This document shows positions 1 through 64,000 of a stretch of 64,000 nucleotides of DNA, piece by piece. This DNA comes from an uncultured Modestobacter sp. (GTDB lineage Bacteria; Actinomycetota; Actinomycetes; Mycobacteriales; Geodermatophilaceae): assembly GCF_947486615.1 (NCBI RefSeq), contig NZ_CANKUD010000004.1:62001-126000 (forward strand). Reading direction: 5' to 3'. The translations under genes and the position numbers were made by a program. How positions within the stretch are numbered: the stretch's first letter is position 1; each line of letters starts with the position of its first letter. The notes beneath the pieces are model-generated. The model saw only the letters and a list, made by a program, of their open reading frames with translations, had not been told where the DNA came from and searched no databases.

Positions 1-800
1 TCGCCGGAGGGGACCTCGATCGGGTTGAACCGGACGCTGACGTCGACCGGCACGTCGTTGAGCCGCTCGGTCAGCGCCTCGTGGGCCCGCTGCCGCTTGA
101 CCCGCGCGGACTCCGACAGCTGCGGGGAGGCCGCGTTGTTCAGCGCCCCGACGAAGGCGGAGAACGGCAGCACCAGCGTGGCCTCGGGCTCCCGGGTGCC
201 GATCCGCATGCTGTAGGTGGAGACCATCACGGTCTCCGAGCCCGACGCCGCCTGGGCCAGCTGCGGGTTGTACTCGACGCCGTCCAGGGCCGGCTGCAGC
301 GCGGTGATGTGCGCGAAGGCCTCGGCGAACTGCTCGAGCAGCTGCTGCAGCAGGTGGCCGGTGATGCTGCTCTCCATGCCGGTCATCGGCCGGTTGGGCT
401 GGTCGCCGGCGCCGGCGCCGCCCAGCATGTGGTCGACCATCGCCATCGCGGTGTCCAGCGGGTAGGCCAGCAGGCCCTTGCCGGGCAGCGGCTCCAGCGT
501 GAAGACCGCCAGGAAGTACGACGGCGGCAGCGTGGCGACGTAGTCGTCGTAGGAGAACTGCTCGATGCCGACCAGTTCCATCCGCGCCCCGGTGCGCAGC
601 GCCGAGGTCAGCGTCGTCGTCGCCTGGCGGGCGAAGTTCTCCTGGGCGATCTGCAGGATCCGGACGTGCTCGCGGGAGAGCTTCGTGGGGCGACGGAAGT
701 CGTAGGTGCGCGGTTCCCGTCGCCGGGCACGCCCCTGCCCGTCGGGGTTCCGGGGGGCGGGGACGCTGGGCGCCTCGGCCACGGTGTCGGACAGGCTCAC
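1..800 (-). CDS. fliM: Flagellar motor switch protein FliM (3' end cut off by window edge)
   Basis: FliM is a C-ring component that switches rotor direction with FliG and FliN at the cytoplasmic face of the basal body. The first 266 codons are visible; the gene runs off the left edge. After a basic, disordered N-terminus comes the family signature YDFRRPTKLSREHVRILQ, then the FliM core with GMESSITGHLLQQLLEQF. The GTG start at 800 has a GAGG ribosome site 6 nt upstream; an in-frame ATG at 812 lacks one. The N-terminus shows no LSQDEIDALL-type CheY-binding motif. Two hairpins separate it from fliL, and a sigma-28-like promoter lies just upstream, so it may start its own transcript. Confidence 0.93.
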   Translation of the reverse strand, partial: MSLSDTVAEAPSVPAPRNPDGQGRARRREPRTYDFRRPTKLSREHVRILQIAQENFARQATTTLTSALRTGARMELVGIEQFSYDDYVATLPPSYFLAVFTLEPLPGKGLLAYPLDTAMAMVDHMLGGAGAGDQPNRPMTGMESSITGHLLQQLLEQFAEAFAHITALQPALDGVEYNPQLAQAASGSETVMVSTYSMRIGTREPEATLVLPFSAFVGALNNAASPQLSESARVKRQRAHEALTERLNDVPVDVSVRFNPIEVPSG

Positions 801-808
801 GCATGTCC

Positions 809-837
809 TCATCGGCGGTGGGGTGGTCGACCCTGAC
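809..837 (-). promoter_or_regulatory. Candidate sigma-28-type promoter of fliM
   Basis: The -35-like GTCAGG (832-837) and -10-like GCCGATGA (809-816) are separated by exactly 15 nt, the same geometry as the better sites before flbD and fliC. It sits downstream of the two hairpins that follow fliL. The -10 box ends only 8 nt before the fliM GTG, so a transcript from here would be leaderless or nearly so; alternatively GATGAGG serves only as a ribosome site. The -35 match is 4 of 6. Confidence 0.4.
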
Positions 838-845
838 CGCCGGGG

Positions 846-879
846 ACCAGCCGGTACCGGTTCTCCGGTACCGGCTGGT
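846..879. terminator. Perfect 15-bp hairpin between fliL and fliM
   Basis: ACCAGCCGGTACCGG (846-860) and its exact reverse complement (865-879) flank a TTCT loop. No T-run follows on either side. It is the second of two stem-loops between the fliL stop and the fliM promoter and probably helps end the flbD-motAB-fliL transcript. Confidence 0.6.
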
Positions 880-927
880 GCCGGTGCGTCCCTCTGGGGG
901 AGGAGCGTCTGGTGTGGTGCTGGTCGG

Positions 928-978
928 CCCCCTCGCAGGGCCCCGGCACGAGCGTGCGAGTGCCGGGGGGCGAGGGGG
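928..978. terminator. Nested hairpin after fliL, dispersed-repeat type
   Basis: An outer stem CCCCCTCGC/GCGAGGGGG (928-936 with 970-978) encloses an inner stem CCCCGGCAC/GTGCCGGGG (941-949 with 960-968). It lies 9 nt after the fliL stop codon. The core CCGGCACGAGCGTGCGAG (943-960) recurs exactly in the hairpin after flgE (3670-3687). Confidence 0.6.
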
Positions 979-986
979 TCCTTCGA

Positions 987-1466
987 CTACTGGGTGACGT
1001 ACTCCGTGTACCAGAGCTCGTACACGTCGCCGTGGTAGGCCTCGACGACCGCTGCCTCGAAGGCGGCCTTCATCGCCTCGCGGTTGGTCTGCACGTCCGA
1101 CAGTGCGGCGCCGGAGAACTGCGAGATGGCGATGTCCATGGCCTTGGAGCCGTCCGGCGTGGCCCCGCCGCCGTGCCCGCCGCCGCCGGCGTGCTCGTCG
1201 TAGGCGAGGGAGAACTGCAGCGTGAAGCCGAGCTTCAGGTAGCTGCCGCCGGCCAGGTTGATGGCCACCGAGTCGACGGGCAGGACGACCGCGCCGGCCT
1301 CGGGTGCCGGCTCCGCCTCGGCCTCGCCGCTCCCGCCGAACATGAAGAAGTACGCCGCGGCGCCGAGCGCCAGGACGGCGACCAGCCCGATGATCAGCAG
1401 CTTCTTCTTCCCGCCGCCCGCGGCGTCCTCGTCCTCGGGCGTCTCCTTCTTGGTCTTCTTGCTCAT
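987..1466 (-). CDS. fliL: Flagellar basal body-associated protein FliL
   Basis: FliL is an inner-membrane protein surrounding the MotAB stator and supporting stator function under load. The 159-aa product has a Lys-rich cytoplasmic N-terminus (residues 1-22), one transmembrane helix (about 23-43, LLIIGLVAVLALGAAAYFF), a Pro/Glu/Ala linker, and a periplasmic FliL domain ending in ELWYTEYVTQ. It lies 84 nt after motB and is the last gene before the terminator pair that separates it from fliM. Length and layout are normal for the family. Confidence 0.93.
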   Translation of the reverse strand: MSKKTKKETPEDEDAAGGGKKKLLIIGLVAVLALGAAAYFFMFGGSGEAEAEPAPEAGAVVLPVDSVAINLAGGSYLKLGFTLQFSLAYDEHAGGGGHGGGATPDGSKAMDIAISQFSGAALSDVQTNREAMKAAFEAAVVEAYHGDVYELWYTEYVTQ

Positions 1467-1550
1467 CCGTGGCCTCCCTCGGAGTTCGGTGCCCGCGTGG
1501 CTGTGGGTGCGCGCGGTGCGTCGGTGGTGCGGGTCGGTGGGACCGACCGG

Positions 1551-2465
1551 CTACTGGGCTGCGGCCTCGAGGCCGGGCAGCAGGGCGTTGGCGCTCGCCG
1601 AGGCGTCGGACAGGACGACGACGTCGACCCGCCGGTTGACCGTGACGTAGCTGGGGTCGCTGTCGGGCACGAGCGGCCGGGTGCTGCCGTAGCCCGCCGC
1701 GGACATCCGGGTGTCGGGGATGCCGTCGGTCTCGGCGAGGTGCCGCAACACGGTCGTGGCACGGATCGCCGACAGCTCCCAGTTGGACGGCCACGGGCCA
1801 CCCGCGGTCACCGGCAGGGAGTTGGCGTGGCCCTCGACCTCGATCTGGTTGGGCAGGCCGAGCAGCGTCGGGGCCAGTGCGTCGAGGACGACCGTGCCCT
1901 GTGGCTGCAGTGTCGCCGACTCGGGCGCGAAGAGCACCGGGTCGGACACCACGTGGATGACCAGGCCGCGCTCGTCGATGACGAACTCGGCCGCGCCGGA
2001 CTGCCCGGCTGCGGCGAGCGCCTGCTGGAGCTCGGCGCGGGCCGCGGCGAGCTGGTCGTAGGCCGCCTGTGCCTCGGCGGCGGTCTGCCGGGCCGCGGAT
2101 GCCGCGGCCGCCTCGGCCGCCGCCTGCTCCGCGGCGGTCTGCGCGGTGCCGTCGATGGCGGCCTCCTGGGCCACCTGGACCGGCTTGAGCGGGCTGTCGT
2201 TCTCCGTCGGTGCGTCGATGGCGGCACCGTCGTTGAGGATGGTGATCGGTGCACCGCCGCCCTCGCGGGCGCCCGCCGCGAAGGCGGTGAACTTGGCCGC
2301 GTCGATCGAGCTCATCGCGTAGAGAACCACGAACAGCACGAACAGCAGCGTCATCATGTCGAAGCCGGACACCAGCCACCGTTCGTGGTTCTCGTGCTCC
2401 TCGTGCTCCTCGTGCTTCTTGCGGCGGCCACCCCCGTGGCCGCCGTGCCCGCCGCTCTTGCTCAT
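1551..2465 (-). CDS. motB: Flagellar motor stator protein MotB
   Basis: MotB is the proton-conducting, peptidoglycan-anchored stator subunit. The 304-aa protein has a His/Glu-rich cytoplasmic tail, one membrane helix at about residues 33-52 carrying the proton-accepting Asp (D36 in SGFDMMTLL), an Ala-rich coiled stretch (about 95-150), and a C-terminal OmpA-like peptidoglycan-binding domain with the motif NWELSAIRATTVLRHL. The start codon overlaps the motA stop (ATGA), indicating translational coupling. The extended HEEHEEHENHE segment next to the membrane helix is unusual but low-complexity. Confidence 0.96.
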   Translation of the reverse strand: MSKSGGHGGHGGGRRKKHEEHEEHENHERWLVSGFDMMTLLFVLFVVLYAMSSIDAAKFTAFAAGAREGGGAPITILNDGAAIDAPTENDSPLKPVQVAQEAAIDGTAQTAAEQAAAEAAAASAARQTAAEAQAAYDQLAAARAELQQALAAAGQSGAAEFVIDERGLVIHVVSDPVLFAPESATLQPQGTVVLDALAPTLLGLPNQIEVEGHANSLPVTAGGPWPSNWELSAIRATTVLRHLAETDGIPDTRMSAAGYGSTRPLVPDSDPSYVTVNRRVDVVVLSDASASANALLPGLEAAAQ

Positions 2466-3232
2466 GCCGCCTCGCGCTCCTGCTCACTGGGCGGGATCAG
2501 CGAGGTGAGCTTGGCCCGGACGGTGCGCGGGCTGGTGCCGGCCTGGATCTCGGCGATCCCCTCGACGAGCAGCTCCATCTGGGCGGCCTGGAGCTCGCTG
2601 ACCCGGGCGATCTTGGCGCCCATCGGCAGGAACCAGAAGTTGGCGGCCATGACGCCCCACAGGGTGGCGATGAACGCCGCGGAGACCATCGGGCCCAGCG
2701 CCTCTGGGTTGCTGAGGCTGCCCATCACGTTCATCAGCCCGACGATGCAGCCGAGGATGCCGATGGTCGGCGCGTAGCCGCCCATGGTCGTGAAGAACTT
2801 CCCCGCGACCTTGTCCTCGGCCTTCTTGGCCGAGATCTCGCCCTCCAGGATGGCCCGCAGGTCCTCGGGGTCGGTGCCGTCGATGCTCATCTGCAGCCCG
2901 CGCTTGAGGAACGGGTCGTCGATGTCCTTGACCTGTGCCTCGAGCGCGAGCAGGCCCTCCTTGCGGGCCTTCTCGGCGAGGCTGACCAGGGTCTGGATCT
3001 GGTCGGCGGCCGGGGGCACCTTCGCCGGCAGCACGGCCATCTTGAACCAGGTGGGGATCTTCTTCAGGTCGGCCATCGTCTGGCTGGCCAGCGCGGCACC
3101 GAAGGTCGCGATGATGACCAGCACGATCGCCGGCAGGAAGATCAGCGACGTCGGGTCGGCGCCCTCGAGGATCATGAAGACGAAGAACGCGATCAGGGAG
3201 ATCGCGAACCCGATCAGGGTGGCGGGGTCCAT
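2462..3232 (-). CDS. motA: Flagellar motor stator protein MotA
   Basis: MotA is the membrane stator subunit that, with MotB, converts proton flow to torque on FliG. The 256-aa protein shows the expected pattern: two N-terminal helices (about 1-52), a long cytoplasmic loop with the charged segment that contacts FliG (about 60-145), two more helices (about 147-205, including GCIVGLMNVMGSL and AAFIATLWGVMAANFWFLP) and a cytoplasmic tail. It starts 3 nt after flbD and overlaps motB by 4 nt. Confidence 0.96.
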   Translation of the reverse strand: MDPATLIGFAISLIAFFVFMILEGADPTSLIFLPAIVLVIIATFGAALASQTMADLKKIPTWFKMAVLPAKVPPAADQIQTLVSLAEKARKEGLLALEAQVKDIDDPFLKRGLQMSIDGTDPEDLRAILEGEISAKKAEDKVAGKFFTTMGGYAPTIGILGCIVGLMNVMGSLSNPEALGPMVSAAFIATLWGVMAANFWFLPMGAKIARVSELQAAQMELLVEGIAEIQAGTSPRTVRAKLTSLIPPSEQEREAA

Positions 3233-3235
3233 GGC

Positions 3236-3523
3236 TCAGCGCTCGTCTCGGCTCGGGAAGGGCACGACCGAGGCGTCCTCGGGGCCCTGCAGGTCGGTGG
3301 TCGTCGGCGGGCGGTACTCACCGCGGTCCATCTGGAAGGCGACCGCCTGGATGCCGGCCCGGTAGTCGCGGACCTCGCGGACCACCTCGTCGACGGTCTC
3401 GGTGACGACGTACTTCGTGTCGTCGCGGAGCGTGACCACGGTGTCGGGATGGCCCTCCACCCGCTGGATCAGCTCAGCGTTGAGCACGAAGTGCTCGCCG
3501 TTGAGGCGCGTCAGACGGATCAC
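3236..3523 (-). CDS. flbD: FlbD family flagellar protein
   Basis: FlbD is a small conserved protein commonly encoded beside flgE and motAB; its role is poorly known. The protein begins VIRLTRLNGEHFVLNAELIQ and continues with the family pattern of a Thr-Val-rich beta strand pair (TVVTLRDDTKYVV) and VDEVVREVRDYR. I chose the GTG at 3523 (95 aa) because CTGGAG lies 5-10 nt upstream and because the sigma-28-like promoter at 3588-3616 rules out the longer 146-codon frame opening at 3676. First gene of flbD-motA-motB-fliL. Confidence 0.88.
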   Translation of the reverse strand: MIRLTRLNGEHFVLNAELIQRVEGHPDTVVTLRDDTKYVVTETVDEVVREVRDYRAGIQAVAFQMDRGEYRPPTTTDLQGPEDASVVPFPSRDER

Positions 3524-3587
3524 GGACTGCTCCAGGGGTTCGGGGGTGGCGGGATGCCACGTCGGGCCTCGTCGCGCCGCACTGCTG

Positions 3588-3616
3588 TCATCGGCGGTTC
3601 GAGGGTGGGGCTTGAG
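3588..3616 (-). promoter_or_regulatory. Sigma-28 (FliA)-type promoter of the flbD-motAB-fliL operon
   Basis: CTCAAG (3611-3616), a 15-nt spacer, then GCCGATGA (3588-3595). This is the clearest match in the window to the FliA/SigD/WhiG-type pattern (a short A-rich -35 and GCCGATAA-like -10). It lies directly after the terminators of the flgE unit and about 65 nt before the flbD start, giving a leader of roughly 58 nt. Confidence 0.75.
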
Positions 3617-3623
3617 CCGGATG

Positions 3624-3705
3624 GCCCGGCCACCCCGTACGGGTGACCGGGCCGTCCGGCCCCTCCTCACCGGCACGAGCGTGCGAGCGGCGAGGAGGAG
3701 GGGCC
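3624..3705. terminator. Double hairpin terminator after flgE
   Basis: Two stem-loops follow the flgE stop on the minus strand. The first pairs GGCCCCTCCTC (3658-3668) with 3695-3705 around the core CCGGCACGAGCGTGCGAG. The second pairs GGCCCGG (3624-3630) with CCGGGCC (3647-3653) with an inner CACCC/GGGTG stem. Neither has a U-tract, as is usual in this genome. The arrangement, terminators then sigma-28-like promoter, repeats that between fliL and fliM. Confidence 0.65.
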
Positions 3706-3709
3706 TGCG

Positions 3710-5014
3710 TCAGCGCTTGAGCTGGACCAGGTCCTGCAGGATCTCGTCGGAGGTGGTGATCACGCGGCTGTTGGCCTGGAAGCCACGCTGGGCGACGATC
3801 AGGCCGGTGAACTCCTCGGCCAGGTCGACGTTGGACATCTCCAGCGCGCCGGCGGACAGGCTGCCGCGGCCGCCGGTGCCGGCCTGCCCGACCAGCGGGT
3901 TGCCGGAGTTGTCGCCGGCCCGGAACGAGCTGTTGCCGGCCTTCTCCAGGCCACCGGGGTTGGTGAAGGTGGCCAGCGCCAGCTGCCCGATGTTCTGCCG
4001 CAGCCCGTTGGAGTAGATGCCGACGATCGTGCCGTCGTTGGCCAGCGAGTAGCCCTCCAGCACGCCCATCGCCGAGCCGCTGTCGGCGGTGGTCTTGGCT
4101 GCGGCGTCGCTCTTGCCGCCGAACTGGGTCATCGCCGACAGGTCGATGTTCACGTCCTTGGTCCACGCGGCGGCGCCGGCGGTGGCGCTGTCGAGCTCGA
4201 AGACGGCAGGCATGGGCGTGTGGAGGGTCCCAGCCGGCCGGGGCAGGCCGTTCCCGTCGAGGTAAGCGCCGGTGCCGTCGGCGAACTGCAGCGTGAGAGC
4301 AGGGCCCATCTGAGTCCCCGGTGAGGTGGCCGACGCGGTCGAGGTGTCGGTGAAGGTGACCGCCCAGCTGTTGGCCGGGGTGGCGTTGCGGGTCATCGAC
4401 ACGCTGATCGGGTGGGCGTTGCCCAGGTCGTCGTACATGGCGATCTGCGAGGTCACCGGCGTCTCGTCGGCGACCGGGGTGGCCGAGAGGTTGCCGGCCA
4501 GCGCCGCACCGGTGGTGGCGACCGGCGCCAGCACCTGGCCGGTCGGGATCCGCAGGTCCTGCACCGGGCCGTTGGCGTCGACGACGCCGAGGGCGTTGGC
4601 CATCCAGCCCTGCAGCTTCGCCCCGTCGGGGGTGACCAGGTTCCCCACGCCGTCGGTGTCGAAGGAGCCGGCCCGGGTGTAGAGCTGCTCGTTGCCGACC
4701 TTGGTGACGAAGAAGCCGTCGCCGCTGATCATGAAGTCGCTGGCCCGGCCGGTGTTCTGGGTGGAGCCCTGGCCGAAGTTCGTGGTGATGCCGGCGACCT
4801 TGACGCCCAGGCCGACCTGCGCCGGGTTGGTGCCGGCGACGCCGCCGTTGGGCGCCGAGCCGTTGCGCAGCACCTGGCTGAGCGTGTCCTCGAAGACGGT
4901 CTGGCTGGCCTTGAAGCCGACGGTGTTGACGTTGGCGATGTTGTTGCCGGTGACGTCGAGCTTGGTCTGGTGGGCGCGCAGGCCGGAGATGGCCGAGAAC
5001 ATGGAACGCAGCAT
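3710..5014 (-). CDS. flgE: Flagellar hook protein FlgE
   Basis: FlgE polymerises into the hook linking rod and filament. The 434-aa protein begins with the rod/hook signature MLRSMFSAISGLRAHQTKLD and GNNIANVNTVGFKASQ, has a central FlgE variable domain rich in Thr/Ala/Gly, and ends with the conserved C-terminal helix NVDLAEEFTGLIVAQRGFQA. The ATG has GAGGAG about 9 nt upstream. It is the last gene of the long flgB-to-flgE operon and is followed by a double terminator. Confidence 0.96.
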   Translation of the reverse strand: MLRSMFSAISGLRAHQTKLDVTGNNIANVNTVGFKASQTVFEDTLSQVLRNGSAPNGGVAGTNPAQVGLGVKVAGITTNFGQGSTQNTGRASDFMISGDGFFVTKVGNEQLYTRAGSFDTDGVGNLVTPDGAKLQGWMANALGVVDANGPVQDLRIPTGQVLAPVATTGAALAGNLSATPVADETPVTSQIAMYDDLGNAHPISVSMTRNATPANSWAVTFTDTSTASATSPGTQMGPALTLQFADGTGAYLDGNGLPRPAGTLHTPMPAVFELDSATAGAAAWTKDVNIDLSAMTQFGGKSDAAAKTTADSGSAMGVLEGYSLANDGTIVGIYSNGLRQNIGQLALATFTNPGGLEKAGNSSFRAGDNSGNPLVGQAGTGGRGSLSAGALEMSNVDLAEEFTGLIVAQRGFQANSRVITTSDEILQDLVQLKR

Positions 5015-5071
5015 GGGGAGGACTCCTCGCGATCGGTGATCGGTGTCGGTTCGGGGGACGGGACGCCGGGG

Positions 5072-5536
5072 TCAGCTGGCGGAGGTGCCCGTGGTGGTCG
5101 GGGGAGTGGTCGGGGTGACGACCTCGGCGACGGTGATCTCGGTGACCCGGCCCAGCGGCACGGCCTTGTCGCCGACGATCGCCCGCGGCTCGCTGCCGGC
5201 GGTGACGATGACCGAGGAGACCGCGCCGGTGACGGTGGTGCCGTCGTCGGCGGTGTAGGCCACGTGCTTGCCGACCAGGGCGCCGGCGCTCAGCGAGCGC
5301 TGCAGGGTGAGCAGCTCGGCGTTCTGCTTGGCGATCTCCTCGAGCTTCTCCACCTGGGTGAACGTCGCGGTCTGCGCCATGAACTCGCTGCTGCTGGTCG
5401 GGTTGCTCGGGTCCTGGTAGCGCATCTGGGCGACCAGCAGCTTGAGGAAGGTGTCCTTGCCCATCTGGTCGGAGCGGTCGACCGCGCTGCTGGCGGTGGT
5501 CGTCGAGGTGCCGACGCTGCCTACGGGGGTGGTCAT
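5072..5536 (-). CDS. flgD: Flagellar hook-capping protein FlgD
   Basis: FlgD caps the growing hook and directs FlgE assembly; it is removed when the hook is complete. The 154-aa protein contains the conserved capping segment MGKDTFLKLLVAQMRYQDP followed by EFMAQTATFTQVEKLEEI. The C-terminal part holds a short Ig-like region (VGKHVAYTADDGTTVTGAV), shorter than in enterobacteria. It lies 15 nt after fliK and 57 nt before flgE. Confidence 0.94.
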   Translation of the reverse strand: MTTPVGSVGTSTTTASSAVDRSDQMGKDTFLKLLVAQMRYQDPSNPTSSSEFMAQTATFTQVEKLEEIAKQNAELLTLQRSLSAGALVGKHVAYTADDGTTVTGAVSSVIVTAGSEPRAIVGDKAVPLGRVTEITVAEVVTPTTPPTTTGTSAS

Positions 5537-5551
5537 CGAGCGGACTCCAGG

Positions 5552-6805
5552 TCAGACGCGGACGTCCACGCCGGACGACGTGGACCGGGCGGTGGTCAGG
5601 GGGGTGCCGTCGGCGGCGACGGCGTCGGGGACCGAGCCCCAGGTGCGGGGCGCCTGCTGGCCGGGCTGGCCGGAGGAGCCCTGCTGGCCGGCGCGGGCGT
5701 CGAGCAGCTGCTGCTGGGCCGCGCGGGAGCCCGAGTCGGAACCGGTGCCGGTGCCGACGTCGAGCTTGCTCAGCGACAGGCCGGCGCCCTCCAGGTCGCG
5801 GCGCAGGTCCGGCAGCGCGTCGACCAGGGCCTGCCGGCCGTGGTCGGAGGCGCCGTGCAGCATCAGGTCGAGCGTGCCGTCGGTGATCGTGACCGCGACG
5901 GTGACCGGCCCGAGCGACTCGGGGGTGATCACCATGGTCATCGTCTGGCTGCCGTCCGGCGCGTTGCGCAGGACGGCGATCTGCCGGCCGAGCTGGGCGG
6001 CGACGGGTGCGTCGTCCGGCAGCGGGGCCGGGGCCGGGGCGGCCTCGGCGGGGGCGCCGACGGTGGCGCTCGCCGTCGCACCGCCCAGCGTGAACACCGC
6101 GTCGGCGTCCTGGGGTGCGTCGGCCGCGGCCGCCGGCACGGCACCGGCCGCACCGCCGGTCGCCCCGTCGGTGTCCGCGTCCGCCGACCCGGCCGCCCCG
6201 GCGGCGGGCGGTAGCACGCTGCCCGCGACGACGGCCGGCTCGGCGGTGACGGGGCCGCCCGTGGGGGCGGGCTCGCGGACGACGGTGAGCCCGGCCGCCT
6301 CGGCCAGCACGTCGACCGCGGCCGGCGCGGGGACGGCGGTGCCGGTGGGCTCGGTGGCGACCTGCAGCTGCTCGGCGCCCGGGACCGCGGCGCCGGGGAC
6401 CGGCACGTCGGCGGCCGGTGTGCCGGGCAGCGTGGGCACCGCGAGTCCGGTCACCGCCCCGATCAGGCTGGCCGCCGCGGTGCTGGCGGCCGTCCCGGGG
6501 GAGGAGGTGGTCAGCGGGGTCACCGCGGTCATCAGCGCCCACAGCCCGGGCACCAGCACCACCGGCGCGGGCGCCGTGGCGTCGGTCTCGGCCTGCTCGG
6601 CGTCGGTGGTGGCGGGGTCGCCGGTGGCCGTGCCGCCGCCGGAGAGCGTGTCGTCCAGGGCGGTGTCGAGGGCGTCGGCGAAGGCGGGGGAGCCGTCGGC
6701 GGGCGCGGACGCCGTGCCGGTCGGGCCGCTGCTGCAGGCCGTGCTGGTCGGGCCGCCGGCGCGGGCCGCGGCCGGCATCACCGGCATCGAGGTGGGAGCG
6801 GTCAT
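5552..6805 (-). CDS. fliK: Flagellar hook-length control protein FliK
   Basis: FliK measures hook length and triggers the export switch from rod/hook to filament substrates. The 417-aa protein is almost entirely Ala/Pro/Gly/Thr-rich and disordered up to about residue 275, then has the globular C-terminal Flg_hook domain (TMTMVITPESLGPVTVAVTI, LVDALPDLRRDLEGAGLSL). The ATG at 6805 overlaps the stop of the preceding hydrolase by 4 nt (ATGA). A much longer open frame continues upstream but only because the GC-rich DNA lacks stops. Confidence 0.92.
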   Translation of the reverse strand: MTAPTSMPVMPAAARAGGPTSTACSSGPTGTASAPADGSPAFADALDTALDDTLSGGGTATGDPATTDAEQAETDATAPAPVVLVPGLWALMTAVTPLTTSSPGTAASTAAASLIGAVTGLAVPTLPGTPAADVPVPGAAVPGAEQLQVATEPTGTAVPAPAAVDVLAEAAGLTVVREPAPTGGPVTAEPAVVAGSVLPPAAGAAGSADADTDGATGGAAGAVPAAAADAPQDADAVFTLGGATASATVGAPAEAAPAPAPLPDDAPVAAQLGRQIAVLRNAPDGSQTMTMVITPESLGPVTVAVTITDGTLDLMLHGASDHGRQALVDALPDLRRDLEGAGLSLSKLDVGTGTGSDSGSRAAQQQLLDARAGQQGSSGQPGQQAPRTWGSVPDAVAADGTPLTTARSTSSGVDVRV

Positions 6806-7749
6806 GAATAGGCCTCCGCGGCTCGGGTCACCTTCTGGACGTAGGACTGCGTCTGGCCGTTGGCCGGGATGCCCCCGGCCCGGCTCACGGCGCCGGGGCC
6901 GGCGTTGTAGGCGGCCAGCGCCAGCTCGGTCGAGCCGAACTGCGCGGTCAGGCTGCTCAGGTAGCGAGCGGCGCCGTCGATCGCGGACGCCGGGTCGGCC
7001 GCGTTGACGCCCAGCCCCGTGGCGGTGGCGGGCATGAACTGCATCAGCCCGGTGGCGCCCGCGGAGGAGACCGCGGAGCTGTTGAACCCGGACTCGACCT
7101 TGGCGACCGCGGCCAGCAGTGCGGGGGAGATGCCGTGCTTGGCGCCGGCCTGGGTGAAGAGGTCGGCGTAGGGCACCCCGGCCAGCCCGCCGCCGGTGGC
7201 GGCGGAGACGGCGGCGGTGCTGGTGCCCTCCGGGAGCACCCGGCGGATGAGCGTCGGGTTGCCGACGTCCTGGACCTTGACGACGTCGCCCTCCTGCGGG
7301 GCGGCGATCATCTTCCCGCCGCCGATGTAGAGGCCCACGTGGTCGATCCCGGTCCGGGACGAGGAGTTGTCGAAGAAGACCAGGTCGCCGGGCTGGGCCT
7401 CGGCGAGGGAGGCGACGGGCCGGCCGGCGGTGGCCTGCTGCGAGGAGGTCCGCGGGATGCTGATCCCGAGGTCGGCGTAGACCCGCTGGGTGAAGCCGGA
7501 GCAGTCCAGCCCGGTGGCCGGGTCGGTGCCGCCCCACTTGTAGGGGACGCCGAGGTACTTGGTCGCCGCGCCGACGACCTCCGCGCCGGTGCCGGTGGCC
7601 GACAGCGTGGCGGTGCTCGTCGCCGAGCCGGTGCCGGTGAGGCCGGCGGCAGCGGCCGCGCTGGCCCACGAGGCGCTGGTCGCCGCGGGGGGCGTGAAGC
7701 GTGCCTGGATCTGGCCGATCCGGGCCTGTACCGCGATCAGTCCGTCCAC
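6802..7749 (-). CDS. Bifunctional peptidoglycan hydrolase: NlpC/P60 endopeptidase + SLT lytic transglycosylase
   Basis: The 315-aa product joins two wall-cutting domains. Residues 55-170 form an NlpC/P60 cysteine peptidase with C83 (GLDCSGFTQRVY) and H137 (GIDHVGLYIGG). Residues 190-310 form a soluble lytic transglycosylase domain with catalytic E219 (VAKVESGFN), ATGLMQFMPATA and LAAYNAGPGAV. It lies inside the fliJ-fliK interval, so it probably opens the wall for the rod, the job done by FlgJ in proteobacteria. The GTG at 7749 follows GGAGGAGG; it overlaps fliJ by 13 nt. No signal peptide is visible, fitting export through the flagellar apparatus. Confidence 0.9.
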   Translation of the reverse strand: MDGLIAVQARIGQIQARFTPPAATSASWASAAAAAGLTGTGSATSTATLSATGTGAEVVGAATKYLGVPYKWGGTDPATGLDCSGFTQRVYADLGISIPRTSSQQATAGRPVASLAEAQPGDLVFFDNSSSRTGIDHVGLYIGGGKMIAAPQEGDVVKVQDVGNPTLIRRVLPEGTSTAAVSAATGGGLAGVPYADLFTQAGAKHGISPALLAAVAKVESGFNSSAVSSAGATGLMQFMPATATGLGVNAADPASAIDGAARYLSSLTAQFGSTELALAAYNAGPGAVSRAGGIPANGQTQSYVQKVTRAAEAYS

Positions 7750-8186
7750 GTCTCCTCCTCCCTGTCGGTGGTGCTGTAGCGGCCGGTGACCAGGTCGTCG
7801 ACCGCCCGTACCTCGGCGGCGTCGGCCGCTGCCTGCAGGGCGGCTTCGTGCCGTTCCCGCAGGCGCTCCAGGCCCTTGGTGCGCTGCGCGGCGGCGGTCC
7901 ACCGCGCACGCACCAACTCGGCCTGCTCAGCCCGGGCGAGCGCGAGTGCCCGTGCAGCAGACACATCGGCAGCCGCGGCGGTCGATGCGACCATCGCGGC
8001 CACGAACGCCCCACCGGTCGCAGCCGCGGGCAGGCCGCGCCGGCCCAGCGCGACGGCGTCCCGCTCGGCCCGCTCGGCCGCCTCGGACGCCTCGCGGGCT
8101 GCCTGGGCCGCCGCGAGGGCGGCGGCCCGCTCCTCGGTCCGGCGCAGCCGCAGCACCGGTTCCAGGCGGAAGGCCGGCTGCTTCAC
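7737..8186 (-). CDS. fliJ: Flagellar export protein FliJ
   Basis: FliJ is a coiled-coil stalk-like protein that links the FliI ATPase to the export gate. The 149-aa sequence begins MKQPAFRLEPVLRLRRTEE, typical of FliJ, and is a continuous Ala/Arg/Glu-rich helix without Pro except in a short Gly/Ala break near residues 47-60. Position between fliI and the wall hydrolase, with a 55-nt gap after fliI, supports the call. Confidence 0.88.
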   Translation of the reverse strand: MKQPAFRLEPVLRLRRTEERAAALAAAQAAREASEAAERAERDAVALGRRGLPAAATGGAFVAAMVASTAAAADVSAARALALARAEQAELVRARWTAAAQRTKGLERLRERHEAALQAAADAAEVRAVDDLVTGRYSTTDREEETWTD

Positions 8187-8241
8187 GGCGCCGGGCAGCC
8201 GGGGCCGGCGGGCTCGCGACCGGCCCGCACACGGCCGGCGC

Positions 8242-9564
8242 TCACGCGGTGGTGGCGATCGCGTGCAGTCGGGCGAACGCCTCGGCGGTCGAGGTCGCGT
8301 CGTCCCCGGTCTGCCGCAGGAAGGCGTCGATCGCCGGGACGAGCCGGCGGGCCCGGTCGACCAGCGGGTCGCTGCCGGTCTGGTAGGCGCCGATCTCGAT
8401 GAGCTCGCGGACGTCGCGCAGCGCGGCCATCATCCGGCGGATCTCCCGGGCGTCGGTCATCTGCGGCGGCGGCACGATGGTGTTCGCCACCCGGGAGATC
8501 GACTCGAGCACGTCGATGGCCGGGAAGTGCCCGGCGGTGGCCAGCTTGCGGGTGAGCACCACGTGCCCGTCCAGGATCGACCGGGCGGTGTCGGCGATCG
8601 GCTCGTTGTGGTCGTCACCCTCCACGAGCACCGTGTAGAGGCCGGTGATCGACCCCGTCGTCGACGTGCCGGCCTTCTCCAGCAGCTTGGGCATCATCGC
8701 GAAGACGCTCGGCGGGTAGCCGCGGGTCGCCGGCGGCTCCCCGGCCGACAGCCCGACCTCGCGCTGGGCCATCGCGGTGCGGGTGATCGAGTCCATCATC
8801 AGCAGCACGTCGCGGCCCTGGTCGCGGAAGCCCTCGGCGATCCGGGTGGCCACGAACGCGGCCTTGAGGCGCACGAGCGGCGGTTCGTCGGAGGTCGCGA
8901 CGACGACGACGGTGCGCGCCATGCCCTCCGGCCCCAGGTCCTCCTCGAGGAACTCCCGGACCTCGCGGCCACGCTCGCCGATCAGCCCGATGACCCGGAC
9001 GTCGGCGTCGGTGCCCCGGGTGATCTGGCTCATCAGCGTGGACTTGCCGACGCCGGAGCCGGCGAAGATGCCCAGCCGCTGGCCCTTGCCGACCGGGACG
9101 AGGGTGTCCAGGGCGCGGACGCCGGTGGTCAGCTGCCGGCTCACCCGGGCGCGGGTGAGCGCGTTCGGGGTCTCGCTGGTCAGGTCCACGTACCGGACGG
9201 CGGAGCCCAGCGGCGGGCCGCCGTCCATCGGCCGGCCCAGCCCGTCCAGCACCCGGCCGAGCAGGGACTCGCCGACCGGCACCTGCAGCGGCATGCCGGT
9301 GGGTCGCACGCGGGCGCCGGAGTGCACGCCGGACAGGTCGCCCAGCGGCATGCAGGTCAGCCGGTCGCGCTGCACGGCGACGACCTCGGCCAGCAGCGGC
9401 CGCGGGCCGGTGGTGACCTCGACCAGGTCGCCGACGGCGGCGGAGACGCCCTCGACGGTGAGGGTGAGCCCCATCGCGCCGGTGACGATCCCGGTGATCT
9501 GCGGGCGGGCGGCCGCGCGGGCGCGCTCCAGAAGATCGGCGGTGCCGAGTCCGAGCACGCTCAC
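8242..9564 (-). CDS. fliI: Flagellum-specific ATP synthase FliI
   Basis: FliI is the hexameric ATPase energising flagellar type III export. The 440-aa protein has an N-terminal beta barrel, Walker A GSGVGKST (about 169-176), Walker B region with VLLMMDSITRTA, and the F1-beta-like motif GYPPSVFAMMPKLLEKAG. The GTG start overlaps the fliH stop by 4 nt (GTGA), so the two are translationally coupled. Length is standard. Confidence 0.97.
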   Translation of the reverse strand: MSVLGLGTADLLERARAAARPQITGIVTGAMGLTLTVEGVSAAVGDLVEVTTGPRPLLAEVVAVQRDRLTCMPLGDLSGVHSGARVRPTGMPLQVPVGESLLGRVLDGLGRPMDGGPPLGSAVRYVDLTSETPNALTRARVSRQLTTGVRALDTLVPVGKGQRLGIFAGSGVGKSTLMSQITRGTDADVRVIGLIGERGREVREFLEEDLGPEGMARTVVVVATSDEPPLVRLKAAFVATRIAEGFRDQGRDVLLMMDSITRTAMAQREVGLSAGEPPATRGYPPSVFAMMPKLLEKAGTSTTGSITGLYTVLVEGDDHNEPIADTARSILDGHVVLTRKLATAGHFPAIDVLESISRVANTIVPPPQMTDAREIRRMMAALRDVRELIEIGAYQTGSDPLVDRARRLVPAIDAFLRQTGDDATSTAEAFARLHAIATTA

Positions 9565-10505
9565 GAGCGGAGCACCTCGCGGACCCGCTCGAGCGCGGCG
9601 GACAGCTGGGCGTCCACCCGCTGGGTGCCGGCCTCGGCCAGGGCGCCGGCCCGCTCGACGGCGTCGTCGGCGACCACGGTCACCGACGCGGGCAGGCCCG
9701 CGAGCGTGTCGGCGGGGACCTCGGCGAGGTCGTCGGGGTGCAGCCGGACGACGACCGGGACGTCGCGCGGGCAGAGGGTGAGCGCCCGGCGCAGCGCGTC
9801 CAGCCCGGGGGAGGCGGCCATCGCCAGCTCCCGGCCGAGCAGGTCGCCGACCAGCACGAGGACGGTGTCCAGCACGCTGTCCCGCAGCTCGTCGACGACC
9901 GGGGCGGCGGTGGCGTCCAGCTGCTCCACCGCGGCGCCCATGGCGGCGGTGGCGGTGGCCAGCCGGCGCTCCCAGCGCACCTGCACCGCGGCGAGGCGCT
10001 CCTCGGCGGCCCGCTCGGCGGCGTGCACCACCTGCTCGGCGGCGACCAGGCCCTCGGCGTGGCCGGCGGCCCAGCCCGCCCGGCGGGCCTCCTCGCGCAG
10101 CCGGGCCAGCTGCTCGGCGTAGACCTCGCCCAGCCGCAGCCCGACCCGGGCGGCCGACGCGGAGTCGGCGTCCCGGCTGGTGGTGGAGGCGGTGGACGGC
10201 GGGGTCGGCACCGGAACGGCGTCGACCGGGCCGGCCAGCACCGTCGGCGGCGGGCCGGACCGGGCCGGTGCCGGCGGGGGCACCGGCGGGGTCGCCGGAC
10301 GCACGACCACGGACTCGTCGGCGAGCGCCGTCGTCCCGCGCCGTCCCCAGACCGGGGCGCCGGGGGCGCTGCGCTGGTAGGGGATGGCGTCGGCGGCCGA
10401 GGACCCGCGCAGCAGCAGCGTCTCGCGCCTGCCGTCGGGCGACGTCCGCTGGGACGCTGCCCGGTCCGTTGCCCGCCCGCCGGCGACGTCAGGCGACGAA
10501 GTCAT
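9561..10505 (-). CDS. fliH: Flagellar assembly protein FliH
   Basis: FliH binds FliI as a negative regulator and delivers it to the export gate. The 314-aa product has a long Pro/Ala/Thr-rich N-terminal half (to about 120), then the helical FliH/V-ATPase E-subunit-like region with EEARRAGWAAGHAEGLVAAE and a C-terminal segment resembling ATPase delta (VVRLHPDDLAEVPADTLAG). I chose the ATG at 10505, overlapping fliG by 17 nt; a GTG three codons earlier is also possible. The disordered N-terminus is longer than usual. Confidence 0.85.
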   Translation of the reverse strand: MTSSPDVAGGRATDRAASQRTSPDGRRETLLLRGSSAADAIPYQRSAPGAPVWGRRGTTALADESVVVRPATPPVPPPAPARSGPPPTVLAGPVDAVPVPTPPSTASTTSRDADSASAARVGLRLGEVYAEQLARLREEARRAGWAAGHAEGLVAAEQVVHAAERAAEERLAAVQVRWERRLATATAAMGAAVEQLDATAAPVVDELRDSVLDTVLVLVGDLLGRELAMAASPGLDALRRALTLCPRDVPVVVRLHPDDLAEVPADTLAGLPASVTVVADDAVERAGALAEAGTQRVDAQLSAALERVREVLRS

Positions 10506-11565
10506 CCTCACCACCCCGCGAGATGGTCAGGGTGCCCTGCTCCTCGAGGGTGCGGATGACCGCGACCACCTTGGCCTGGGCCTCCTCGACCGTGCGGGTG
10601 CGCACCGGGCCGAGCAGCTCGATCTCCTCGATCAGGTTCTCCCCGGCGCGCTCGGAGAGGTTGCGGACCACCTTGTCCCGGACGTCCTGCTTGACGCCCT
10701 TGAGCGCGGTGGCCAGGTCGTTGGCCTCGACGTCGCGCAGCACCAGCTGCAGCGACCGGTCGTCGATGGTGACGATGTCCTCGAAGACGAACATCTGCGA
10801 GCGGATCCGCTCGGCGAGCTCCGGGTCGCTGTTCTCCAGCCACTCCAGGATCGAGCGCTCGGTGGGCCGCGAGGACCGGTTGATGATCTCGACCAGGGTC
10901 TCGACGCCGCCGACGGTGGCCATGTCCTGGTAGGCCAGCAGCGACCCCATCCGGCGGCCGAGCTCCTCCTCGACCATCCGGACCATCTCCGGAGCGGTGC
11001 GGTCCATCATCGCGATCCGGTAGGCGACGTCGGCCTGCTGGTCCGGCGGGAAGCCCGACAGCACCTCGGCCGACTGCGGCGCCGGCAGGTGCGCCAGCAC
11101 GAGGGCGACGACCTGGGGGTGCTCGTCCTTGAGGAAGGTGACCAGCTGCCGGACGTCGCTGTTGCGCAGCGAGGCGAAGGGCAGCTCCGTGTAGACCACG
11201 TTGAGCCGGGAGAGGATGCCGTCGGCCTTCTCCTCGCCGAGGCCCGCGGCCAGCACCTCGCGGGCGAACTCGACACCGCCGGTGCCGACGAAGCGGCGGG
11301 CCTGCATCAGGGCGTGGAACTCGCTCAGCACGTCGTCGACGTCGCCGCCGTCGACCCGCTGCAACCCCATAAGCTCACCGGTCAGCTTCTCCACCTCGGA
11401 GGGTCGCATCTGCGCGAGCACGGCGCCGGCCTCCTCCTTGGTCAGCTGGGCGAGGAACACCGCTGCCTTGCGCAGGCCGGGCAGCTCGGGGCGGGAGGAC
11501 GCGGCGAGCTGACCACCGGTCCGGGCCGGCACCCCGGTGAGCTGTTCGATGCTGGCGATGCTCAC
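10489..11565 (-). CDS. fliG: Flagellar motor switch protein FliG
   Basis: FliG is the rotor protein that receives torque from MotA and connects the MS ring to FliM. The protein shows LRKAAVFLAQLTKEEAGAVL, the middle-domain EHPQVVALVLAHL, and the C-terminal torque domain with MFVFEDIVTIDDRSLQLVLR and EEAQAKVVAVIRTLEEQG. The GTG at 11565 (358 aa) has GAGGGGGGAA upstream; a GTG 14 codons earlier lacks a good ribosome site. Lies 141 nt after fliF, a spacing that leaves room for a regulatory element I could not identify. Confidence 0.95.
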   Translation of the reverse strand: MSIASIEQLTGVPARTGGQLAASSRPELPGLRKAAVFLAQLTKEEAGAVLAQMRPSEVEKLTGELMGLQRVDGGDVDDVLSEFHALMQARRFVGTGGVEFAREVLAAGLGEEKADGILSRLNVVYTELPFASLRNSDVRQLVTFLKDEHPQVVALVLAHLPAPQSAEVLSGFPPDQQADVAYRIAMMDRTAPEMVRMVEEELGRRMGSLLAYQDMATVGGVETLVEIINRSSRPTERSILEWLENSDPELAERIRSQMFVFEDIVTIDDRSLQLVLRDVEANDLATALKGVKQDVRDKVVRNLSERAGENLIEEIELLGPVRTRTVEEAQAKVVAVIRTLEEQGTLTISRGGEDDFVA

Positions 11566-11706
11566 TGCTGTCGTTCCCCCCTCGTCACGGACGCCGGCGG
11601 CGTCCACCTACTTGATCGGCAGTCCGGGGCCCCACCCGGCAGGGCATCGGCCCCGCCGGGGGAGGCCCCGGACGTCGTGCTCACCGGGCGGTCCGCCCGG
11701 TCGTGC

Positions 11707-13260
11707 TCACTTGGCGTCGGCGAACCAGCCGCGGAGCATGGTGGCGACCTCGTCGGGCCGGTCGCTGACCATCTCGGAGATCTCGCCGCGCACCCGCTCG
11801 CGCTGGGCGGCGGCCAGCTGGGCGGCCCGGTCGTCGAGCTCGGGGTCGCGGACGCTCTCGACCTGGATGCGCTCGTACTCGGGCTCCTCGTCCTCCAGCT
11901 CCTCGTACTCCTCGCGGTTGCGCCGGGAGCGCAGCCAGACGATGAGCACCAGCAGGGCGATGCCGAGCGCGATGCCGCCGGTCTTGATCATCGACCACAT
12001 CTGGGCGGTCTTCTCCGCCTCCCGCGCGGCCGCGAGGTCGGCGGCGGCCTGCTCGGCCGCGGTGTTGTCGAAGGCCATCGCGGCGACCGTGATGGCGTCG
12101 CCCCGGGCGACGTCCAGCCCCACCGCGTTGCCCACCAGGTCCTGGATCGTGGCCTGGTCCAGGGCGCCGGCGGTGGCGTCGTCCATGACCACGGAGACGG
12201 TCAGCCGCTCGACCGCGCCGGGGGCGCCGGCGATGGTCTCCACCGTCTTGTCGACCGCGTTGTTCGAGGTGGTCGACTCCTTGTCGTAGGTCGAGTCCCC
12301 GCCGCCCGCGGCCACGTCCTCCGCGCCCAGCACCCCGCCGACGGCGGCACCGGTGCCGGTGTAGCTCTCGGTGGTGGTCGACTCCGACAGCGCCGGGGTG
12401 CCCTCGTTGTACTGGTAGCTCTCGGTGGTGGTGTCGCGCTGGGAGAAGTCCAGGTCGGCGCGGACGGAGACCACGGCGTTGCCGGGGCCGGCCACCCGGT
12501 CGAGGATCTGCTGGGCGTTGGCCGCGAGCCGCCCCTCGTAGGCCTGCTCCTGCTCCGACTGCGCGTCGCCGGCGGCGCCGGTGGCGCCCCCGCCGGCGGC
12601 GGACAGCACCGCGCCGGTGGAGTCGGCCACGGTCACCGAGTCCGGGGACATCCCCTCGATGCTGGAGGAGACCAGGTGGGTGACCGCCTGGATCTGCTCG
12701 CCGCGCAGCTCGGTGCCCGGCGCCAGGTCCAGCAGCACCGAGGCGGTCGGCTCGGCCTGGTCGGTGGCGAAGACGTCCTCCTTGGGCAGGGCGACGTGCA
12801 CCACCGCGGAACGGACGCCGTCCAGCGCCTTCAGGGTGTTGGAGAGCTCGCCCTCCAGGGCCCGCTGGTAGGAGACCTGCTGCTGGAACTCGCTGGTGGT
12901 GATGCCCTGCTCGTCCAGGAGGGAGTAGCCGGTCTCGTTGCCGGCCGGCAGCCCCTTGCCGCTCATCGCCAGACGCATGTCGTAGACCTTGTCCTGGGCG
13001 ACCATGACCGTCTGGCCGCCGTCGGCCAGCTCGTAGGGCACGCCCTCGGCGTTCAGCTCCTCCACGATCGCCGAGGCGTCGGTGGAGGCCAGGTTGCTGA
13101 ACAGCGGCGACAACGTCGGCGCCGTGATCCACCGGGTGAAGAAGACCCCGCCGAGCAGCAACCCGACCAGCAGCAGACCGATCACGATCTTCTGGCCGAG
13201 GCTGATGGTGGACAGGGTCGTCCGGATGCGGTCGAGCGGTCCGGCGAGAGCGGCGGGCAT
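11707..13260 (-). CDS. fliF: Flagellar MS-ring protein FliF
   Basis: FliF builds the membrane MS ring on which the rotor assembles. The 517-aa protein has an N-terminal membrane helix (IVIGLLLVGLLLGGVFF, about 25-41), two ring-building motif domains with SYQRALEGELSNTLKALDGV and VHVALPKEDVF, a low-complexity region, a second helix (ALGIALLVLIVWL) and a charged cytoplasmic tail that binds FliG. The start codon overlaps the fliE stop by one base (TGATG). Confidence 0.97.
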   Translation of the reverse strand: MPAALAGPLDRIRTTLSTISLGQKIVIGLLLVGLLLGGVFFTRWITAPTLSPLFSNLASTDASAIVEELNAEGVPYELADGGQTVMVAQDKVYDMRLAMSGKGLPAGNETGYSLLDEQGITTSEFQQQVSYQRALEGELSNTLKALDGVRSAVVHVALPKEDVFATDQAEPTASVLLDLAPGTELRGEQIQAVTHLVSSSIEGMSPDSVTVADSTGAVLSAAGGGATGAAGDAQSEQEQAYEGRLAANAQQILDRVAGPGNAVVSVRADLDFSQRDTTTESYQYNEGTPALSESTTTESYTGTGAAVGGVLGAEDVAAGGGDSTYDKESTTSNNAVDKTVETIAGAPGAVERLTVSVVMDDATAGALDQATIQDLVGNAVGLDVARGDAITVAAMAFDNTAAEQAAADLAAAREAEKTAQMWSMIKTGGIALGIALLVLIVWLRSRRNREEYEELEDEEPEYERIQVESVRDPELDDRAAQLAAAQRERVRGEISEMVSDRPDEVATMLRGWFADAK

Positions 13261-13586
13261 CAGATCTGCATCCTCATGATCTCGGTGAAGGCCGCCACCG
13301 CCGAGTTCTTCAGGGTCACCACGGTGTCGGTGGCCAACCTCGCCTCAGTGCTGGCGATCATGTAGTCGTGCGCGTCCTGCAGGTCGCCGGTGGCGGCCTG
13401 CAGGGCGAGGGTGTCGGCCGTGCCCTGCACCGCGTTGAGCGAGTCGATCGAGCCGGTGAGGACCGCGGCGAAGCCGCCGTCGCCGGAGACCGACGCGGGC
13501 GCCGCGGCCGAGGCCGCCCCGGCGACGCCGGCCACGTCGGTGATGCCGGGCATGCCGAAGGAGATGCCGCTGATCGGCGAGGTCAT
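13260..13586 (-). CDS. fliE: Flagellar hook-basal body complex protein FliE
   Basis: FliE forms the junction between MS ring and proximal rod. The 108-aa protein has a Gly/Ala-rich start and the conserved C-terminal helices DAHDYMIASTEARLATDTVV and NSAVAAFTEIMRMQI. The ATG at 13586 is 2 nt after the flgC stop codon. Size and position between flgC and fliF are standard. Confidence 0.93.
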   Translation of the reverse strand: MTSPISGISFGMPGITDVAGVAGAASAAAPASVSGDGGFAAVLTGSIDSLNAVQGTADTLALQAATGDLQDAHDYMIASTEARLATDTVVTLKNSAVAAFTEIMRMQI

Positions 13587-13588
13587 GG

Positions 13589-13993
13589 TCAGCCCTTCCC
13601 GAGCTGGAGGGCCTGCTGGTAGGCCTCGGTGGCGCTGCGGATGGTGGCCAGGTTGGCCTGGTAGCCGCGCTGGGCCATGAGCAGCTGGGTCATCTGGTCG
13701 CCCAGGTCGATGTCGGGGTAGCGGACGTAGCCCTCGTCGTCGGCGAGCGGGTTGCCCGGCTCGTAGACCATCCGGCCCTCGGCGCTGCCGAGCTCGACGC
13801 CGGCGACGCGGACGCCGCCCTGACCGGAGCCGTACTGCACGGCCTCGGCGACGACCATCCGCTCCTGGAACGCGTCCTCGCCGGGGGCGTTGACCGTGTT
13901 GATGTTGGCCATGTTGTCGGCGACCGCGTCCATCCACTTGCGGTGGACGAACAACGACGAGCCGCCGATGCGCAGCGTGTCGAACACGGTCAT
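13589..13993 (-). CDS. flgC: Flagellar basal-body rod protein FlgC
   Basis: FlgC is a proximal rod subunit. The 134-aa protein carries the rod signature FVHRKWMDAVADNMANINTV near the N-terminus and the C-terminal helix QMTQLLMAQRGYQANLATI. The ATG at 13993 shares its A with the flgB stop (TGATG); a GTG one codon earlier is the alternative. Confidence 0.95.
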   Translation of the reverse strand: MTVFDTLRIGGSSLFVHRKWMDAVADNMANINTVNAPGEDAFQERMVVAEAVQYGSGQGGVRVAGVELGSAEGRMVYEPGNPLADDEGYVRYPDIDLGDQMTQLLMAQRGYQANLATIRSATEAYQQALQLGKG

Positions 13994-14340
13994 CACTGCG
14001 TCCGCAGGGCCGAGCGCAGCAGGGCGTACTTGCCGTCCAGGGCGCTGATCGACAGCTGGTAGCGCAGGCCGGTCTCGGTGGCGATGACCGTCTCGGTGTC
14101 CAGGTTGACGTTGTTGCCGTCGGTCCGGGTCGGGTCCATCGACCGGGTGACGGCGCTCTGGCCACCGGTGGCGACCGCGCCGTTGGCGATCTCGTTCTGC
14201 AGGGTCGACTCGAAGTCGACCCGGCCGGCCAGGAAGCCCGGCGTCTGGACGTTGGCGATGTTGTCAGCGGTCACCCGTTGGCGCTGCTGCAGTCCGGTGA
14301 GGGACGCGTGCAGGGCCGTCATGGTCGAGTCGGTGATCAC
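13993..14340 (-). CDS. flgB: Flagellar basal-body rod protein FlgB
   Basis: FlgB is the most proximal rod subunit after FliE. The 115-aa protein has LQQRQRVTADNIANVQTPGF at the N-terminus and ends in LDGKYALLRSALRTQ. GTG start at 14340; the ribosome site is weak. It is the first gene of the twelve-gene rod-to-hook operon and is preceded by a terminator (14541-14580) and a sigma-28-like promoter (14470-14498). Confidence 0.93.
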   Translation of the reverse strand: MITDSTMTALHASLTGLQQRQRVTADNIANVQTPGFLAGRVDFESTLQNEIANGAVATGGQSAVTRSMDPTRTDGNNVNLDTETVIATETGLRYQLSISALDGKYALLRSALRTQ

Positions 14341-14469
14341 CGGACGCTGCGCAGGGAGCGACGGAGCACGAGGTACCTCCGGGTACGGCGGGACGCGCTC
14401 GCAGGAGGTACCTGCGAACGAGGGGGGCCGCCGATCCGTGGCGAGAGTGGTGCATTCCGTGCAGTGGAG

Positions 14470-14498
14470 TCATCGGCAGCCACGGGGCCGACCGTGAC
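14470..14498 (-). promoter_or_regulatory. Candidate sigma-28-type promoter of the flgB operon
   Basis: GTCACG (14493-14498), 15-nt spacer, GCCGATGA (14470-14477). The -10 box is identical to that of flbD; the -35 matches CTCAAG at 4 of 6. It lies between the fliT-like gene's terminator and flgB, leaving a leader of about 120 nt. The leader contains two AGGTACCT palindromes near 14372 and 14406 of unknown meaning. Confidence 0.5.
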
Positions 14499-14540
14499 CA
14501 CATGCACCCGATCGGGCACGTCCAGCCACAGAACGCACAC

Positions 14541-14580
14541 GTCCCCCGGGGCCAGAGTCGCGACTGTGGCCCCGGGGGAC
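14541..14580. terminator. Terminator of the fliC-fliD-fliS operon
   Basis: GTCCCCCGGGGCCA (14541-14554) pairs perfectly with TGGCCCCGGGGGAC (14567-14580); the 12-nt loop is itself partly self-complementary. It begins 28 nt after the stop of the FliT-like gene. No U-tract. Confidence 0.75.
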
Positions 14581-14608
14581 GGGGGAGTGCTGGTGGTGCG
14601 GGTGGGGG

Positions 14609-14986
14609 CTACAGGGCCCGGTCGATGAATGAGGCGACCGGGCGGGTGGGGGCGTAGGACATCCGGGCGGCCAGGTCGCGCTGCTTCTGCGACTGGGTGA
14701 TCCGCTCGACCAGGGCCTCGGCGACCGCGAGCTGGTGCTGCAGCAGCCGGGCGGCCCGCTCACGCAGGTCGTCGGGGAGCGGCCCGAGGTTGCTCGGCGG
14801 GATCCAGTCGGTGGACCGGCGACCCCAGGCCGCGATCTCGTCCGCCCGCCCGCGAGCGAGGGTCTCCTCCGCCTCGTACACGTCGCCCTCCAGGGCGTCG
14901 AGCACCACCGGCCAGCTCCGGGCGTCGTCCACCAGGGCAGGGAAGTCCCCGATCCGGTTGCGGCCGGGGCCCGGGCCGCCGGTCAC
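14609..14986 (-). CDS. Small helical protein in the FliT position (putative flagellar chaperone)
   Basis: A 125-aa, mainly helical, acidic protein translated from a GTG that overlaps the fliS stop by 4 nt (GTGA). Helical stretches include WPVVLDALEGDVYEAEETLA and LQHQLAVAEALVERITQSQK. Placement directly after fliS at the end of the fliC-fliD-fliS operon is where fliT (chaperone of FliD) usually lies. I see no sequence motif that proves FliT identity, so the function is inferred from context only. Confidence 0.65.
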   Translation of the reverse strand: MTGGPGPGRNRIGDFPALVDDARSWPVVLDALEGDVYEAEETLARGRADEIAAWGRRSTDWIPPSNLGPLPDDLRERAARLLQHQLAVAEALVERITQSQKQRDLAARMSYAPTRPVASFIDRAL

Positions 14987-15369
14987 ACCGGTGCCGAGGC
15001 CAGGGAGGCCGCAGCCTCCCGCCACGCGTCGCGCAGCGGCTCGACGATCTTGCGGCAGTCGGCGACGACCCGGGCGCTGCCCTTCACGTTGGCCCGCACC
15101 AGCTCGCCGTGCAGCCAGGTGTACAGCGCGGAGAGGCGGGGACCGCCCTCCCAGCTGTCGACCTGCAGGCTGGAGTGCAGCTCCAGGACGATCTCCTGGG
15201 CGTGCTGCAGCTGGCTGTTCGCCTCGGCCCGGTCCCCGCCGTCGAGCGCCTGCTCGGCCCGCTCGAGGTCCAGGGCCAGGCGGTCGTACAGCATCACCAG
15301 CAGGCGCTGGGGCGACGCGGTGCTGACCGAGTCGCCGAGGTAGCGGTTCCGCAGGGCAGCGGCACTCAT
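14983..15369 (-). CDS. fliS: Flagellar export chaperone FliS
   Basis: FliS binds the C-terminus of flagellin in the cytoplasm and keeps it unpolymerised before export. The 128-aa protein shows the family pattern: RNRYLGDSVSTASPQRLLVM near the N-terminus (LxMLYDRL follows), then ANSQLQHAQEIVLELHSSLQ and LYTWLHGELVRANV. It lies 33 nt after fliD. Confidence 0.95.
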   Translation of the reverse strand: MSAAALRNRYLGDSVSTASPQRLLVMLYDRLALDLERAEQALDGGDRAEANSQLQHAQEIVLELHSSLQVDSWEGGPRLSALYTWLHGELVRANVKGSARVVADCRKIVEPLRDAWREAAASLASAPV

Positions 15370-15402
15370 GTGGTGTTCCTCCGGGGGAGCGGTCGGGGTG
15401 GG

Positions 15403-16803
15403 TCAGGAGCCGGACGACCAGCTGGGCAGCGAGCCCAACTGGGAGGAGAGCCAGGACGACTTGCTCTGCAGGGTGCCCAGGGCGACCTCCATGGCGTTGA
15501 ACCGGGCGGTGATGCTGGCTTCCCGCAGCTCCAGCCGGCGGTCCCAGTCCTCGATCTGGCTCGTCAGGGTGGAGGCCTCCTGGTCCTCGCCCTTCGCCTT
15601 CAGGACCAGGATGCCGGTCGTCGAGTTGGTGGCCTGCTTGGCGAGGGCGAGCAAGCGCTGGGCGACACCCTGGACCGCGGGGCTGGTCGTGCCGTCCGGT
15701 CCGGTCGTGGCGTCGGCGCCGTTGACCAGGCGCTGCACCGTGGTCGGGTCGGCGGCGAGCGCGGCGGTGAACGTCTCGGCGTCGAACGAGAGCCGGCCGT
15801 CCCGGGTGAGCGTGATGCCCACCGTGGACGCCGACGCACCACCGATGGCGGTGGAGATGGTCGACAGGACCGAGTTGCTCAGGGCGCGCAGCGTGCTGTC
15901 GCCCTTGAGCACGGCCGTGCTACCGGTGCTGCTGTTGGTGTGCGTGGCGATCGCGGACAGAGCGGCGTTGGCGGCGTCCACCATCGTCTTGACAGCGGTG
16001 CTCACCGCCGCCGGGTCGCTGTCCACGCCGACCGTCGTGAAGCCGGTGGGATCGGCCTTGGAGACGGTGAAGGTGACCCCCGGGATGAGGTCGGTGAAGG
16101 TGTTGGTCGCGGAGCTGGCGGTCAGCCCCTCGATGCCCAGGTCGAGGGTGGCGTCCTGGCCCTGCGCGAGGAGGGCGAAGCCGGTGGTGGTACCCCCATC
16201 GGTGCGTGGGGTCTCGGCGACCGTGAAGACACCGCCGCCGCCGCCGGTCGTGGAGGTCAGCTGCAGCCGGAACTTGTCGCCGGCCAGCTGCACCACGGTG
16301 GCGGTCACGCCCACACCTGCGGAGTTGATCGCGGAGGCGGCGTCGGTGAGGGTGCCGCCGGCCGGGAGCTCCACGGTGGCGGTCTTCCCGGCGCTGTCGG
16401 TGATGGTCAACGGCCAGCCCGGCCCGTCGGTGCCCAGCGGGGCGGTCTTCGAGGACCACTGGCCCTGGCTGATCTCGGTGTGCGTCCGGGCCAGGGTCAG
16501 GACGGAGAAGGAGACCTGGCTCCCGGGCTTGGCAGTGGCTGCGGCGGTCGCGACGACATCGGTGCTGGAGCTGGTCGCCTTGGCGGCGCCGAAGGTGGCC
16601 GACTTGGTGAGCGCCTCGGCCGCGCTGCGCAGCGCGTCGAACGTGGTGTTGACGGCGCGGTAGGCGGCGGCGTCCGCCTTGGTGTCGAGCAGCTTGTTCT
16701 TCAGCAGGGTCTGCGGGTTCGCCTCGATCTGCATGAGCTGGCTGATCATGGTGTTGTAGTCGATGCCCGAGATGAGGCCGGTGCTCACGCTCATGCCTGC
16801 CAT
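15403..16803 (-). CDS. fliD: Flagellar filament-capping protein FliD
   Basis: FliD (HAP2) caps the filament tip and promotes flagellin insertion. The 466-aa protein has the N-terminal FliD signature STGLISGIDYNTMISQLMQI, a Thr/Ala-rich variable middle, and the C-terminal coiled-coil LTSQIEDWDRRLELREASIT followed by RFNAMEVALGTLQSKSSWL. A GGAGGAACCG stretch precedes the ATG. It follows fliC after a strong hairpin (16859-16896), so expression probably depends on partial readthrough. Confidence 0.96.
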   Translation of the reverse strand: MAGMSVSTGLISGIDYNTMISQLMQIEANPQTLLKNKLLDTKADAAAYRAVNTTFDALRSAAEALTKSATFGAAKATSSSTDVVATAAATAKPGSQVSFSVLTLARTHTEISQGQWSSKTAPLGTDGPGWPLTITDSAGKTATVELPAGGTLTDAASAINSAGVGVTATVVQLAGDKFRLQLTSTTGGGGGVFTVAETPRTDGGTTTGFALLAQGQDATLDLGIEGLTASSATNTFTDLIPGVTFTVSKADPTGFTTVGVDSDPAAVSTAVKTMVDAANAALSAIATHTNSSTGSTAVLKGDSTLRALSNSVLSTISTAIGGASASTVGITLTRDGRLSFDAETFTAALAADPTTVQRLVNGADATTGPDGTTSPAVQGVAQRLLALAKQATNSTTGILVLKAKGEDQEASTLTSQIEDWDRRLELREASITARFNAMEVALGTLQSKSSWLSSQLGSLPSWSSGS

Positions 16804-16858
16804 GTCGGTTCCTCCGGTCTCGGGGGCGGTGCGGGGATCTGCTGCTGGGGGATGACGC

Positions 16859-16896
16859 CGGTGAGGGGGGAGGCCGCGGGGCCTCCCCCCTCACCG
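16859..16896. terminator. Perfect 17-bp hairpin after fliC
   Basis: CGGTGAGGGGGGAGGCC (16859-16875), loop GCGG, and the exact complement (16880-16896). It begins 27 nt after the flagellin stop codon and lies before fliD. It likely attenuates transcription so that flagellin is made in great excess over the cap and chaperone. Confidence 0.8.
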
Positions 16897-16922
16897 GGTG
16901 GTGCTCAGGTGGTGCGGTTCGA

Positions 16923-17744
16923 TCAGCCGCGCAGGAGGGACAGCAGGCCCTGCGTGGACTGGTTCGCCTGGGCCAGCATGGCCGTGCCGGCCTGGCTCAG
17001 GATCTGGGTCCGGGAGAAGTTGGTCATCTCCTGGGCCATGTCGGTGTCGCGGATGCGGCTCTCCGACGCCGACAGGTTCTCGACGGTGGCGTTCAGGTTG
17101 TTGATCTTGTGCTCGAGCCGGTTCTGGGTGGCACCCAGGTCGGCGCGGGTGGTGGAGACGGTGCCGATGGCGGCGTCCAGGGCGTCGATCGCGGTCTGGG
17201 CGCCGGCCAGGGTGGAGATGTCGCCGGTGGCACCCAGCGTGGTGGCGTCCATGGCGGCGATCGTGACGTTGAGCTGCTCGCCGGAGTTGGAGCCGACCTG
17301 GAACGACTTCGCCGTGTAGGTCCCGTCCAGCAGCTTGGTGCCGTTGAACGTGGTCTTGGTGGCGATGTCGTTCAGCTCCGCCGACAGCTGGGTGAACTCC
17401 GCGTTCGCCTTCGCCTTGTCGTCGTCGCTCAGCGAACCGTCGTTGGACGCCTGCACCGCGAGGTCACGCATGCGCTGCAGGATGGAGTGCGTCTCGGTCA
17501 GGGCGCCTTCCGCGGTCTGCACGACCGAGATGCCGTCCTGGGCGTTGCGGGAGGCGACCTTCAGGCCACCGATCTGCGAGCGGAGACCCTCGGAGATGGC
17601 CAGACCGGCCGCGTCGTCGGCGGCGCGGTTGATCCGGAAGCCGGAGGAGAGCTTCTCCAGGGACTTGCTCATCTGGCCGTCCGTCACCGACAGGTTGCGG
17701 TAAGCGTTCATGGCGGCGACGTTGGTGTTGACGCTGAGACCCAT
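16923..17744 (-). CDS. fliC: Flagellin
   Basis: The filament subunit. The 273-aa protein is short: an intact N-terminal D0/D1 region (MGLSVNTNVAAMNAYRNLSV, SGFRINRAADDAAGLAIS) joins almost directly to the C-terminal D1/D0 region (NLSASESRIRDTDMAQEMTN, LAQANQSTQGLLSLLRG), with only about 70 residues of variable linker and no room for D2/D3 domains. CACGGAGGAACACC precedes the ATG. It is first in fliC-fliD-fliS, preceded by a sigma-28-like promoter (17817-17845) and a leader with a CsrA-type hairpin (17781-17802). Confidence 0.98.
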   Translation of the reverse strand: MGLSVNTNVAAMNAYRNLSVTDGQMSKSLEKLSSGFRINRAADDAAGLAISEGLRSQIGGLKVASRNAQDGISVVQTAEGALTETHSILQRMRDLAVQASNDGSLSDDDKAKANAEFTQLSAELNDIATKTTFNGTKLLDGTYTAKSFQVGSNSGEQLNVTIAAMDATTLGATGDISTLAGAQTAIDALDAAIGTVSTTRADLGATQNRLEHKINNLNATVENLSASESRIRDTDMAQEMTNFSRTQILSQAGTAMLAQANQSTQGLLSLLRG

Positions 17745-17780
17745 GGTGTTCCTCCGTGGAAGTGGGTTTTCTGGGTGAGA

Positions 17781-17802
17781 CCCGCTGCATCCGTGCTGCG
17801 GG
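17781..17802 (-). promoter_or_regulatory. Candidate CsrA-binding hairpin in the flagellin leader
   Basis: On the transcript the sequence folds as CCCGC-A-GCA-CGGA-TGC-A-GCGGG: two stem segments (5 and 3 bp) separated by one A-A mismatch, with GGA exposed in a 4-nt loop. CsrA prefers GGA in hairpin loops. A second GGA lies in the ribosome site (about 38 nt downstream, complement of 17751-17755), giving the two-site layout known for hag in Bacillus subtilis. csrA is encoded 4.3 kb away. Confidence 0.5.
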
Positions 17803-17816
17803 GCGTTGCACAGTTG

Positions 17817-17845
17817 GTAACGGCGCTGACCGGGGTGTCCTTGAG
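17817..17845 (-). promoter_or_regulatory. Sigma-28 (FliA)-type promoter of fliC
   Basis: CTCAAG (17840-17845), 15-nt spacer, GCCGTTAC (17817-17824). The -35 box and spacing are identical to those of the flbD promoter; the -10 keeps GCCG. Predicted leader about 65 nt. Confidence 0.7.
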
Positions 17846-17979
17846 CCGAATCGCAGAATTTCCTCCCGGCCCCTCCGGTCGGGTGAGACGCCCGGGAGCG
17901 GCAGCCTCGCCGACACGGCGAACGCCCCGTCCTCCCGGAGTGGTTACGGGGAGGGGGCGTTCGCCGTTCCGGAGGTAGC

Positions 17980-18903
17980 TCAGGCGGACTGGACGGCCGC
18001 GGCCCGCTCCGGGCGGATCCAGCTGTGCCGCGAGCGCGGCCGTGGTTGCGGCACGGGAGTGGTGGCTGGCAGTGCTGCGCTGCGACCGGCCGACTGGCCG
18101 GAGGTCACCCGGTCGACGTACGCCCGCTGCTGGTTGCGTGCCCGCACCCCGCCGGCCGCGGGCACGGTGGTGCCCTCCCAGATCTCGCTCATCGCCGCGT
18201 GCAGCAGGGTCAGCGCCCGGGCGCGCATCTGGGACACCCGGGAGAGGGTGACGCCCAGGGAGTCGGCGATGTCGGTCAGCGACTCGTCGCCGAAGAAGTT
18301 CCGCTCCACGACCTCGTCCAGCCGGTCGGGCAGGGCGCGGATCGCCTCGTGCAGGTGCCGGGCCCGCTCGCCGCGGAGCAGGGCGCGCTCCGGGGAGTCG
18401 CCGGTGTCGGGCAGGTCCAGCGACCCGCCCTCGGTGCCGGTCTCGGCATCGATGCTGACCATCACGGCCCGGTGCACGTCCAGGTGCAGCGAGTCCAGCT
18501 CGGCGCGCGCGACGCCGAGGCTGGCAGCCAGCTCTTCCTTGGTCGGCGGCCGGCCGAGGCTGATGGTGAGCGCGTCGGCCGCGGCGTCCGTGCGCCGGGC
18601 GGCTGCCCGTACCGAGCGGCTGGCCCAGTCGCCGGAGCGCAACTCGTCCAGGACGGCGCCCTGCAGGCGGGGCAGGGCATAGGTGGCGAACGTGGCGCCG
18701 GCGGTCGGGTCGAAGCGGCGGGCCACCTCGACCAGCGCGACGCTGGCGCAGGAGAGCAGGTCATCCCGGCTGACGTGGCCGGGCAGGGAGATCCGGGAGG
18801 CCACCGCGTTCACCGCGAACTGGGCCAGCGGGAGATGGGTGGTCACCAGCGCGTCGACGTCGGGCTGTCGGCGCTCACTCACGACGGGGCGGGCTGCGGT
18901 CAC
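17980..18903 (-). CDS. fliA: Flagellar sigma factor, FliA/SigD/WhiG type (sigma-28)
   Basis: Directs RNA polymerase to motility promoters. Region 2 (about 10-95) contains HLPLAQFAVNAVASRISLPG, the -10-recognition stretch FDPTAGATFATYALPRLQGA and DELRSGDW; region 3 holds RPPTKEELAASLGV; region 4 holds LPDRLDEVVERNFFGDESLT and the helix-turn-helix SLGVTLSRVSQMRARALTLL. An Arg/Pro-rich tail of about 60 residues follows. I chose the GTG at 18903 (307 aa; AGAGAGG just upstream) because the ATG at 18945 falls inside a sigma-28-like -10 box. The site suggests self-activation. No anti-sigma FlgM gene is seen nearby. Confidence 0.92.
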   Translation of the reverse strand: MTAARPVVSERRQPDVDALVTTHLPLAQFAVNAVASRISLPGHVSRDDLLSCASVALVEVARRFDPTAGATFATYALPRLQGAVLDELRSGDWASRSVRAAARRTDAAADALTISLGRPPTKEELAASLGVARAELDSLHLDVHRAVMVSIDAETGTEGGSLDLPDTGDSPERALLRGERARHLHEAIRALPDRLDEVVERNFFGDESLTDIADSLGVTLSRVSQMRARALTLLHAAMSEIWEGTTVPAAGGVRARNQQRAYVDRVTSGQSAGRSAALPATTPVPQPRPRSRHSWIRPERAAAVQSA

Positions 18904-18941
18904 ACCTCTCTTCTCGGCTGATCGACGCCTGCTCGGCACCG

Positions 18942-18970
18942 CCATCGGCAGGAATCTGTGCGTCCTCGAG
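18942..18970 (-). promoter_or_regulatory. Candidate sigma-28-type promoter of the flagellar sigma factor gene
   Basis: CTCGAG (18965-18970), 15-nt spacer, GCCGATGG (18942-18949). One mismatch to CTCAAG in the -35 and the full GCCGAT core in the -10. It implies autoregulation and a leader of about 33 nt to the GTG at 18903. Confidence 0.55.
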
Positions 18971-18979
18971 TCATCTCGG

Positions 18980-19008
18980 CTTGACCGGGCCGGACGGCGT
19001 GCCGAAGG
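18980..19008 (+). promoter_or_regulatory. Weak candidate promoter of flgN-flgK-flgL-csrA
   Basis: CTTGAC (18980-18985), 15-nt spacer, GCCGAAGG (19001-19008), divergent from the sigma factor promoter. The -10 keeps GCCGA but the -35 matches only 3 of 6 positions of CTCAAG. Position, about 80 nt before flgN, is suitable. Confidence 0.3.
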
Positions 19009-19087
19009 GAGATCGACAGTTCCCGCCGCCCCCGGCGGGACGAGGCCTGCACGACGGGCTGCACACGACGACGGAAAGGCGGCCGGC

Positions 19088-19579
19088 ATGGACCACCAGC
19101 ACCTGTCGACGTTGCTCTGGCGAGAGCAGGAGCTGCTCGACCTCCTGCTCTTCAAGGCCGAGGAGAAGCAGTACCTGATCCTGACCGGCAAGAGCCGGTG
19201 GCTGGCCCGCATAGCCCACGAGATCGAGGTCTTGCTGGAGCAGCTGCGCACGCTCGAGCTCGAGCGTGCCGCCGCCACCGAGCAGATCGCCGGCCGGCTG
19301 GGCATGGAGGCCAACCCGTCGCTGCGCCAGCTCGCCGAGGCGGCCCCGGCACCCTGGGACGACTTGTACGCAAAGCACCACGAGGCCCTGTTGGTGCTCG
19401 TGACGGAACTCCGCGGTCTCTCCGACGCCAACAAGGAGCTCATCGAGAGCGGCCTGTCGGTGATCAACGACGCCCTGAGGTCCTCCGGCCCGGCCACCAC
19501 GGCCGCCGGCACGTACACCCAGGCGGGCCGCGCCGCCGGCAACGCCTACCGATCGGTCACCCTGGACGGCGCGCTGTGA
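19088..19579 (+). CDS. flgN: FlgN family flagellar export chaperone
   Basis: FlgN-type chaperones bind the hook-filament junction proteins FlgK and FlgL before export. The 163-aa product is a helical coiled-coil protein typical of the family: MDHQHLSTLLWREQELLDLL and EIEVLLEQLRTLELERAAAT, with a C-terminal ANKELIESGLSVINDAL. GGAAAGG lies 8 nt before the ATG. It is the first of flgN-flgK-flgL-csrA, 73 nt before flgK. Confidence 0.88.
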   Translation: MDHQHLSTLLWREQELLDLLLFKAEEKQYLILTGKSRWLARIAHEIEVLLEQLRTLELERAAATEQIAGRLGMEANPSLRQLAEAAPAPWDDLYAKHHEALLVLVTELRGLSDANKELIESGLSVINDALRSSGPATTAAGTYTQAGRAAGNAYRSVTLDGAL

Positions 19580-19652
19580 GCGAGCTCGCGAGCGGGACGA
19601 TGGACACAGCAGCAGCGCGAATGCCGGCGACGAGCGCCAGCGAGGAGTCGAA

Positions 19653-21080
19653 GTGAGCACCTTCTCCGGTCTGAACACCGCGACGACGGCCTTGTGGGCG
19701 CAGCAGCGCGGGCTCGATGTCACCGGTCAGAACATCGCCAACGTCAACACGGCCGGCTACTCCCGTCAGCGCGCCGAGCTGCAGTCGGTCGGCGGCAACG
19801 TCGTACCGGCCACCTACGCGGTCAGCAAGGAGATCGGCCAGGGCGTCAACGCCGACACGGTCACCCGCATCCGCGACGCCTTCCTCGAAGGCCGGGCGCA
19901 GATCGAAAGCGCCGAGACCGCGCGGATGACCGTCAAGGACAGCACCCTGGCGCAGATCGAGCAGGCGTTCCGCGAGCCGGGGGAGACCGGCATCGCCGCC
20001 AAGCTCACCGGCGTCTTCACCGCCTGGGCCGACGTGGCCAACAAGCCGACCGAGAGCGGCGGGCGCACCGCGGTGCTGCAGAAGACCGCCACCCTGGTGG
20101 CCGAGCTGCACACGACCAGCTCGAACCTGGACAAGCAGTGGACCCAGACCCGGGACAGCCTGGACACCCTGGCCACCGACGTGAACGCGAAGGCGAGGTC
20201 GATCGCCGAGCTCAACACGGCGATCAAGCGCGCGACGCAGACCGGCCTGCCCTCCAACGAGCTGGCCGACAAGCGCGACGTCCTGGTGATGGAGCTGGCG
20301 GCCTCGATCGGTGCCACCGTCACCCCGGGCGACGACGGCCAGGTCAACGTGGTCGTCGCCGGCGCCCAGCTCGTCTCCGGCGGTTCGACGCTCGCCATCA
20401 AGGTCGTCGGCACCGATGTGCCGTCGGAGGCCACGGTGGGCAACCCGGCCTTCGTCACCGACCCGGGTGGCACGCGGCTGGCCGTCGGCGGCACCGCCGG
20501 TGGTTCGCTGACCGCGCTGACCGACACGATCCCGAAGTACCAGGCCCAGCTGGACGCCGTCGCGGTGCAGCTGGCCACCGAAGTGAACGCCGCCCACGGG
20601 GCCGGCTACGACCAGAACGGTGTCGCCGGGGAGCCGATGTTCGACGACGGGTCGGGCACCCTGCCGGTCGACCTGAGCACGATCACCGCCGCCAACCTGC
20701 GGCTGCGGATCACCGACCCGGCCAAGCTCGCCGCCGGCGCGGTGGCGCCGTCGGGCGGGGGCGCCTCGGCCGACGGCGGGAACGCCACCACGCTGGCGGG
20801 CATGGCCAAGGCGGGCACCGGGGTGGCCGTCACCTACCGGCAGCTGATCGTGGCCCTGGGGGTCGAGGCGTCGGTGGCCACGAGCAACCTGCAGACCCAG
20901 ACCGTCGTCACGGCCCAGGTCGACGCCTCCCGCGAGTCGGTCTCCGGGGTCAACATCGACGAGGAGATGACCAACATGCTCCAGTTCCAGCACGCGTACT
21001 CCGCAGCTGCCCGCATGATCACCGCGATCGACGAGACGCTCGACGTGCTGATCAACCGCACCGGCCGAGTGGGGCTGTGA
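19653..21080 (+). CDS. flgK: Flagellar hook-associated protein 1, FlgK
   Basis: FlgK is the first hook-filament junction protein. The 475-aa protein opens with the axial-protein signature STFSGLNTATTALWAQQRGL and GQNIANVNTAGYSRQRAEL, has the FlgK helical domain (SSNLDKQWTQTRDSLDTLA, NELADKRDVLVMELA), and ends with SVSGVNIDEEMTNMLQFQHA and TLDVLINRTG. GTG start. It is 4 nt before flgL. Confidence 0.97.
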   Translation: MSTFSGLNTATTALWAQQRGLDVTGQNIANVNTAGYSRQRAELQSVGGNVVPATYAVSKEIGQGVNADTVTRIRDAFLEGRAQIESAETARMTVKDSTLAQIEQAFREPGETGIAAKLTGVFTAWADVANKPTESGGRTAVLQKTATLVAELHTTSSNLDKQWTQTRDSLDTLATDVNAKARSIAELNTAIKRATQTGLPSNELADKRDVLVMELAASIGATVTPGDDGQVNVVVAGAQLVSGGSTLAIKVVGTDVPSEATVGNPAFVTDPGGTRLAVGGTAGGSLTALTDTIPKYQAQLDAVAVQLATEVNAAHGAGYDQNGVAGEPMFDDGSGTLPVDLSTITAANLRLRITDPAKLAAGAVAPSGGGASADGGNATTLAGMAKAGTGVAVTYRQLIVALGVEASVATSNLQTQTVVTAQVDASRESVSGVNIDEEMTNMLQFQHAYSAAARMITAIDETLDVLINRTGRVGL

Positions 21081-21084
21081 CCTG

Positions 21085-21990
21085 ATGCGGATCACCCAGC
21101 GCGCCCTCGCGGTCACCAGTCTGCAGGGCCTCAACCGCAACATGGACGCCATCGCCAAGCTGCAGACGCAGCTGACGTCGGGCAAGACCATCAACAAGCC
21201 CTCGGACGATCCGACGGGCACGAACGCGGCGATGCAGACGCGCCAGGAGCTCGCGGGTGCCACGCAGTACGCCCGGAACATCAGCGACGGCATCGGCATG
21301 CTGGACGCCACCGACTCCGCCTTGCAGAACATGATCACGCAGGTGCAGAACGTGCGCGCCCTGACGGTCAGGGGCCTCAACGACGGGGTCAACTCCGAGG
21401 CGGCCCGGGTGGCGATCGCCACCGAGGTGTCCGGCATCAGGGCGAGCCTGCTCGGGCTGGCCAACACCTCGGTGCAGGGCACGCCGATCTTCGGTGGCGT
21501 CACCAGCGGAGCGATCGCCTACGACGCCGGTACGGGCACCTATGTCGGCTTCGGCGGTGCCGGTGGTGTACCGGTGGTGCCGGTCAACCGGCAGGTCTCC
21601 GATGCCGACGCGGTGCGGGTCGACATCACCGGGCCGGAGGCCTTCGGCGACCCGGCGGCCGGCGACCTGTTCGCCATCGTCCAGGCCATCGTCACCGACG
21701 TGGTCAGCGATCCGGGAGCCTTGGCGGGGCATCTGGATGACCTCGACGTCGCGCTCGACCGGCTGCTCGCCGTCGCCGCCGACATCGGCACGCGCACCAG
21801 CCGGATCGAGACCGCCCAGCAGGTGAACTCGGATCTGCAGCTCTCACTGACCACCCGGTCGGCGCAGATCGAGAACGTCGACCTGCCGAAGACCATCATG
21901 AACTTGCAGATGCAGCAGGTCGGCTACGAGGCGGCGCTGGGCGCCACCGCGAAGGCGCTGCAGCCCACCCTGCTGGACTTCCTGCGCTGA
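21085..21990 (+). CDS. flgL: Flagellar hook-associated protein 3, FlgL
   Basis: FlgL is the second junction protein, flagellin-like at both ends. The 301-aa protein starts MRITQRALAVTSLQGLNRNM, has LTSGKTINKPSDDPTGTNA, and ends NLQMQQVGYEAALGATAKAL. It follows flgK by 4 nt and is normal in length. Confidence 0.96.
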   Translation: MRITQRALAVTSLQGLNRNMDAIAKLQTQLTSGKTINKPSDDPTGTNAAMQTRQELAGATQYARNISDGIGMLDATDSALQNMITQVQNVRALTVRGLNDGVNSEAARVAIATEVSGIRASLLGLANTSVQGTPIFGGVTSGAIAYDAGTGTYVGFGGAGGVPVVPVNRQVSDADAVRVDITGPEAFGDPAAGDLFAIVQAIVTDVVSDPGALAGHLDDLDVALDRLLAVAADIGTRTSRIETAQQVNSDLQLSLTTRSAQIENVDLPKTIMNLQMQQVGYEAALGATAKALQPTLLDFLR

Positions 21991-21996
21991 TGAACA

Positions 21997-22094
21997 GGCA
22001 GGACGCCCGGTTCCGGGCGGCACCTGCCGAGAAGTAGGAGCAGGGACGCGCCCGCCCGGGTGGGCGCGCCCCGGCCCCGCCCTCCGGCGGGGCG
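21997..22094. other. Three successive hairpins between flgL and csrA
   Basis: Stem-loops at 21997-22028 (GGCAGG/CCTGCC outer, CGCCCGG/CCGGGCG inner), 22047-22068 (CGCGCCC/GGGCGCG) and 22072-22093 (GCCCCGCC/GGCGGGGC). They may end or attenuate the flgL transcript or mask the csrA start; GCCGAGAA at 22026 resembles a sigma-28 -10 but has no -35 partner. Confidence 0.5.
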
Positions 22095-22134
22095 ATGCCA
22101 CGGACGGCCCACACGAACCCATGGAGGGGTACCC

Positions 22135-22386
22135 ATGCTCACTCTCACCCGCAGCGTCGGCGAGAGCATCCGGATCGGCGAGGACATCGAGGTCTACGTC
22201 GTCGAGGTGCGTGGCGGCACCGTGCGGCTGGGCTTCAAGGCCCCCCGCGAGGTGACCATCCACCGCGAAGAGGTCTACAAGCAGATCGCCGAGGCGCGCA
22301 GCCTCGCGGCCGAGGTCGCGGCGGATGCCGTTGGTGCTTTGGCAGCATTCGCGCCAGCGTCGGAGGCCTCACCTAGCAACAAGTGA
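22135..22386 (+). CDS. csrA: Carbon storage regulator CsrA
   Basis: CsrA is a dimeric RNA-binding repressor that blocks ribosome access at GGA motifs; in Gram-positive bacteria it represses flagellin until FliW sequesters it. The 83-aa protein has the whole fold, MLTLTRSVGESIRIGEDIEV then RLGFKAPREVTIHREEVY, plus an extra Ala-rich tail of about 20 residues. GGAGGGG lies 5 nt before the ATG. fliW, usually adjacent, is absent here. Confidence 0.97.
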   Translation: MLTLTRSVGESIRIGEDIEVYVVEVRGGTVRLGFKAPREVTIHREEVYKQIAEARSLAAEVAADAVGALAAFAPASEASPSNK

Positions 22387-22445
22387 CAGCAAGGTGGACG
22401 ATTCGGGCAAATAGGCGCCGATCCCGTCCGCCACAGTAGTCACAG

Positions 22446-22464
22446 GACGGCGAGTCTCGCCGTC
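22446..22464. terminator. Hairpin after csrA
   Basis: GACGGCGA (22446-22453), loop GTC, TCGCCGTC (22457-22464), about 60 nt after the csrA stop and 62 nt before the next gene. A plausible end of the flgNKL-csrA transcript. Confidence 0.5.
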
Positions 22465-22525
22465 GGCCCGATCGATCGTGCGCAAGTCTCTCCCCACAGC
22501 AACACGGTTACAGGGGGAGACGAAC

Positions 22526-23095
22526 ATGGAACTCAGCGCACTCGCATCGGGGCCGGCGGCGACCGTCGACCTGACCGACGACCTCCAGCTCCTCGAGGCC
22601 GCCGACGTCACCGTCGACACGCTCGACCAGGTCTCCGCCGAGCAGGCCTGGAGCGAGACGGTCGTCGTCCACGTGCAGCTGCGGCCGCGTCGCCCCGCCA
22701 CCCGCCGCTGCCTGGCCGCGCTCTCCGCTCTCGCCGCCCGGCACCCCGAGGTGCCCTTCGCCCTGACCGGCCTCGGTGGCGACGACCGCGTCGTCCGGGT
22801 CACCGTGGGCGTCGAGCTCGGCCCGCGTGAGCTGATCGCCAAGTTCTCCGACGAGGCGCAGGCCGCCTACGCCTTCGTCGACGGGCTCTTCACCGACCTG
22901 TACGACTTCATGCCGGTCTACGTCGGCGAGCCCGGCGAGGCCGAGCGCGCCGCCGCCGCCGGCGTGCTGCGGGCCGCCGACGCGCCGCGTCCCCGCACCC
23001 CCGCGCCGCGCTCGCCGATGCCGCGCATCCCCAGCCCGCGCGCGCCGATGGACACCGCGGCCGCGACCCGGCGCGCGGTCCCCGTCCCCGCCTGA
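22526..23095 (+). CDS. Unrecognised 189-aa protein, first gene of the module downstream of csrA
   Basis: I do not recognise a family. The protein has an acidic N-terminal part (DLTDDLQLLEAADVTVDTLD), a hydrophobic alpha/beta core (about 40-140; AALSALAARHPEVPFALTG, VVRVTVGVELGPRELIAKF, AYAFVDGLFTDLYDFMPVY) and a Pro/Arg/Ala-rich tail with repeated PR-S/A-P-M elements (about 160-189). No signal peptide or membrane helix. GGGGGAGACGAAC precedes the ATG. Codon use looks like that of its flagellar neighbours. Confidence 0.75.
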   Translation: MELSALASGPAATVDLTDDLQLLEAADVTVDTLDQVSAEQAWSETVVVHVQLRPRRPATRRCLAALSALAARHPEVPFALTGLGGDDRVVRVTVGVELGPRELIAKFSDEAQAAYAFVDGLFTDLYDFMPVYVGEPGEAERAAAAGVLRAADAPRPRTPAPRSPMPRIPSPRAPMDTAAATRRAVPVPA

Positions 23096-23189
23096 CGACG
23101 GACCCTGCCCCCTTCCAGACCGGGGGCCGCGGTCACGCACCACGCCAGCCATCCCGCCCGCCCGCCTGCACTTCCCCTCAGGAGGACCG

Positions 23190-24320
23190 GTGTCCGAGAA
23201 CATCCTCGCCGCCCCGCCCATCGTCCCCACGACGTCCCAGCCGGCCGAGGCCGCCGACGAGCGCGCCCGCACCCGCGAGCCCCTGGTCTTCGGTGGGCTC
23301 AGCGAGGCCGAGGGCTGGGCGCTCGCCCCGATCACCCCCCGCGACCGGGTGCACTTCCGCACCGACCGCGAGCTGCCGCTGGCCGACTTCCGCGCCGCGC
23401 TGCCCGCCTCGGTCACCGTGACCTACGACGAGGGCGACGGCCTCTACCGGGTGGACGGCGAGACCGGCACCGCCGAGGCCCTCGCCGGCCTGATCCGCGC
23501 CTGGTGCGCCGAGCAGGGCTACGCCACCGTCGGGCTGCGGCCGGAGAACGGCGTCCGCCGCCGGGCGCCCCGCGACCTGCCCCCGGCCTTCCTCGACGGC
23601 CTGTGCCGGCACTACTGCCGGGTCAGCCTCAAGCGCCTGCAGCGGAACATGAGCACCATCCGGCTGCACCTGCCCGACAACGACGACATCGACCAGCAGG
23701 TCGCCGAGTGGGTGCTCAAGGCGGTCAGCCAGTACGACGAGACCAAGTCGGTGCCCTTCGGTGCCTTCCTGGCCACCCAGCTGTCCAAGTGGGTGCACGA
23801 CCTGGGCCGCAACGCCTACGGCCGCACCGCCGCCGACACCGAGAACAAGCAGCAGAAGGCCGTGGCCGCCTTCACCGCCGAGCACCAGCGCCGGCCGAGT
23901 GAGAAGGAGCTCGCGGAGTACATGGGCCAGAGCGTGGCCACCCTCCGCCGCAACTCCCAGACCGTCGCCACGCTGAACGGCCTGCGCAACCTCCAGTCCC
24001 TGGACGGCGGCACGGACACCGTGGAGTTCGTCGTCCCCGACAGCGCCGAGGTGCCCGACGAGATCATGGGCGAGGCGGAGCAGACCCTGCTCTCGCACGC
24101 GCTCACCGCCGCCTGCGCGCCCGACCCGACCGCCCGGCGCGACCAGCGGGCCGCCCAGCCGAACGTGCTGGGCTGGGCCACCTGGTACCTCACCACCTGG
24201 GGCGGGCAGACGAAGACGCAGCTGTCGGCCGACCTCGGCACGTCGGTGCGCAACATGAACGTGCACGCCGACCGCGCCGAGCAGGCGCTCAAGGCCCGCC
24301 TCGACGACCTGGCCGGCTGA
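23190..24320 (+). CDS. Divergent sigma-70-family-like protein with novel N-terminal half
   Basis: The 376-aa protein is unlike ordinary sigma factors in its first 130 residues, which I do not recognise. From about 135 it matches sigma architecture: LCRHYCRVSLKRLQRN, then IDQQVAEWVLKAVSQYDETK and SVPFGAFLATQLSKWVHDLG (163-207) align with the FDP..GVPF..YA...IRGAI.D.LR stretch of region 2. HQRRPSEKELAEYMGQSV (232-249) matches region 3, and WGGQTKTQLSADLGTSVRNM plus the following helix (337-372) resemble the region 4 helix-turn-helix. A strong AGGAGG precedes the GTG. It may be a true sigma factor, an inactive relative, or an anti-sigma decoy. Confidence 0.8.
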   Translation: MSENILAAPPIVPTTSQPAEAADERARTREPLVFGGLSEAEGWALAPITPRDRVHFRTDRELPLADFRAALPASVTVTYDEGDGLYRVDGETGTAEALAGLIRAWCAEQGYATVGLRPENGVRRRAPRDLPPAFLDGLCRHYCRVSLKRLQRNMSTIRLHLPDNDDIDQQVAEWVLKAVSQYDETKSVPFGAFLATQLSKWVHDLGRNAYGRTAADTENKQQKAVAAFTAEHQRRPSEKELAEYMGQSVATLRRNSQTVATLNGLRNLQSLDGGTDTVEFVVPDSAEVPDEIMGEAEQTLLSHALTAACAPDPTARRDQRAAQPNVLGWATWYLTTWGGQTKTQLSADLGTSVRNMNVHADRAEQALKARLDDLAG

Positions 24321-24384
24321 GCCGCCGACCCGACCGCCCGACGGGACGACGACGTGCCTCCGAGCTGCGAAATCAGGTTGTGAC

Positions 24385-24567
24385 ATGGGTCCATCACGGC
24401 CTCAACCTGCCGATATCCAGTTCGTGACCGCGCCGGAGCCCACTCGCCGCCCGGCCGGGGGCGTCCCTCTCCCGGCCGGGGGCAGCGCCCTCCCGGCCGG
24501 GGGCAGCGGCCGTTCGGTGGCGCTGCTGCCCGTCGCGGGCACCCGCCGTCCGGTGGTGGCCGCATGA
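24385..24567 (+). CDS. Small Pro/Gly/Arg-rich protein with internal 7-residue repeats
   Basis: A 60-aa frame without a known domain. A 21-bp unit repeats three times (24450-24512, each beginning CCCGGCCGGGGGC), encoding PAGG-containing heptads. The ribosome site is weak. Its stop overlaps the next start as ATGA, which supports real translation and coupling to the following gene. It could instead be a leader peptide or a non-coding spacer. Confidence 0.5.
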   Translation: MGPSRPQPADIQFVTAPEPTRRPAGGVPLPAGGSALPAGGSGRSVALLPVAGTRRPVVAA

Positions 24568-24911
24568 GCGTGCCCCCGGCGGAGGACCCGGCCACGGCCG
24601 TGCTCGTCCCGCACTGGCTGAGCAGCCCCGACCGGCTCGAGGTCGAGCGGGCGGTCCGCACCGCACTGGACTCCGGCCCGGTGCACCCGGTCGCCGCGAT
24701 CCACCTGAGCGACGTGCTCACCGAGCTGCACGTGGCCGCCGCCCGCGAGGTGGTCTGGCCGGCGCCGGTGTCCCGCGTCCGGCAGGCGACCGGCTGGGGC
24801 GAGGACGTCGTCCCCGTCCGGCTGTCCGCGGTCGAGCTGGCCAGCGTCCTGTCCCTGCCCGGGCTGGCCACCGTCGCCCGGGACGCACTGACCGGAGGAC
24901 GCAGCACGTGA
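24564..24911 (+). CDS. Unrecognised 115-aa protein of the same module
   Basis: No family recognised. Mostly helical with a central AIHLSDVLTELHVAAAREVV and a C-terminal LSAVELASVLSLPGLATVAR. It overlaps both neighbours by 4 nt (ATGA upstream, GTGA downstream), so the three genes 24385-25669 form one translationally coupled unit. No membrane segment or signal peptide. Confidence 0.75.
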   Translation: MSVPPAEDPATAVLVPHWLSSPDRLEVERAVRTALDSGPVHPVAAIHLSDVLTELHVAAAREVVWPAPVSRVRQATGWGEDVVPVRLSAVELASVLSLPGLATVARDALTGGRST

Positions 24912-25669
24912 CCGAGGCCCTCTTCGGCCCCCCGTCCGGTTTCCTCCAGCGGCTCAACCGCGCCGAGGTGCGGGTTCCCGACCTCCGCGAGGCCGCCGCG
25001 CGGCTGGCGGAGGACCAGGTCGCCCCCGGGCTGGAGCTCGCCGTGCAGGGCGGCACCGGTCGCGGGCCGATGCTGGTGCTCGAGGAGGCCGGCCGGCGCA
25101 CCCGGGTGCTGCTGGCCGAGCTGGCCGTGGAGATGACCCGGGCCCACGTGCCGGCGACCCCCGACGGGGTGGCCACGGCGCTCGCCGCCTGGCTGGCTCG
25201 CCGCCCGGTGCCCGACGGCATCGCCGCGACCCAGGGCATCGCGGTGGTGGACTGGACCGACAGCACCCAGAGGACGCTCGGGTGGCGGGTCGTCATCGCC
25301 CGGGACGCACTCGTCGTGCCCTGGCGTCCCTCGGGCAGCGCCACGCTGCCGCTGGTGCACCAGACCCGCTCGGCCGCCCTCGGCCGGTCCGCGGCCCTGC
25401 CCGGACAGCTGCAGGTGCGCGGCCCGGTGGCGCTGTGGACCTCCACCGAGCCGGCCGGCGTCGACACCGCCGTGCTCGCCCGCCCGGAGCAGCTGCTGGC
25501 CGAGATGGCCGGGGCCGGCCTGCGGCTGCGGGACGCGCACGTCGTCGTCACCCCGCGCCGGCCGGTCGCCTGTGCGGAGGCCGGGGTGGCCCGGCGGCTG
25601 GCGGCCGAGACGACCGACGCGTGGCTCAGCCTGCCCTGGCGGCAGCTGGCCGACCTGGGCTGGGCCTGA
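24908..25669 (+). CDS. Unrecognised 253-aa protein, last gene of the module
   Basis: No family recognised. The GTG start overlaps the preceding stop (GTGA). The protein begins with LFGPPSGFLQRLNRAEVRVP, has a helical region rich in Ala/Leu (AELAVEMTRAHVPATPDGVA), then a beta-rich part (GIAVVDWTDSTQRTLGWRVV, DALVVPWRPSG) and ends LSLPWRQLADLGWA. No signal peptide or membrane helix; likely cytoplasmic. Its job is presumably linked to the sigma-like gene two places upstream. Confidence 0.75.
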   Translation: MTEALFGPPSGFLQRLNRAEVRVPDLREAAARLAEDQVAPGLELAVQGGTGRGPMLVLEEAGRRTRVLLAELAVEMTRAHVPATPDGVATALAAWLARRPVPDGIAATQGIAVVDWTDSTQRTLGWRVVIARDALVVPWRPSGSATLPLVHQTRSAALGRSAALPGQLQVRGPVALWTSTEPAGVDTAVLARPEQLLAEMAGAGLRLRDAHVVVTPRRPVACAEAGVARRLAAETTDAWLSLPWRQLADLGWA

Positions 25670-25698
25670 CCCCACCCGTCCGGGCCTCAGACGGCGCG

Positions 25699-25803
25699 CC
25701 TCAGGTCGGTGCACCTCAGGCCAGTGCACCTCAGGCCAGTGCACCTCAGGCCAGTGCACCTCAGGCCAGTGCACCTCAGGCCAGTGCACCTCAGGCCAAC
25801 GCG
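25699..25803. repeat. 15-bp tandem repeat carrying the stop codon of the adjacent gene
   Basis: Seven 15-bp units of CCTCAGGCCAGTGCA: five identical (25714-25788), with variant first (25699-25713) and last (25789-25803) units. On the minus strand each unit reads GCC TGA GGT GCA CTG in frame with the carboxypeptidase gene, whose stop at 25791-25793 is the first TGA of the series. The array lies between convergent genes. Confidence 0.9.
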
Positions 25804-27839
25804 CCGTACTCCCAGTGCCACGGCTCGGGGTTCGTGCCGTCTGCCTGCGCCCAGTCCGGGTGGACCCAGCCGTAGTACCCGGCGTTGAGCTGCATCCACG
25901 CCGTCTGCGCGGTGCCGAACACGTTGATCCCGCCGCACAGGTCCACGGCCAGGGCCCAGCCGTGGTTGGACGTGCCCGGGACGGCGGTGATCTTCGGCTT
26001 GCGGTGGTGGGCGTCGACCTGCGCGTCCAGTGACCGGTAGGAGTCGGTGATGCAGAGCGGGGTGCCGAACGCCGTCTGGTACGCCGCCGACATCGCCGTG
26101 TATGCCGCCGCGGCGTCGCAGCGCAGCCGGTGGCCCTTGCCGATGGTGCACAGCTGGTCGGCCGGGATCCGGCCGTTGGACCAGCCACCCCAGGCTGCGG
26201 AGGTGGTGCCGGCGGTCGGGGTCGGCGCGCTGCACGTCGCTGGGAAGGGGCCGGTGACCGGCAGCGGGGCCGGGGTGGCGGGCGGCACGGTCACCCGGAC
26301 GGCGGTGCTGAGGTCGGCCAGCTCGCGGACCGCCACCTGCCGGCGGTCGGCGGAGGCGGACAGCACGCTGGTGCCGCCCAGGTAGATGCCGGCGTCGTCC
26401 AGGCCGCTGCGCGGGTCGGTGCTGAACACCAGGTCGCCGACCTGGAGCTGGCCGGCCGGCACCGGGGTGCCCTGCGCCCACTGGCCGGCGAGGTCGCCGG
26501 GCAGGCCGATGCCGCCCTGGGTCCACGCGGCCGCGACGAGACCGGCGCAGCCGTACCTGTCCGGTCCGGTCCGGTCGGCCACGTAGGGCTTGCCGAGCTG
26601 GGCGAACGCGGCGCTGACCGCGGCCACCGTCTCGGCGGGGAGCACGGTCAGCGTGCGGCCGGCGACGTAGGTGGTGGCCACCCCGGGGACCGGGGCGCCC
26701 GCGGCGTCGCGCAACGCGGCCAGCCCGACGGGCAGGTCGGCCGGGTCGGCGAGGTCGGCGGCCGGCGGCGGGGTGATGCCGGCCAGCGCGAGCTGGGCCA
26801 GCTGGTCCTGCCACCCGGCCAGCGCGGCGGCGTTGGCGGCGTCCTGACCGGCGGAGCTCAGGCTGGTGCCCGACGCCGCCCACTGGGCGCTGACCGCCGG
26901 GTCGAGGTCGGCAACCACGGCCCGGATCTCGGTCAGCACGCCCTCGGCCCGGCGGTGCGCGTCGGCGGCCAGGGCGTCGGCGGTGTCGGCGGCGTCGATC
27001 TGCTCGGCCGCCCGCACGGCGGCCACGGCGGCGCGGGCCACCTGGGCGTCCCGGTCGGCGGTGAGCTGCTCGGCGAGACCCGCGGCGTGCAGCACGTCGG
27101 CGGTCGCCTCGGGGGCGTGCACCGACAGCTGGGCCAGCGGCCAGCGCTCGGACGGGTTGCGCTGGTAAAGGATCGCCGCGTGGTCGCCCACGAGGGCGCG
27201 GGCGGCGGCCGCCGCCGCGAGCGCGGTGCTGCCGGCCTCCCGCGCCTGGCGGGCCTGCGTCTCGAAGTGGGTGGCCTCGGTGAGGGCCGCGCGGTAGCGG
27301 GCGGCCGCAGCGGTGAGGGTCGCGGAGGTCTGCTGCGCCTGGCCGGCGGCACTGGCCGGCTGCGGCACCTGGCCGGCCTCGGTGGGCGGCTGGACGAAGG
27401 CGGCGAGCACGGCGACCAGGGCGAGGGTCGCACCACCGACGACGGCGAGCCGGGACCACCGCAGCCGGACGGCACCCGGGGTGCGGGTGCGCCGGGCGGC
27501 GGGACGTCGGCCGGCCGGGGGGTGGCGGCGGGCGGGGGCGCCACGCCGCGGGGCGGGGCGCTGGCCGGTGCGCGGAGCGCCGGTCCGCGCAGTTCCGCTG
27601 CGCGGAGTGCCGGTACGAGGAGTCCCGGTACGAGGGGCTCCGGCACGCGGGGCTCCGGTACGAGGCGTCCCGCTGCGGGGAGATCCGGTCCCGGGCGTGC
27701 TGGTGCCGGCTGCCTGCGCACCGGCACCGGCACGGGCCGTGCCGGGGCGTGGCTGGGCGGCCGGTCGCCGGGCCGGGGGCTGGGCGGTGGACCCGCCACG
27801 CGATCGCGGGGTCGCGGACTGCGTGCGTGGTGCGGGCAC
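25791..27839 (-). CDS. Large membrane-anchored protein: NlpC/P60-like domain + M15 DD-carboxypeptidase
   Basis: The 682-aa protein has a Thr/Gly/Pro/Arg repeat region (about 50-95, units such as TPRTGAPRAG), one membrane helix (about 131-149), an Ala-rich coiled coil (about 160-380), an NlpC/P60-like domain with YGCAGLVAAAW, and a C-terminal M15B peptidase with SNHGWALAVD and EPWHWEY (zinc and catalytic residues intact). The usual NlpC/P60 His is missing: GLDDAGIYLGG replaces the typical HVGIYLGG. The M15 part should trim D-Ala from peptidoglycan. The GTG at 27839 has GGGGGGACG upstream. It is convergent with the sigma-like module. Confidence 0.87.
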   Translation of the reverse strand: MPAPRTQSATPRSRGGSTAQPPARRPAAQPRPGTARAGAGAQAAGTSTPGTGSPRSGTPRTGAPRAGAPRTGTPRTGTPRSGTARTGAPRTGQRPAPRRGAPARRHPPAGRRPAARRTRTPGAVRLRWSRLAVVGGATLALVAVLAAFVQPPTEAGQVPQPASAAGQAQQTSATLTAAAARYRAALTEATHFETQARQAREAGSTALAAAAAARALVGDHAAILYQRNPSERWPLAQLSVHAPEATADVLHAAGLAEQLTADRDAQVARAAVAAVRAAEQIDAADTADALAADAHRRAEGVLTEIRAVVADLDPAVSAQWAASGTSLSSAGQDAANAAALAGWQDQLAQLALAGITPPPAADLADPADLPVGLAALRDAAGAPVPGVATTYVAGRTLTVLPAETVAAVSAAFAQLGKPYVADRTGPDRYGCAGLVAAAWTQGGIGLPGDLAGQWAQGTPVPAGQLQVGDLVFSTDPRSGLDDAGIYLGGTSVLSASADRRQVAVRELADLSTAVRVTVPPATPAPLPVTGPFPATCSAPTPTAGTTSAAWGGWSNGRIPADQLCTIGKGHRLRCDAAAAYTAMSAAYQTAFGTPLCITDSYRSLDAQVDAHHRKPKITAVPGTSNHGWALAVDLCGGINVFGTAQTAWMQLNAGYYGWVHPDWAQADGTNPEPWHWEYGALA

Positions 27840-27986
27840 CGTCGTCCCCCCTGCTGCGTCGGATCGGCCCGGTCGCCAGGTGGCGTCCGGTGTCCTGATC
27901 CCATCGACGCAGCCCCCGTGGGGGTGGAGCGCCCTCACCGCTTCGGGGGAGGCCGATCACCCCTTCGGGGGAGGGGGGAGAGACGA

Positions 27987-28023
27987 CGAGGCCCCGCCGT
28001 CCACGGGGGACGACGGGGCCTCG
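27987..28023. terminator. Terminator after gltA
   Basis: CGAGGCCCCG (27987-27996) pairs with CGGGGCCTCG (28014-28023), with a nested CGTCC/GGACG stem in the loop. It starts 16 nt after the citrate synthase stop. Confidence 0.8.
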
Positions 28024-28039
28024 GCTGGTGCGGGCTGGG

Positions 28040-29341
<1,302 letters not shown>

Positions 29342-29374
29342 CAGCTCTGGACGCTACTCAGTTCTCGCGCGGAT

Positions 29375-29417
29375 GCGACAGGGCCCCGCCGCACCGGATG
29401 AGACGGGGCCCTGTCGC
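29375..29417. terminator. Terminator after fumC
   Basis: GCGACAGGGCCCCG (29375-29388) pairs perfectly with CGGGGCCCTGTCGC (29404-29417), starting 6 nt after the fumC stop and ending transcription before gltA. Confidence 0.8.
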
Positions 29418-29422
29418 CGTCC

Positions 29423-30817
29423 TCACGGGTGGGTCATGGAGAGGACGTCGAGCGCCTGGTCCAGCTGCTCCTCGGTGAGCTTCCCGGCCTGGACGTACCC
29501 CCGCTCGACGACCACCTGGCGGATGGTCTTCTGCTCGGCCAGCGACTGCTTGGCGACCTTGGCCGCCTCCTCGTAGCCGATGTACTTGTTCAGCGGCGTG
29601 ACGATGGAGGGCGAGGACTCGGCGTAGGTGCGGCACTGCTCGACGTTGGCGGTGATCCCGTCGACGCAGCGGTCGGCGAGCACCCGGCTGACGTTGGCCA
29701 GCAGCCGGATCGACTCCAGCACGTTGCGGGCCATCAGCGGCAGCGTCACGTTCAGCTCGAAGACGCCGGTGGTGCCGGCGTAGGTGACCGCCGCGTCGTT
29801 GCCGATCACCTGGGCGCCCACCTGGATGACCGCCTCGGGGATCACCGGGTTCACCTTGCCCGGCATGATCGAGCTGCCCGGCTGCAGGTCGGGGAGGGCG
29901 ATCTCGCCGAGCCCGGTGCGGGGGCCGGAGCCCATCCAGCGCAGGTCGTTGGCGATCTTGATCAGGCCGACGGCGATGGTCTTCAGCTGGCCGGAGCCCT
30001 CGACGAGGGCATCGCGGGAGCTCTGCGCCTCGAAGTGGTCGCGCGCCTCGGACAGCGGCAGGCCCAGGTCGGCGGCGAGCGCGTCGATGATCGCCGCGGC
30101 GAAGCCGGGCGGGGTGTTGATCCCGGTACCGACCGCGGTGCCGCCCAGCGGCAGTTCTCCGATGCGGGGGAGGGAGGCATGCAGTCGCTCGATGCCGTAG
30201 CGGACGGCGGCGGCGTACCCGCCGAACTCCTGCCCCAGGGTCACCGGGGTGGCGTCCATCAGGTGCGTGCGGCCGCTCTTGACCACCTCGGCGTACTCGG
30301 TGGCCTTGCGCTCCAGCGAGGTCGCCAGGTGCTCCAGCGCCGGGACCAGGTCGCGCACGATGGCCCGGGTGGCGGCGACGTGGATGGCCGAGGGGAACAC
30401 GTCGTTGGACGACTGCGAGGCGTTGACGTGGTCGTTGGGGTGCACCGGGGAGCCCAGCGCCTCGGTGGCGAGGGTGGCGATGACCTCGTTGGTGTTCATG
30501 TTGCTCGAGGTCCCGGAGCCGGTCTGGAAGACGTCGATCGGGAAGTGCTCGTCCCACTTCCCGGCGGTCACCTCCGCGGCGGCGGCGACGATCGCGTCGG
30601 CGGTCTCCTGGGACAGGACCCCGAGCGAGGCGTTGACGGTGGCGGCGGCGCCCTTGATCGACGCGAGGGCGGCGATCAGCTCGCGCTCGATCGGCGTGCC
30701 GGAGATGGGGAAGTTCTCGACGGCGCGCTGGGTCTGGGCCCGCCACTTCGCCCAGGACGGGACGCGGACCTCCCCCATGGAGTCGTGCTCGACGCGGTAG
30801 TCCGTCTCGGTGGCCAC
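29423..30817 (-). CDS. fumC: Class II fumarate hydratase
   Basis: Interconverts fumarate and malate without an iron-sulphur cluster. The 464-aa protein shows [52 protein letters not shown] and the superfamily signature [15 protein letters not shown] with the catalytic Ser on the flexible loop. GTG start at 30817 with GGGAGCG upstream. Full length, single-gene unit. Confidence 0.98.
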
Positions 30818-30994
30818 GGTGCGCTCCCGGTGGTGGTGGATGGTTCGGAACCTCGCCCGCGACCCTAGACACCCGCCGGGACGGCGGCGCCGTCGGAGCC
30901 TGTGGACGACGCCCGCGTGGCCCGCCGCCGCCGTCCTACGCTCCGCCGGGAGCCCGACCGACCCCCTGTCGGTCCCCGTCCGCAGGAGACGCGC

Positions 30995-31549
30995 ATGCCC
31001 GAGCAGCCCCCGTCCTCGCCCGTGCCGTGCCCGCCGCCGCAGCCACCCAGCTGGCCGGCCGCCGGCTGGGGGCCCGGTGCGCCGGGCCCCGGCACCGCAT
31101 GGCCGGGCCCGCCGCCCGCGCCGCCCGCGGCCCGGCCCACCGGGGCGTCACCGGCTGCGGCCGCCGTCCGGGCGGGGGTGCTCGCGCTCGGCATCGTGCT
31201 GGCGGTGGTGGTGGGCGCACTCGTCCTCCGCTCGGGCGCCGACGACCTCGGCCGGGGTATCGGGGAGGGCTGGGCGGAGGCATCGGCCGCGGCAGTGGCC
31301 GATGCGTCGTCCGGCTACCCCGACCCCGGCTGGTACGACCCGGTGCCCGAGCAGTCCGACCCGGAGGCGCCCGACGGCCTGGGCGACGACCCGGTGCTGG
31401 ACGGCCTCGCCCAGCAGTGCTTCGACGGGGACCTGCCCGCCTGCGACGACCTCTACCTGGAGGCGGTGCCGGGGTACCGGGAGTACGGCCTCACCTGCGC
31501 CGGCCGGGTCGAGGCGTACGCCGTCTACAGCTGCGCCGAACTGGGCTGA
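30995..31549 (+). CDS. Membrane protein with Pro-rich head and Cys-containing extracellular tail
   Basis: The 184-aa protein has a Pro/Gly-rich cytoplasmic N-terminus (about 1-60), one membrane helix (about 63-82, [17 protein letters not shown]) and an acidic external tail ending with [20 protein letters not shown] and [20 protein letters not shown]. The pattern Q-C-...-A-C-D-x-L-Y and T-C-x-G-R is one I associate with actinobacterial envelope proteins of unknown role. CAGGAGACG precedes the ATG. Divergent from fumC, 24 nt before the next gene. Confidence 0.75.
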
Positions 31550-31573
31550 CGTCCCGCCCGTTAGGGTCCGGGC

Positions 31574-32221
31574 ATGAGCGAGCAGCCGGCTCCCGATCGT
31601 CCCGTCGTCCGTGCCTCCGACGCCGAGCGCGAGGCGGTGGTGGCCCGGCTGCAGACGGCGGTCGGTGAGGGCCGGATCGACCTCGACGAGTTCGGCCAGC
31701 GGGTCGAGGCCGCCTACGGTGCCACCACCACCGCGGACCTGGGCGAGCTGCTCGCCGACCTGCCCGCCCCGGCGTCGGCCGTGCCGGCGTTCGGCGAGGT
31801 CGTCGGCGAGCGGACGACGGGGGCGATCGCCACCGTGTTCGGCGACGTGAAGCTCACCGCCACGACCAGCGTGCCGGAGAAGGCGAGCACCGTCTTCGGT
31901 GACGTGCGGATCGACCTGCGCGGCCTGCGGACGTCGGAGGAGACGGTGGCGCTGCAGCTGGGCACGGTCTTCGGCGACGTGGAGGTCATCGTCAGCGAGG
32001 GGGTCGCCGCCGAGATCGAGGGCTGGACCGTGTTCGGCGACCGCAAGACCCAGCTCGCGCCGGTCCCACGGATCCCCGGCACCCCGCGGGTCGTCGTCCG
32101 CGGCTGGACGGTCTTCGGTGACCTGAAGCTGCGCAGCCTGGCGCCGGGGGAGTCCCCGAGCCGCTGGCGCGCCGTGCTCGACCGCCTGGCCGAGCGCCGC
32201 GCCACCCCGCCCACCCCCTGA
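31574..32221 (+). CDS. DUF1707 / LiaF-like cell wall-response protein
   Basis: The 215-aa protein begins with a DUF1707 domain (VRASDAEREAVVARLQTAVG, GRIDLDEFGQRVEAAYGA), a short SHOCT-like helical module. The rest is a beta-helix-type region with five repeats of TVFGDVK/R (ATVFGDVKLT, STVFGDVRID, GTVFGDVEVI, WTVFGDRKTQ, WTVFGDLKLR), as in the C-terminal domain of LiaF/DUF2154 proteins. No transmembrane helix, so it is probably cytoplasmic or peripheral. Likely co-transcribed with the preceding membrane protein. Confidence 0.85.
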   Translation: MSEQPAPDRPVVRASDAEREAVVARLQTAVGEGRIDLDEFGQRVEAAYGATTTADLGELLADLPAPASAVPAFGEVVGERTTGAIATVFGDVKLTATTSVPEKASTVFGDVRIDLRGLRTSEETVALQLGTVFGDVEVIVSEGVAAEIEGWTVFGDRKTQLAPVPRIPGTPRVVVRGWTVFGDLKLRSLAPGESPSRWRAVLDRLAERRATPPTP

Positions 32222-32266
32222 CCGCCGGCCCCGCTGCCGGCTCGGGAGCGGGGCGACGGCGTCCGG

Positions 32267-33319
32267 CTACTCGCCGTCGCCGAAGGGGACGGCGGAGTAC
32301 TGGTTCAGCTTCTCCAGCGAGTGCAGGCTGTCGATCGACCGGATCGTGCCCGACCGCGAGCGCATCACCAGCGACTGCGTGGTCGCCCCGCCGGCCCGGT
32401 ACTGGACGCCGCGCAGCAGCTCCCCGTCGGTGATGCCGGTGGCCACGAAGAACACGTCGCCCTGCACCAGGTCGTCGATGGCCAGCACCCGGTCGAGGTC
32501 GTGGCCGGCGTCCAGCGCCTTCTGCCGCTCGGCGTCGTCCCGCGGCCACAGCCGGCCCTGCAGGGCGCCGCCCATGCACTTGAGCGCGCAGGCGGTGATG
32601 ATGCCCTCCGGCGTGCCACCGATGCCCATCAGCAGGTCGACGCCGGTGCCCTCGCGGGCGGCGGCGATGGCGCCGGCCACGTCGCCGTCGGTGATGAACT
32701 TGATCCGGGCCCCGGCCTCGCGCACCTCGCTCACCAGCTGCTCGTGGCGTGGGCGGTCGAGGATGCACACGGTGACGTCGCCGACCGAGCTGCGCTTGGC
32801 CTTGGCCACCTTGCGGATGTTCTCCGCCACCGGCGCGGTGATGTCGATGACGTCGGCGGCGGCCGGCCCGGTGGCGATCTTGTCCATGTAGAACACCGCC
32901 GACGGGTCGTACATGGCCCCGCGGTCGGCCACGGCCATCACCGCGATGGCGTTGGGCATGCCCTTGGCCATCAGCGTGGTGCCGTCGATCGGGTCGACCG
33001 CCACGTCGTAGTCGTTGCCCCACCCGTCGCCGACGTGCTCGCCGTTGTAGAGCATCGGGGCCTCGTCCTTCTCGCCCTCCCCGATGACCACGACGCCGCG
33101 CATGTGCACCGTGCCGATCAGCGCCCGCATGGCGTCGACGGCGGCGCCGTCACCGCCGTTCTTGTCGCCCCGCCCCACCCAGCGGCCGGCGGCGAGCGCG
33201 GCGGCCTCGGTGACCCGGACCAGCTCCAGGGCCAGGTTGCGGTCGGGGGCCGGGCGGTCGGCGCGCAGGGTCGAGGCCGGCCGGGTGGGGGGCGGGCCGT
33301 CGGGGAGCGGCAGGGACAC
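32267..33319 (-). CDS. glpX: Class II fructose-1,6-bisphosphatase
   Basis: Hydrolyses fructose-1,6-bisphosphate to fructose-6-phosphate in gluconeogenesis, metal dependent. The 350-aa protein shows [29 protein letters not shown], the metal-binding [13 protein letters not shown] and [20 protein letters not shown]. The GTG at 33319 has AGGAGGTCAC immediately upstream; longer frames are not supported. Divergent from the DUF4245 gene, as is common in actinobacteria. Confidence 0.96.
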
Positions 33320-33433
33320 GTGACCTCCTGGGCAGGTCCCCCTCCTGGGTCCCCGGGCGAGCTCGGGACGCCGTGGCGGGGGCCACGGACGTTGCTCGGC
33401 GGGGTGGGGGAGCGGTGCTGCGATCCTAGGGGC

Positions 33434-34123
33434 ATGCCCGACACCGGCCAGCACGGTCAGCACCCCGAGGAGCAGGCCACCGCCGTCCCCACCGCCACGC
33501 CCGGTGCGGGGGACCCCGCCGTCCCTGCCGCCGGGGCCACCGCGGCGGCGCCGGACGGCGGGGGCGCCGCCCCCGCCGCCGCCCCGGCGGTGGACCGCAT
33601 GCAGCGGTTCACCGCAGCCAACATGATCCGGTCGCTGCTGCCGCTGCTGGTCATCTGCCTGGTGCTGGTCGGCTGGTCCGCGCTGAAGTACAACGGCGGC
33701 GACCCGGTCCGCGAGGTGGACCCCACCAGCGCCGAGCGGGCGGTCGCCGAGGTGGCGGGCTACCCGGTGCTGGTGCCGCGCGGCCTGCCCGAGGAGTGGC
33801 GGCCGACGAGCGTGCGCACCGACGCCGGGGCGGCCTCCGCGGGTGACCCGGTGACCCTGCAGATCGGCTGGTACACCCCGGCCGAGGAGTACGCCGGCTA
33901 CGTGATCAGCGACGACGCCGACGCCGATGCGCTGACCGCCGTGCTGGACGACGCGACCGACGACGGCACGGAGCAGGTGGGCGGTCAGACGTGGGATCGG
34001 CGCATCGCGGCGAACGGGGAGACCGCGCTGACCCGCACCGAGGGCGACGCGACCCTGCTGGTCACCGGTTCCGCCTCGGACGAGGAGCTGACGACGCTGG
34101 CCGGCTCGCTCCAGCCCTACTGA
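33434..34123 (+). CDS. DUF4245 membrane protein
   Basis: The 229-aa protein has an Ala/Pro/Thr-rich N-terminus (about 1-55), one membrane helix (about 68-86, [18 protein letters not shown]) and an extracytoplasmic domain with [20 protein letters not shown] and [19 protein letters not shown], matching DUF4245, a family often beside glpX and xseAB in actinobacteria. Function unknown. ATG at 33434 close to the divergent glpX promoter region; convergent with xseB, 18 nt apart. Confidence 0.85.
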
Positions 34124-34141
34124 GGCTCTCGGGCCGGGAAC

Positions 34142-34354
34142 TCAGTCCTGGGCGTCCGGAGGGGCGGCGGCGGCCAGCCGCTCGCGGGCCCGGTCCAGCC
34201 AGTGCTGGCACAGCTCGGCCAGCGCCTCGCCGCGCTCCCACAGGGCCAGCGACTCCTCCAGCGTCAGCCCACCGGCCTCCAGCCGGCGGACGACGTCGGC
34301 CAGCTCCTCGCGGGCCTGCTCGTAGGTCTGGGTCGGCTCCGGCGTCTCGCTCAC
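34142..34354 (-). CDS. xseB: Exodeoxyribonuclease VII small subunit
   Basis: Partner of XseA in the single-strand-specific exonuclease VII. The 70-aa helical protein has the family core [20 protein letters not shown] then [15 protein letters not shown]. The GTG start overlaps the xseA stop (GTGA), so translation is coupled. Confidence 0.95.
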
Positions 34355-35616
34355 GGTCGCCCATCCTCCCCGGTCGTCTGCACGTCGGTGCCCCGGTCCC
34401 CGCTGCCGGCGCGGTCGACGCGGACGGCGAACCGGCCGCCGGCCACCCGCACCTGCAGCTGCTCGTCGGCGGAGACCTCGGCCGGGTCCCGCACCAGGCC
34501 CCCGTCGGCTCGCTGCACCACCGCGTAGCCGCGCTGCAGCGTGGCGGCCGGGGAGAGCGCGCCGACCCGGGCGCGGGCGTGCTCGACGTCCCGCTCGGCG
34601 GCCTCGACCCGGTGGGTGAGGGTGCGGGTCGAGCGGGCGCGCAGCGCGCTGACGTCGTCGGCCCGGCCGGCCAGCAGCCGCTGCGGATCGGCCAGCACCG
34701 GCCGGCTGCGCACCGACTCCAGCCAGCGTTCCTGTTGGTCGAGCCGGCCGGCCAGCAGGTGCCGGGCCCGGGCGCGCAGGCCCTGCACCAGCTGCCGCTG
34801 CTCACCGATCTCCGGCACGACCCGGTGGGCGGCGTCGGTCGGCGTCGCCGCCCGCACGTCGGCGACGTGGTCGACCAGCGTGGTGTCGGTCTCGTGCCCG
34901 ACGGCGGTGACCACCGGGGTGCGGCTGGCCGCGATCGCCCGCACCAGCCCCTCGTCGGAGAAGGGCAGCAGGTCCTCGACCGACCCGCCGCCGCGGGCGA
35001 TGACGATGACCTCCACCGTCGGGTCGGCGTCCAGCCGCTGCAGCCCGGCGATCACCGACTCGGCGGCGGTGGGGCCCTGCACCGCGCAGTTGTGCACCGC
35101 GAACCGGACCGCCGGCCAGCGGCGCCGGGCGGTGACCAGCACGTCCCGTTCGGCGGCGGAGTCCCGGCCGGTGATCACCCCGACGACGGCCGGGGCGAAG
35201 GGCAGCGGCCGCTTGCGGACGACGTCGAAGAGCCCCTCGGCGGCCAGCAGCCGGCGGATCCGCTCGATCCGGGCCAGCAGCTCGCCGAGGCCGACCGCGC
35301 GGATCTCGGTGGCCCGCAGGGAGAAGGAGCCGCGGGCCACGTAGTAGTCGGGGCGGGCCCGGACCAGCACGCGGGCGCCCTCGGTCAGTTCCAGGCCTGG
35401 CCGGTCGGCGACGTCGCGGTGGCAGGTGACCGGGACCGACAGGTCGGCCGCGGGGTCGCGGAGGGTGAGGAAGACGGTCGCGGCGTTGCCCCGGCGGGAG
35501 AGCTGGGCGACCTGGCCCTCGACCCAGACCTCACCGAGCCGGCCGATCCACTCGGCGACCTTGCGGGCCACGGTCCGCACCGGCCACGGCTGCTCCGGGG
35601 AGGAGGGACTCGTCAC
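34351..35616 (-). CDS. xseA: Exodeoxyribonuclease VII large subunit
   Basis: Catalytic subunit of exonuclease VII, degrading single-stranded DNA to oligonucleotides. The 421-aa protein has an N-terminal OB fold ([20 protein letters not shown]), the catalytic region [40 protein letters not shown] and [20 protein letters not shown], then a long coiled coil and a C-terminal [18 protein letters not shown] start. Full length. Confidence 0.96.
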
Positions 35617-35628
35617 CCCCCGAGCCTG

Positions 35629-35756
35629 CCAGAGGCCCCCGTGCAGGGTCCCGCCGCGAGCCTGGGAGTGGTGGGGGGCACGGGGGTCCTTCGTCTCCTC
35701 CCCGGCCCTCGCCAGCTCGGGCCGGGCCCCTGGAGGGGGCCGACGGCACGGGGGTC
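35629..35756. repeat. Dispersed CG-rich inverted-repeat element
   Basis: Between xseA and the carboxypeptidase gene lies a palindromic stretch with GGCCCCCGTGCAGGG, a GGGGGCACGGGGGTCC copy on each side, and the core CCCTCGCCAGCTCGGGCCGGG. The same style of core (CTCGC-NN-GCTCGGG) appears at 61206 and near 39083. It probably acts as a terminator. Confidence 0.5.
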
Positions 35757-35760
35757 CGGC

Positions 35761-36660
35761 TCAGCCGAGGTACCCGGGGGCCGCGGGGAGACCGAAGAAC
35801 TCCTCCATCGTCGGCACCCCGGTGCGCTGCATCTCGGTGGCGAGGGCGACGCCGACGTACCGCACGTGCCACGGCTCGTACTTGAAGCCGGTCACGTCCT
35901 GCCGGCCGTCGGGGTAGCGCACCAGCCAGCCGAACTCCGGGCCGCGCGCGGCCACCCACTGGCCCTCGGCCGTGGTGGCGAAGCAGCTCTCGATGTCGCA
36001 GCCCCCGCCGCCGACGTCGGCGGCCAAGCCGGTCTGGTGCTCGCTGTACCCGGGCCGGGCCACCTGCACCTCGGCCCGTTCCTCGCCGAACCGGCTGACC
36101 TGGGCCTCGAAGAGGCCCACCTGGTAGTCGTAGGCGCGGTAGGCGCTCTGCACGTCGATGTCGAGCCCCTCGGCCGCGGCGGCGGCGAGCATGGCGTCCA
36201 TCGCCTGGGCCGCCTCGGCGCGCAGCTGGTAGCCGTTCCCGACCGGCACCAGGTCGGTGGGGGCGACGTCGATCGGGCTCAGCGGGCGGGCCTTGTTGAC
36301 CACGACCCATGGGCTGGCCGGGTCGGTGATCGACAGCTGGGTGCGGTCGAAGGTCGGCGTGGGCGTGGGCGTGGGCGTGGGCGTGGGCGTGGGCGTGGGC
36401 GTGGGCGACGGCGTCGGAGCCGTGGACACCGCGGCGGGCGCGGACGACGTCGGCCCGGCAGCGGCGGACGGATCGGCGTCGCCCTCCGCACCGCCGGCCC
36501 GCAGCCAGACGACCAGCCCGGCGGCCACGGCCAGCACCGCCACCAGCACCAGCAGGGGGACCAGTCGCCGGGACCGGCGCCGCGGGGGCGTCAGGGGCCC
36601 GTCCGTGTGCTCGCTGCCCACCGTCTCCTCGGTCCGTGGTTGCGACCGCGGCCGGCTCAC
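35761..36660 (-). CDS. D-alanyl-D-alanine carboxypeptidase, VanY/M15B type
   Basis: Removes terminal D-Ala from peptidoglycan stem peptides outside the membrane. The 299-aa protein has a basic N-terminus, one membrane anchor (about 34-54, VPLLVLVAVLAVAAGLVVWL), a Thr/Pro linker from eight perfect GGCGTG hexamers (36356-36403), and the M15B domain with SEHQTGLAADV and EPWHVRYVG; two Cys (GGGCDIESCF) may form a disulphide. GTG start overlaps the upstream stop (GTGA), so it is coupled to the lipid-droplet-type gene. Confidence 0.93.
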   Translation of the reverse strand: MSRPRSQPRTEETVGSEHTDGPLTPPRRRSRRLVPLLVLVAVLAVAAGLVVWLRAGGAEGDADPSAAAGPTSSAPAAVSTAPTPSPTPTPTPTPTPTPTPTPTFDRTQLSITDPASPWVVVNKARPLSPIDVAPTDLVPVGNGYQLRAEAAQAMDAMLAAAAAEGLDIDVQSAYRAYDYQVGLFEAQVSRFGEERAEVQVARPGYSEHQTGLAADVGGGGCDIESCFATTAEGQWVAARGPEFGWLVRYPDGRQDVTGFKYEPWHVRYVGVALATEMQRTGVPTMEEFFGLPAAPGYLG

Positions 36661-37940
36661 CCGCGGTCGATGCTCAGCTTCTCCAGCCGGTTCTGCAGCA
36701 GGGTGACATACGGGGCGCGGGCCCGGGTGGCCCGCTCGTAGTCCAGCAGGTCGGCGACCGTCTCGGCCGGGTAGGCGCGCAGGTGGCCACGCAGCGCCGG
36801 GATGCTGAAGGAGTCGTAGCCCTCCACCGGGGTGGTGGCCGCCGGTGCGGCGTCATCGGCCGGGGGGGTGTCGACGGCGGGGACGAGCGGGTCGCTGGCC
36901 GCGCTGTCGGTGACCGGGCTGCCCGGGGTGACGCTCTCCGCCGCCTCCGGCCCACCCAGGTCGACGAGCTCCTCGCCGGCGTCGGCCAGGGCCGCGACCG
37001 CGGGGTCGGCGTCGTCCACCAGTTCGGTCTGTGCCGGTGCGGACTGCGGCGCCACGTCGTCCAGCGTCGGCGGTCCGGTGACCGGCTCGTCGTCGGCCGG
37101 CGGGGTGCCCCCGACGGCTGCGTCGGCGATCAGTTCGTCGGTGACCGCCTCCTCGATGGCGGTCTCCTCCTCGGCGATGTCGGTGACGGTCTCGGCGGTG
37201 AGGTCCTCGAGCAGCTCGTCCGGGGCGGCGTCGGGCACCTCCGCGGCGACCTCGTCCGCGACCTCGGCGGCCAGCTCGTCGACGACGGCGGTCACCGCGT
37301 CGGCGGCCGGGTCGGCGGGCAGTGCGGCGACCTCGGCGGGGGAGAGGTCGCTGTCGTCCCCGGCCGCGAGGCTGAGCACGGCGGCTGCCCCGTCGGCCAG
37401 CTCGTCGGCCTCGGCCGCCGACAGGTCGCTGTCGGCGATCGGCAGCTCGACGCCGCCTCCCGCGAGGTCGTCGTCGATCGTGGCGGAGTCGCCGTCGGCC
37501 AGGTAGCCGTCCGCCACGGGGAGGTCGTTCGCCACGGGGAGCTCGCCGTCGGCCACCGGCAGGTCCGCGACGGCCAGGTCGTCGGACAGCTGGTCGGCGA
37601 GCTCCTCGTCCACGGCGTCGTCCGGCAGGTCGTCGACCCGGTCGAAGGCCGAGCTGCGCAGCCCGCCGGCGCCGGCCGGCCGGGGCGGCGCGGCGAGGTC
37701 GTCGTCGTCGAAGGTGGCCATCCCCGGCTCGGCGTCCCCGCGCAGGCCGGTGAACACCTCGTCGCCGCGGGCGACCAGGCCGGAGTACTGCTGCTGCAGG
37801 CGGAGCGAGGTCTGCAGCGCCTGCCCGATCAGCCGCACCGGCAGGCCGGGCAGCGTCTCGGGGAGCTTGCGCGCCTCGTCCAGCACGGTGGCGGCCAGTC
37901 CGGCGGCAGCGCGGACCACCTCGGGGATCTCTCGAGCCAT
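36657..37940 (-). CDS. Lipid droplet-associated-type protein
   Basis: The 427-aa protein begins MAREIPEVVRAAAGLAATVL and PETLPGLPVRLIGQALQTSL, an amphipathic helical head I associate with actinobacterial lipid droplet-associated proteins. The long middle (about 90-380) is a very acidic Asp/Ala/Pro low-complexity region. The C-terminus FSIPALRGHLRAYPAETVAD plus LDYERATRARAPYVTLLQNR resembles a small SAP/Rho-N-type helical module found on many actinobacterial proteins. ATG at 37940; an earlier in-frame ATG would put 47 unrelated residues in front. Role in lipid storage is inferred from the family. Confidence 0.75.
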   Translation of the reverse strand: MAREIPEVVRAAAGLAATVLDEARKLPETLPGLPVRLIGQALQTSLRLQQQYSGLVARGDEVFTGLRGDAEPGMATFDDDDLAAPPRPAGAGGLRSSAFDRVDDLPDDAVDEELADQLSDDLAVADLPVADGELPVANDLPVADGYLADGDSATIDDDLAGGGVELPIADSDLSAAEADELADGAAAVLSLAAGDDSDLSPAEVAALPADPAADAVTAVVDELAAEVADEVAAEVPDAAPDELLEDLTAETVTDIAEEETAIEEAVTDELIADAAVGGTPPADDEPVTGPPTLDDVAPQSAPAQTELVDDADPAVAALADAGEELVDLGGPEAAESVTPGSPVTDSAASDPLVPAVDTPPADDAAPAATTPVEGYDSFSIPALRGHLRAYPAETVADLLDYERATRARAPYVTLLQNRLEKLSIDRG

Positions 37941-38094
37941 GCCCCCAGCGTGCCGCACCGGGCGACCACCGGCAGCCCGACCAGACCTCGGACCCCCGAT
38001 CAGGTGGTCGTCGGTGGTCTCCGGGGTGTCGAGCGCCACCCTCCGGGTCGCGCCGGGGCCGGTCCGTCGTGCGTGACCCACCTACCATGGGGTC

Positions 38095-39066
38095 ATGGCT
38101 GAACCGCGCGGACGCGTCCTGCTGGCCGACCCCCGGGGCTACTGCGCCGGCGTGGACCGGGCGGTGGTCGCCGTCGAGCGGGCGCTGGAGATCCACGGCG
38201 CCCCGGTGTACGTGCGCAAGCAGATCGTCCACAACAAGCACGTCGTCGCGACGCTGGAGCGCCGGGGCGCGGTGTTCGTGGAGGAGACCGACGAGGTGCC
38301 CGAGGGCGCGGTCGTCGTGTTCAGCGCGCACGGGGTCTCCCCGGCGGTGAAGGCGGAGGCGCAGGCCCGGTCGCTGCAGACCATCGACGCCACCTGCCCG
38401 CTGGTGAGCAAGGTGCACATGGAGGCCAAGCGCTTCGCCAAGGACGACTACGACATCCTGCTGATCGGCCACCGCGGGCACGAGGAGGTCGAGGGCACGA
38501 TGGGTGAGGCCCCGGCCAACACCCAGCTCGTCGACGGCACCGAGGACATCGCCAACGTCCAGGTGCGCGACCCGGAGAAGGTCGTCTGGCTGTCCCAGAC
38601 CACGCTGTCGGTCGACGAGACGCTGGCGACGGTGGACTCGCTGAAGAACCGCTTCCCCGGCCTGCAGAGCCCGCCCAGCGACGACATCTGCTACGCCACC
38701 CAGAACCGGCAGCAGGCCGTCAAGCAGATGGCCGCCGAGTGCGACCTGGTGCTGGTGGTCGGCTCGACCAACTCGTCGAACTCGGTGCGGCTGGTCGAGG
38801 TGGCGCTGGAGGCCGGCGCCCGCGACTCGCACCTGGTCGACTTCGCCTCCGAGGTCGACGAGGCGTGGCTCGCCGGGGTCGAGACCGTGGGCGTGACCAG
38901 TGGCGCCTCGGTGCCGGAGATCCTGGTCAGCGAGGTGCTCGACTGGCTGGCCGCCCGCGGCTACGCCGACGTCGAGACGGTGAAGGCCGCCGAGGAGCGA
39001 CTGGTCTTCGCGCTGCCGCACGAGCTGAAGCCCCGCCGCGAGGCGCTGGCGGTCGAGTCCGACTGA
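38095..39066 (+). CDS. ispH: 4-hydroxy-3-methylbut-2-enyl diphosphate reductase
   Basis: Last enzyme of the MEP pathway, making IPP and DMAPP; uses a [4Fe-4S] cluster. The 323-aa protein shows the three cluster Cys in [21 protein letters not shown] and [10 protein letters not shown], and the motifs VFSAHGVSP and [11 protein letters not shown]. Complete. It is divergent from the lipid droplet-type gene and followed by a strong hairpin. Confidence 0.97.
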
Positions 39067-39169
39067 GGGCAGATCCCGCTCTGCCCTTCGCGAGCTCGGA
39101 CCCGGCACGGGGCTTGACCGGCTCTCCTCCTCGCTCGCTCAGGGCGTGACCCGGGACGGGGCGGCGCGA

Positions 39170-39211
39170 CGCAGAACGGCCCGGCACCCCAGGGTGCCGG
39201 GCCGTTCTGCG
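39170..39211. terminator. Bidirectional 20-bp hairpin between ispH and the DUF6542 gene
   Basis: CGCAGAACGGCCCGGCACCC (39170-39189) and its exact complement (39192-39211) with only CA between. It ends 10 nt before the stop of the convergent DUF6542 gene. A further CG-rich region with GCGAGCTCGGACCCGG at 39081 belongs to the dispersed inverted-repeat family. Confidence 0.85.
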
Positions 39212-39221
39212 TGCGGGCTGC

Positions 39222-39881
39222 TCAGCGACGGGCGGCGAGCCGGATGAGGGTGAGGACCAGGGCGGCGCCGGTGGCGATCGCCATCGCCGGGAAGCCACGG
39301 ACCAGCAGGGTGACCAGGCTGGCCAGGTTCAGGGTGGCCGAGGGGGCCAGGCCGATGTTGGCCAGCGCGACGGCGCTGAAGACCAGCGGCGGGGCGACCA
39401 CGACCGTGAGCAGGTCGCGGCGCCGGGTGACCAGCGCGGCGAAGACCGTGGAGCCGGTGAGCGCCACCAGGGTGATGATCCCCAGCCCGATCCCGACGTA
39501 GGAGTCGGCGGCCGCGGCGACCAGGGTGATCAGGAAGACCCCCAGGACGGCGACGACCCCCGGCACCCGCGGCCCGGACGCGGGGACGCTGCGGGCGGCG
39601 GAGGCACCGGTGTGCCGGTCGCCCCGGGCCTCCCGCGCCGGCTGTGGGACCGGACGGCGGAACTCGCCCGAGTGGTGGCCGCCCCGGGCGGACTCCCGCG
39701 GCGCGGGCGGACGGCGGTCGGGCGTACGGCGGTCGCGGTCCTGCAGCAGGCGGTCACGGTCCGCACGGCTCCGGGACGGGCTGCTCGCCGCGCGCGGCGA
39801 CGGATACGCCCGCCCTGCGGCGCGGCCGGCGTCGCTGGGTTCTGCGCGCACAGCAGCCTCCCGCCTGGCATCGACAGTCAC
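39222..39881 (-). CDS. DUF6542 membrane protein
   Basis: The 219-aa protein has an Arg/Asp/Pro-rich disordered N-terminal half (residues 1-about 100) and four membrane helices in the C-terminal half (VVAVLGVFLITLVAAAADSY, GIITLVALTGSTVFAALVTR, LLTVVVAPPLVFSAVALANI, MAIATGAALVLTLIRLAARR). This layout fits the DUF6542 family that commonly lies beside ispH in actinobacteria. GTG at 39881 chosen (GAGGTG upstream at a long spacing); start uncertain. Confidence 0.75.
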   Translation of the reverse strand: MTVDARREAAVRAEPSDAGRAAGRAYPSPRAASSPSRSRADRDRLLQDRDRRTPDRRPPAPRESARGGHHSGEFRRPVPQPAREARGDRHTGASAARSVPASGPRVPGVVAVLGVFLITLVAAAADSYVGIGLGIITLVALTGSTVFAALVTRRRDLLTVVVAPPLVFSAVALANIGLAPSATLNLASLVTLLVRGFPAMAIATGAALVLTLIRLAARR

Positions 39882-40190
39882 CGGAGCGATCTTGCACCTC
39901 CTCGTTCGCGGAGCGGGCCACGACCCGCACCGACCGGGCCACGGTAACGGCCCTGCCTGAGTAGACGCTGGACGTCGACCGATGCGGCGGGTCAGAACTC
40001 GCCGGTGTCCGGGTGCCCGCCTGGCGACATGTGCGGAACACCGCCCCACCAGCCCCACCACCCACGGAACTCCCGCAGCCGGGGGAGTGCACCGTTCCTG
40101 CGGTGGTCCCGGGGCCGGGCCAGCGTGCGCAGTCAGGACCGGCGGAGGGCGGGACGACCCGCCAGGACCGTCGCTGGCCGGCGGGGCGGG
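39882..40190. other. Intergenic space, nothing definite seen
   Basis: About 309 nt between the rmuC stop and the DUF6542 start, both on the minus strand. It holds a Pro-codon-like CCAGCCCCACCACCC run and a short GGTCCCGGGGCCGGGCC palindrome near 40110 that may end the rmuC transcript. I see no convincing gene or promoter. Confidence 0.4.
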
Positions 40191-41390
40191 TCAGCCGTGC
40201 GTGCCGTCGCGGTCGGCGGTGTGCCGCCCACCGTCGGGCTCGGTGTGCCGGGTGGACTCCGGCCGGGCGGGCGGTGCCAGGTCCGCCGGTGGGCGGGCGG
40301 GGGAGTGCAGCCCCGGCAGTGTGAGCTCCCCGGTGGCGCGCCCGGCGGCGTCGTCGTCGGGCACCGACCGGAGCACCCGGACGGCGCCCTCGACCGGCGC
40401 GGGGGTCGGGACGGGGGCAGCGGCCACCCCGAGGTCGTCGAAGCGGCGGGTGGCCACCAGCACCGACCGCTCGTAGGAGCCGACGGTCTCGTTGTAGCGG
40501 CTCACCGCCGAGCCCAGTGCCGAGCCGAGCTTGGTCAGGTGGCCGGAGAGCGTGCCGAGCCGGGCGTGCACCGTGCGGCCCACCTCGAGCACGGCGGCGG
40601 CGTCCTGCGCCAGCCGCTCCTGCCGCCAGGAGTAGGCGACGGTGCGCAGCAGGGCCAGCAGGGTGCTCGGGGTCGCCACGATGACGTCGCGGGCGAAGCC
40701 GTGCTCCAGCAGGTCGGGCTCGGCCTCCAGCGCGGTGGTGAGGAAGCCGTCGGAGGGGACGAAGAGCACGGTGAACGGCGCGGCCGAGCCGAAGGCGGTG
40801 GGATAACGGCGGGCGGCCAGGGCGTCGACGTGCACCCGCAGCTGGCGGGCGTGGTCGGCCACCCGCTGGGCCCGGACGCCCTGGTCGGTGGCCTGCACGG
40901 CCTCGATGTAGCCGGTGAACGGCACCTTCGCGTCGACGATCACCTCTCGGCCGTCGGCGAGGGTGACCACCAGGTCGGGCCGCACCCGGTCGCCGTCGTC
41001 GGTGGTGCCCGACGGCTGCTCGACGAAGTCGCAGTGCTCCAGCAGCCCGGCCACCTCGACCACCCGGCGCAGCTGGAGCTCACCCCACCGGCCCCGCACG
41101 TGCGGCGTGCGCAGCGCGGTGACCAGCGCGGCGGTCTCCTGGCGCAGCAGCGCCGAGGTCTGGCCGATGGTGCCGACCTGCTCGCGCAGCTCGCCGTGCG
41201 CGGTGGCCCGGTCGCGCTCGATGCCGGCCAGCAGGCGGTGCAGGTGGTCCAGCGACTCGTGCACCGGGTCGAGCGCGTCGGGCGCCGCCGCCGGCGTCGA
41301 CCGGCCGCGCAGCGCGACCACGCCCAGGGTGATCGCGGTGGCGAAGAGGGCACCGAGCAGGAGCCCGAGCAGCAGGGAGGCGGCGTCCAT
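40191..41390 (-). CDS. rmuC: DNA recombination protein RmuC
   Basis: RmuC family proteins limit DNA inversions and carry a nuclease-like fold. The 399-aa protein has an N-terminal membrane helix (SLLLGLLLGALFATAITLGV), a coiled coil (about 40-100), and the RmuC domain with RGRWGELQLRRVVEVAGLLE, GREVIVDAKVPFTGYIEAVQ and FVPSDGFLTTALEAEPDLLE. A disordered Pro/Ala tail of about 60 residues follows. ATG start. Confidence 0.95.
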   Translation of the reverse strand: MDAASLLLGLLLGALFATAITLGVVALRGRSTPAAAPDALDPVHESLDHLHRLLAGIERDRATAHGELREQVGTIGQTSALLRQETAALVTALRTPHVRGRWGELQLRRVVEVAGLLEHCDFVEQPSGTTDDGDRVRPDLVVTLADGREVIVDAKVPFTGYIEAVQATDQGVRAQRVADHARQLRVHVDALAARRYPTAFGSAAPFTVLFVPSDGFLTTALEAEPDLLEHGFARDVIVATPSTLLALLRTVAYSWRQERLAQDAAAVLEVGRTVHARLGTLSGHLTKLGSALGSAVSRYNETVGSYERSVLVATRRFDDLGVAAAPVPTPAPVEGAVRVLRSVPDDDAAGRATGELTLPGLHSPARPPADLAPPARPESTRHTEPDGGRHTADRDGTHG

Positions 41391-41443
41391 GCCCGTCAGG
41401 TTGCCGGAGGGGTCCGACAGAACCGGTCAGGCAGGGCGGGGCC

Positions 41444-41488
41444 CGGCACGACGGCGCCCAGCACGACGGCGCCCAGCACGATGGCCAC
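41444..41488. repeat. 15-bp tandem repeat between ogt and rmuC
   Basis: Three units of CAGCACGACGGCGCC (41444-41458, 41459-41473, 41474-41488); the middle unit is exact, the first has one change and the last several. It lies in the 125-nt gap after the ogt stop and before rmuC. Same 15-bp period as the array at 25699 but unrelated sequence. Confidence 0.7.
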
Positions 41489-41515
41489 CCGGCAGAGCGG
41501 CGCGCGTGAGATGGC

Positions 41516-42052
41516 TCAGGCGGGGACCGACGCATGCGAGGCCTCGTGGTCGAGCAGCCAGCGCTTGACCGGGGTGCCCCAGCGGAAGCCGCCCAGGCCG
41601 CCGCCGGTGGACAGCACCCGGTGGCAGGGCACGAACAGCGCCGCGGCGTTCTTGGCGCAGGCACCCGCGGCGGCGCGCACGGCGGTGGGCCGGCCGCAGC
41701 GCTGCGCGAAGGAGGCGTAGGTGTCCGGCGCGCCGGCCGGCACGGTGCGCAGCGCGTCCCAGGCGTCGGTGAGGAAAGGCCCCGACCGCTGCCGCACCGG
41801 CACCCCGTCGATCGCGGTCACGTCGCCGGCCCAGAACGCCGCCACCGCGGCCAGCACCGGCAGGTCGTCGTCGGCCCGCTCCACCCAGGTGGGCCGCAGC
41901 GAGCGGTGCACCACCGGCAGCAGCTCGGTGACGTCGTCGGTCCAGCCGCTGGCCAGCACGACGTCCTTGCCGTCGGGGCCAGCGGTGACCAGCACGGTGA
42001 ACGGGCCGGGCGGGGTGTCGACCGTGGCGTACCGGGCGGGGGCGATGGTCAT
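41516..42052 (-). CDS. ogt: Methylated-DNA-[protein]-cysteine S-methyltransferase
   Basis: Transfers the methyl group from O6-methylguanine to its own Cys in a suicide reaction. The 178-aa protein has the acceptor motif PCHRV within AKNAAALFVPCHRVLSTGG and the DNA-binding wing GFRWGTPVKRWLL. The start overlaps the adaA-alkA stop (ATGA), so both repair proteins are made together, as expected of an adaptive alkylation response operon. Confidence 0.97.
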   Translation of the reverse strand: MTIAPARYATVDTPPGPFTVLVTAGPDGKDVVLASGWTDDVTELLPVVHRSLRPTWVERADDDLPVLAAVAAFWAGDVTAIDGVPVRQRSGPFLTDAWDALRTVPAGAPDTYASFAQRCGRPTAVRAAAGACAKNAAALFVPCHRVLSTGGGLGGFRWGTPVKRWLLDHEASHASVPA

Positions 42053-43551
42053 GACGGGCTCCGTTCATCAGTGGTGCCGCGGGTGAAGAGGGCGGGCACG
42101 GCGAGCGCCCAGAGGTGCAGCACGGCGTAGGAGCGCCACGGCCGCCAGCGGGTCGCGGCGTCGGTGTCGGAGCTGCCCAGCGCGGTCAGGCTGCGGCGCA
42201 GCGCCAGGTCACCGGGCAGCCAGACGTCGGGGTCGGCCAGCCCGCGCAGGCCGACCAGCGCCGCCGTCCACGGGCCGATGCCGGGCAGGGCGAGCAGCTG
42301 GCGGTGCGCCGCCTCGCGGTCCGCGCCGGGGTCCAGTGCCACGGTGCCCTCGGCGAGTGCGGCGGCCAGGGTGTGCACGGTGCGGCGGCGCGCCCCGGTC
42401 AGGCCGACGGCGGAGAGGTCGGCGTCGGCCAGCGCGGCCGGGCAGGGGAAGGCGTGGGTCAGCGTGCCCACCGGCTCGGCGAGCGGCCGGCCGGCGGTGG
42501 CCACCACCCGCGCGGTCAGCGTCCGGGCACCGGCGACCGACACCTGCTGGCCGAGGACGGCGCGCACCGCGAGCTCGTCGGCGTCCGGTGCGGCCGGCAC
42601 CCGGCGACCCGGTGCACCGGAGACCAGCGGCGCCAGCGCCGGGTCGGCGCCCAGCACCGCGTCGACGGCGGCCGGGTCGGCGTCCAGGTCCAGCAGCCGC
42701 CGGCACCGGGCGACGGCGACGCCCAGGTCGCGCAGCTCGGACAGCCGCAGCCGGGCCAGCACCGCCGGCCCGCCGTCCGGGGAGGGGGAGAGCCGGACGA
42801 CGGCCGGCCCGTGCGGTAGGTCGAGCACCCGGGAGAACGTCGTCCCGTCCCACTCCTCCAGGCCCGGGGTGGCGTGCGCGCCGAGGAAGAGCAGCACCTC
42901 GTCGGCGGCGAACGGGGCGCGGGCGGCCAGCCGGAGGGTCAGCCAGCCGGGCGGGCCGCCGTCGCTGCGCGGGGTGGCCGGGCGCAGGGCCGAGGGCGTC
43001 GTCCCGAACACCGCGCGCACCGTGTCGTTGAACTGCCGGATGCTGGCGAAGCCGGCCGCGAACGCGACGTCGGCCATCGGCAGCCGGGTGGTCTCGATGA
43101 GCAGCCGGGCGGTCTGCGCGCGCTGCGCTCGGGCCAGCGCCAGCGGGCCGACGCCGAGCTCGCCGGTGAGGAGCCGGTGCAGCTGGCGCTCGGAGTACCC
43201 CAGCCGGGCGGCCAGCCCTCCGACGCCGGCGCGCTCCACCTCGCCGTCGGCGATCAGCCGCATCGCCCGGGCGACGACGTCGGCGCGGGCGTCCCACTCC
43301 GGCGACCCGGGGACGGCGTCGGGGCGGCAGCGGCGGCAGGCGCGGAAACCGGCCGCCTGGGCCGCGGCGGCGGTGCTGTGGAAGGAGACGTTGCGCTCCA
43401 GCGGCGTGCGCGCCGGGCAGGACGGGCGGCAGTAGATGCCGGTGGTGTGCACGGCGGTCACGAACCAGCCGTCGAAGCGCGGGTCCCGGCTGGAGACGGC
43501 GCGGTAGCAGCGCTCGACGTCCAGCTGCCCGCGCTCCAGCGTCGTCGTCAT
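42049..43551 (-). CDS. AdaA-AlkA fusion: alkylation sensor/regulator plus 3-methyladenine DNA glycosylase
   Basis: The 500-aa protein begins with the Ada zinc/phosphotriester domain (Cys in GIYCRPSCPARTPL and ACRRCRPD), then an AraC-type DNA-binding domain (LAARLGYSERQLHRLLTGEL, VAFAAGFASIRQFNDTVRAV), then AlkA with an N-terminal TBP-like part and the HhH-GPD motif LPGIGPWTAALVGLRGL followed by the catalytic Asp in LPGDLALRR. It senses methyl phosphotriesters, activates transcription and removes alkylated bases. ATG at 43551. Divergent from the ABC transporter operon. Confidence 0.96.
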   Translation of the reverse strand: MTTTLERGQLDVERCYRAVSSRDPRFDGWFVTAVHTTGIYCRPSCPARTPLERNVSFHSTAAAAQAAGFRACRRCRPDAVPGSPEWDARADVVARAMRLIADGEVERAGVGGLAARLGYSERQLHRLLTGELGVGPLALARAQRAQTARLLIETTRLPMADVAFAAGFASIRQFNDTVRAVFGTTPSALRPATPRSDGGPPGWLTLRLAARAPFAADEVLLFLGAHATPGLEEWDGTTFSRVLDLPHGPAVVRLSPSPDGGPAVLARLRLSELRDLGVAVARCRRLLDLDADPAAVDAVLGADPALAPLVSGAPGRRVPAAPDADELAVRAVLGQQVSVAGARTLTARVVATAGRPLAEPVGTLTHAFPCPAALADADLSAVGLTGARRRTVHTLAAALAEGTVALDPGADREAAHRQLLALPGIGPWTAALVGLRGLADPDVWLPGDLALRRSLTALGSSDTDAATRWRPWRSYAVLHLWALAVPALFTRGTTDERSPS

Positions 43552-43693
43552 GGCACGAGCATGGCACCGCCGGCGGTGCCCGACTGGCGGCTTTCGGACG
43601 GGACGGTGCGCGGCTCGCCGTCCACCGGTCGGTGGACGTCCGGCCCACGCTCCGGTGGTCCCGGCGGCGTCCCCGCGCCGACAGGCTCGGGGC

Positions 43694-44587
43694 ATGACGA
43701 CGACCGAGTGGGCACCGCCCGCCCCGACCACCGCGGACGCCCCCGCCGTGGTCGTGCGCGGGCTGGCGAAGAGCTACGGGGGGAGGGCCGTGCTCGACGG
43801 CCTCGACCTGGAGGTGGTCCGCGGGGAGTGCTTCGCCCTGCTCGGGCCCAACGGTGCGGGCAAGACCACCACCATCGAGGTGCTCGAGGGGGTGCGGTCC
43901 CGCGATGCCGGCGAGGTCCGGGTGCTCGACGCCGACCCGGCGACCGCCGGCCGCCCCTGGCGGGCCCGGATCGGCGTGGTCAGCCAGGGGGAGGGAGCGG
44001 CGCAGGCGCTGACCGTGCGCGAGGCGCTGGACCACTTCGCCGCCTACCACGCCGGTCCCCGTCCCACCGCCGAGCTGCTCGCCGCGGTCGGCCTGGAGGA
44101 GAAGGCCGGCACCCGGGTGGGGCGGCTCTCCGGTGGCCAGCGGCGCCGGCTGGCCGTGGCCCTCGGCGTGCAGGGCCGGCCGGAGCTGGTCTTCCTGGAC
44201 GAGCCGACCACCGGGATGGACCCGGTGGCCCGGCGGCAGTTCTGGGAGCTGGTCCGCGGCCTGCGCGCCGAGGGGACGACGGTGCTGCTGACCACCCACT
44301 ACCTGGACGAGGCCGCCGAGCTGGCCGACCGGGTCGGGGTGATCGCCGACGGCCGGCTGGTCGAGGTCGGGCCTCCGGCCGAGCTCGGCGCGCAGCTGCG
44401 CCGGGTGGCGACCGTGTCCTGGCTCGAGGGCGGCGCCCGCCGTTCGGTGCGCACCGAGGCGCCGGGCGCGGTGCTGCGCGACCTGCTGGCCACCACCCCG
44501 CACGAGGTGCCCGGCCTCACCGTCACCCGGCCCGGCCTGGAGGACGTCTACCTGCAGCTCGTCGGCACCCCTGGAGGAGAGCAGTGA
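43694..44587 (+). CDS. ABC transporter ATP-binding protein
   Basis: The 297-aa ATPase carries Walker A GPNGAGKTT, the signature RLSGGQRRRLAVALG, Walker B LVFLDEPTTGMDP and the switch His in LLTTHYLDEA. The C-terminal DUF-like extension ends LEDVYLQLVGTPG, as in drug/lipid exporters of the DrrA/NatA class. First gene of a four-gene operon with permease, histidine kinase and response regulator; each junction overlaps or is very short. Substrate unknown. Confidence 0.95.
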   Translation: MTTTEWAPPAPTTADAPAVVVRGLAKSYGGRAVLDGLDLEVVRGECFALLGPNGAGKTTTIEVLEGVRSRDAGEVRVLDADPATAGRPWRARIGVVSQGEGAAQALTVREALDHFAAYHAGPRPTAELLAAVGLEEKAGTRVGRLSGGQRRRLAVALGVQGRPELVFLDEPTTGMDPVARRQFWELVRGLRAEGTTVLLTTHYLDEAAELADRVGVIADGRLVEVGPPAELGAQLRRVATVSWLEGGARRSVRTEAPGAVLRDLLATTPHEVPGLTVTRPGLEDVYLQLVGTPGGEQ

Positions 44588-45405
44588 CCACCACCCTCGT
44601 CCGCCCGGCTCCGCCCTCGGCGGCGCGGGTCGCGCTGGCCCGCACCCGGCTGGAGCTGCGGCTGTTCGCCCGGGAACGCCAGCAGGTGGTGTTCTCCTTC
44701 GCCTACCCGATCGTGATGATGGTCGTGTTCGGTTCGGTGCTCGGCGGCGACGTGCTGCCCGGCGGCGTCCCGTTCCCGCAGTACTTCCTGGCCGGGATCG
44801 CGGCCACCGGCATCATGCTGACCAGCTTCCAGTCGATCGCCACCTCGATCGCCGCGGAGCGCGAGGCAGGTCAGCTCGAGCGCCTGCAGGTGCTCGGCAC
44901 CCCGCCGGTGGCCTACTTCGCCGGCAAGGCCGGGCTCGTGCTGGTCACGGCGGCGGTGCAGCTGGCCCTGCTGCTGCCGGTGGCGCACTGGGGCTACGAC
45001 GTCCCGTTGCCCGCGGCCGCGGCCGACTGGGCCACGTTCGGCTGGGTCGCCGTCCTCGGGTCGCTGGCCGGCACGGTGCTGGGCATCGCCGTCGCCGGGC
45101 TGCCGGGCAGCGCCCAGTCGCTGACCACCGGGGTGACGGCGTTCGCCGTGGTGCTGCAGTTCTTCAGCGGGGTGTTCTTCGCCTTCCCCGAGCTGCCCGG
45201 CTGGATGCAGCAGGTGGCCGCGGTGTTCCCGCTGAAGTGGCTCACCCAGGGCATGCGGTCGGCGTTCCTGCCCGACGAGGCCGCCGCGTTCGAGGTGGCC
45301 GGCGGATGGGAGCACGGCAGGACTGCCCTCGTGCTGGTCGCATGGGTGATCATCGGTGTCGTGGTGTGCACCCGGACGTTCCGCTGGCGCTCGGCCGAGC
45401 GATGA
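44584..45405 (+). CDS. ABC-2 type transporter permease
   Basis: The 273-aa protein has six predicted membrane helices (VVFSFAYPIVMMVVFGSVLG; YFLAGIAATGIMLTSF; AGLVLVTAAVQLALLLPVAH; FGWVAVLGSLAGTVLGIAVA; TAFAVVLQFFSGVFFAFPEL; ALVLVAWVIIGVVVCTRTFR) and the ABC-2 motif AAVFPLKWLTQGMRSAFLP. GTG start overlaps the ATPase stop (GTGA). With the ATPase it forms an exporter, possibly for a membrane-active compound or lipid. Confidence 0.93.
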   Translation: MTTTLVRPAPPSAARVALARTRLELRLFARERQQVVFSFAYPIVMMVVFGSVLGGDVLPGGVPFPQYFLAGIAATGIMLTSFQSIATSIAAEREAGQLERLQVLGTPPVAYFAGKAGLVLVTAAVQLALLLPVAHWGYDVPLPAAAADWATFGWVAVLGSLAGTVLGIAVAGLPGSAQSLTTGVTAFAVVLQFFSGVFFAFPELPGWMQQVAAVFPLKWLTQGMRSAFLPDEAAAFEVAGGWEHGRTALVLVAWVIIGVVVCTRTFRWRSAER

Positions 45406-45418
45406 AGCAGGTCGACCG

Positions 45419-46663
45419 TTGAGCGTCGCCTCCCGGCTGCAGGCCGCTGTCCTCCCCGCCCGGGGTGAGGACAGCGGTTCGCCGCTGTCCGGGCGCGGCT
45501 GGCGGGCCACCGTCGTCGGCTTCCACGTGGCGTTCGTGACGCTGCTGGCCCTCGCGGTGGTCGCCACGCAGGTCGGCCGGGTGGAGGGCTCGACCAGGTG
45601 GGCACTGACGGCGCTCGCGGTCCTGGCGGTGGCCTACCTGTTCCTGGGCGCGCCCGCGCTCGCCGAGGAGCGCCCGGCCCACGCGGTCGGCTACCTGACC
45701 GTCCTGGTCGCCGTGTTCGGCGTGCTCGGCTGGCAGGCGCCCCAGCTGCTGTTCCTGCTCTTCCTGGCCTATCCGCAGATCTGGTTCCTGGTCGAGTCGC
45801 CGCGCCCGGGCACGGTGTGGACGGTGCTGCTCGCCGTGGCCAGCGCGGTGGGCCCGGCGACGGCCTGGACGCGTGGCGCCGAGCCGCTGTCGGAGGTGCT
45901 CGACTCGGGCATCGGTCTGGTGTTCAGCGTGGCGCTGGGGGTGTGGGTGAGCCGCGTCCTGCAGCAGAGCCGGGAGCGGGCGCGCCTCATCGCCGAGCTG
46001 GAAGCCACCCGCGGGGAGCTCGCCGAGGCCCACCACCATCAGGGCATCGCCGCGGAGCGGGAGCGGTGGGCCCGGGAGGTGCACGACACCCTCGCCCAGG
46101 GCTACACCAGCATCGTGGTGCTCGCCCAGACCGCCACCGCCCAGCTGCGCACCGACCCGGACGCCGCCGCCGAGCGGCTGGCGCTGATCGAGGACGTCGC
46201 CCGGGACAACCTGGCCGAGGCCCGGGCGATGGTCGCGGCGATCGCCCCGGTGTCGCTGGACTCCGCTTCGCTGCTGGAGGCGCTGCAGCGGCTGGCCGAG
46301 CGGTTCGGCCGGGAGACCGGCATCGACACCCGGGTGGACCTGTCGGCGCTGGACGACGCGGGAGCGCTGACCCGGGCGGAGGAGATCGTGCTGCTGCGTG
46401 GCGCGCAGGAGGCGCTGGCCAACGTGCGCCGGCACGCGGCGGCGACCTCGGTGGTGCTGCAGGTCAACCGGGTCGGTGCGGGGGAGTCGGGGCAGGTGTC
46501 GGTGCACGTCGCGGACGACGGCGTAAGCTTCGACCCGGCGACGGCGCCCGGGGTGGGCCTGGCCGGGCTGCGCGACCGGGCCGCGGAGGTGGGCGGCGCG
46601 GTCGACGTCGTCTCCGCGCCGGGGCAGGGCACCCGGGTGACCGTCCGGGTGCCGGCGCCGTGA
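45419..46663 (+). CDS. Sensor histidine kinase, NarL-type (HisKA_3)
   Basis: The 414-aa kinase has about six membrane helices in residues 35-185, a short coiled linker, the phospho-acceptor box REVHDTLAQGYTSIVVLAQ and a C-terminal HATPase (ALANVRRHAAATSVVLQV, VHVADDGVSFD, GLAGLRDRAAEVGG). Domain layout resembles DesK/LiaS-like kinases that sense the membrane. I take the TTG at 45419 (AGCAGG upstream, 13 nt after the permease stop); the start is not certain. It pairs with the downstream regulator. Confidence 0.93.
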   Translation: MSVASRLQAAVLPARGEDSGSPLSGRGWRATVVGFHVAFVTLLALAVVATQVGRVEGSTRWALTALAVLAVAYLFLGAPALAEERPAHAVGYLTVLVAVFGVLGWQAPQLLFLLFLAYPQIWFLVESPRPGTVWTVLLAVASAVGPATAWTRGAEPLSEVLDSGIGLVFSVALGVWVSRVLQQSRERARLIAELEATRGELAEAHHHQGIAAERERWAREVHDTLAQGYTSIVVLAQTATAQLRTDPDAAAERLALIEDVARDNLAEARAMVAAIAPVSLDSASLLEALQRLAERFGRETGIDTRVDLSALDDAGALTRAEEIVLLRGAQEALANVRRHAAATSVVLQVNRVGAGESGQVSVHVADDGVSFDPATAPGVGLAGLRDRAAEVGGAVDVVSAPGQGTRVTVRVPAP

Positions 46664-47301
46664 GCGTGCGGGTGCTGGTGGTCGACGACCACCCGGTGGT
46701 GCGCGGCGGCGTGGTCGGCTGGCTCGCCGCCCAGCCGGACATCGAGGTGGTGGGGGAGGCCGGCGACGGGCTGGCGGCGCTGGCCGCGGTCGCCGAGCAC
46801 GCGCCGGACGTCGTCCTGATGGACCTGCGGATGCCCCGGATGGACGGCGTCACGGCGACCGGCCGCATCGTCGCCGCGCACCCGGGCGTGCGGGTGCTGG
46901 TGCTCACCACCTACGACACCGACGCCGACATCGTGCGGGCGGTCGAGGCCGGCGCCACCGGCTACCTGCTCAAGGACACGCCGCTGCCTCAGCTGGCCGA
47001 CGCGGTGCGCGCGGCGGCCCGCGGGGAGACGGTGCTGGCTCCGCCGGTCGCGGCGAAGCTGGTCTCCCGGATGCGGGCGCCGGGGGTCGAGGCGCCGACG
47101 GCCCGGGAGCTGCAGGTGCTGGGCGGCGTGGCGCGCGGGCTGACCAACGCCGAGATCGGCCGGGAGCTGTTCATCGGCGAGGCCACGGTGAAGACCCACC
47201 TGCTGCGGGTGTTCACCAAGCTCGGGGTGGACGACCGCACCCGCGCCGTGCTGGTCGCCGTCGAGCGCGGCCTCCTGCCGGGCCCCGGTTCGGCGGGCTG
47301 A
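46660..47301 (+). CDS. LuxR/NarL-family response regulator
   Basis: The 213-aa regulator has a receiver domain (VRVLVVDDHPVVRGGVVGWL, phospho-acceptor Asp in VLMDLRMPRMDG, Lys in GYLLKDTPLPQL) and a C-terminal helix-turn-helix (TARELQVLGGVARGLTNAEI, ATVKTHLLRVFTKLGVDD). The GTG start overlaps the kinase stop (GTGA). It probably controls the exporter operon in which it lies. Confidence 0.96.
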   Translation: MSVRVLVVDDHPVVRGGVVGWLAAQPDIEVVGEAGDGLAALAAVAEHAPDVVLMDLRMPRMDGVTATGRIVAAHPGVRVLVLTTYDTDADIVRAVEAGATGYLLKDTPLPQLADAVRAAARGETVLAPPVAAKLVSRMRAPGVEAPTARELQVLGGVARGLTNAEIGRELFIGEATVKTHLLRVFTKLGVDDRTRAVLVAVERGLLPGPGSAG

Positions 47302-47416
47302 GCCGACTCACGCCGTCGAGAGGCGTCCTGTCGTCGCATCGTCGACGCGGGACCCGACGACGAGACGACTCCCGACGCCGGCACGGCGGCGCATGGACGG
47401 CGTCATCCCGCGGGAT

Positions 47417-47461
47417 CTGCGATCTCGGAGCTGCTCGACCGTTGGGGCCACGAGATCGCAG
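47417..47461. other. 11-bp inverted repeat between the two-component operon and ychF
   Basis: CTGCGATCTCG (47417-47427) and CGAGATCGCAG (47451-47461) are exact complements with a 23-nt spacer that contains GAGCTGCTC. It could be a loose terminator for the upstream operon or an operator. The 5' leader of ychF begins shortly after. Confidence 0.45.
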
Positions 47462-47497
47462 CACCCGCGCGAGGCGACGTCCGTAAGCTGGTCTCCC

Positions 47498-48571
47498 GTG
47501 AGTCTCACCATCGGGATCGTCGGCCTGCCCAACGTCGGCAAGTCGACCCTCTTCAACGCCCTGACCAAGAACGACGTGCTCGCCGCGAACTACCCGTTCG
47601 CCACGATCGAGCCGAACGTCGGCGTGGTGGGCGTGCCCGACCCGCGGCTGGACAGGCTCGCCGAGGTGTTCGGCTCGCAGAAGACCATCCCGGCGACGGT
47701 GAGCTTCGTCGACATCGCCGGCATCGTGCGCGGCGCCAGCGAGGGGCAGGGGCTGGGCAACAAGTTCCTGGCCAACATCCGCGAGAGCGACGCGATCTGC
47801 CAGGTGATCCGGGTGTTCACCGACCCCGACGTCGTGCACGTCGAGGGCAAGGTCGACCCGGCCGACGACATCGAGACGATCAACACCGAGCTCGTGCTGG
47901 CCGACATGCAGACGCTGGAGAAGGCGATCCCGCGGCTGGACAAGGAGTCGCGCAAGGACAAGGAGCGCAAGGCGCTGCACGACGCTGCCGTCGCCGCGCA
48001 GGAGGTGCTCAACACCGGCAAGACGCTGTTCGCCGCCGGGGTCGACCCCGAGCCGCTGCGCGAGCTGACCCTGCTGACGACCAAGCCGTTCCTCTACGTC
48101 TTCAACGTCGACGCCGACGAGCTGGCCAACACCGCGCAGCTGGACGAGCTGCGGGCGCTCGTCGCCCCGGCCGAGGCGATCTTCCTGGACGCGCAGACCG
48201 AGTCCGAGCTGATCGAGCTGCCCGCTGACGAGGCCGCCGAGCTGCTGGCCTCGATCGGTCAGGACGAGCCGGGCCTGGACCAGCTGGCCCGCGTCGGCTT
48301 CCGCACCCTGGGCCTGCAGACCTACCTGACCGCCGGCCCCAAGGAGTCGCGGGCCTGGACCATCCCGGTCGGCGCCACCGCACCCGAGGCGGCCGGGGTC
48401 ATCCACACCGACTTCCAGCGCGGCTTCATCAAGGCCGAGATCGTCGGCTTCGACCAGCTGATGGAGGCCGGGTCGATGGCCGAGGCCAAGTCCAAGGGCT
48501 GGGTGCGCATGGAGGGCAAGGACTACGTGATGGCCGACGGCGACGTGGTGGAGTTCCGCTTCAACGTCTGA
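47498..48571 (+). CDS. ychF: Ribosome-associated ATPase YchF (OLA1 family)
   Basis: YchF is an Obg-family P-loop protein that prefers ATP and is linked to redox stress and translation. The 357-aa protein has GIVGLPNVGKSTLFNAL (G1), FVDIAGIVRGASEGQGLGNK (G3), a helical hairpin insert, and the C-terminal TGS-like domain GVIHTDFQRGFIKAEIVGF ending VMADGDVVEFRFNV. I chose the GTG at 47498; the frame stays open upstream but without conserved sequence. Confidence 0.97.
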   Translation: MSLTIGIVGLPNVGKSTLFNALTKNDVLAANYPFATIEPNVGVVGVPDPRLDRLAEVFGSQKTIPATVSFVDIAGIVRGASEGQGLGNKFLANIRESDAICQVIRVFTDPDVVHVEGKVDPADDIETINTELVLADMQTLEKAIPRLDKESRKDKERKALHDAAVAAQEVLNTGKTLFAAGVDPEPLRELTLLTTKPFLYVFNVDADELANTAQLDELRALVAPAEAIFLDAQTESELIELPADEAAELLASIGQDEPGLDQLARVGFRTLGLQTYLTAGPKESRAWTIPVGATAPEAAGVIHTDFQRGFIKAEIVGFDQLMEAGSMAEAKSKGWVRMEGKDYVMADGDVVEFRFNV

Positions 48572-48717
48572 CGCTGCCTGGACCTGCTGCTCAGCCGGTC
48601 GTCGGCGTCGTCCGGTCCGCAGCGAGTCCGCCGGATCGTCGAGCCTGACAGCACCAGCAGGGAGGTCCACCAGGAAGCGACGACACCGGCGTCGCCCCGC
48701 GGATCGGGAGGACCACC

Positions 48718-49821
48718 ATGCGGATCGCCGAGATCCACCTCTACCAGGTCGACCTGCCGGTGAACGGCAGCGTCTACCGGATGTCCGAGGGCGCGCACAG
48801 CGTCCTGGACTCGACGGTCGTGCAGATCGTGTCGGACACCGGCCTCTCCGGATGGGGCGAGACCTGCCCCATCGGCCCGACCCACGCCTCGGCCCACGCC
48901 CTCGGCGCCCGCGCGGCCCTGACCCAGATGGCCCCGGGACTGATCGGCCGGACCGTGACCGGACCCGCGGCGGTCCAGCGCGCGATGCACGGTCTGCTGC
49001 ACGGCCACAACTACGCGAAGGCCGCGATCGACATCGCGGTGCACGACCTGCTCGGCAAGGCCCACGGCCTGAGGGTGTGCGACATGCTCGGCGGCGCGAT
49101 GACCGATCAGGTCGACTCGTACTGGTCGCTGACGCTCGACGACCCCGACGAGACCGCCCGGGTCGCGGCGGAGAAGGTCGCCGAGGGTTACCCCCGCCTC
49201 CAGATGAAGGTCGGTGGACGGCCGGTCGAGGTCGACATCGAGGCGATCCGGAAGGTGTGGGAGGCGACCGGCCGCACACCGCTCGTCGTCGACGCCAACC
49301 GGGCGCTGCTCACCCGCGACGTCCTGCGGATCGACCGGGAGTGCGCCGACGTCCCGTTCGTGCTCGAGCAGCCCTGCAACACCATGGAGGAGATCGCCGC
49401 GATCCGCGCCCAGCTGGACCACCCGGTCCACCTGGACGAGAGCGCCGAGGACCTCGGTGAGGTGTTGCGGGCGATCTCGCTCGGGGTGTGTGACGGGTTC
49501 GGCCTCAAGGTCACCCGCCTCGGCGGCCTCGGGGCCATGGCCACCGTCCGCGACGTCTGCGAGGCACGTTCCCTGCCCCACACCTGCGACGACTCCTGGG
49601 GCGGGGACATCATCGCGGCGGCCTGCGTCCACGTCGCCGCGACCGTGCACCCCCGCCTGCTCGAAGGCGTCTGGATCGCCGAGCCCTTCATGGGCCTGCA
49701 CTACGACTCGGCACACCCGGTCCGGGTCGAGGGCGGCCGCATCCAGGTGCCGACCGGTCCCGGACTCGGCGTCGTCCCCGACGACGGCGCCTTCGGCGAT
49801 CCCGTCGCATCGTTCAGCTAG
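48718..49821 (+). CDS. Mandelate racemase/muconate lactonizing enzyme family protein, probably a hydroxyproline-type dehydratase
   Basis: The 367-aa enolase-superfamily enzyme has the N-terminal cap ([35 protein letters not shown]), the barrel Lys in LQMKVGG, and metal ligands in [17 protein letters not shown] and LDESAEDL, followed by [27 protein letters not shown] and the CDDSWGGDI segment are reminiscent of cis-3-hydroxy-L-proline dehydratases, but I cannot fix the substrate. GGGAGGACCACC precedes the ATG. It stands alone with no transporter or regulator nearby. Confidence 0.88.
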
Positions 49822-50149
49822 ATCAGCGCCGCCCTGCCGGGGAGGAGCTCCTCGCTGAGGCGGCGGTGCCTGAGTGGCCCACACCTCACGCGGGCGCCCC
49901 TCCCGCGAGCTCGCTGCATCGGGCTGGACGGCCCGCCCGTCGGACACGCCGGCGATGTTCCCGCGTCGTCGTCGTTGGGTCCTCGCCCAGTCGGTCACTG
50001 AGCGGTGGGCACCCCGGCGCCTGCCCCGGCGGCCGGGCATGTCTGCCGTGGGATCGTCGTTGGCCTTCAGCAGTGGCGTGGTGCTGCCGATGTGCCCGAG
50101 GACCCGACAGTCGGGTCGACCACCAGAACGGCACGACCGAGGAGATGAC
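49822..50149. other. Intergenic space without a recognised gene
   Basis: About 328 nt after the dehydratase gene. It contains a GGAGGAGCTCCTC palindrome (49841-49853, possible terminator) and a CGGGCGCCCCTCCCGCGAGCTCGC stretch. Open frames cross it but show no ribosome site or conserved pattern. Probably leader and promoter of the small membrane protein that follows. Confidence 0.4.
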
Positions 50150-50347
50150 GTGGACTACCTGAACCGCCTGCGGATGGAACGTCCCGTGCTCTTCTTCGTG
50201 GTCCTGCTGGTGGGCTTCTGGGTGGCGTTCCAGCTCGTGCTGTTCCTCGTCGCCCTGGTCATCGGGCCCTTCGGGCTGCCGTCCTGGGCGCCCATCGCGC
50301 TCGTGCTGGCCGGCCTCGTCATCGTCGCGAGACGACAGCAGCGCTAG
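50150..50347 (+). CDS. Small two-helix membrane protein
   Basis: A 65-aa protein with a short charged start (VDYLNRLRMERP) and two hydrophobic helices (VLFFVVLLVGFWVAFQLVLF and SWAPIALVLAGLVIVARRQQ). GGAG lies 6 nt before the GTG. No family recognised; small proteins of this shape are common in actinobacteria. The overlapping ATG two codons upstream gives only a six-codon frame. Confidence 0.65.
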   Translation: MDYLNRLRMERPVLFFVVLLVGFWVAFQLVLFLVALVIGPFGLPSWAPIALVLAGLVIVARRQQR

Positions 50348-50435
50348 CCGCGGACGACGGCGGCGCCCCGGTGATCGAGATGCCGGACGCCGCCGAGCGG
50401 GGATGCTGTGAGGGTCGTCCGCGCAGAGGAGCCCC

Positions 50436-51119
50436 GTGTCGTCCCGCACCACCGCCGTCCGTGCCCGTCTCCGCCGTTGGACCCCACCGCCTGGACGCGC
50501 CCTCCGCTTCGTCGGGGGCCTCGTCCTGTGCGCGCTCGCCGTCTGGACGTCCCTGCAGGTCCAGCTCGGCCTCGCACCGTGGGACATGCTGCACGCCGGT
50601 CTGAGCGAGCGGCTGGGGCTGTCCTTCGGCCTGGTCGTGATCCTGGTCGGGCTCGCCGTCCTGGTGCTCTCCGCCGCGCTCGGTGAGCGCCCGGGCATCG
50701 GCACGCTGGTCAACGTGCTCGGCGTGGGGTGGGTGATCGACCGGCTGCTGGCCACCTCGTGGCTGGACGGCCTGCCGGACGCCGCCCTGTGGCTGCGGGT
50801 GCTGGCCCTGGCCGGGTCCGTGGTGCTGCTCGGTGTCGGCGCCGCGCTCTACATCGGTGCAGCGTTCGGGGCCGGACCGCGGGACAGCCTGATGGTCGCC
50901 TGCCACCACCACGGCTGGCCGATCGGCGCCTCCCGGGTGGGCATCGAGGTCACCGTGCTGCTGGTGGGCTGGCTGCTCGGTGGTGCCCTCGGGCTCGGCA
51001 CGGTGCTGCTGGCGCTGGGCACGGGGCCGGTCGTCCAGCTCACCTTCCGGGTGCTCGGTGAGCAACCGCCCAGCCGCCGGGTCCGCGCGCCGGCTCAGGT
51101 GCCGCAGAACGTCCGGTAG
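50436..51119 (+). CDS. YczE/YitT family membrane protein
   Basis: The 227-aa protein has five hydrophobic segments, starting with [20 protein letters not shown] and including [20 protein letters not shown], and family motifs [18 protein letters not shown] and [11 protein letters not shown]. Function of the family is not established. GAGGAGCCCC precedes the GTG. Its 3' end overlaps the convergent selO gene by 25 nt. Confidence 0.87.
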
Positions 51120-52558
51120 GCGCCGAAGTCGACCGGGGCGGGTTCGGCGTACCGCGCCAGCTCGGGGCGCTCGTCGAACGGCCGGGTCACCGCGTCGAGC
51201 AGCCCGTGCAGCGGGGCCAGGTCACCGCCGGTGGCCGCCGTCAGGGCCTCCTCGACCAGGTGGTTGCGCGGCACGTAGACCGGGTTGACCCGGTCCATCG
51301 CGTCGGCGTCCGGGCCGGTGGCGCGCCAGCGCTCCACCCAGGCGTCGAAGCCGGCGAGGTCGAGGAACAGGTTGCGGGTCGGCTCGGCGTCGCCGCGGGC
51401 GACCCGGCCCAGCCCTCGGTAGAACGACGTGTGGTCGACGTGGTCGGCCTGCAGCAGGACCAGCAGGTCGTCGGCGAACGCGCCGACGACGGCGTCGTCC
51501 AGGCCCTCGGGCAGGCCCAGCTTGGTCCGCATCCCCGCCGTCCAGGCTGCGTTGTAGTGCGGGCGGAAGGCGCCCAGGGCGTCCACGGCGAGCGCGATCG
51601 CGCGCTCCTGGTCGTCGTCGATGAGCGGCAGCAGCGCCTCGGCCAGCCGGGCGAGGTCCCACTCGGCCACCACCGGCTGGTTGCCGTAGGCGTACCGCCC
51701 GCCGGTGTCGATCGAGCTGTACACGGTGGCCGGGTCGAAGGCGTCCAGGAAGGCGCACGGCCCGTAGTCGATCGTCTCGCCGGAGATGGTCACGTTGTCG
51801 GTGTTCATCACCCCGTGCACGAACCCGACGAGCATCCACTGCGCCACCAGCGACGCCTGGGCGGCGACCACCGACTCGAACAGCGCCAGCGCCGGGCGCT
51901 CGGCCGCGGCCGCCTCGGGGTGGTGCCGGGCGATCGCGTGGTCGGCGAGCCGGCGCAGCAGGTCCAGGTCACCGCTCGCCGCGGCGTACTGGAAGCTGCC
52001 CACCCGCAGGTGGCTGCTCGCCACCCGGGCCAGGAGGGCGCCGGGCAGCAGCTCCTCGCGGCGCACCGGCCGCCCGGTCGCCACCACGGCGAGCGCGCGG
52101 GTGGTGGGGATGCCGAGGGCGTGCATGGCCTCGCTGACGACGTACTCCCGCAGCATCGGCCCGACCGCGGCCAGCCCGTCGCCGCCGCGCGCGAACGGCG
52201 TGCGCCCGGAGCCCTTCAGGTGCAGGTCGCGCAGCCGGCCGGCGGGGTCGGTGAGCTCGCCGAGCAGCAGGGCCCGCCCGTCGCCCAGCCGCGGGTTGAA
52301 CCCGCCGAACTGGTGCCCGGCGTAGGCCTGCGCCACCGGGGTGGCACCCGCCGGGACGTCGGCCCCGACCAGCAGGCGCACGCCGGCGGCGCCGCGCAGG
52401 GCCGCGGGGTCCAGCCCGAGCTCGGCGGCGAGCGGCTCGTTGAGCACCAGCAGCTGCGGGTCCGGGGCCTCCTCGGCCTGCCACGGCACGGCCATCTCCG
52501 GCAGCTCGTCGGCGAACCGGTGCCCGAGGGGAACGGTCGAGGGCAGGGCGACGCTCAT
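51095..52558 (-). CDS. selO: Protein adenylyltransferase SelO (YdiU)
   Basis: SelO is a pseudokinase-fold enzyme that transfers AMP to protein hydroxyl groups, linked to redox homeostasis. The 487-aa protein has [60 protein letters not shown] and the metal-binding [29 protein letters not shown] Cys three residues from the end (FCGT) corresponds to the redox Cys/Sec near the SelO C-terminus. Complete. Confidence 0.96.
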
Positions 52559-52607
52559 GCCCCCGACGGTACGTCGGACGGCGCGGTCGGCCAGTCGATC
52601 AGCGGGG

Positions 52608-53951
52608 TCAGGTGCCGGCCGACCAGTCGATCCGGTCGGCCAGCGCCCGCAGCCGGGTACCGCTCACCGGGTCCAGCGACGCCGCCCAGGCCACCCGGCC
52701 CAGCACGTGGTCGCGGAAGGTGCCCGGGTCGCGCCCGCGCAGCTGGGTGGTCCACCCACGGGTCGCGCAGTTGTGCAGCAGCGCCCGCAGCGCGTCCCGC
52801 TCGGCGCGGGACAGTGCGGGCCGGGTGTTCACCACCGCGCCGAGCACCGACTGCCGCCGCGCGTCGCTGGTCACCGACGTCTTGGCCGGGTTCACCCGGA
52901 ACCCCTCGTCGGCGGCGATCTCGGTCACCAGCTCGGCGAACCGGCCGCGGCCGAGCCCCGGGTCACCGCTGAACGTGAGGTCGTCGACGTAGCGGGTGTA
53001 CCGGGCGCCGAACGCGTCGGCCAGGCCGGTCAGCCGGCGGTCCAGCCGGGCGCAGGCGAGGTTCGCCAGCGCGGTGGACGTCGGCGCGCCCTGCGGCAGG
53101 TGCGGCACGGCCAGCAGCCGGCCGAGCACGTGGTGCCGGTCGCGGGCATCGGCGTCCGCCGGCACCGGCACCGCGCGCCACACCTGTGCCGGCAGCACGG
53201 TCGTGACCAGGCCGGTGACCACGTGCGCCACCGGCTCGGGCAGGCCGGCGACGCCGAGCAGCAGCCCGTGCACCCGCCCCGCCGGGATGCTGGCGAAGAA
53301 GGCGGTGAGGTCCATCCGCAGCACCACGGCGCGGCCGGCGTGCGGGGCCACCGCCGTCCGCACCGACCGGCCGGGCACGCCGCCGTGCGCGGCGTCGTGC
53401 AGCGGGACCGGTGCGAGCACGTGCCGCAGCAGCCGGCGTTGGGCCTCCTTGAGCCGGGGCTTCGGTGCGGCCAGCAGCCGCACCCCGGAAGGGCGCGGCA
53501 CGACCCGCCAGCGGTAGTGCCGCAGCGGCTCGCCGACGGTGCGCTCCAGCCGGTGGAGGTCGGCGAACCAGGCGAGCTCACCGGCGTCGACGTCCAGCAG
53601 CCGGGCGACCGCCGCCTGGTCGGGCAGGTCGGCCACCGGCCAGCGCTGCCAGGCCAGCTCGGTCGGCCGGGGCGCCCACCGCACCACCCGCGGGGGCGCC
53701 GCGGCGGTCAGCCCGCGCTGGAAGCCCCGCGTCGTCCGGAGGAAGGCGGCCAGCTCGCGCGGCCGGTCGACCGGTGGGCGGGCGTAGCCGGTCTGCACCT
53801 CACCGACCATCGTGCCCACCCAGGTGGCGGCGCGGGCCTGGCCGAGCGCGACGGCCACCCGGCGGACCATCTCCCGCCGCCGCCACGGCCCGGCGAGCAG
53901 GGCGGTGCCGATCCCGGCGGCCAGGGCTGCCTGCTGTCGCGGTGCGGTCAC
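52608..53951 (-). CDS. Retron-type reverse transcriptase with N-terminal extension
   Basis: An RNA-directed DNA polymerase of 447 aa. After an unrecognised N-terminal extension (1-about 125) come the retron-like motifs: [17 protein letters not shown] (163-179), [11 protein letters not shown] with catalytic D214, [16 protein letters not shown] (285-300), the active-site [12 protein letters not shown] (D323, D324), and [11 protein letters not shown] followed by [10 protein letters not shown]. The layout resembles the long myxobacterial retron RTs. Two retron hallmarks are altered: the NAxxH motif reads AVAPH and VTG reads VLG. Neighbours are selO and a LURP-one protein; no toxin or effector is obvious. 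GTG start is poorly supported. Confidence 0.9.
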
Positions 53952-54238
53952 CGGTGGGCCGGACGGGGTGCGCGACGGGGTGGCCAGCCGTCCCCTGAGG
54001 GATGTGCCGCTGGGTGCGCGGAGCGCGCCGCCTGGCTCATGACGCGATGCCTGACCTGTTCACGATGCCCCGGGGTTGCCCCGGGGTGACCGGCTGCTGC
54101 CGATCGTCCTGACCTCCCCGCCGCGCACCCGGCCCACCGTAGGGGTGCCGAGACCCCAGGTGAAGGCCTGGACGACAAGACCCCCGGATACGACAGGATG
54201 GGCGCTCCGCAGCATCGCCCGAGCTCAGGAGCCTGCCC
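53952..54238. other. Structured divergent interval between the reverse transcriptase and LURP-one genes
   Basis: On the transcriptase strand this 287-nt upstream space holds a tandem 11-bp repeat ACCCCGGGGCA (twice, near 54068-54089) and two adjacent small stem-loops: GGGGT/ACCCC (54142-54146 with 54153-54157) and CCAGG/CCTGG (54156-54160 with 54167-54171). Retrons carry their msr-msd RNA in this position, but I could not find matching a1/a2 ends or a long msd stem, so no ncRNA is called. Confidence 0.4.
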
Positions 54239-54847
54239 GTGACCGTCCCGCACCAGCCCCCGATGACCGTCCCGGCGTTCTTCGTCACGCAGCGGGTCAC
54301 GATGATGGTGAACCGCTACGAGGTCATCGCCGCCAACCCCGACGGCTCCGCGGGGCAGCTGCTGGCGCTGGCCGAGCAGAAGCGGATGAAGCTCAAGGAA
54401 GAGGTCGTCTTCTACGCCGACGAGTCCAAGAGCCGCCGGGTGTTCTCGTTCAAGGCACGCCAGCGCCTCGACGTCGCCGCCGAGCACGACGTGTTCGACG
54501 AGCACGGGCAGCGGCTGGGCGAGTTCAGCAAGGAGTTCGGCGCCAGCCTGCTGCGCTCCACCTGGAACCTCTCCGCACCCGGGTTGGTCGCCCGCGGGCA
54601 GGAGCGCCGTCCGGTGCTCGCGGTGCTGCGCCGGGTCTGGGGCGTCGTCCCCTACGCCGGCAACGTGCCGGTGCCCTTCGTCTTCCACTTCGACTTCGTC
54701 GACACCACCACCGGTGCGCCGGTGCTCACCAGTGAGCGGCAGCGGTCCATCCGTGACCGCTACACCGTCACGGTGCCCGACCCCCGCCTGGACTTCCGGG
54801 TCGCCGCCTCGATGGCCGTCGCGCTGGACGCGCTGCAGAGCCGCTGA
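54239..54847 (+). CDS. LURP-one-related / scramblase-like family protein
   Basis: The 202-aa protein fits the LURP-one/tubby-like beta-barrel family: VTQRVTMMVNRYEVIAANPD, RRVFSFKARQRLDVAAEHDV, FDEHGQRLGEFSKEFGASLL and DTTTGAPVLTSERQRSIRDR with alternating hydrophobic strands. No signal peptide; a possible C-terminal amphipathic helix (FRVAASMAVALDALQ). Function in bacteria is unknown. GTG start with AGGAGC upstream. Divergent from the reverse transcriptase. Confidence 0.85.
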   Translation: MTVPHQPPMTVPAFFVTQRVTMMVNRYEVIAANPDGSAGQLLALAEQKRMKLKEEVVFYADESKSRRVFSFKARQRLDVAAEHDVFDEHGQRLGEFSKEFGASLLRSTWNLSAPGLVARGQERRPVLAVLRRVWGVVPYAGNVPVPFVFHFDFVDTTTGAPVLTSERQRSIRDRYTVTVPDPRLDFRVAASMAVALDALQSR

Positions 54848-54875
54848 CCGCGCGACGTCCCGGGTACGGGCGGAG

Positions 54876-55292
54876 CTAGCGGCAGCGGGCCTCCAGCTCG
54901 GCGAAGAAGGCGCCGGCCAGGGCGCGGAACCCGGCCTCACGGACGGCGATCTCGTCGCCCACCCGGAGGCCGAGCACGCTGCGGCCGGGGTCCAGCCTGA
55001 TCCGCCAGTCGGCGATCATCGTGTTGCCGTGCGCCAGTGACCCGGCCAGCAGCCGCACCTCCCTGACGGCCACCTCGTGGTCGTGCACGTCGCCGTCCAG
55101 TGCCGCCAGGCCGCGGTACCCGAACCAGTCCGCCAGGACGACGACCAGGTCGTTGAAGAAGACCGGCTCGAAGCGGTGCAGCGCGGCCGGGTCGGTCGTC
55201 TCGGCCAGCGCGTGCCAGGCATCGATCCGCTCGTCGACCGCTGCCCGTCGTCCGTCGATCTGGTCCAGTGCGTAGGTGCTCTGACACAACAC
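54876..55292 (-). CDS. Conserved-looking 138-aa protein, family not recognised
   Basis: The protein has MLCQSTYALDQIDGRRAAVD, DAWHALAETTDPAALHRFEP, FFNDLVVVLADWFGYRGLA and AGFRALAGAFFAELEARCR. Mixed helix and strand, acidic, no membrane segment. GAGGAG lies 6 nt before the GTG, so translation is likely. It is convergent with the LURP-one gene. I cannot assign a role. Confidence 0.7.
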   Translation of the reverse strand: MLCQSTYALDQIDGRRAAVDERIDAWHALAETTDPAALHRFEPVFFNDLVVVLADWFGYRGLAALDGDVHDHEVAVREVRLLAGSLAHGNTMIADWRIRLDPGRSVLGLRVGDEIAVREAGFRALAGAFFAELEARCR

Positions 55293-55379
55293 GGCTGCTC
55301 CTCGGTGGATCGCGACGCTGCGTCCAGGGACGACGTCCAGCGTGACAGGCCGAGTGGCCGTACGGAACCGGAACGGGCG

Positions 55380-55715
55380 TCAGGCCCGGCCGTGCACCGG
55401 CTGCAGGCTGCGCAGCGGCGGCAACGGGGGGAGAGGTGTCGGGGTCCGTCGGGCCTGCTCCGGCGTGGGGAGCAGCATGTCCGGCTGGGTGCGCGGGGCC
55501 GGCGGCGTCCAGGCCGGTTCCGGCTCCGGCAGGCGGACCTCGGTCAGCGCCAGCCAGCTGGCCCGGCGCAGCCCGCCGATGACGAACTGGACGCGCACCC
55601 GGCACGTGCCGTCGGGCTCGTGGCGCCAGCCGACCAGGACGGCGGGGCACCAGCTCCCGTTGAGGTCGAACTCCACGGCCAGGGGCTCGCCCGCGAACGT
55701 CGTCATCTCCGGCAC
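55380..55715 (-). CDS. Small protein with Pro-rich tail, function unknown
   Basis: The 111-aa frame encodes a compact beta-rich N-terminal part (PLAVEFDLNGSWCPAVLVGW, RVRVQFVIGGLRRASWLALT) and a Pro/Arg-rich tail. The N-terminal pattern resembles small SH3-like barrel proteins of actinobacteria, but this is only an impression. The start (GTG 55715 or ATG 55706) has no good ribosome site. Confidence 0.55.
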   Translation of the reverse strand: MPEMTTFAGEPLAVEFDLNGSWCPAVLVGWRHEPDGTCRVRVQFVIGGLRRASWLALTEVRLPEPEPAWTPPAPRTQPDMLLPTPEQARRTPTPLPPLPPLRSLQPVHGRA

Positions 55716-55861
55716 GGGCGGACTGTAAGTGAGCGTTCCGTCACGGATCGGCAGGCGCGCGTGGCGCTGTCCCGCCTGTCACATCTGGGCACCGACCTGC
55801 CCGGGAAGTGGCGCCCGGTGTCGCGCGTTGGGCTGGACAACCGACTGGAAGGCCCTTCGTC

Positions 55862-56851
55862 ATGCGCATCCCGCTGTCCGTCCTCGACCTCGCCCCGATC
55901 GCCCGGGGAGAGACCGTCAGCAGCAGCATCGCGGCCAGCGTCGCCCTCGCCCAGCGTGCCGAGGAGCACGGCTACCGGCGGGTCTGGTACGCCGAGCACC
56001 ACAACATGCCGACCATCGCCTCCTCGGCGACCAGCGTGCTCATCTCCCACGTCGGGGCGCAGACCAGCAGCATCCGGCTCGGTGCCGGCGGGGTCATGCT
56101 GCCCAACCACTCGCCGCTGACCATCGCCGAGCAGTTCGGCACGCTCGAGGCGATGTACCCCGGCCGGATCGACCTGGGCCTGGGCCGCGCCCCGGGGTCG
56201 GACCAGAACACCATGTACGCGCTGCGCCGCGACCCGAACTCCGCCGACACCTTCCCGCAGGACGTGCTGGAGCTGCAGGCCTACCTCGCCGGGAAGACCC
56301 GGGTGCCCGGCGTCGACGCGATCCCCGGCAGGGGCACGGACGTGCCGCTGTACGTCCTGGGCTCCTCGCTGTTCGGCGCGCACCTGGCCGCCGCCCTGGG
56401 CCTGCCCTACGCCTTCGCCAGCCACTTCGCGCCGCAGGCCCTGGAGGCCGCCGTGGCCACCTACCGCTCGGAGTTCAAGCCCTCCGCGCAGCTGGCCGAG
56501 CCGTACGTGATCGCCGGGGTCAACGTCATCGCCGCCGACACCACCGCGCAGGCGCAGGAGAACCTGCAGGCGGTGCGCCGGAACATGGCCGTCGGGCTGT
56601 TCGGCCGGGGCCGGACGTTCACCGACGAGGAGGCCGACCTGCTGCTCGAGCAGGGCGCCGGCCAGCACGTCAGCTCGATGTTCACCTACGCCGCGATCGG
56701 CACCGCGCACGAGATCGGCGACTACCTCGAGGGCTTCCTGAAGCAGGCCGACGCCGACGAGCTGATCGTCGCCCACCAGTCGCCGACCACCGAGGGCCGG
56801 CTCCGCTCGGTCACCCTCACCGCCGAGGCGCTGGAGTCGGTCAGCGCCTGA
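55862..56851 (+). CDS. LLM-class flavin-dependent oxidoreductase (luciferase-like monooxygenase)
   Basis: The 329-aa protein begins MRIPLSVLDLAPIARGETVS and has GYRRVWYAEHHNMPTIASSA, RLGAGGVMLPNHSPLTIAEQ, GRIDLGLGRAPGSDQ and VLGSSLFGAHLAAALGLPYA, typical of the MsnO8-type LLM subgroup that uses reduced flavin. Substrate unknown. ATG at 55862. Single gene, followed by a long hairpin shared with the convergent hydrolase. Confidence 0.94.
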   Translation: MRIPLSVLDLAPIARGETVSSSIAASVALAQRAEEHGYRRVWYAEHHNMPTIASSATSVLISHVGAQTSSIRLGAGGVMLPNHSPLTIAEQFGTLEAMYPGRIDLGLGRAPGSDQNTMYALRRDPNSADTFPQDVLELQAYLAGKTRVPGVDAIPGRGTDVPLYVLGSSLFGAHLAAALGLPYAFASHFAPQALEAAVATYRSEFKPSAQLAEPYVIAGVNVIAADTTAQAQENLQAVRRNMAVGLFGRGRTFTDEEADLLLEQGAGQHVSSMFTYAAIGTAHEIGDYLEGFLKQADADELIVAHQSPTTEGRLRSVTLTAEALESVSA

Positions 56852-56861
56852 CGACGCACAA

Positions 56862-56912
56862 CTGGACACCGGCGGCCCAGGACTCCACGAGTCCTGGGCC
56901 GCCGGTGTCCAG
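56862..56912. terminator. Perfect 23-bp bidirectional terminator hairpin
   Basis: The 23 nt at 56862-56884 (beginning CTGGACACCGGCGGCCC) and their exact complement at 56890-56912 flank a 5-nt loop CCACG. It lies between two convergent stop codons and is the longest perfect stem in the window. Confidence 0.9.
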
Positions 56913-56923
56913 CAGGGATGCGT

Positions 56924-58207
56924 TCAGGCGCTGGGCCGGGCCCCGCCGATGAAGCCGCCCCACCGCATCGAGGTGACCCGGATGACCGAGCCGCTCTGCG
57001 GCGCCTCCAGGATCTGGCCGCCGCCGAGGTAGATGGCGACGTGGTGGATGGTCGAGGGGTTGCTGGTGTTGGTGGCCCAGAAGACCAGGTCGCCGCGCTG
57101 CAGGTCCGACCGGCTGACCTTGGGCAGCGCCTGGTACTGGGCACTGCTGTTGCGGGGGATGGAGACGCCGGCCTGGGCGTAGGCGTAGCGGGTCAGGCCC
57201 GAGCAGTCGAAGCCGACGATCCCGGCGTCCACGCCCCAGCCCATGCTCGGGCCGCTGAGCGAGCCGCCGCCCCAGGAGTAGATGGTGCCGAGGTACCGGC
57301 GCGCCGCGGAGATCGCCGTCTCCACGGCCGAGGAGTCACCGGCGCCGGCGTTCGAGACGAGCTGGTGGGTGCCCGCCGAGGAGCTGCTGGTGGTGGACCG
57401 GGCGGCAGCCGCCTGGGCGGCGGCGGCCTGCTGGGCGGCGTACTGCTGGGCGGCGGCGCGGGCGCCCTGCAGCCCGAGCAGCGTCTCCTGGGCCTGCTGC
57501 AGCTGCTGCTGCACGGTGGCCTGCTGGGTGGCCAGCGCGCCGGCCTGGGCCCGGGCGCTCGCCTCGAGCTGCTCGGCGACCGCGAGCGCGTCGGCGGCCT
57601 CCTGCTCCAGCGTCGCGGCCGCGGCGAGCGCGGTCTGCGCGGCGGCGTCGGCCGTGCGGGCCTGCTGCTCGGCGGCGGTGACCTGCACGACCACGTCGCC
57701 CTGGTGGGCGCCGGCGGCCTCCAGCAGCGCCGCCCGCTCCAGCATCTGCGCGGGCCCGTCGGCGGTGGTCAGCGCCTCGAGCGTGGGGTTGGTGCTGCCC
57801 TGCACGTAGCTCTGCCGGGCGAAGTCGGCGACGTTGCTCCGAGCGATGGCCAGCTCGGCCTCGGCCTGGCGGGCGGCGGCGGTCGCGGCGTCGGCGGCGG
57901 CCTGGGCCGCCTCGTGCTCGGCCTGCTTGCCCTGGAAGGTGTCCAGGGCGATCGCCGACTGCGCGCGGGCGGCGTCGACCTCGGCCTGGGCGCTGGCCAG
58001 CTGGGCGGAGAGCGCGCCGACCTGCTGCGCGGCGGCGTCCTTCTGCTGCTGGGCGGCGCCGAGCTGGGCGTCGGAGGGGTTGGTCGGCGTGGCGGAGGCG
58101 ACCCCGGGAGCTGCCCCCAGGCACAGCGCCGCTGCGACGAGGACCCCCGCCACGCGGCGCGCCGGACGGGTGCCGGTCGCTGCCTCGTTCGTCGTCCTGG
58201 TGCGCAT
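56924..58207 (-). CDS. Secreted NlpC/P60 peptidoglycan endopeptidase with coiled-coil
   Basis: The 427-aa protein has a signal peptide (VAGVLVAAALCLGAAPGVAS, cleavage near ASA-TP at residue 40), a very Ala/Gln-rich coiled coil (about 45-285) and a C-terminal NlpC/P60 domain with Cys in GFDCSGLTRYAYAQAG, His in IHHVAIYLGGGQ and RGDLVFWATN. It resembles RipA-type hydrolases that cut the stem peptide during cell separation. ATG at 58207 with GAGAGG upstream. A CTCAAG-N15-GCCGACCT site lies 53 nt upstream, suggesting membership in the motility sigma regulon. Confidence 0.95.
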   Translation of the reverse strand: MRTRTTNEAATGTRPARRVAGVLVAAALCLGAAPGVASATPTNPSDAQLGAAQQQKDAAAQQVGALSAQLASAQAEVDAARAQSAIALDTFQGKQAEHEAAQAAADAATAAARQAEAELAIARSNVADFARQSYVQGSTNPTLEALTTADGPAQMLERAALLEAAGAHQGDVVVQVTAAEQQARTADAAAQTALAAAATLEQEAADALAVAEQLEASARAQAGALATQQATVQQQLQQAQETLLGLQGARAAAQQYAAQQAAAAQAAAARSTTSSSSAGTHQLVSNAGAGDSSAVETAISAARRYLGTIYSWGGGSLSGPSMGWGVDAGIVGFDCSGLTRYAYAQAGVSIPRNSSAQYQALPKVSRSDLQRGDLVFWATNTSNPSTIHHVAIYLGGGQILEAPQSGSVIRVTSMRWGGFIGGARPSA

Positions 58208-58259
58208 CGTCTCGCCTCTCACTCTCGTGGGTGTCGCCCGTCCGGGTGACCTGATCAAG

Positions 58260-58288
58260 AGGTCGGCCGATTGCGGAGAGTGCTTGAG
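58260..58288 (-). promoter_or_regulatory. Candidate sigma-28-type promoter of the secreted NlpC/P60 gene
   Basis: CTCAAG (58283-58288), 15-nt spacer, GCCGACCT (58260-58267). The -35 and spacing are identical to flbD and fliC; the -10 keeps GCCGA only. It lies 33 kb from the end of the flagellar island. Confidence 0.45.
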
Positions 58289-58358
58289 GGATTTCTCTGT
58301 GTTGAGTTGGCGAAAGCAACCCGGGCCTCGGGAGTCGGCGCCGGAGGCACGGACGACG

Positions 58359-58565
58359 ATGGACCTCATGAACGTCTTCACCGACTACGCCGAGACGCAC
58401 TGGGTCCCGATCAACGGCGACATGGTGACCGTGCAGACCATCGACACCGCCGGACGACGGGAGACGCACGTGCTGTCGGTGCCCGACGCACTCGCCCAGT
58501 TCAAGGTCAAGTACCCCTTCGTGGACGACGCCCAGGCCGCCGCCCTCTTCGCCCAGGGCGGTTGA
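58359..58565 (+). CDS. Small 68-aa protein divergent from the NlpC/P60 gene
   Basis: A soluble acidic small protein: MDLMNVFTDYAETHWVPING, DMVTVQTIDTAGRRETHVLS and FKVKYPFVDDAQAAALFAQ. GGAGG lies 11 nt before the ATG at 58359; ATG 58368 is an alternative. No family recognised. It shares a 150-nt divergent region with the cell-wall hydrolase. Confidence 0.65.
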   Translation: MDLMNVFTDYAETHWVPINGDMVTVQTIDTAGRRETHVLSVPDALAQFKVKYPFVDDAQAAALFAQGG

Positions 58566-58569
58566 TCGA

Positions 58570-58690
58570 AGGAACCCGGTGCCCCCCCACGCCTCGCAGG
58601 CTCAGCGCGGGCCCCTGCACCGGGGCCGGGGGCGAGCCTCCGGACGGGGCCGCGAGGCGGCGGGGCCGCGGGCTGCGGGATGGGGCGTGG
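58570..58690. repeat. Dispersed CG-rich inverted-repeat element
   Basis: The gap before the SGNH hydrolase is filled with nested complementary tracts such as CGCCTCGCAGGCTCAGCGCG, GGGGGCGAGCCTCCGGACGG and GCCGCGAGGCGGCGGGGC. It matches in style the elements at 928, 3658, 35629 and 61191. Confidence 0.5.
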
Positions 58691-58712
58691 GGGAGCGGGC
58701 GTTGGAGGAGGT

Positions 58713-59315
58713 GTGCGCTTCCTCGTCCTCGGTGACTCCCTGGCCTTCGGCACCGGTGCGGCCACCCCGCACGACACCCTCGGCGCCCGGCTGACCCGCG
58801 CGCTGCGGCAGGCCGGGCACGACCCCGAACTGCAGGTGCTCGCCGTCCCCGGCGCCACCTCCCTCGACCTCGCCGCCCAGGTCCGCCGGGTGACCGGGCC
58901 CGTCGACCTCGCGCTGCTGGTGGTCGGGGCCAACGACCTCACCCGTCAGGTGCCGCCCGCGCAGGCGGCCGCGGCACTCGGGCACGCGGTCGGCGTGCTG
59001 GGGGAGCGGGGCGCCACGGTGCTCGTCGTGCCCACCCCGGACCTGTCGTCGGTGGCCTGGGTGCCGCCGGCCTTCCGGGCGGTCGTCGCCGGCATCTGCG
59101 ACCAGCTGCGCGCGCGGCAGACCCTCGCCGCCGAGTCGGCCGGCGCGGTCGTCGCGCCGGTGGCCCCGGAGCTGTCCCGCCGGTTCGCCGCCGACCCGGC
59201 GCTGTTCTCCGCCGACCGTTTCCACCCGTCCTCGGCCGGCTACGCGCTCGTGGCCGAGGCCCTCGCCCCGCGGTTGCTCGAGCTCGCCGGCCGACGCCAG
59301 GAGGGCGCCGCCTGA
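58713..59315 (+). CDS. SGNH/GDSL hydrolase
   Basis: The 200-aa protein starts with block I VRFLVLGDSLAFGTGAA (nucleophile Ser), has block III VVGANDL (Asn), and block V SADRFHPSSAGYALVAE with the catalytic Asp-x-x-His. No signal peptide visible, so probably intracellular; substrate unknown. I use the GTG at 58713 with GGAGG 4 nt upstream; an ATG at 58680 would add 11 Gly-rich residues. It is convergent with the DUF393 gene. Confidence 0.9.
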   Translation: MRFLVLGDSLAFGTGAATPHDTLGARLTRALRQAGHDPELQVLAVPGATSLDLAAQVRRVTGPVDLALLVVGANDLTRQVPPAQAAAALGHAVGVLGERGATVLVVPTPDLSSVAWVPPAFRAVVAGICDQLRARQTLAAESAGAVVAPVAPELSRRFAADPALFSADRFHPSSAGYALVAEALAPRLLELAGRRQEGAA

Positions 59316-59373
59316 GTCAGGCCGCGTCGCGCTGAGTCACGCCGCGTCCCGCGGAGTCACGCCGCGTCCCGCG
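59314..59373. repeat. 20-bp tandem repeat carrying a duplicated stop codon
   Basis: Three 20-bp units (59314-59333, 59334-59353, 59354-59373); the last two are identical (GAGTCACGCCGCGTCCCGCG). On the minus strand each unit contains GCG-GC-TGA like the end of the DUF393 gene, whose stop is at 59357-59359. Because 20 is not a multiple of 3, the three TGA copies fall in all three frames. Confidence 0.85.
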
Positions 59374-59737
59374 GGGGCACCCGGCAGGCCGCGGTGCCCC
59401 CGGGCAGCCGGTACCGGTTCGCGGCGACCAGGCGGTAGCCGGCCGCGGCCACCCACCGCACCGGCGGCAGCGAGAGCAGCACACCGAGCGCGGCCCACGG
59501 CGCACCCGCGGCCCGCAGCGCCCGGGCCACCGCGGCGGCCCCACCGGAGACCGCGCCGTCGCCGTCGACCCACAGCACCTCGGTCTGCGCCCGCTCGGCG
59601 GTCACCCCGAGCGCCGGCAGGTCGGCGAACTGCCACGCCACGACCGCGCAGCCGGCCGGGAGCACCCGCCGCGCGACCTCGGCCGACCGGGTGCAGAAGG
59701 CGCAGTCACCGTCGAAGACGAGCGTGGGCGTGGGCAC
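59357..59737 (-). CDS. DUF393 thiol-disulphide oxidoreductase-like protein
   Basis: The 126-aa protein has the DUF393 signature VFDGDCAFCTRSAEVARRVL with a C-x-x-C redox pair (DCAFC), and VLWVDGDGAVSGGAAAVARA and RWVAAAGYRLVAANRYRLPG. The family is predicted to have a thioredoxin-like fold. GTG start at 59737, 20 nt after the stop of the EEP-family gene. The 3' end lies inside a tandem repeat. Confidence 0.88.
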   Translation of the reverse strand: MPTPTLVFDGDCAFCTRSAEVARRVLPAGCAVVAWQFADLPALGVTAERAQTEVLWVDGDGAVSGGAAAVARALRAAGAPWAALGVLLSLPPVRWVAAAGYRLVAANRYRLPGGTAACRVPPRDAA

Positions 59738-59757
59738 CCCGCCATCGTGGCAGAGCC

Positions 59758-60522
59758 TCAGGCCTCGACGTCCACGGTGAGTGCCCGGTGGTCCGACAGC
59801 GGCAGCCGCGGGGCCGAGGTGGCGGTCACCCGGCCCAGCGATCCCCGCAGCAGCACGTGGTCCAGCTGCCGGTCCGGCTCCTCCAGCGGGAAGGTCAGGC
59901 CCTCGGCCAGCGGCGCCCAGCCGGTCACCGCGGCCGGTGTCGGCGGGGTCATGTTCAGGTCGCCCATCAGCACCAGCGGCCCCGGGAACGCGGTCAGGTC
60001 CCGGCGCAGCCGGCGCAGCTGCAACCGGTTCCAGCCGGGCACGAACGACAGGTGGGTGTTGACCACGGTCAGCTCGCCGTGCGGGGTCTGCACCACCGTG
60101 ACGACCGCGGCCCGCGGCTCCTCGTGCACCTTGATCACCTTGCGTGGCCCGGGCAGCCACATCGGGAAGGTGAACGGGATCGCCGGCAGCCGGATCACCT
60201 GGCACGAGCGCACCGGGTACCGCGACAGCAACGCGATCCCGTACTCCGCCGTCCCGGGCTGCTCCCGGCCGGTGGCCGCCATCCAGGTGGCGCCCGGGGT
60301 GCCCGCGATCGCGGCGACGAACCGGTGGGCCACCGCGCCCATCGCCTCGGCGGCCACCGCGGTCAGGTCCGCGTGGTGCGAGCGGGGCTGCTCCCGGTCC
60401 ACCTCCTGCAGGGCGAGCACGTCCGCGTCCAGCTCCCGGACGGCGTCGGCGAAGCGGTCCACGTCGACCCGGTCGTCGGCCGGGGAGCGTCCGTGCAGGA
60501 TGTTGAAGGTCGCGAGTCGCAC
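59758..60522 (-). CDS. Endonuclease/exonuclease/phosphatase (EEP) family protein
   Basis: The 254-aa protein has the EEP fold motifs: VRLATFNILHGRSP (metal Asn), DVLALQEVDREQPRS (metal Glu), LTVVNTHLSFVPGWNRLQLR, LVLMGDLNMTPPT and LPLSDHRALTVDVEA (catalytic Asp-His). Such proteins cleave phosphodiesters in nucleic acids or lipids; the target here is unknown. GTG start with a weak ribosome site. Followed 20 nt later by the DUF393 gene. Confidence 0.92.
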   Translation of the reverse strand: MRLATFNILHGRSPADDRVDVDRFADAVRELDADVLALQEVDREQPRSHHADLTAVAAEAMGAVAHRFVAAIAGTPGATWMAATGREQPGTAEYGIALLSRYPVRSCQVIRLPAIPFTFPMWLPGPRKVIKVHEEPRAAVVTVVQTPHGELTVVNTHLSFVPGWNRLQLRRLRRDLTAFPGPLVLMGDLNMTPPTPAAVTGWAPLAEGLTFPLEEPDRQLDHVLLRGSLGRVTATSAPRLPLSDHRALTVDVEA

Positions 60523-60586
60523 GCGTGTGCGCCTACCCGTTCGGGTAGACGCACACCCGATCTGGCCGATGGACCCGAGGAGTTCT

Positions 60587-61138
60587 GTGACCGCCGACCG
60601 CGACGCCCTGCGGACCGCCCTGAAGCGCACGGCGTCTGCGCTCAAGCACGACGGCGTTCCGTTCGCCCTCGCCGGCGGCTATGCGCTGTGGGCCCACGGC
60701 GCCCCGGAGTCGGAGAACGACGTCGACTTCGTCGTCGCCGAGGGGGACACCGAGCGGGCCGCCAACGTGCTGGAGGCGGCCGGCTTCGAGATCGTCCGGC
60801 CGCCGGAGGACTGGCTGTTCAAGGCGTGCACCGACGGCGTCGTCGTCGACGTGCTGCACCGGGTCGTCGGCGAGCCGGTCGACGCCGAGCTGCTGGACCG
60901 CTCGGCGGAGATGGACCTGCTCGGCGTCCGGATGCCGGTGCTGCCGGCGACCGACCTGCTCAGCAGCAAGCTGCGGGCGATGACCGAGCACTACTGCGAC
61001 TTCGGCGCGCTGCTCCCGCAGGTGCGCGCCGTCCGGGAGCAGCTGGAGTGGGAGCGGCTGCGCAAGGAGGTCGACGGCAACGACTTCGCCGCGGCGTTCC
61101 TGTTCCTGGTCGACCGCTTGGGCGTGAGCACCGACTGA
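60587..61138 (+). CDS. Nucleotidyltransferase-fold protein
   Basis: The 183-aa protein has FALAGGYALWAHGAPESEND and VDFVVAEGDTERAANVLEAA, the GG...DxD pattern of the polymerase beta/AbiEii-like nucleotidyltransferases, followed by a helical C-terminal part (LLSSKLRAMTEHYCDFGALL). GAGGAG precedes the GTG. Proteins of this group can be toxins of toxin-antitoxin pairs or stand-alone transferases; no partner gene is adjacent. Confidence 0.85.
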   Translation: MTADRDALRTALKRTASALKHDGVPFALAGGYALWAHGAPESENDVDFVVAEGDTERAANVLEAAGFEIVRPPEDWLFKACTDGVVVDVLHRVVGEPVDAELLDRSAEMDLLGVRMPVLPATDLLSSKLRAMTEHYCDFGALLPQVRAVREQLEWERLRKEVDGNDFAAAFLFLVDRLGVSTD

Positions 61139-61154
61139 GCCCCGGACGACGAAC

Positions 61155-61184
61155 GGGCCGGCACCCCCGAGGGGGTGCCGGCCC
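61155..61184. terminator. Bidirectional terminator between the nucleotidyltransferase and sdhB
   Basis: GGGCCGGCACCCCC (61155-61168) pairs perfectly with GGGGGTGCCGGCCC (61171-61184), loop GA. It separates two convergent stop codons. Confidence 0.85.
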
Positions 61185-61190
61185 ATGAAG

Positions 61191-61242
61191 GACCCCGTCC
61201 TCCTCACCCCTCGCAAGCTCGGGGCGAGCCTCTGGACGGGGC
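61191..61242. repeat. Dispersed CG-rich inverted-repeat element before sdhB end
   Basis: GGACCCCGTCCTCC and GGACGGGGCC flank the core CCCTCGCAAGCTCGGGGCGAG. It lies just after the sdhB stop and probably forms a second terminator stem. The core matches elements at 35629 and 58570. Confidence 0.55.
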
Positions 61243-61245
61243 CGA

Positions 61246-62021
61246 TCAGCTCGTCGGCACCGCGCCGGCGCGCAGGGCGCCGAGCAGGTCGTGGTTGAGC
61301 CGGGAGATGGTCTCCATCGAGATGCCCTTCGGGCACACCGCGGAGCACTCGCCGATGTTGCTGCAGCCACCGAAGTCCTCGGCGTCCTGCTGGCCGACCA
61401 TCTTCAGCACCCGGGCGTCGCGCTCGGGCTGGCCCTGCGGCAGCAGCCCGAGGTGGGCCACCTTGGCGGCGGTGAACAGCATCGCCGAGCCGTTCGGGCA
61501 GGCCGCGACGCAGGCGCCGCAGCCGATGCAGGTCGCGGCGTCGAAGGCGGCGTCGGAGTCCTTCTTCGGCACCGGGACGGCGTGCGCGTCGGGGGCGGTG
61601 CCGGTCGGGACGCTGATGAACCCACCGGCGGAGATGATCCGGTCGAAGGCCGAGCGGTCGACCGCGAGGTCCTTGACCACCGGGAACCCACCGGAGCGCC
61701 ACGGCTCGATGTCCAGCACGTCGCCGTCGGAGAAGGACCGCATGTGCAGCTGGCAGACCGTGGCCTGCTCCGGGCCGTGCGCGATGCCGTTGATCATCAG
61801 CCCGCACGAGCCGCAGATGCCCTCGCGGCAGTCGTGGTCGAAGGCCACCGGGTCGTCGCCGTCGAGGATGAGCTTCTCGTTGAGGACGTCGAGCATCTCG
61901 AGGAACGACATGTCGGGCGAGACGTCGGTGACGTGGTAGGTCACCATCTTGCCCTTCTTGGTCGCGTCGCGCTGACGCCAGATGCGCAGCGTCAGGCTCA
62001 TGGTGCGTGTCTCGGTGCTGG

Positions 62022-62025
<4 letters not shown>
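61246..62025 (-). CDS. sdhB: Succinate dehydrogenase/fumarate reductase iron-sulphur subunit
   Basis: Carries electrons from SdhA to the membrane subunit. The 259-aa protein has the [2Fe-2S] ligands in [17 protein letters not shown] and a later Cys (ATVCQLH), the [4Fe-4S] motif [12 protein letters not shown] and the [3Fe-4S] region [16 protein letters not shown] chose the GTG at 62025, which overlaps the sdhA stop (GTGA) and has GGAG upstream, rather than the ATG at 62001. Confidence 0.96.
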
Positions 62026-63968
<1,943 letters not shown>

Positions 63969-63985
63969 GGGAGTGTCCTTCTCTC

Positions 63986-64000
63986 TCAGTCGATCAGGCC
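63986..64000 (-). CDS. Probable 3' end of sdhC (only last codons visible)
   Basis: The last 15 nt read GGC CTG ATC GAC TGA on the minus strand, directly before sdhA at the spacing expected for sdhC-sdhA-sdhB. Only four codons are present, so the call rests on operon context. Confidence 0.4.

Follow-up and report, generated by a model that had tools for sequence, protein, structure and literature searches.

A divergent sigma-70-family protein with an extra N-terminal domain and an upstream partner gene, linked to flagella in Geodermatophilaceae and to type IV pilus genes in another family

Within a 64,000-nucleotide stretch of an uncultured Modestobacter genome (hereafter the window), we investigated two adjacent plus-strand genes, A (189 aa; 22526..23095) and B (376 aa; 23190..24320), located downstream of csrA (22135..22386, plus strand). 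B combines sigma-70-like sequence and fold with an extra N-terminal domain, and the A-B pair is found with flagellar genes in Geodermatophilaceae and with type IV pilus genes in another family (f49, eight genomes). We read B as an alternative sigma factor of its own lineage, nearest to FliA/WhiG, with an N-terminal regulatory domain and A as its dedicated partner, and assign this reading a probability of roughly 0.55. Sigma factors with dedicated partners are a main bacterial route by which organelle assembly is coupled to gene expression.

A preliminary description, made from the letters of the window, had proposed that the second half of B is sigma-like, and family and profile searches bore this out. 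The best sequence match was FliA/WhiG sigma-28 (NCBIfam FliA_WhiG, TIGR02479; residues 154–295, E = 1.2e-6), at 28.5 bits and hence below the family cut-off of 189.6, a threshold of little discriminating value given that the FliA of the window, at 151 bits, falls short of it too. Aligned by hhalign with full-length FliA/WhiG, the B family profile matched at 97.7% (E = 2.4e-12) over B residues 132–374. Against PDB sequences, the same profile matched 6pfv (3.2e-6) and 6pfj (6.7e-6), both WhiG by their titles, the sigma factor 1l0o (2.6e-4), and FliA in 6pmi (0.031) and 1rp3 (0.097), with matches spanning profile positions 159–364. Sigma-70 regions 2, 3 and 4 are present in order according to hhalign, the PDB profile matches and Foldseek; the equivalent of regions 2 and 3 occupies residues 131–273 (23580..24008, plus strand), and that of region 4 residues 310–376 (24117..24317, plus strand), after a low-confidence linker. 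Sigma70_r3 matched residues 219–253 (E = 0.0075, under the gathering score), and region 3, seen both there and in the hhalign alignment, sets B apart from ECF sigma factors, which have none. SigB/SigF/SigG sigma factors resemble B in regions 2-3 as well (TIGR02980, 4.8e-4), but this match is weaker than that to FliA/WhiG.

The AlphaFold2 model of B was modest (mean pLDDT 68.4, pTM 0.45). Its best Foldseek matches were sigma factors, FliA/WhiG sigma-28 among them, in line with the fold expected beforehand: of 14 matches at E ≤ 0.001, 12 are titled as sigma factor, and the remaining two are crosslinking models, RPSD-RPOB and RPSB-RPOC, where we take RPSD and RPSB to be sigma D and sigma B. Rigid-body superpositions with these 14 best matches were poor (TM by query 0.14–0.23, rmsd 17–26). 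The model shows a separate alpha/beta domain at residues ~31–127 (23280..23570, plus strand; ~33–125 by a tighter estimate), with the order strand-helix-strand-strand-helix-strand and a block pLDDT of 81–96. The N-terminal ~130 residues matched no family in Pfam or NCBIfam, in keeping with the preliminary description, which had called this half unknown; the domain is common to the pilus-locus homologues, and probably regulates B. A was rejected as a relative of this domain, as similarity between the two was undetectable.

B differs from FliA/WhiG by this extra ~95-residue domain, by an altered region 2.4, and by forming its own clade. Region 2.4 of B reads VHDLGRNAYGRTAAD, whereas the FliA/WhiG set used here reads LDELRSxDWxxRSVR, so the usual wording is absent, as had been noticed; at the D, at the aromatic and at both R positions the two look comparable by eye. 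The region 4 helix also departs from FliA/WhiG, and with both elements altered, promoter recognition may be changed or lost. In a 25-row tree (unrooted, with long branches), B formed a single clade with 100/100 support outside the 11 sigma-28 rows, which rules out a place inside the FliA/WhiG clade of that tree; the SigB-like protein of the same genome (C1:550k) stood apart from B. The altered wording of regions 2.4 and 4, together with the long separate branch and the presence in the same cluster of an ordinary FliA-type flagellar sigma factor gene (fliA, 17980..18882, minus strand, divergent from flgN-flgK-flgL-csrA, and left unmentioned in the preliminary description), would also suit a sigma-derived B that does not itself initiate transcription, acting instead as a decoy or appropriator on RNA polymerase or FliA-dependent promoters and thereby tuning the true flagellar sigma factor. 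We regard such a decoy role as rather unlikely: the stretch covering sigma regions 2 and 3 is among the best-conserved parts of B in aligned orthologues, and six of the eight f49 genomes have no clear FliA/WhiG to modulate, that is, no match over 120 bits, a level marked by the non-FliA sigma factors of the Modestobacter genome (119.9, 114.3 and 112.2 bits). The 27 aligned orthologues of B are 72–92% identical to the window's copy; in Klenkia loci, B retains 73–78% identity, yet FlgK and FlgL only 40–47%.

The core unit at this locus is A plus B, and the genes D and E are a separate pair. B was found in 80 of 80 named loci and A in 78, the two loci without A beginning at a contig end, and A lies directly upstream of B in flagellar and pilus contexts alike. 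A is conserved mainly in its core (~residues 43–150). Searched against PDB sequences at E ≤ 10, its family profile matched nothing. As the presumed dedicated partner, encoded directly upstream, A most likely holds B inactive or escorts it. The preliminary description had joined A and B with three further genes into a module of five; the five plus-strand open reading frames and their ATGA (24564–24567) and GTGA (24908–24911) overlaps were verified, but the module itself was ruled out. The 60-aa open reading frame (24385..24567, plus strand) is conserved in only 3 of 80 orthologous loci (tblastn E ≤ 1e-3), was not picked by a codon-position GC scan, and is judged a non-gene. D (115 aa; 24564..24911) and E (253 aa; 24908..25669), plus-strand genes for conserved proteins of no known function joined by a start/stop overlap, lie more than 600 bases from B in 20 of 77 loci, inverted in one of those 20. 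A, D, E and the 60-aa frame gave no significant Pfam or NCBIfam match (the best was 0.21, for E, at chance level), which agrees with the earlier remark that four of the five proteins have no recognised family. Searches for D and E in 345 class genomes besides our own yielded one unconvincing match each (E = 7e-4 and 9e-4), and homology of either to the f49 genes 3' of B was ruled out (two pairs compared for each, hhalign probabilities <1%).

In Geodermatophilaceae, A-B tracks flagella. The pair lies downstream of flgK-flgL-csrA in a gene order conserved across the family, B is present in 31 of 35 genomes, and the four without it, two of them incomplete, have no FlgK match; FlgK was above cut-off in 14 of 15 tested B-bearing genomes. 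A study of this family (PMC9686282) describes flagellar genes in its genomes, yet no motility in its strains. In three further families, flagellated genomes (G035, G043, G046) carry FlgK without B, which shows B to be dispensable for flagella in general. The f49 genomes carry a diverged A-B pair surrounded by genes of the type IV pilus; A and B are side by side in all eight loci fetched, and none of the eight genomes has a FlgK or CsrA match. The f49 proteins matched the B family at 99.9% (hhalign, E = 2.6e-32) and the A family at 97.6% (E = 3.6e-12), and in one of these loci (L137) the pair is surrounded by PilB/PilT-type ATPases, PilC, a pilin, PilM, PilO and a prepilin peptidase. A-B is therefore not specific to flagella, and the motility link first proposed holds in Geodermatophilaceae but extends to pili elsewhere. 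Since organelle genes adjoin A-B in both families, and A and the N-terminal domain of B match no known regulator, the two proteins could have their effect on the motility apparatus or on how it is built, through a repurposed DNA-binding fold, rather than on transcription, a role that the complete sigma-like 2-3-4 layout of B renders improbable. Still less credible is a single CsrA-centred switch of csrA, A and B in which A replaces FliW as CsrA antagonist. A does follow csrA in Geodermatophilaceae, FliW is absent from three of three tested genomes of the same genus and from G025 and G030, and CsrA is retained in the four of those five that were tested (all but G030); however, B is also kept where FliW is present (G023, G024, G026, G028, G032), and the f49 genomes have the pair with no CsrA match.

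In wider surveys, B was detected at E ≤ 1e-12 in 6 of 345 class genomes and, at E ≤ 1e-10, in none of 296 phylum genomes, our own aside; both surveys are subsamples in which only the first few candidates were scored, and misses are possible. A phage or plasmid origin was rejected: there was neither a phage match nor a relative in viral contigs, and the two plasmid hits were annotated sigma factors that covered 57 and 35% of B. Among open-licence PMC papers, we recognised no description of the A-B pair or of an established function for it.

Like the proposed A-B sigma system, FliA/WhiG sigma-28 factors are tied to flagella or type IV pili and have a gene partner. WhiG forms part of the RsiG-WhiG c-di-GMP switch, for which a role in controlling the type IV pili of Rubrobacter has been proposed (PMC8325347). 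We infer a role for A-B in gene expression, and with it co-transcription of the pair, sigma activity of B through RNA polymerase binding and promoter recognition, A as regulator, the signal and the targets. The pair would be expressed alongside the late genes of the flagellum; once either A or the N-terminal domain of B senses a state of the organelle or cell, B would bind core RNA polymerase and redirect transcription to motility-linked genes, possibly including its own operon. If so, Geodermatophilaceae would possess an extra layer of motility control, and a separate sigma lineage with an extra domain, associated with the flagellum in one family of actinobacteria and with the type IV pilus in a second, would offer a direct test of how a single regulatory pair serves two machines. 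More tentatively, and with rather less confidence than in B as a sigma factor, A-B may represent an uncharacterised class of sigma system, with its own sensory or regulatory domain and partner, that was moved between or kept by two unrelated machines, the flagellum and the type IV pilus, and replaces FliA/WhiG in most sampled pilus-bearing genomes.

The non-coding region 5' of A (22426..22525, plus strand) is conserved and contains a palindrome, GACGGCGAGTCTCGCCGTC (22446–22464), together with an inverted repeat on either side of the ribosome-binding site of A (22489–22520), the latter present in 64 of 79 sequences. An RNA element is not claimed here, the consensus fold having three pairs and no compensatory change; with Rfam, neither the window nor any of seven f49 loci had a hit at gathering score, and one leader gave only hits of E 4.8–4.9. 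A promoter-like block precedes A in 49 of 78 loci. Searched in seven genomes, this block occurred at A in all seven and at only three other sites, against 10 matches for a reversed control pattern, so that no regulon was found and the idea was dropped. FliA/WhiG-type promoters read TAAA / GCCGATAA, the latter being the sigma-28 -10 element as quoted in PMC8325347. For B, there is an indirect hint: although six of the eight f49 genomes have no FliA/WhiG match over 120 bits, a similar-looking motif, GTCCGAAA, is common to six of seven f49 pilA upstream regions, which hold six of its nine exact copies in 246,790 bases.

The five plus-strand open reading frames described downstream of csrA were all found in the window as stated: A (189 aa, 22526–23095), the sigma-70-like B (376 aa, 23190–24320), a 60-aa frame (24385–24567), D (115 aa, 24564–24911) and E (253 aa, 24908–25669). 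Four had been called family-less, and searches of Pfam and NCBIfam indeed gave no significant match for A, the 60-aa frame, D or E; NCBIfam FliA_WhiG matched B at residues 154–295 (E 1.2e-6). A flagellar cluster occupies the window, with A-B-D-E at its csrA end. Its genes, named after the domains they matched (for FliI, an ATPase carrying a T3SS C-terminal domain), are in order fliL, motB, motA, flbD, flgE, flgD, fliK, a transglycosylase/NlpC protein, fliI, fliH, fliG, fliF, fliE, two rod-type genes, fliS, fliD, fliC, the ordinary fliA (17980–18882, minus strand), flgN, flgK, flgL, csrA and then A-B-D-E; an NlpC/VanY-domain protein and citrate synthase lie past E. Several copies of gtgcacctcaggcca form a short tandem repeat, seen in the sequence at 25700–25800, beyond E and close to where the convergent NlpC/VanY gene stops.

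The preliminary description also took the 376-aa protein to be sigma-like, and profile and structure comparisons bore this out. With hhalign, residues 132–374 of B matched FliA/WhiG from end to end (97.7 %, E 2.4e-12), and the top hits of a PDB profile search, 6pfv and 6pfj, are titled as RsiG-WhiG complexes. Foldseek with the B model returned 14 matches (E ≤ 0.001), 12 with titles of sigma structures (sigma-28/FlgM, RsiG-WhiG, sigma-S, sigB) and two to models titled RPSD-RPOB and RPSB-RPOC; TM-scores were low and rmsd high because the model (mean pLDDT 68.4, pTM 0.45) does not reproduce the domain arrangement of the matches. Its best-scored part is residues 31–130 (blocks at 81–96; strand-helix-strand-strand-helix-strand), with region 4 part at 63–78 and residues 261–310 below 50. 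In a 25-row tree whose root is not known, B proteins of Geodermatophilaceae and of a second family, f49, formed a single clade (support 100/100), apart from 11 sigma-28 rows and from two groups holding five other sigma proteins. These results indicate that B is a sigma-70-family member and, by the tests applied, is not FliA/WhiG. We favor the reading that B, partnered by A, is an alternative sigma factor that carries its own regulatory domain, at a probability of roughly 0.55.

Full-length B was present in 31 of the 35 Geodermatophilaceae genomes searched. The B query had matches in 33 of 59 genomes overall; the two outside the family were G046, where the matches are ordinary sigma-28 proteins, and G040, from another family of the order, where a match (C48:22607–22894, minus strand; E 4.7e-4, 33 % identity) covers B residues 24–120 only, which takes in the N-terminal domain and none of the sigma part. 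B identity to the window copy was 72–92 % across 27 orthologues, and in Klenkia loci, among the matches listed, FlgK and FlgL were 40–47 % identical versus 73–78 % for B. Among the best 80 of 88 B relatives in named genomes (mainly Modestobacter, Blastococcus, Geodermatophilus, Klenkia and Goekera), the same neighborhood recurred, with csrA in 77, A in 78 and flgL in 75 loci; both loci without A begin at a contig end. D and E were each present in 77, and of the three D-less loci two stop shortly past B and one runs about 5.6 kb past it. The idea that all five genes travel together as one module did not survive: the 60-aa frame was recovered in 3/80 loci, and D-E is a separate unit, since the B-D gap exceeds 600 bases in 20 of 77 loci and D-E is inverted in one (L073). 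In 14 of the 20 wide-gap loci the same opposite-strand gene was recognized between B and D; its product (L048, L052, L063, L084 and others) appears beta-propeller-like by eye.

The suggested association with flagella was upheld within the family: among 19 Geodermatophilaceae tested, FlgK exceeded the cut-off in 14 of 15 B-bearing genomes (matches were weak and partial in the other, 72 % complete) and had no match in any of the four B-less genomes (70, 79, 95 and 94 % complete). B is dispensable for flagella in general, since three flagellated genomes of other families (G035, G043, G046) carry FlgK, along with CsrA, and no B. A FliW match was missing in own-genus G000, G001 and G008 though csrA is kept (window region 21990–22135), leaving CsrA without its usual antagonist; G025 and G030 had no FliW match either. 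FliW was found in five other Geodermatophilaceae and three other-family genomes, and directly adjoins csrA in all six genomes where both were located.

Profile searches of 345 genomes from the class located B in six and A in six f49 genomes (2.0–3.3 Mb), together eight, and A and B were adjacent in all eight fetched loci. By hhalign, B is homologous between the families over nearly its entire length, N-terminal domain included (99.9 %, E 2.6e-32), and the A proteins are homologous too (97.6 %, E 3.6e-12). In L137 the pair lies among type IV pilus genes: three T2SSE ATPases, T2SSF, PilM, PilO, a prepilin peptidase and a pilin bearing the N-methylation motif. The other long f49 loci (L135 is a short contig) have homologues in the same order, among the matches listed. 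The second gene past B (L137:12525–13607) encodes 360 aa with weak, below-cut-off MarR/IclR-type HTH matches near residues 232–277 and may be a further regulator acting on the pilus genes there.

FlgK and CsrA had no match in any of these eight genomes. The main rival, that B is a sigma-derived modulator of FliA, we consider rather improbable; an ordinary fliA does share the window's cluster with B. A FliA/WhiG sigma scored above the cut-off in two of the eight f49 genomes. That cut-off is 189.6 bits, of which the window's own FliA (151 bits) also falls short. In the other six f49 genomes the best match reached about 95–120 bits (maximum 119.6), the level of non-FliA sigma factors of the Modestobacter genome itself (119.9, 114.3 and 112.2 bits), and the 119.6-bit protein, the only one of the six placed in the tree, clusters with non-FliA proteins; no clear FliA/WhiG besides B was thus found in these six. 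In G310, an above-cut-off FliA/WhiG sigma (L132:3657–5057) lies about 4 kb from B, close to type IV pilus genes. WhiG and its relatives offer a precedent of a single sigma type for spores, flagella and type IV pili: passages of PMC8325347 propose that an RsiG-WhiG switch controls type IV pili in Rubrobacter and, for Actinoplanes, assign flagella as well as type IV pili to WhiG-like sigma factors. Among open-licence PMC papers we recognized no description of the A-B pair.

Upstream of A, GACACRGGCAA-N4-TGCCGAAG occurs in 49/78 loci, none from Modestobacter or Klenkia, and its single copy at any other place in the loci is a poor one; a palindrome centered on CACGGCGAGTGTTGTG has 41 copies, every one near A. 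Modestobacter, including the window, lacks the GACACRGGCAA block and has another palindrome, GACGGCGAGTCTCGCCGTC. In seven genomes searched, the block was at A in every case (0–3 mismatches) and had three further sites versus 10 for a reversed control pattern, which, judged from sequence, makes it look more like a site through which the A-B operon is controlled than like a motif shared by a regulon. At 22489–22520, an inverted repeat (CCCC / AGGGGG) surrounds the A ribosome-binding site; it is present in 64/79 sequences, with no covariation support. Read by eye, a candidate FliA-type promoter, CGGCTYRA-N16-GCCG, precedes flgN and fliC, and a similar site stands ahead of A in some Modestobacter, the window copy being degenerate. 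In f49, GTCCGAAA precedes pilA in six of seven loci. B may read the sites upstream of A, of flgN/fliC or of pilA. Rfam gave no match for the pilA upstream regions. In L131–L133 and L136–L138 the GTCCGAAA block is followed by an inverted repeat, possibly as promoter plus leader, and L134 has only a sequence similar to GTCCGAAA; the repeat differs in sequence between loci and by eye remains self-complementary in most.
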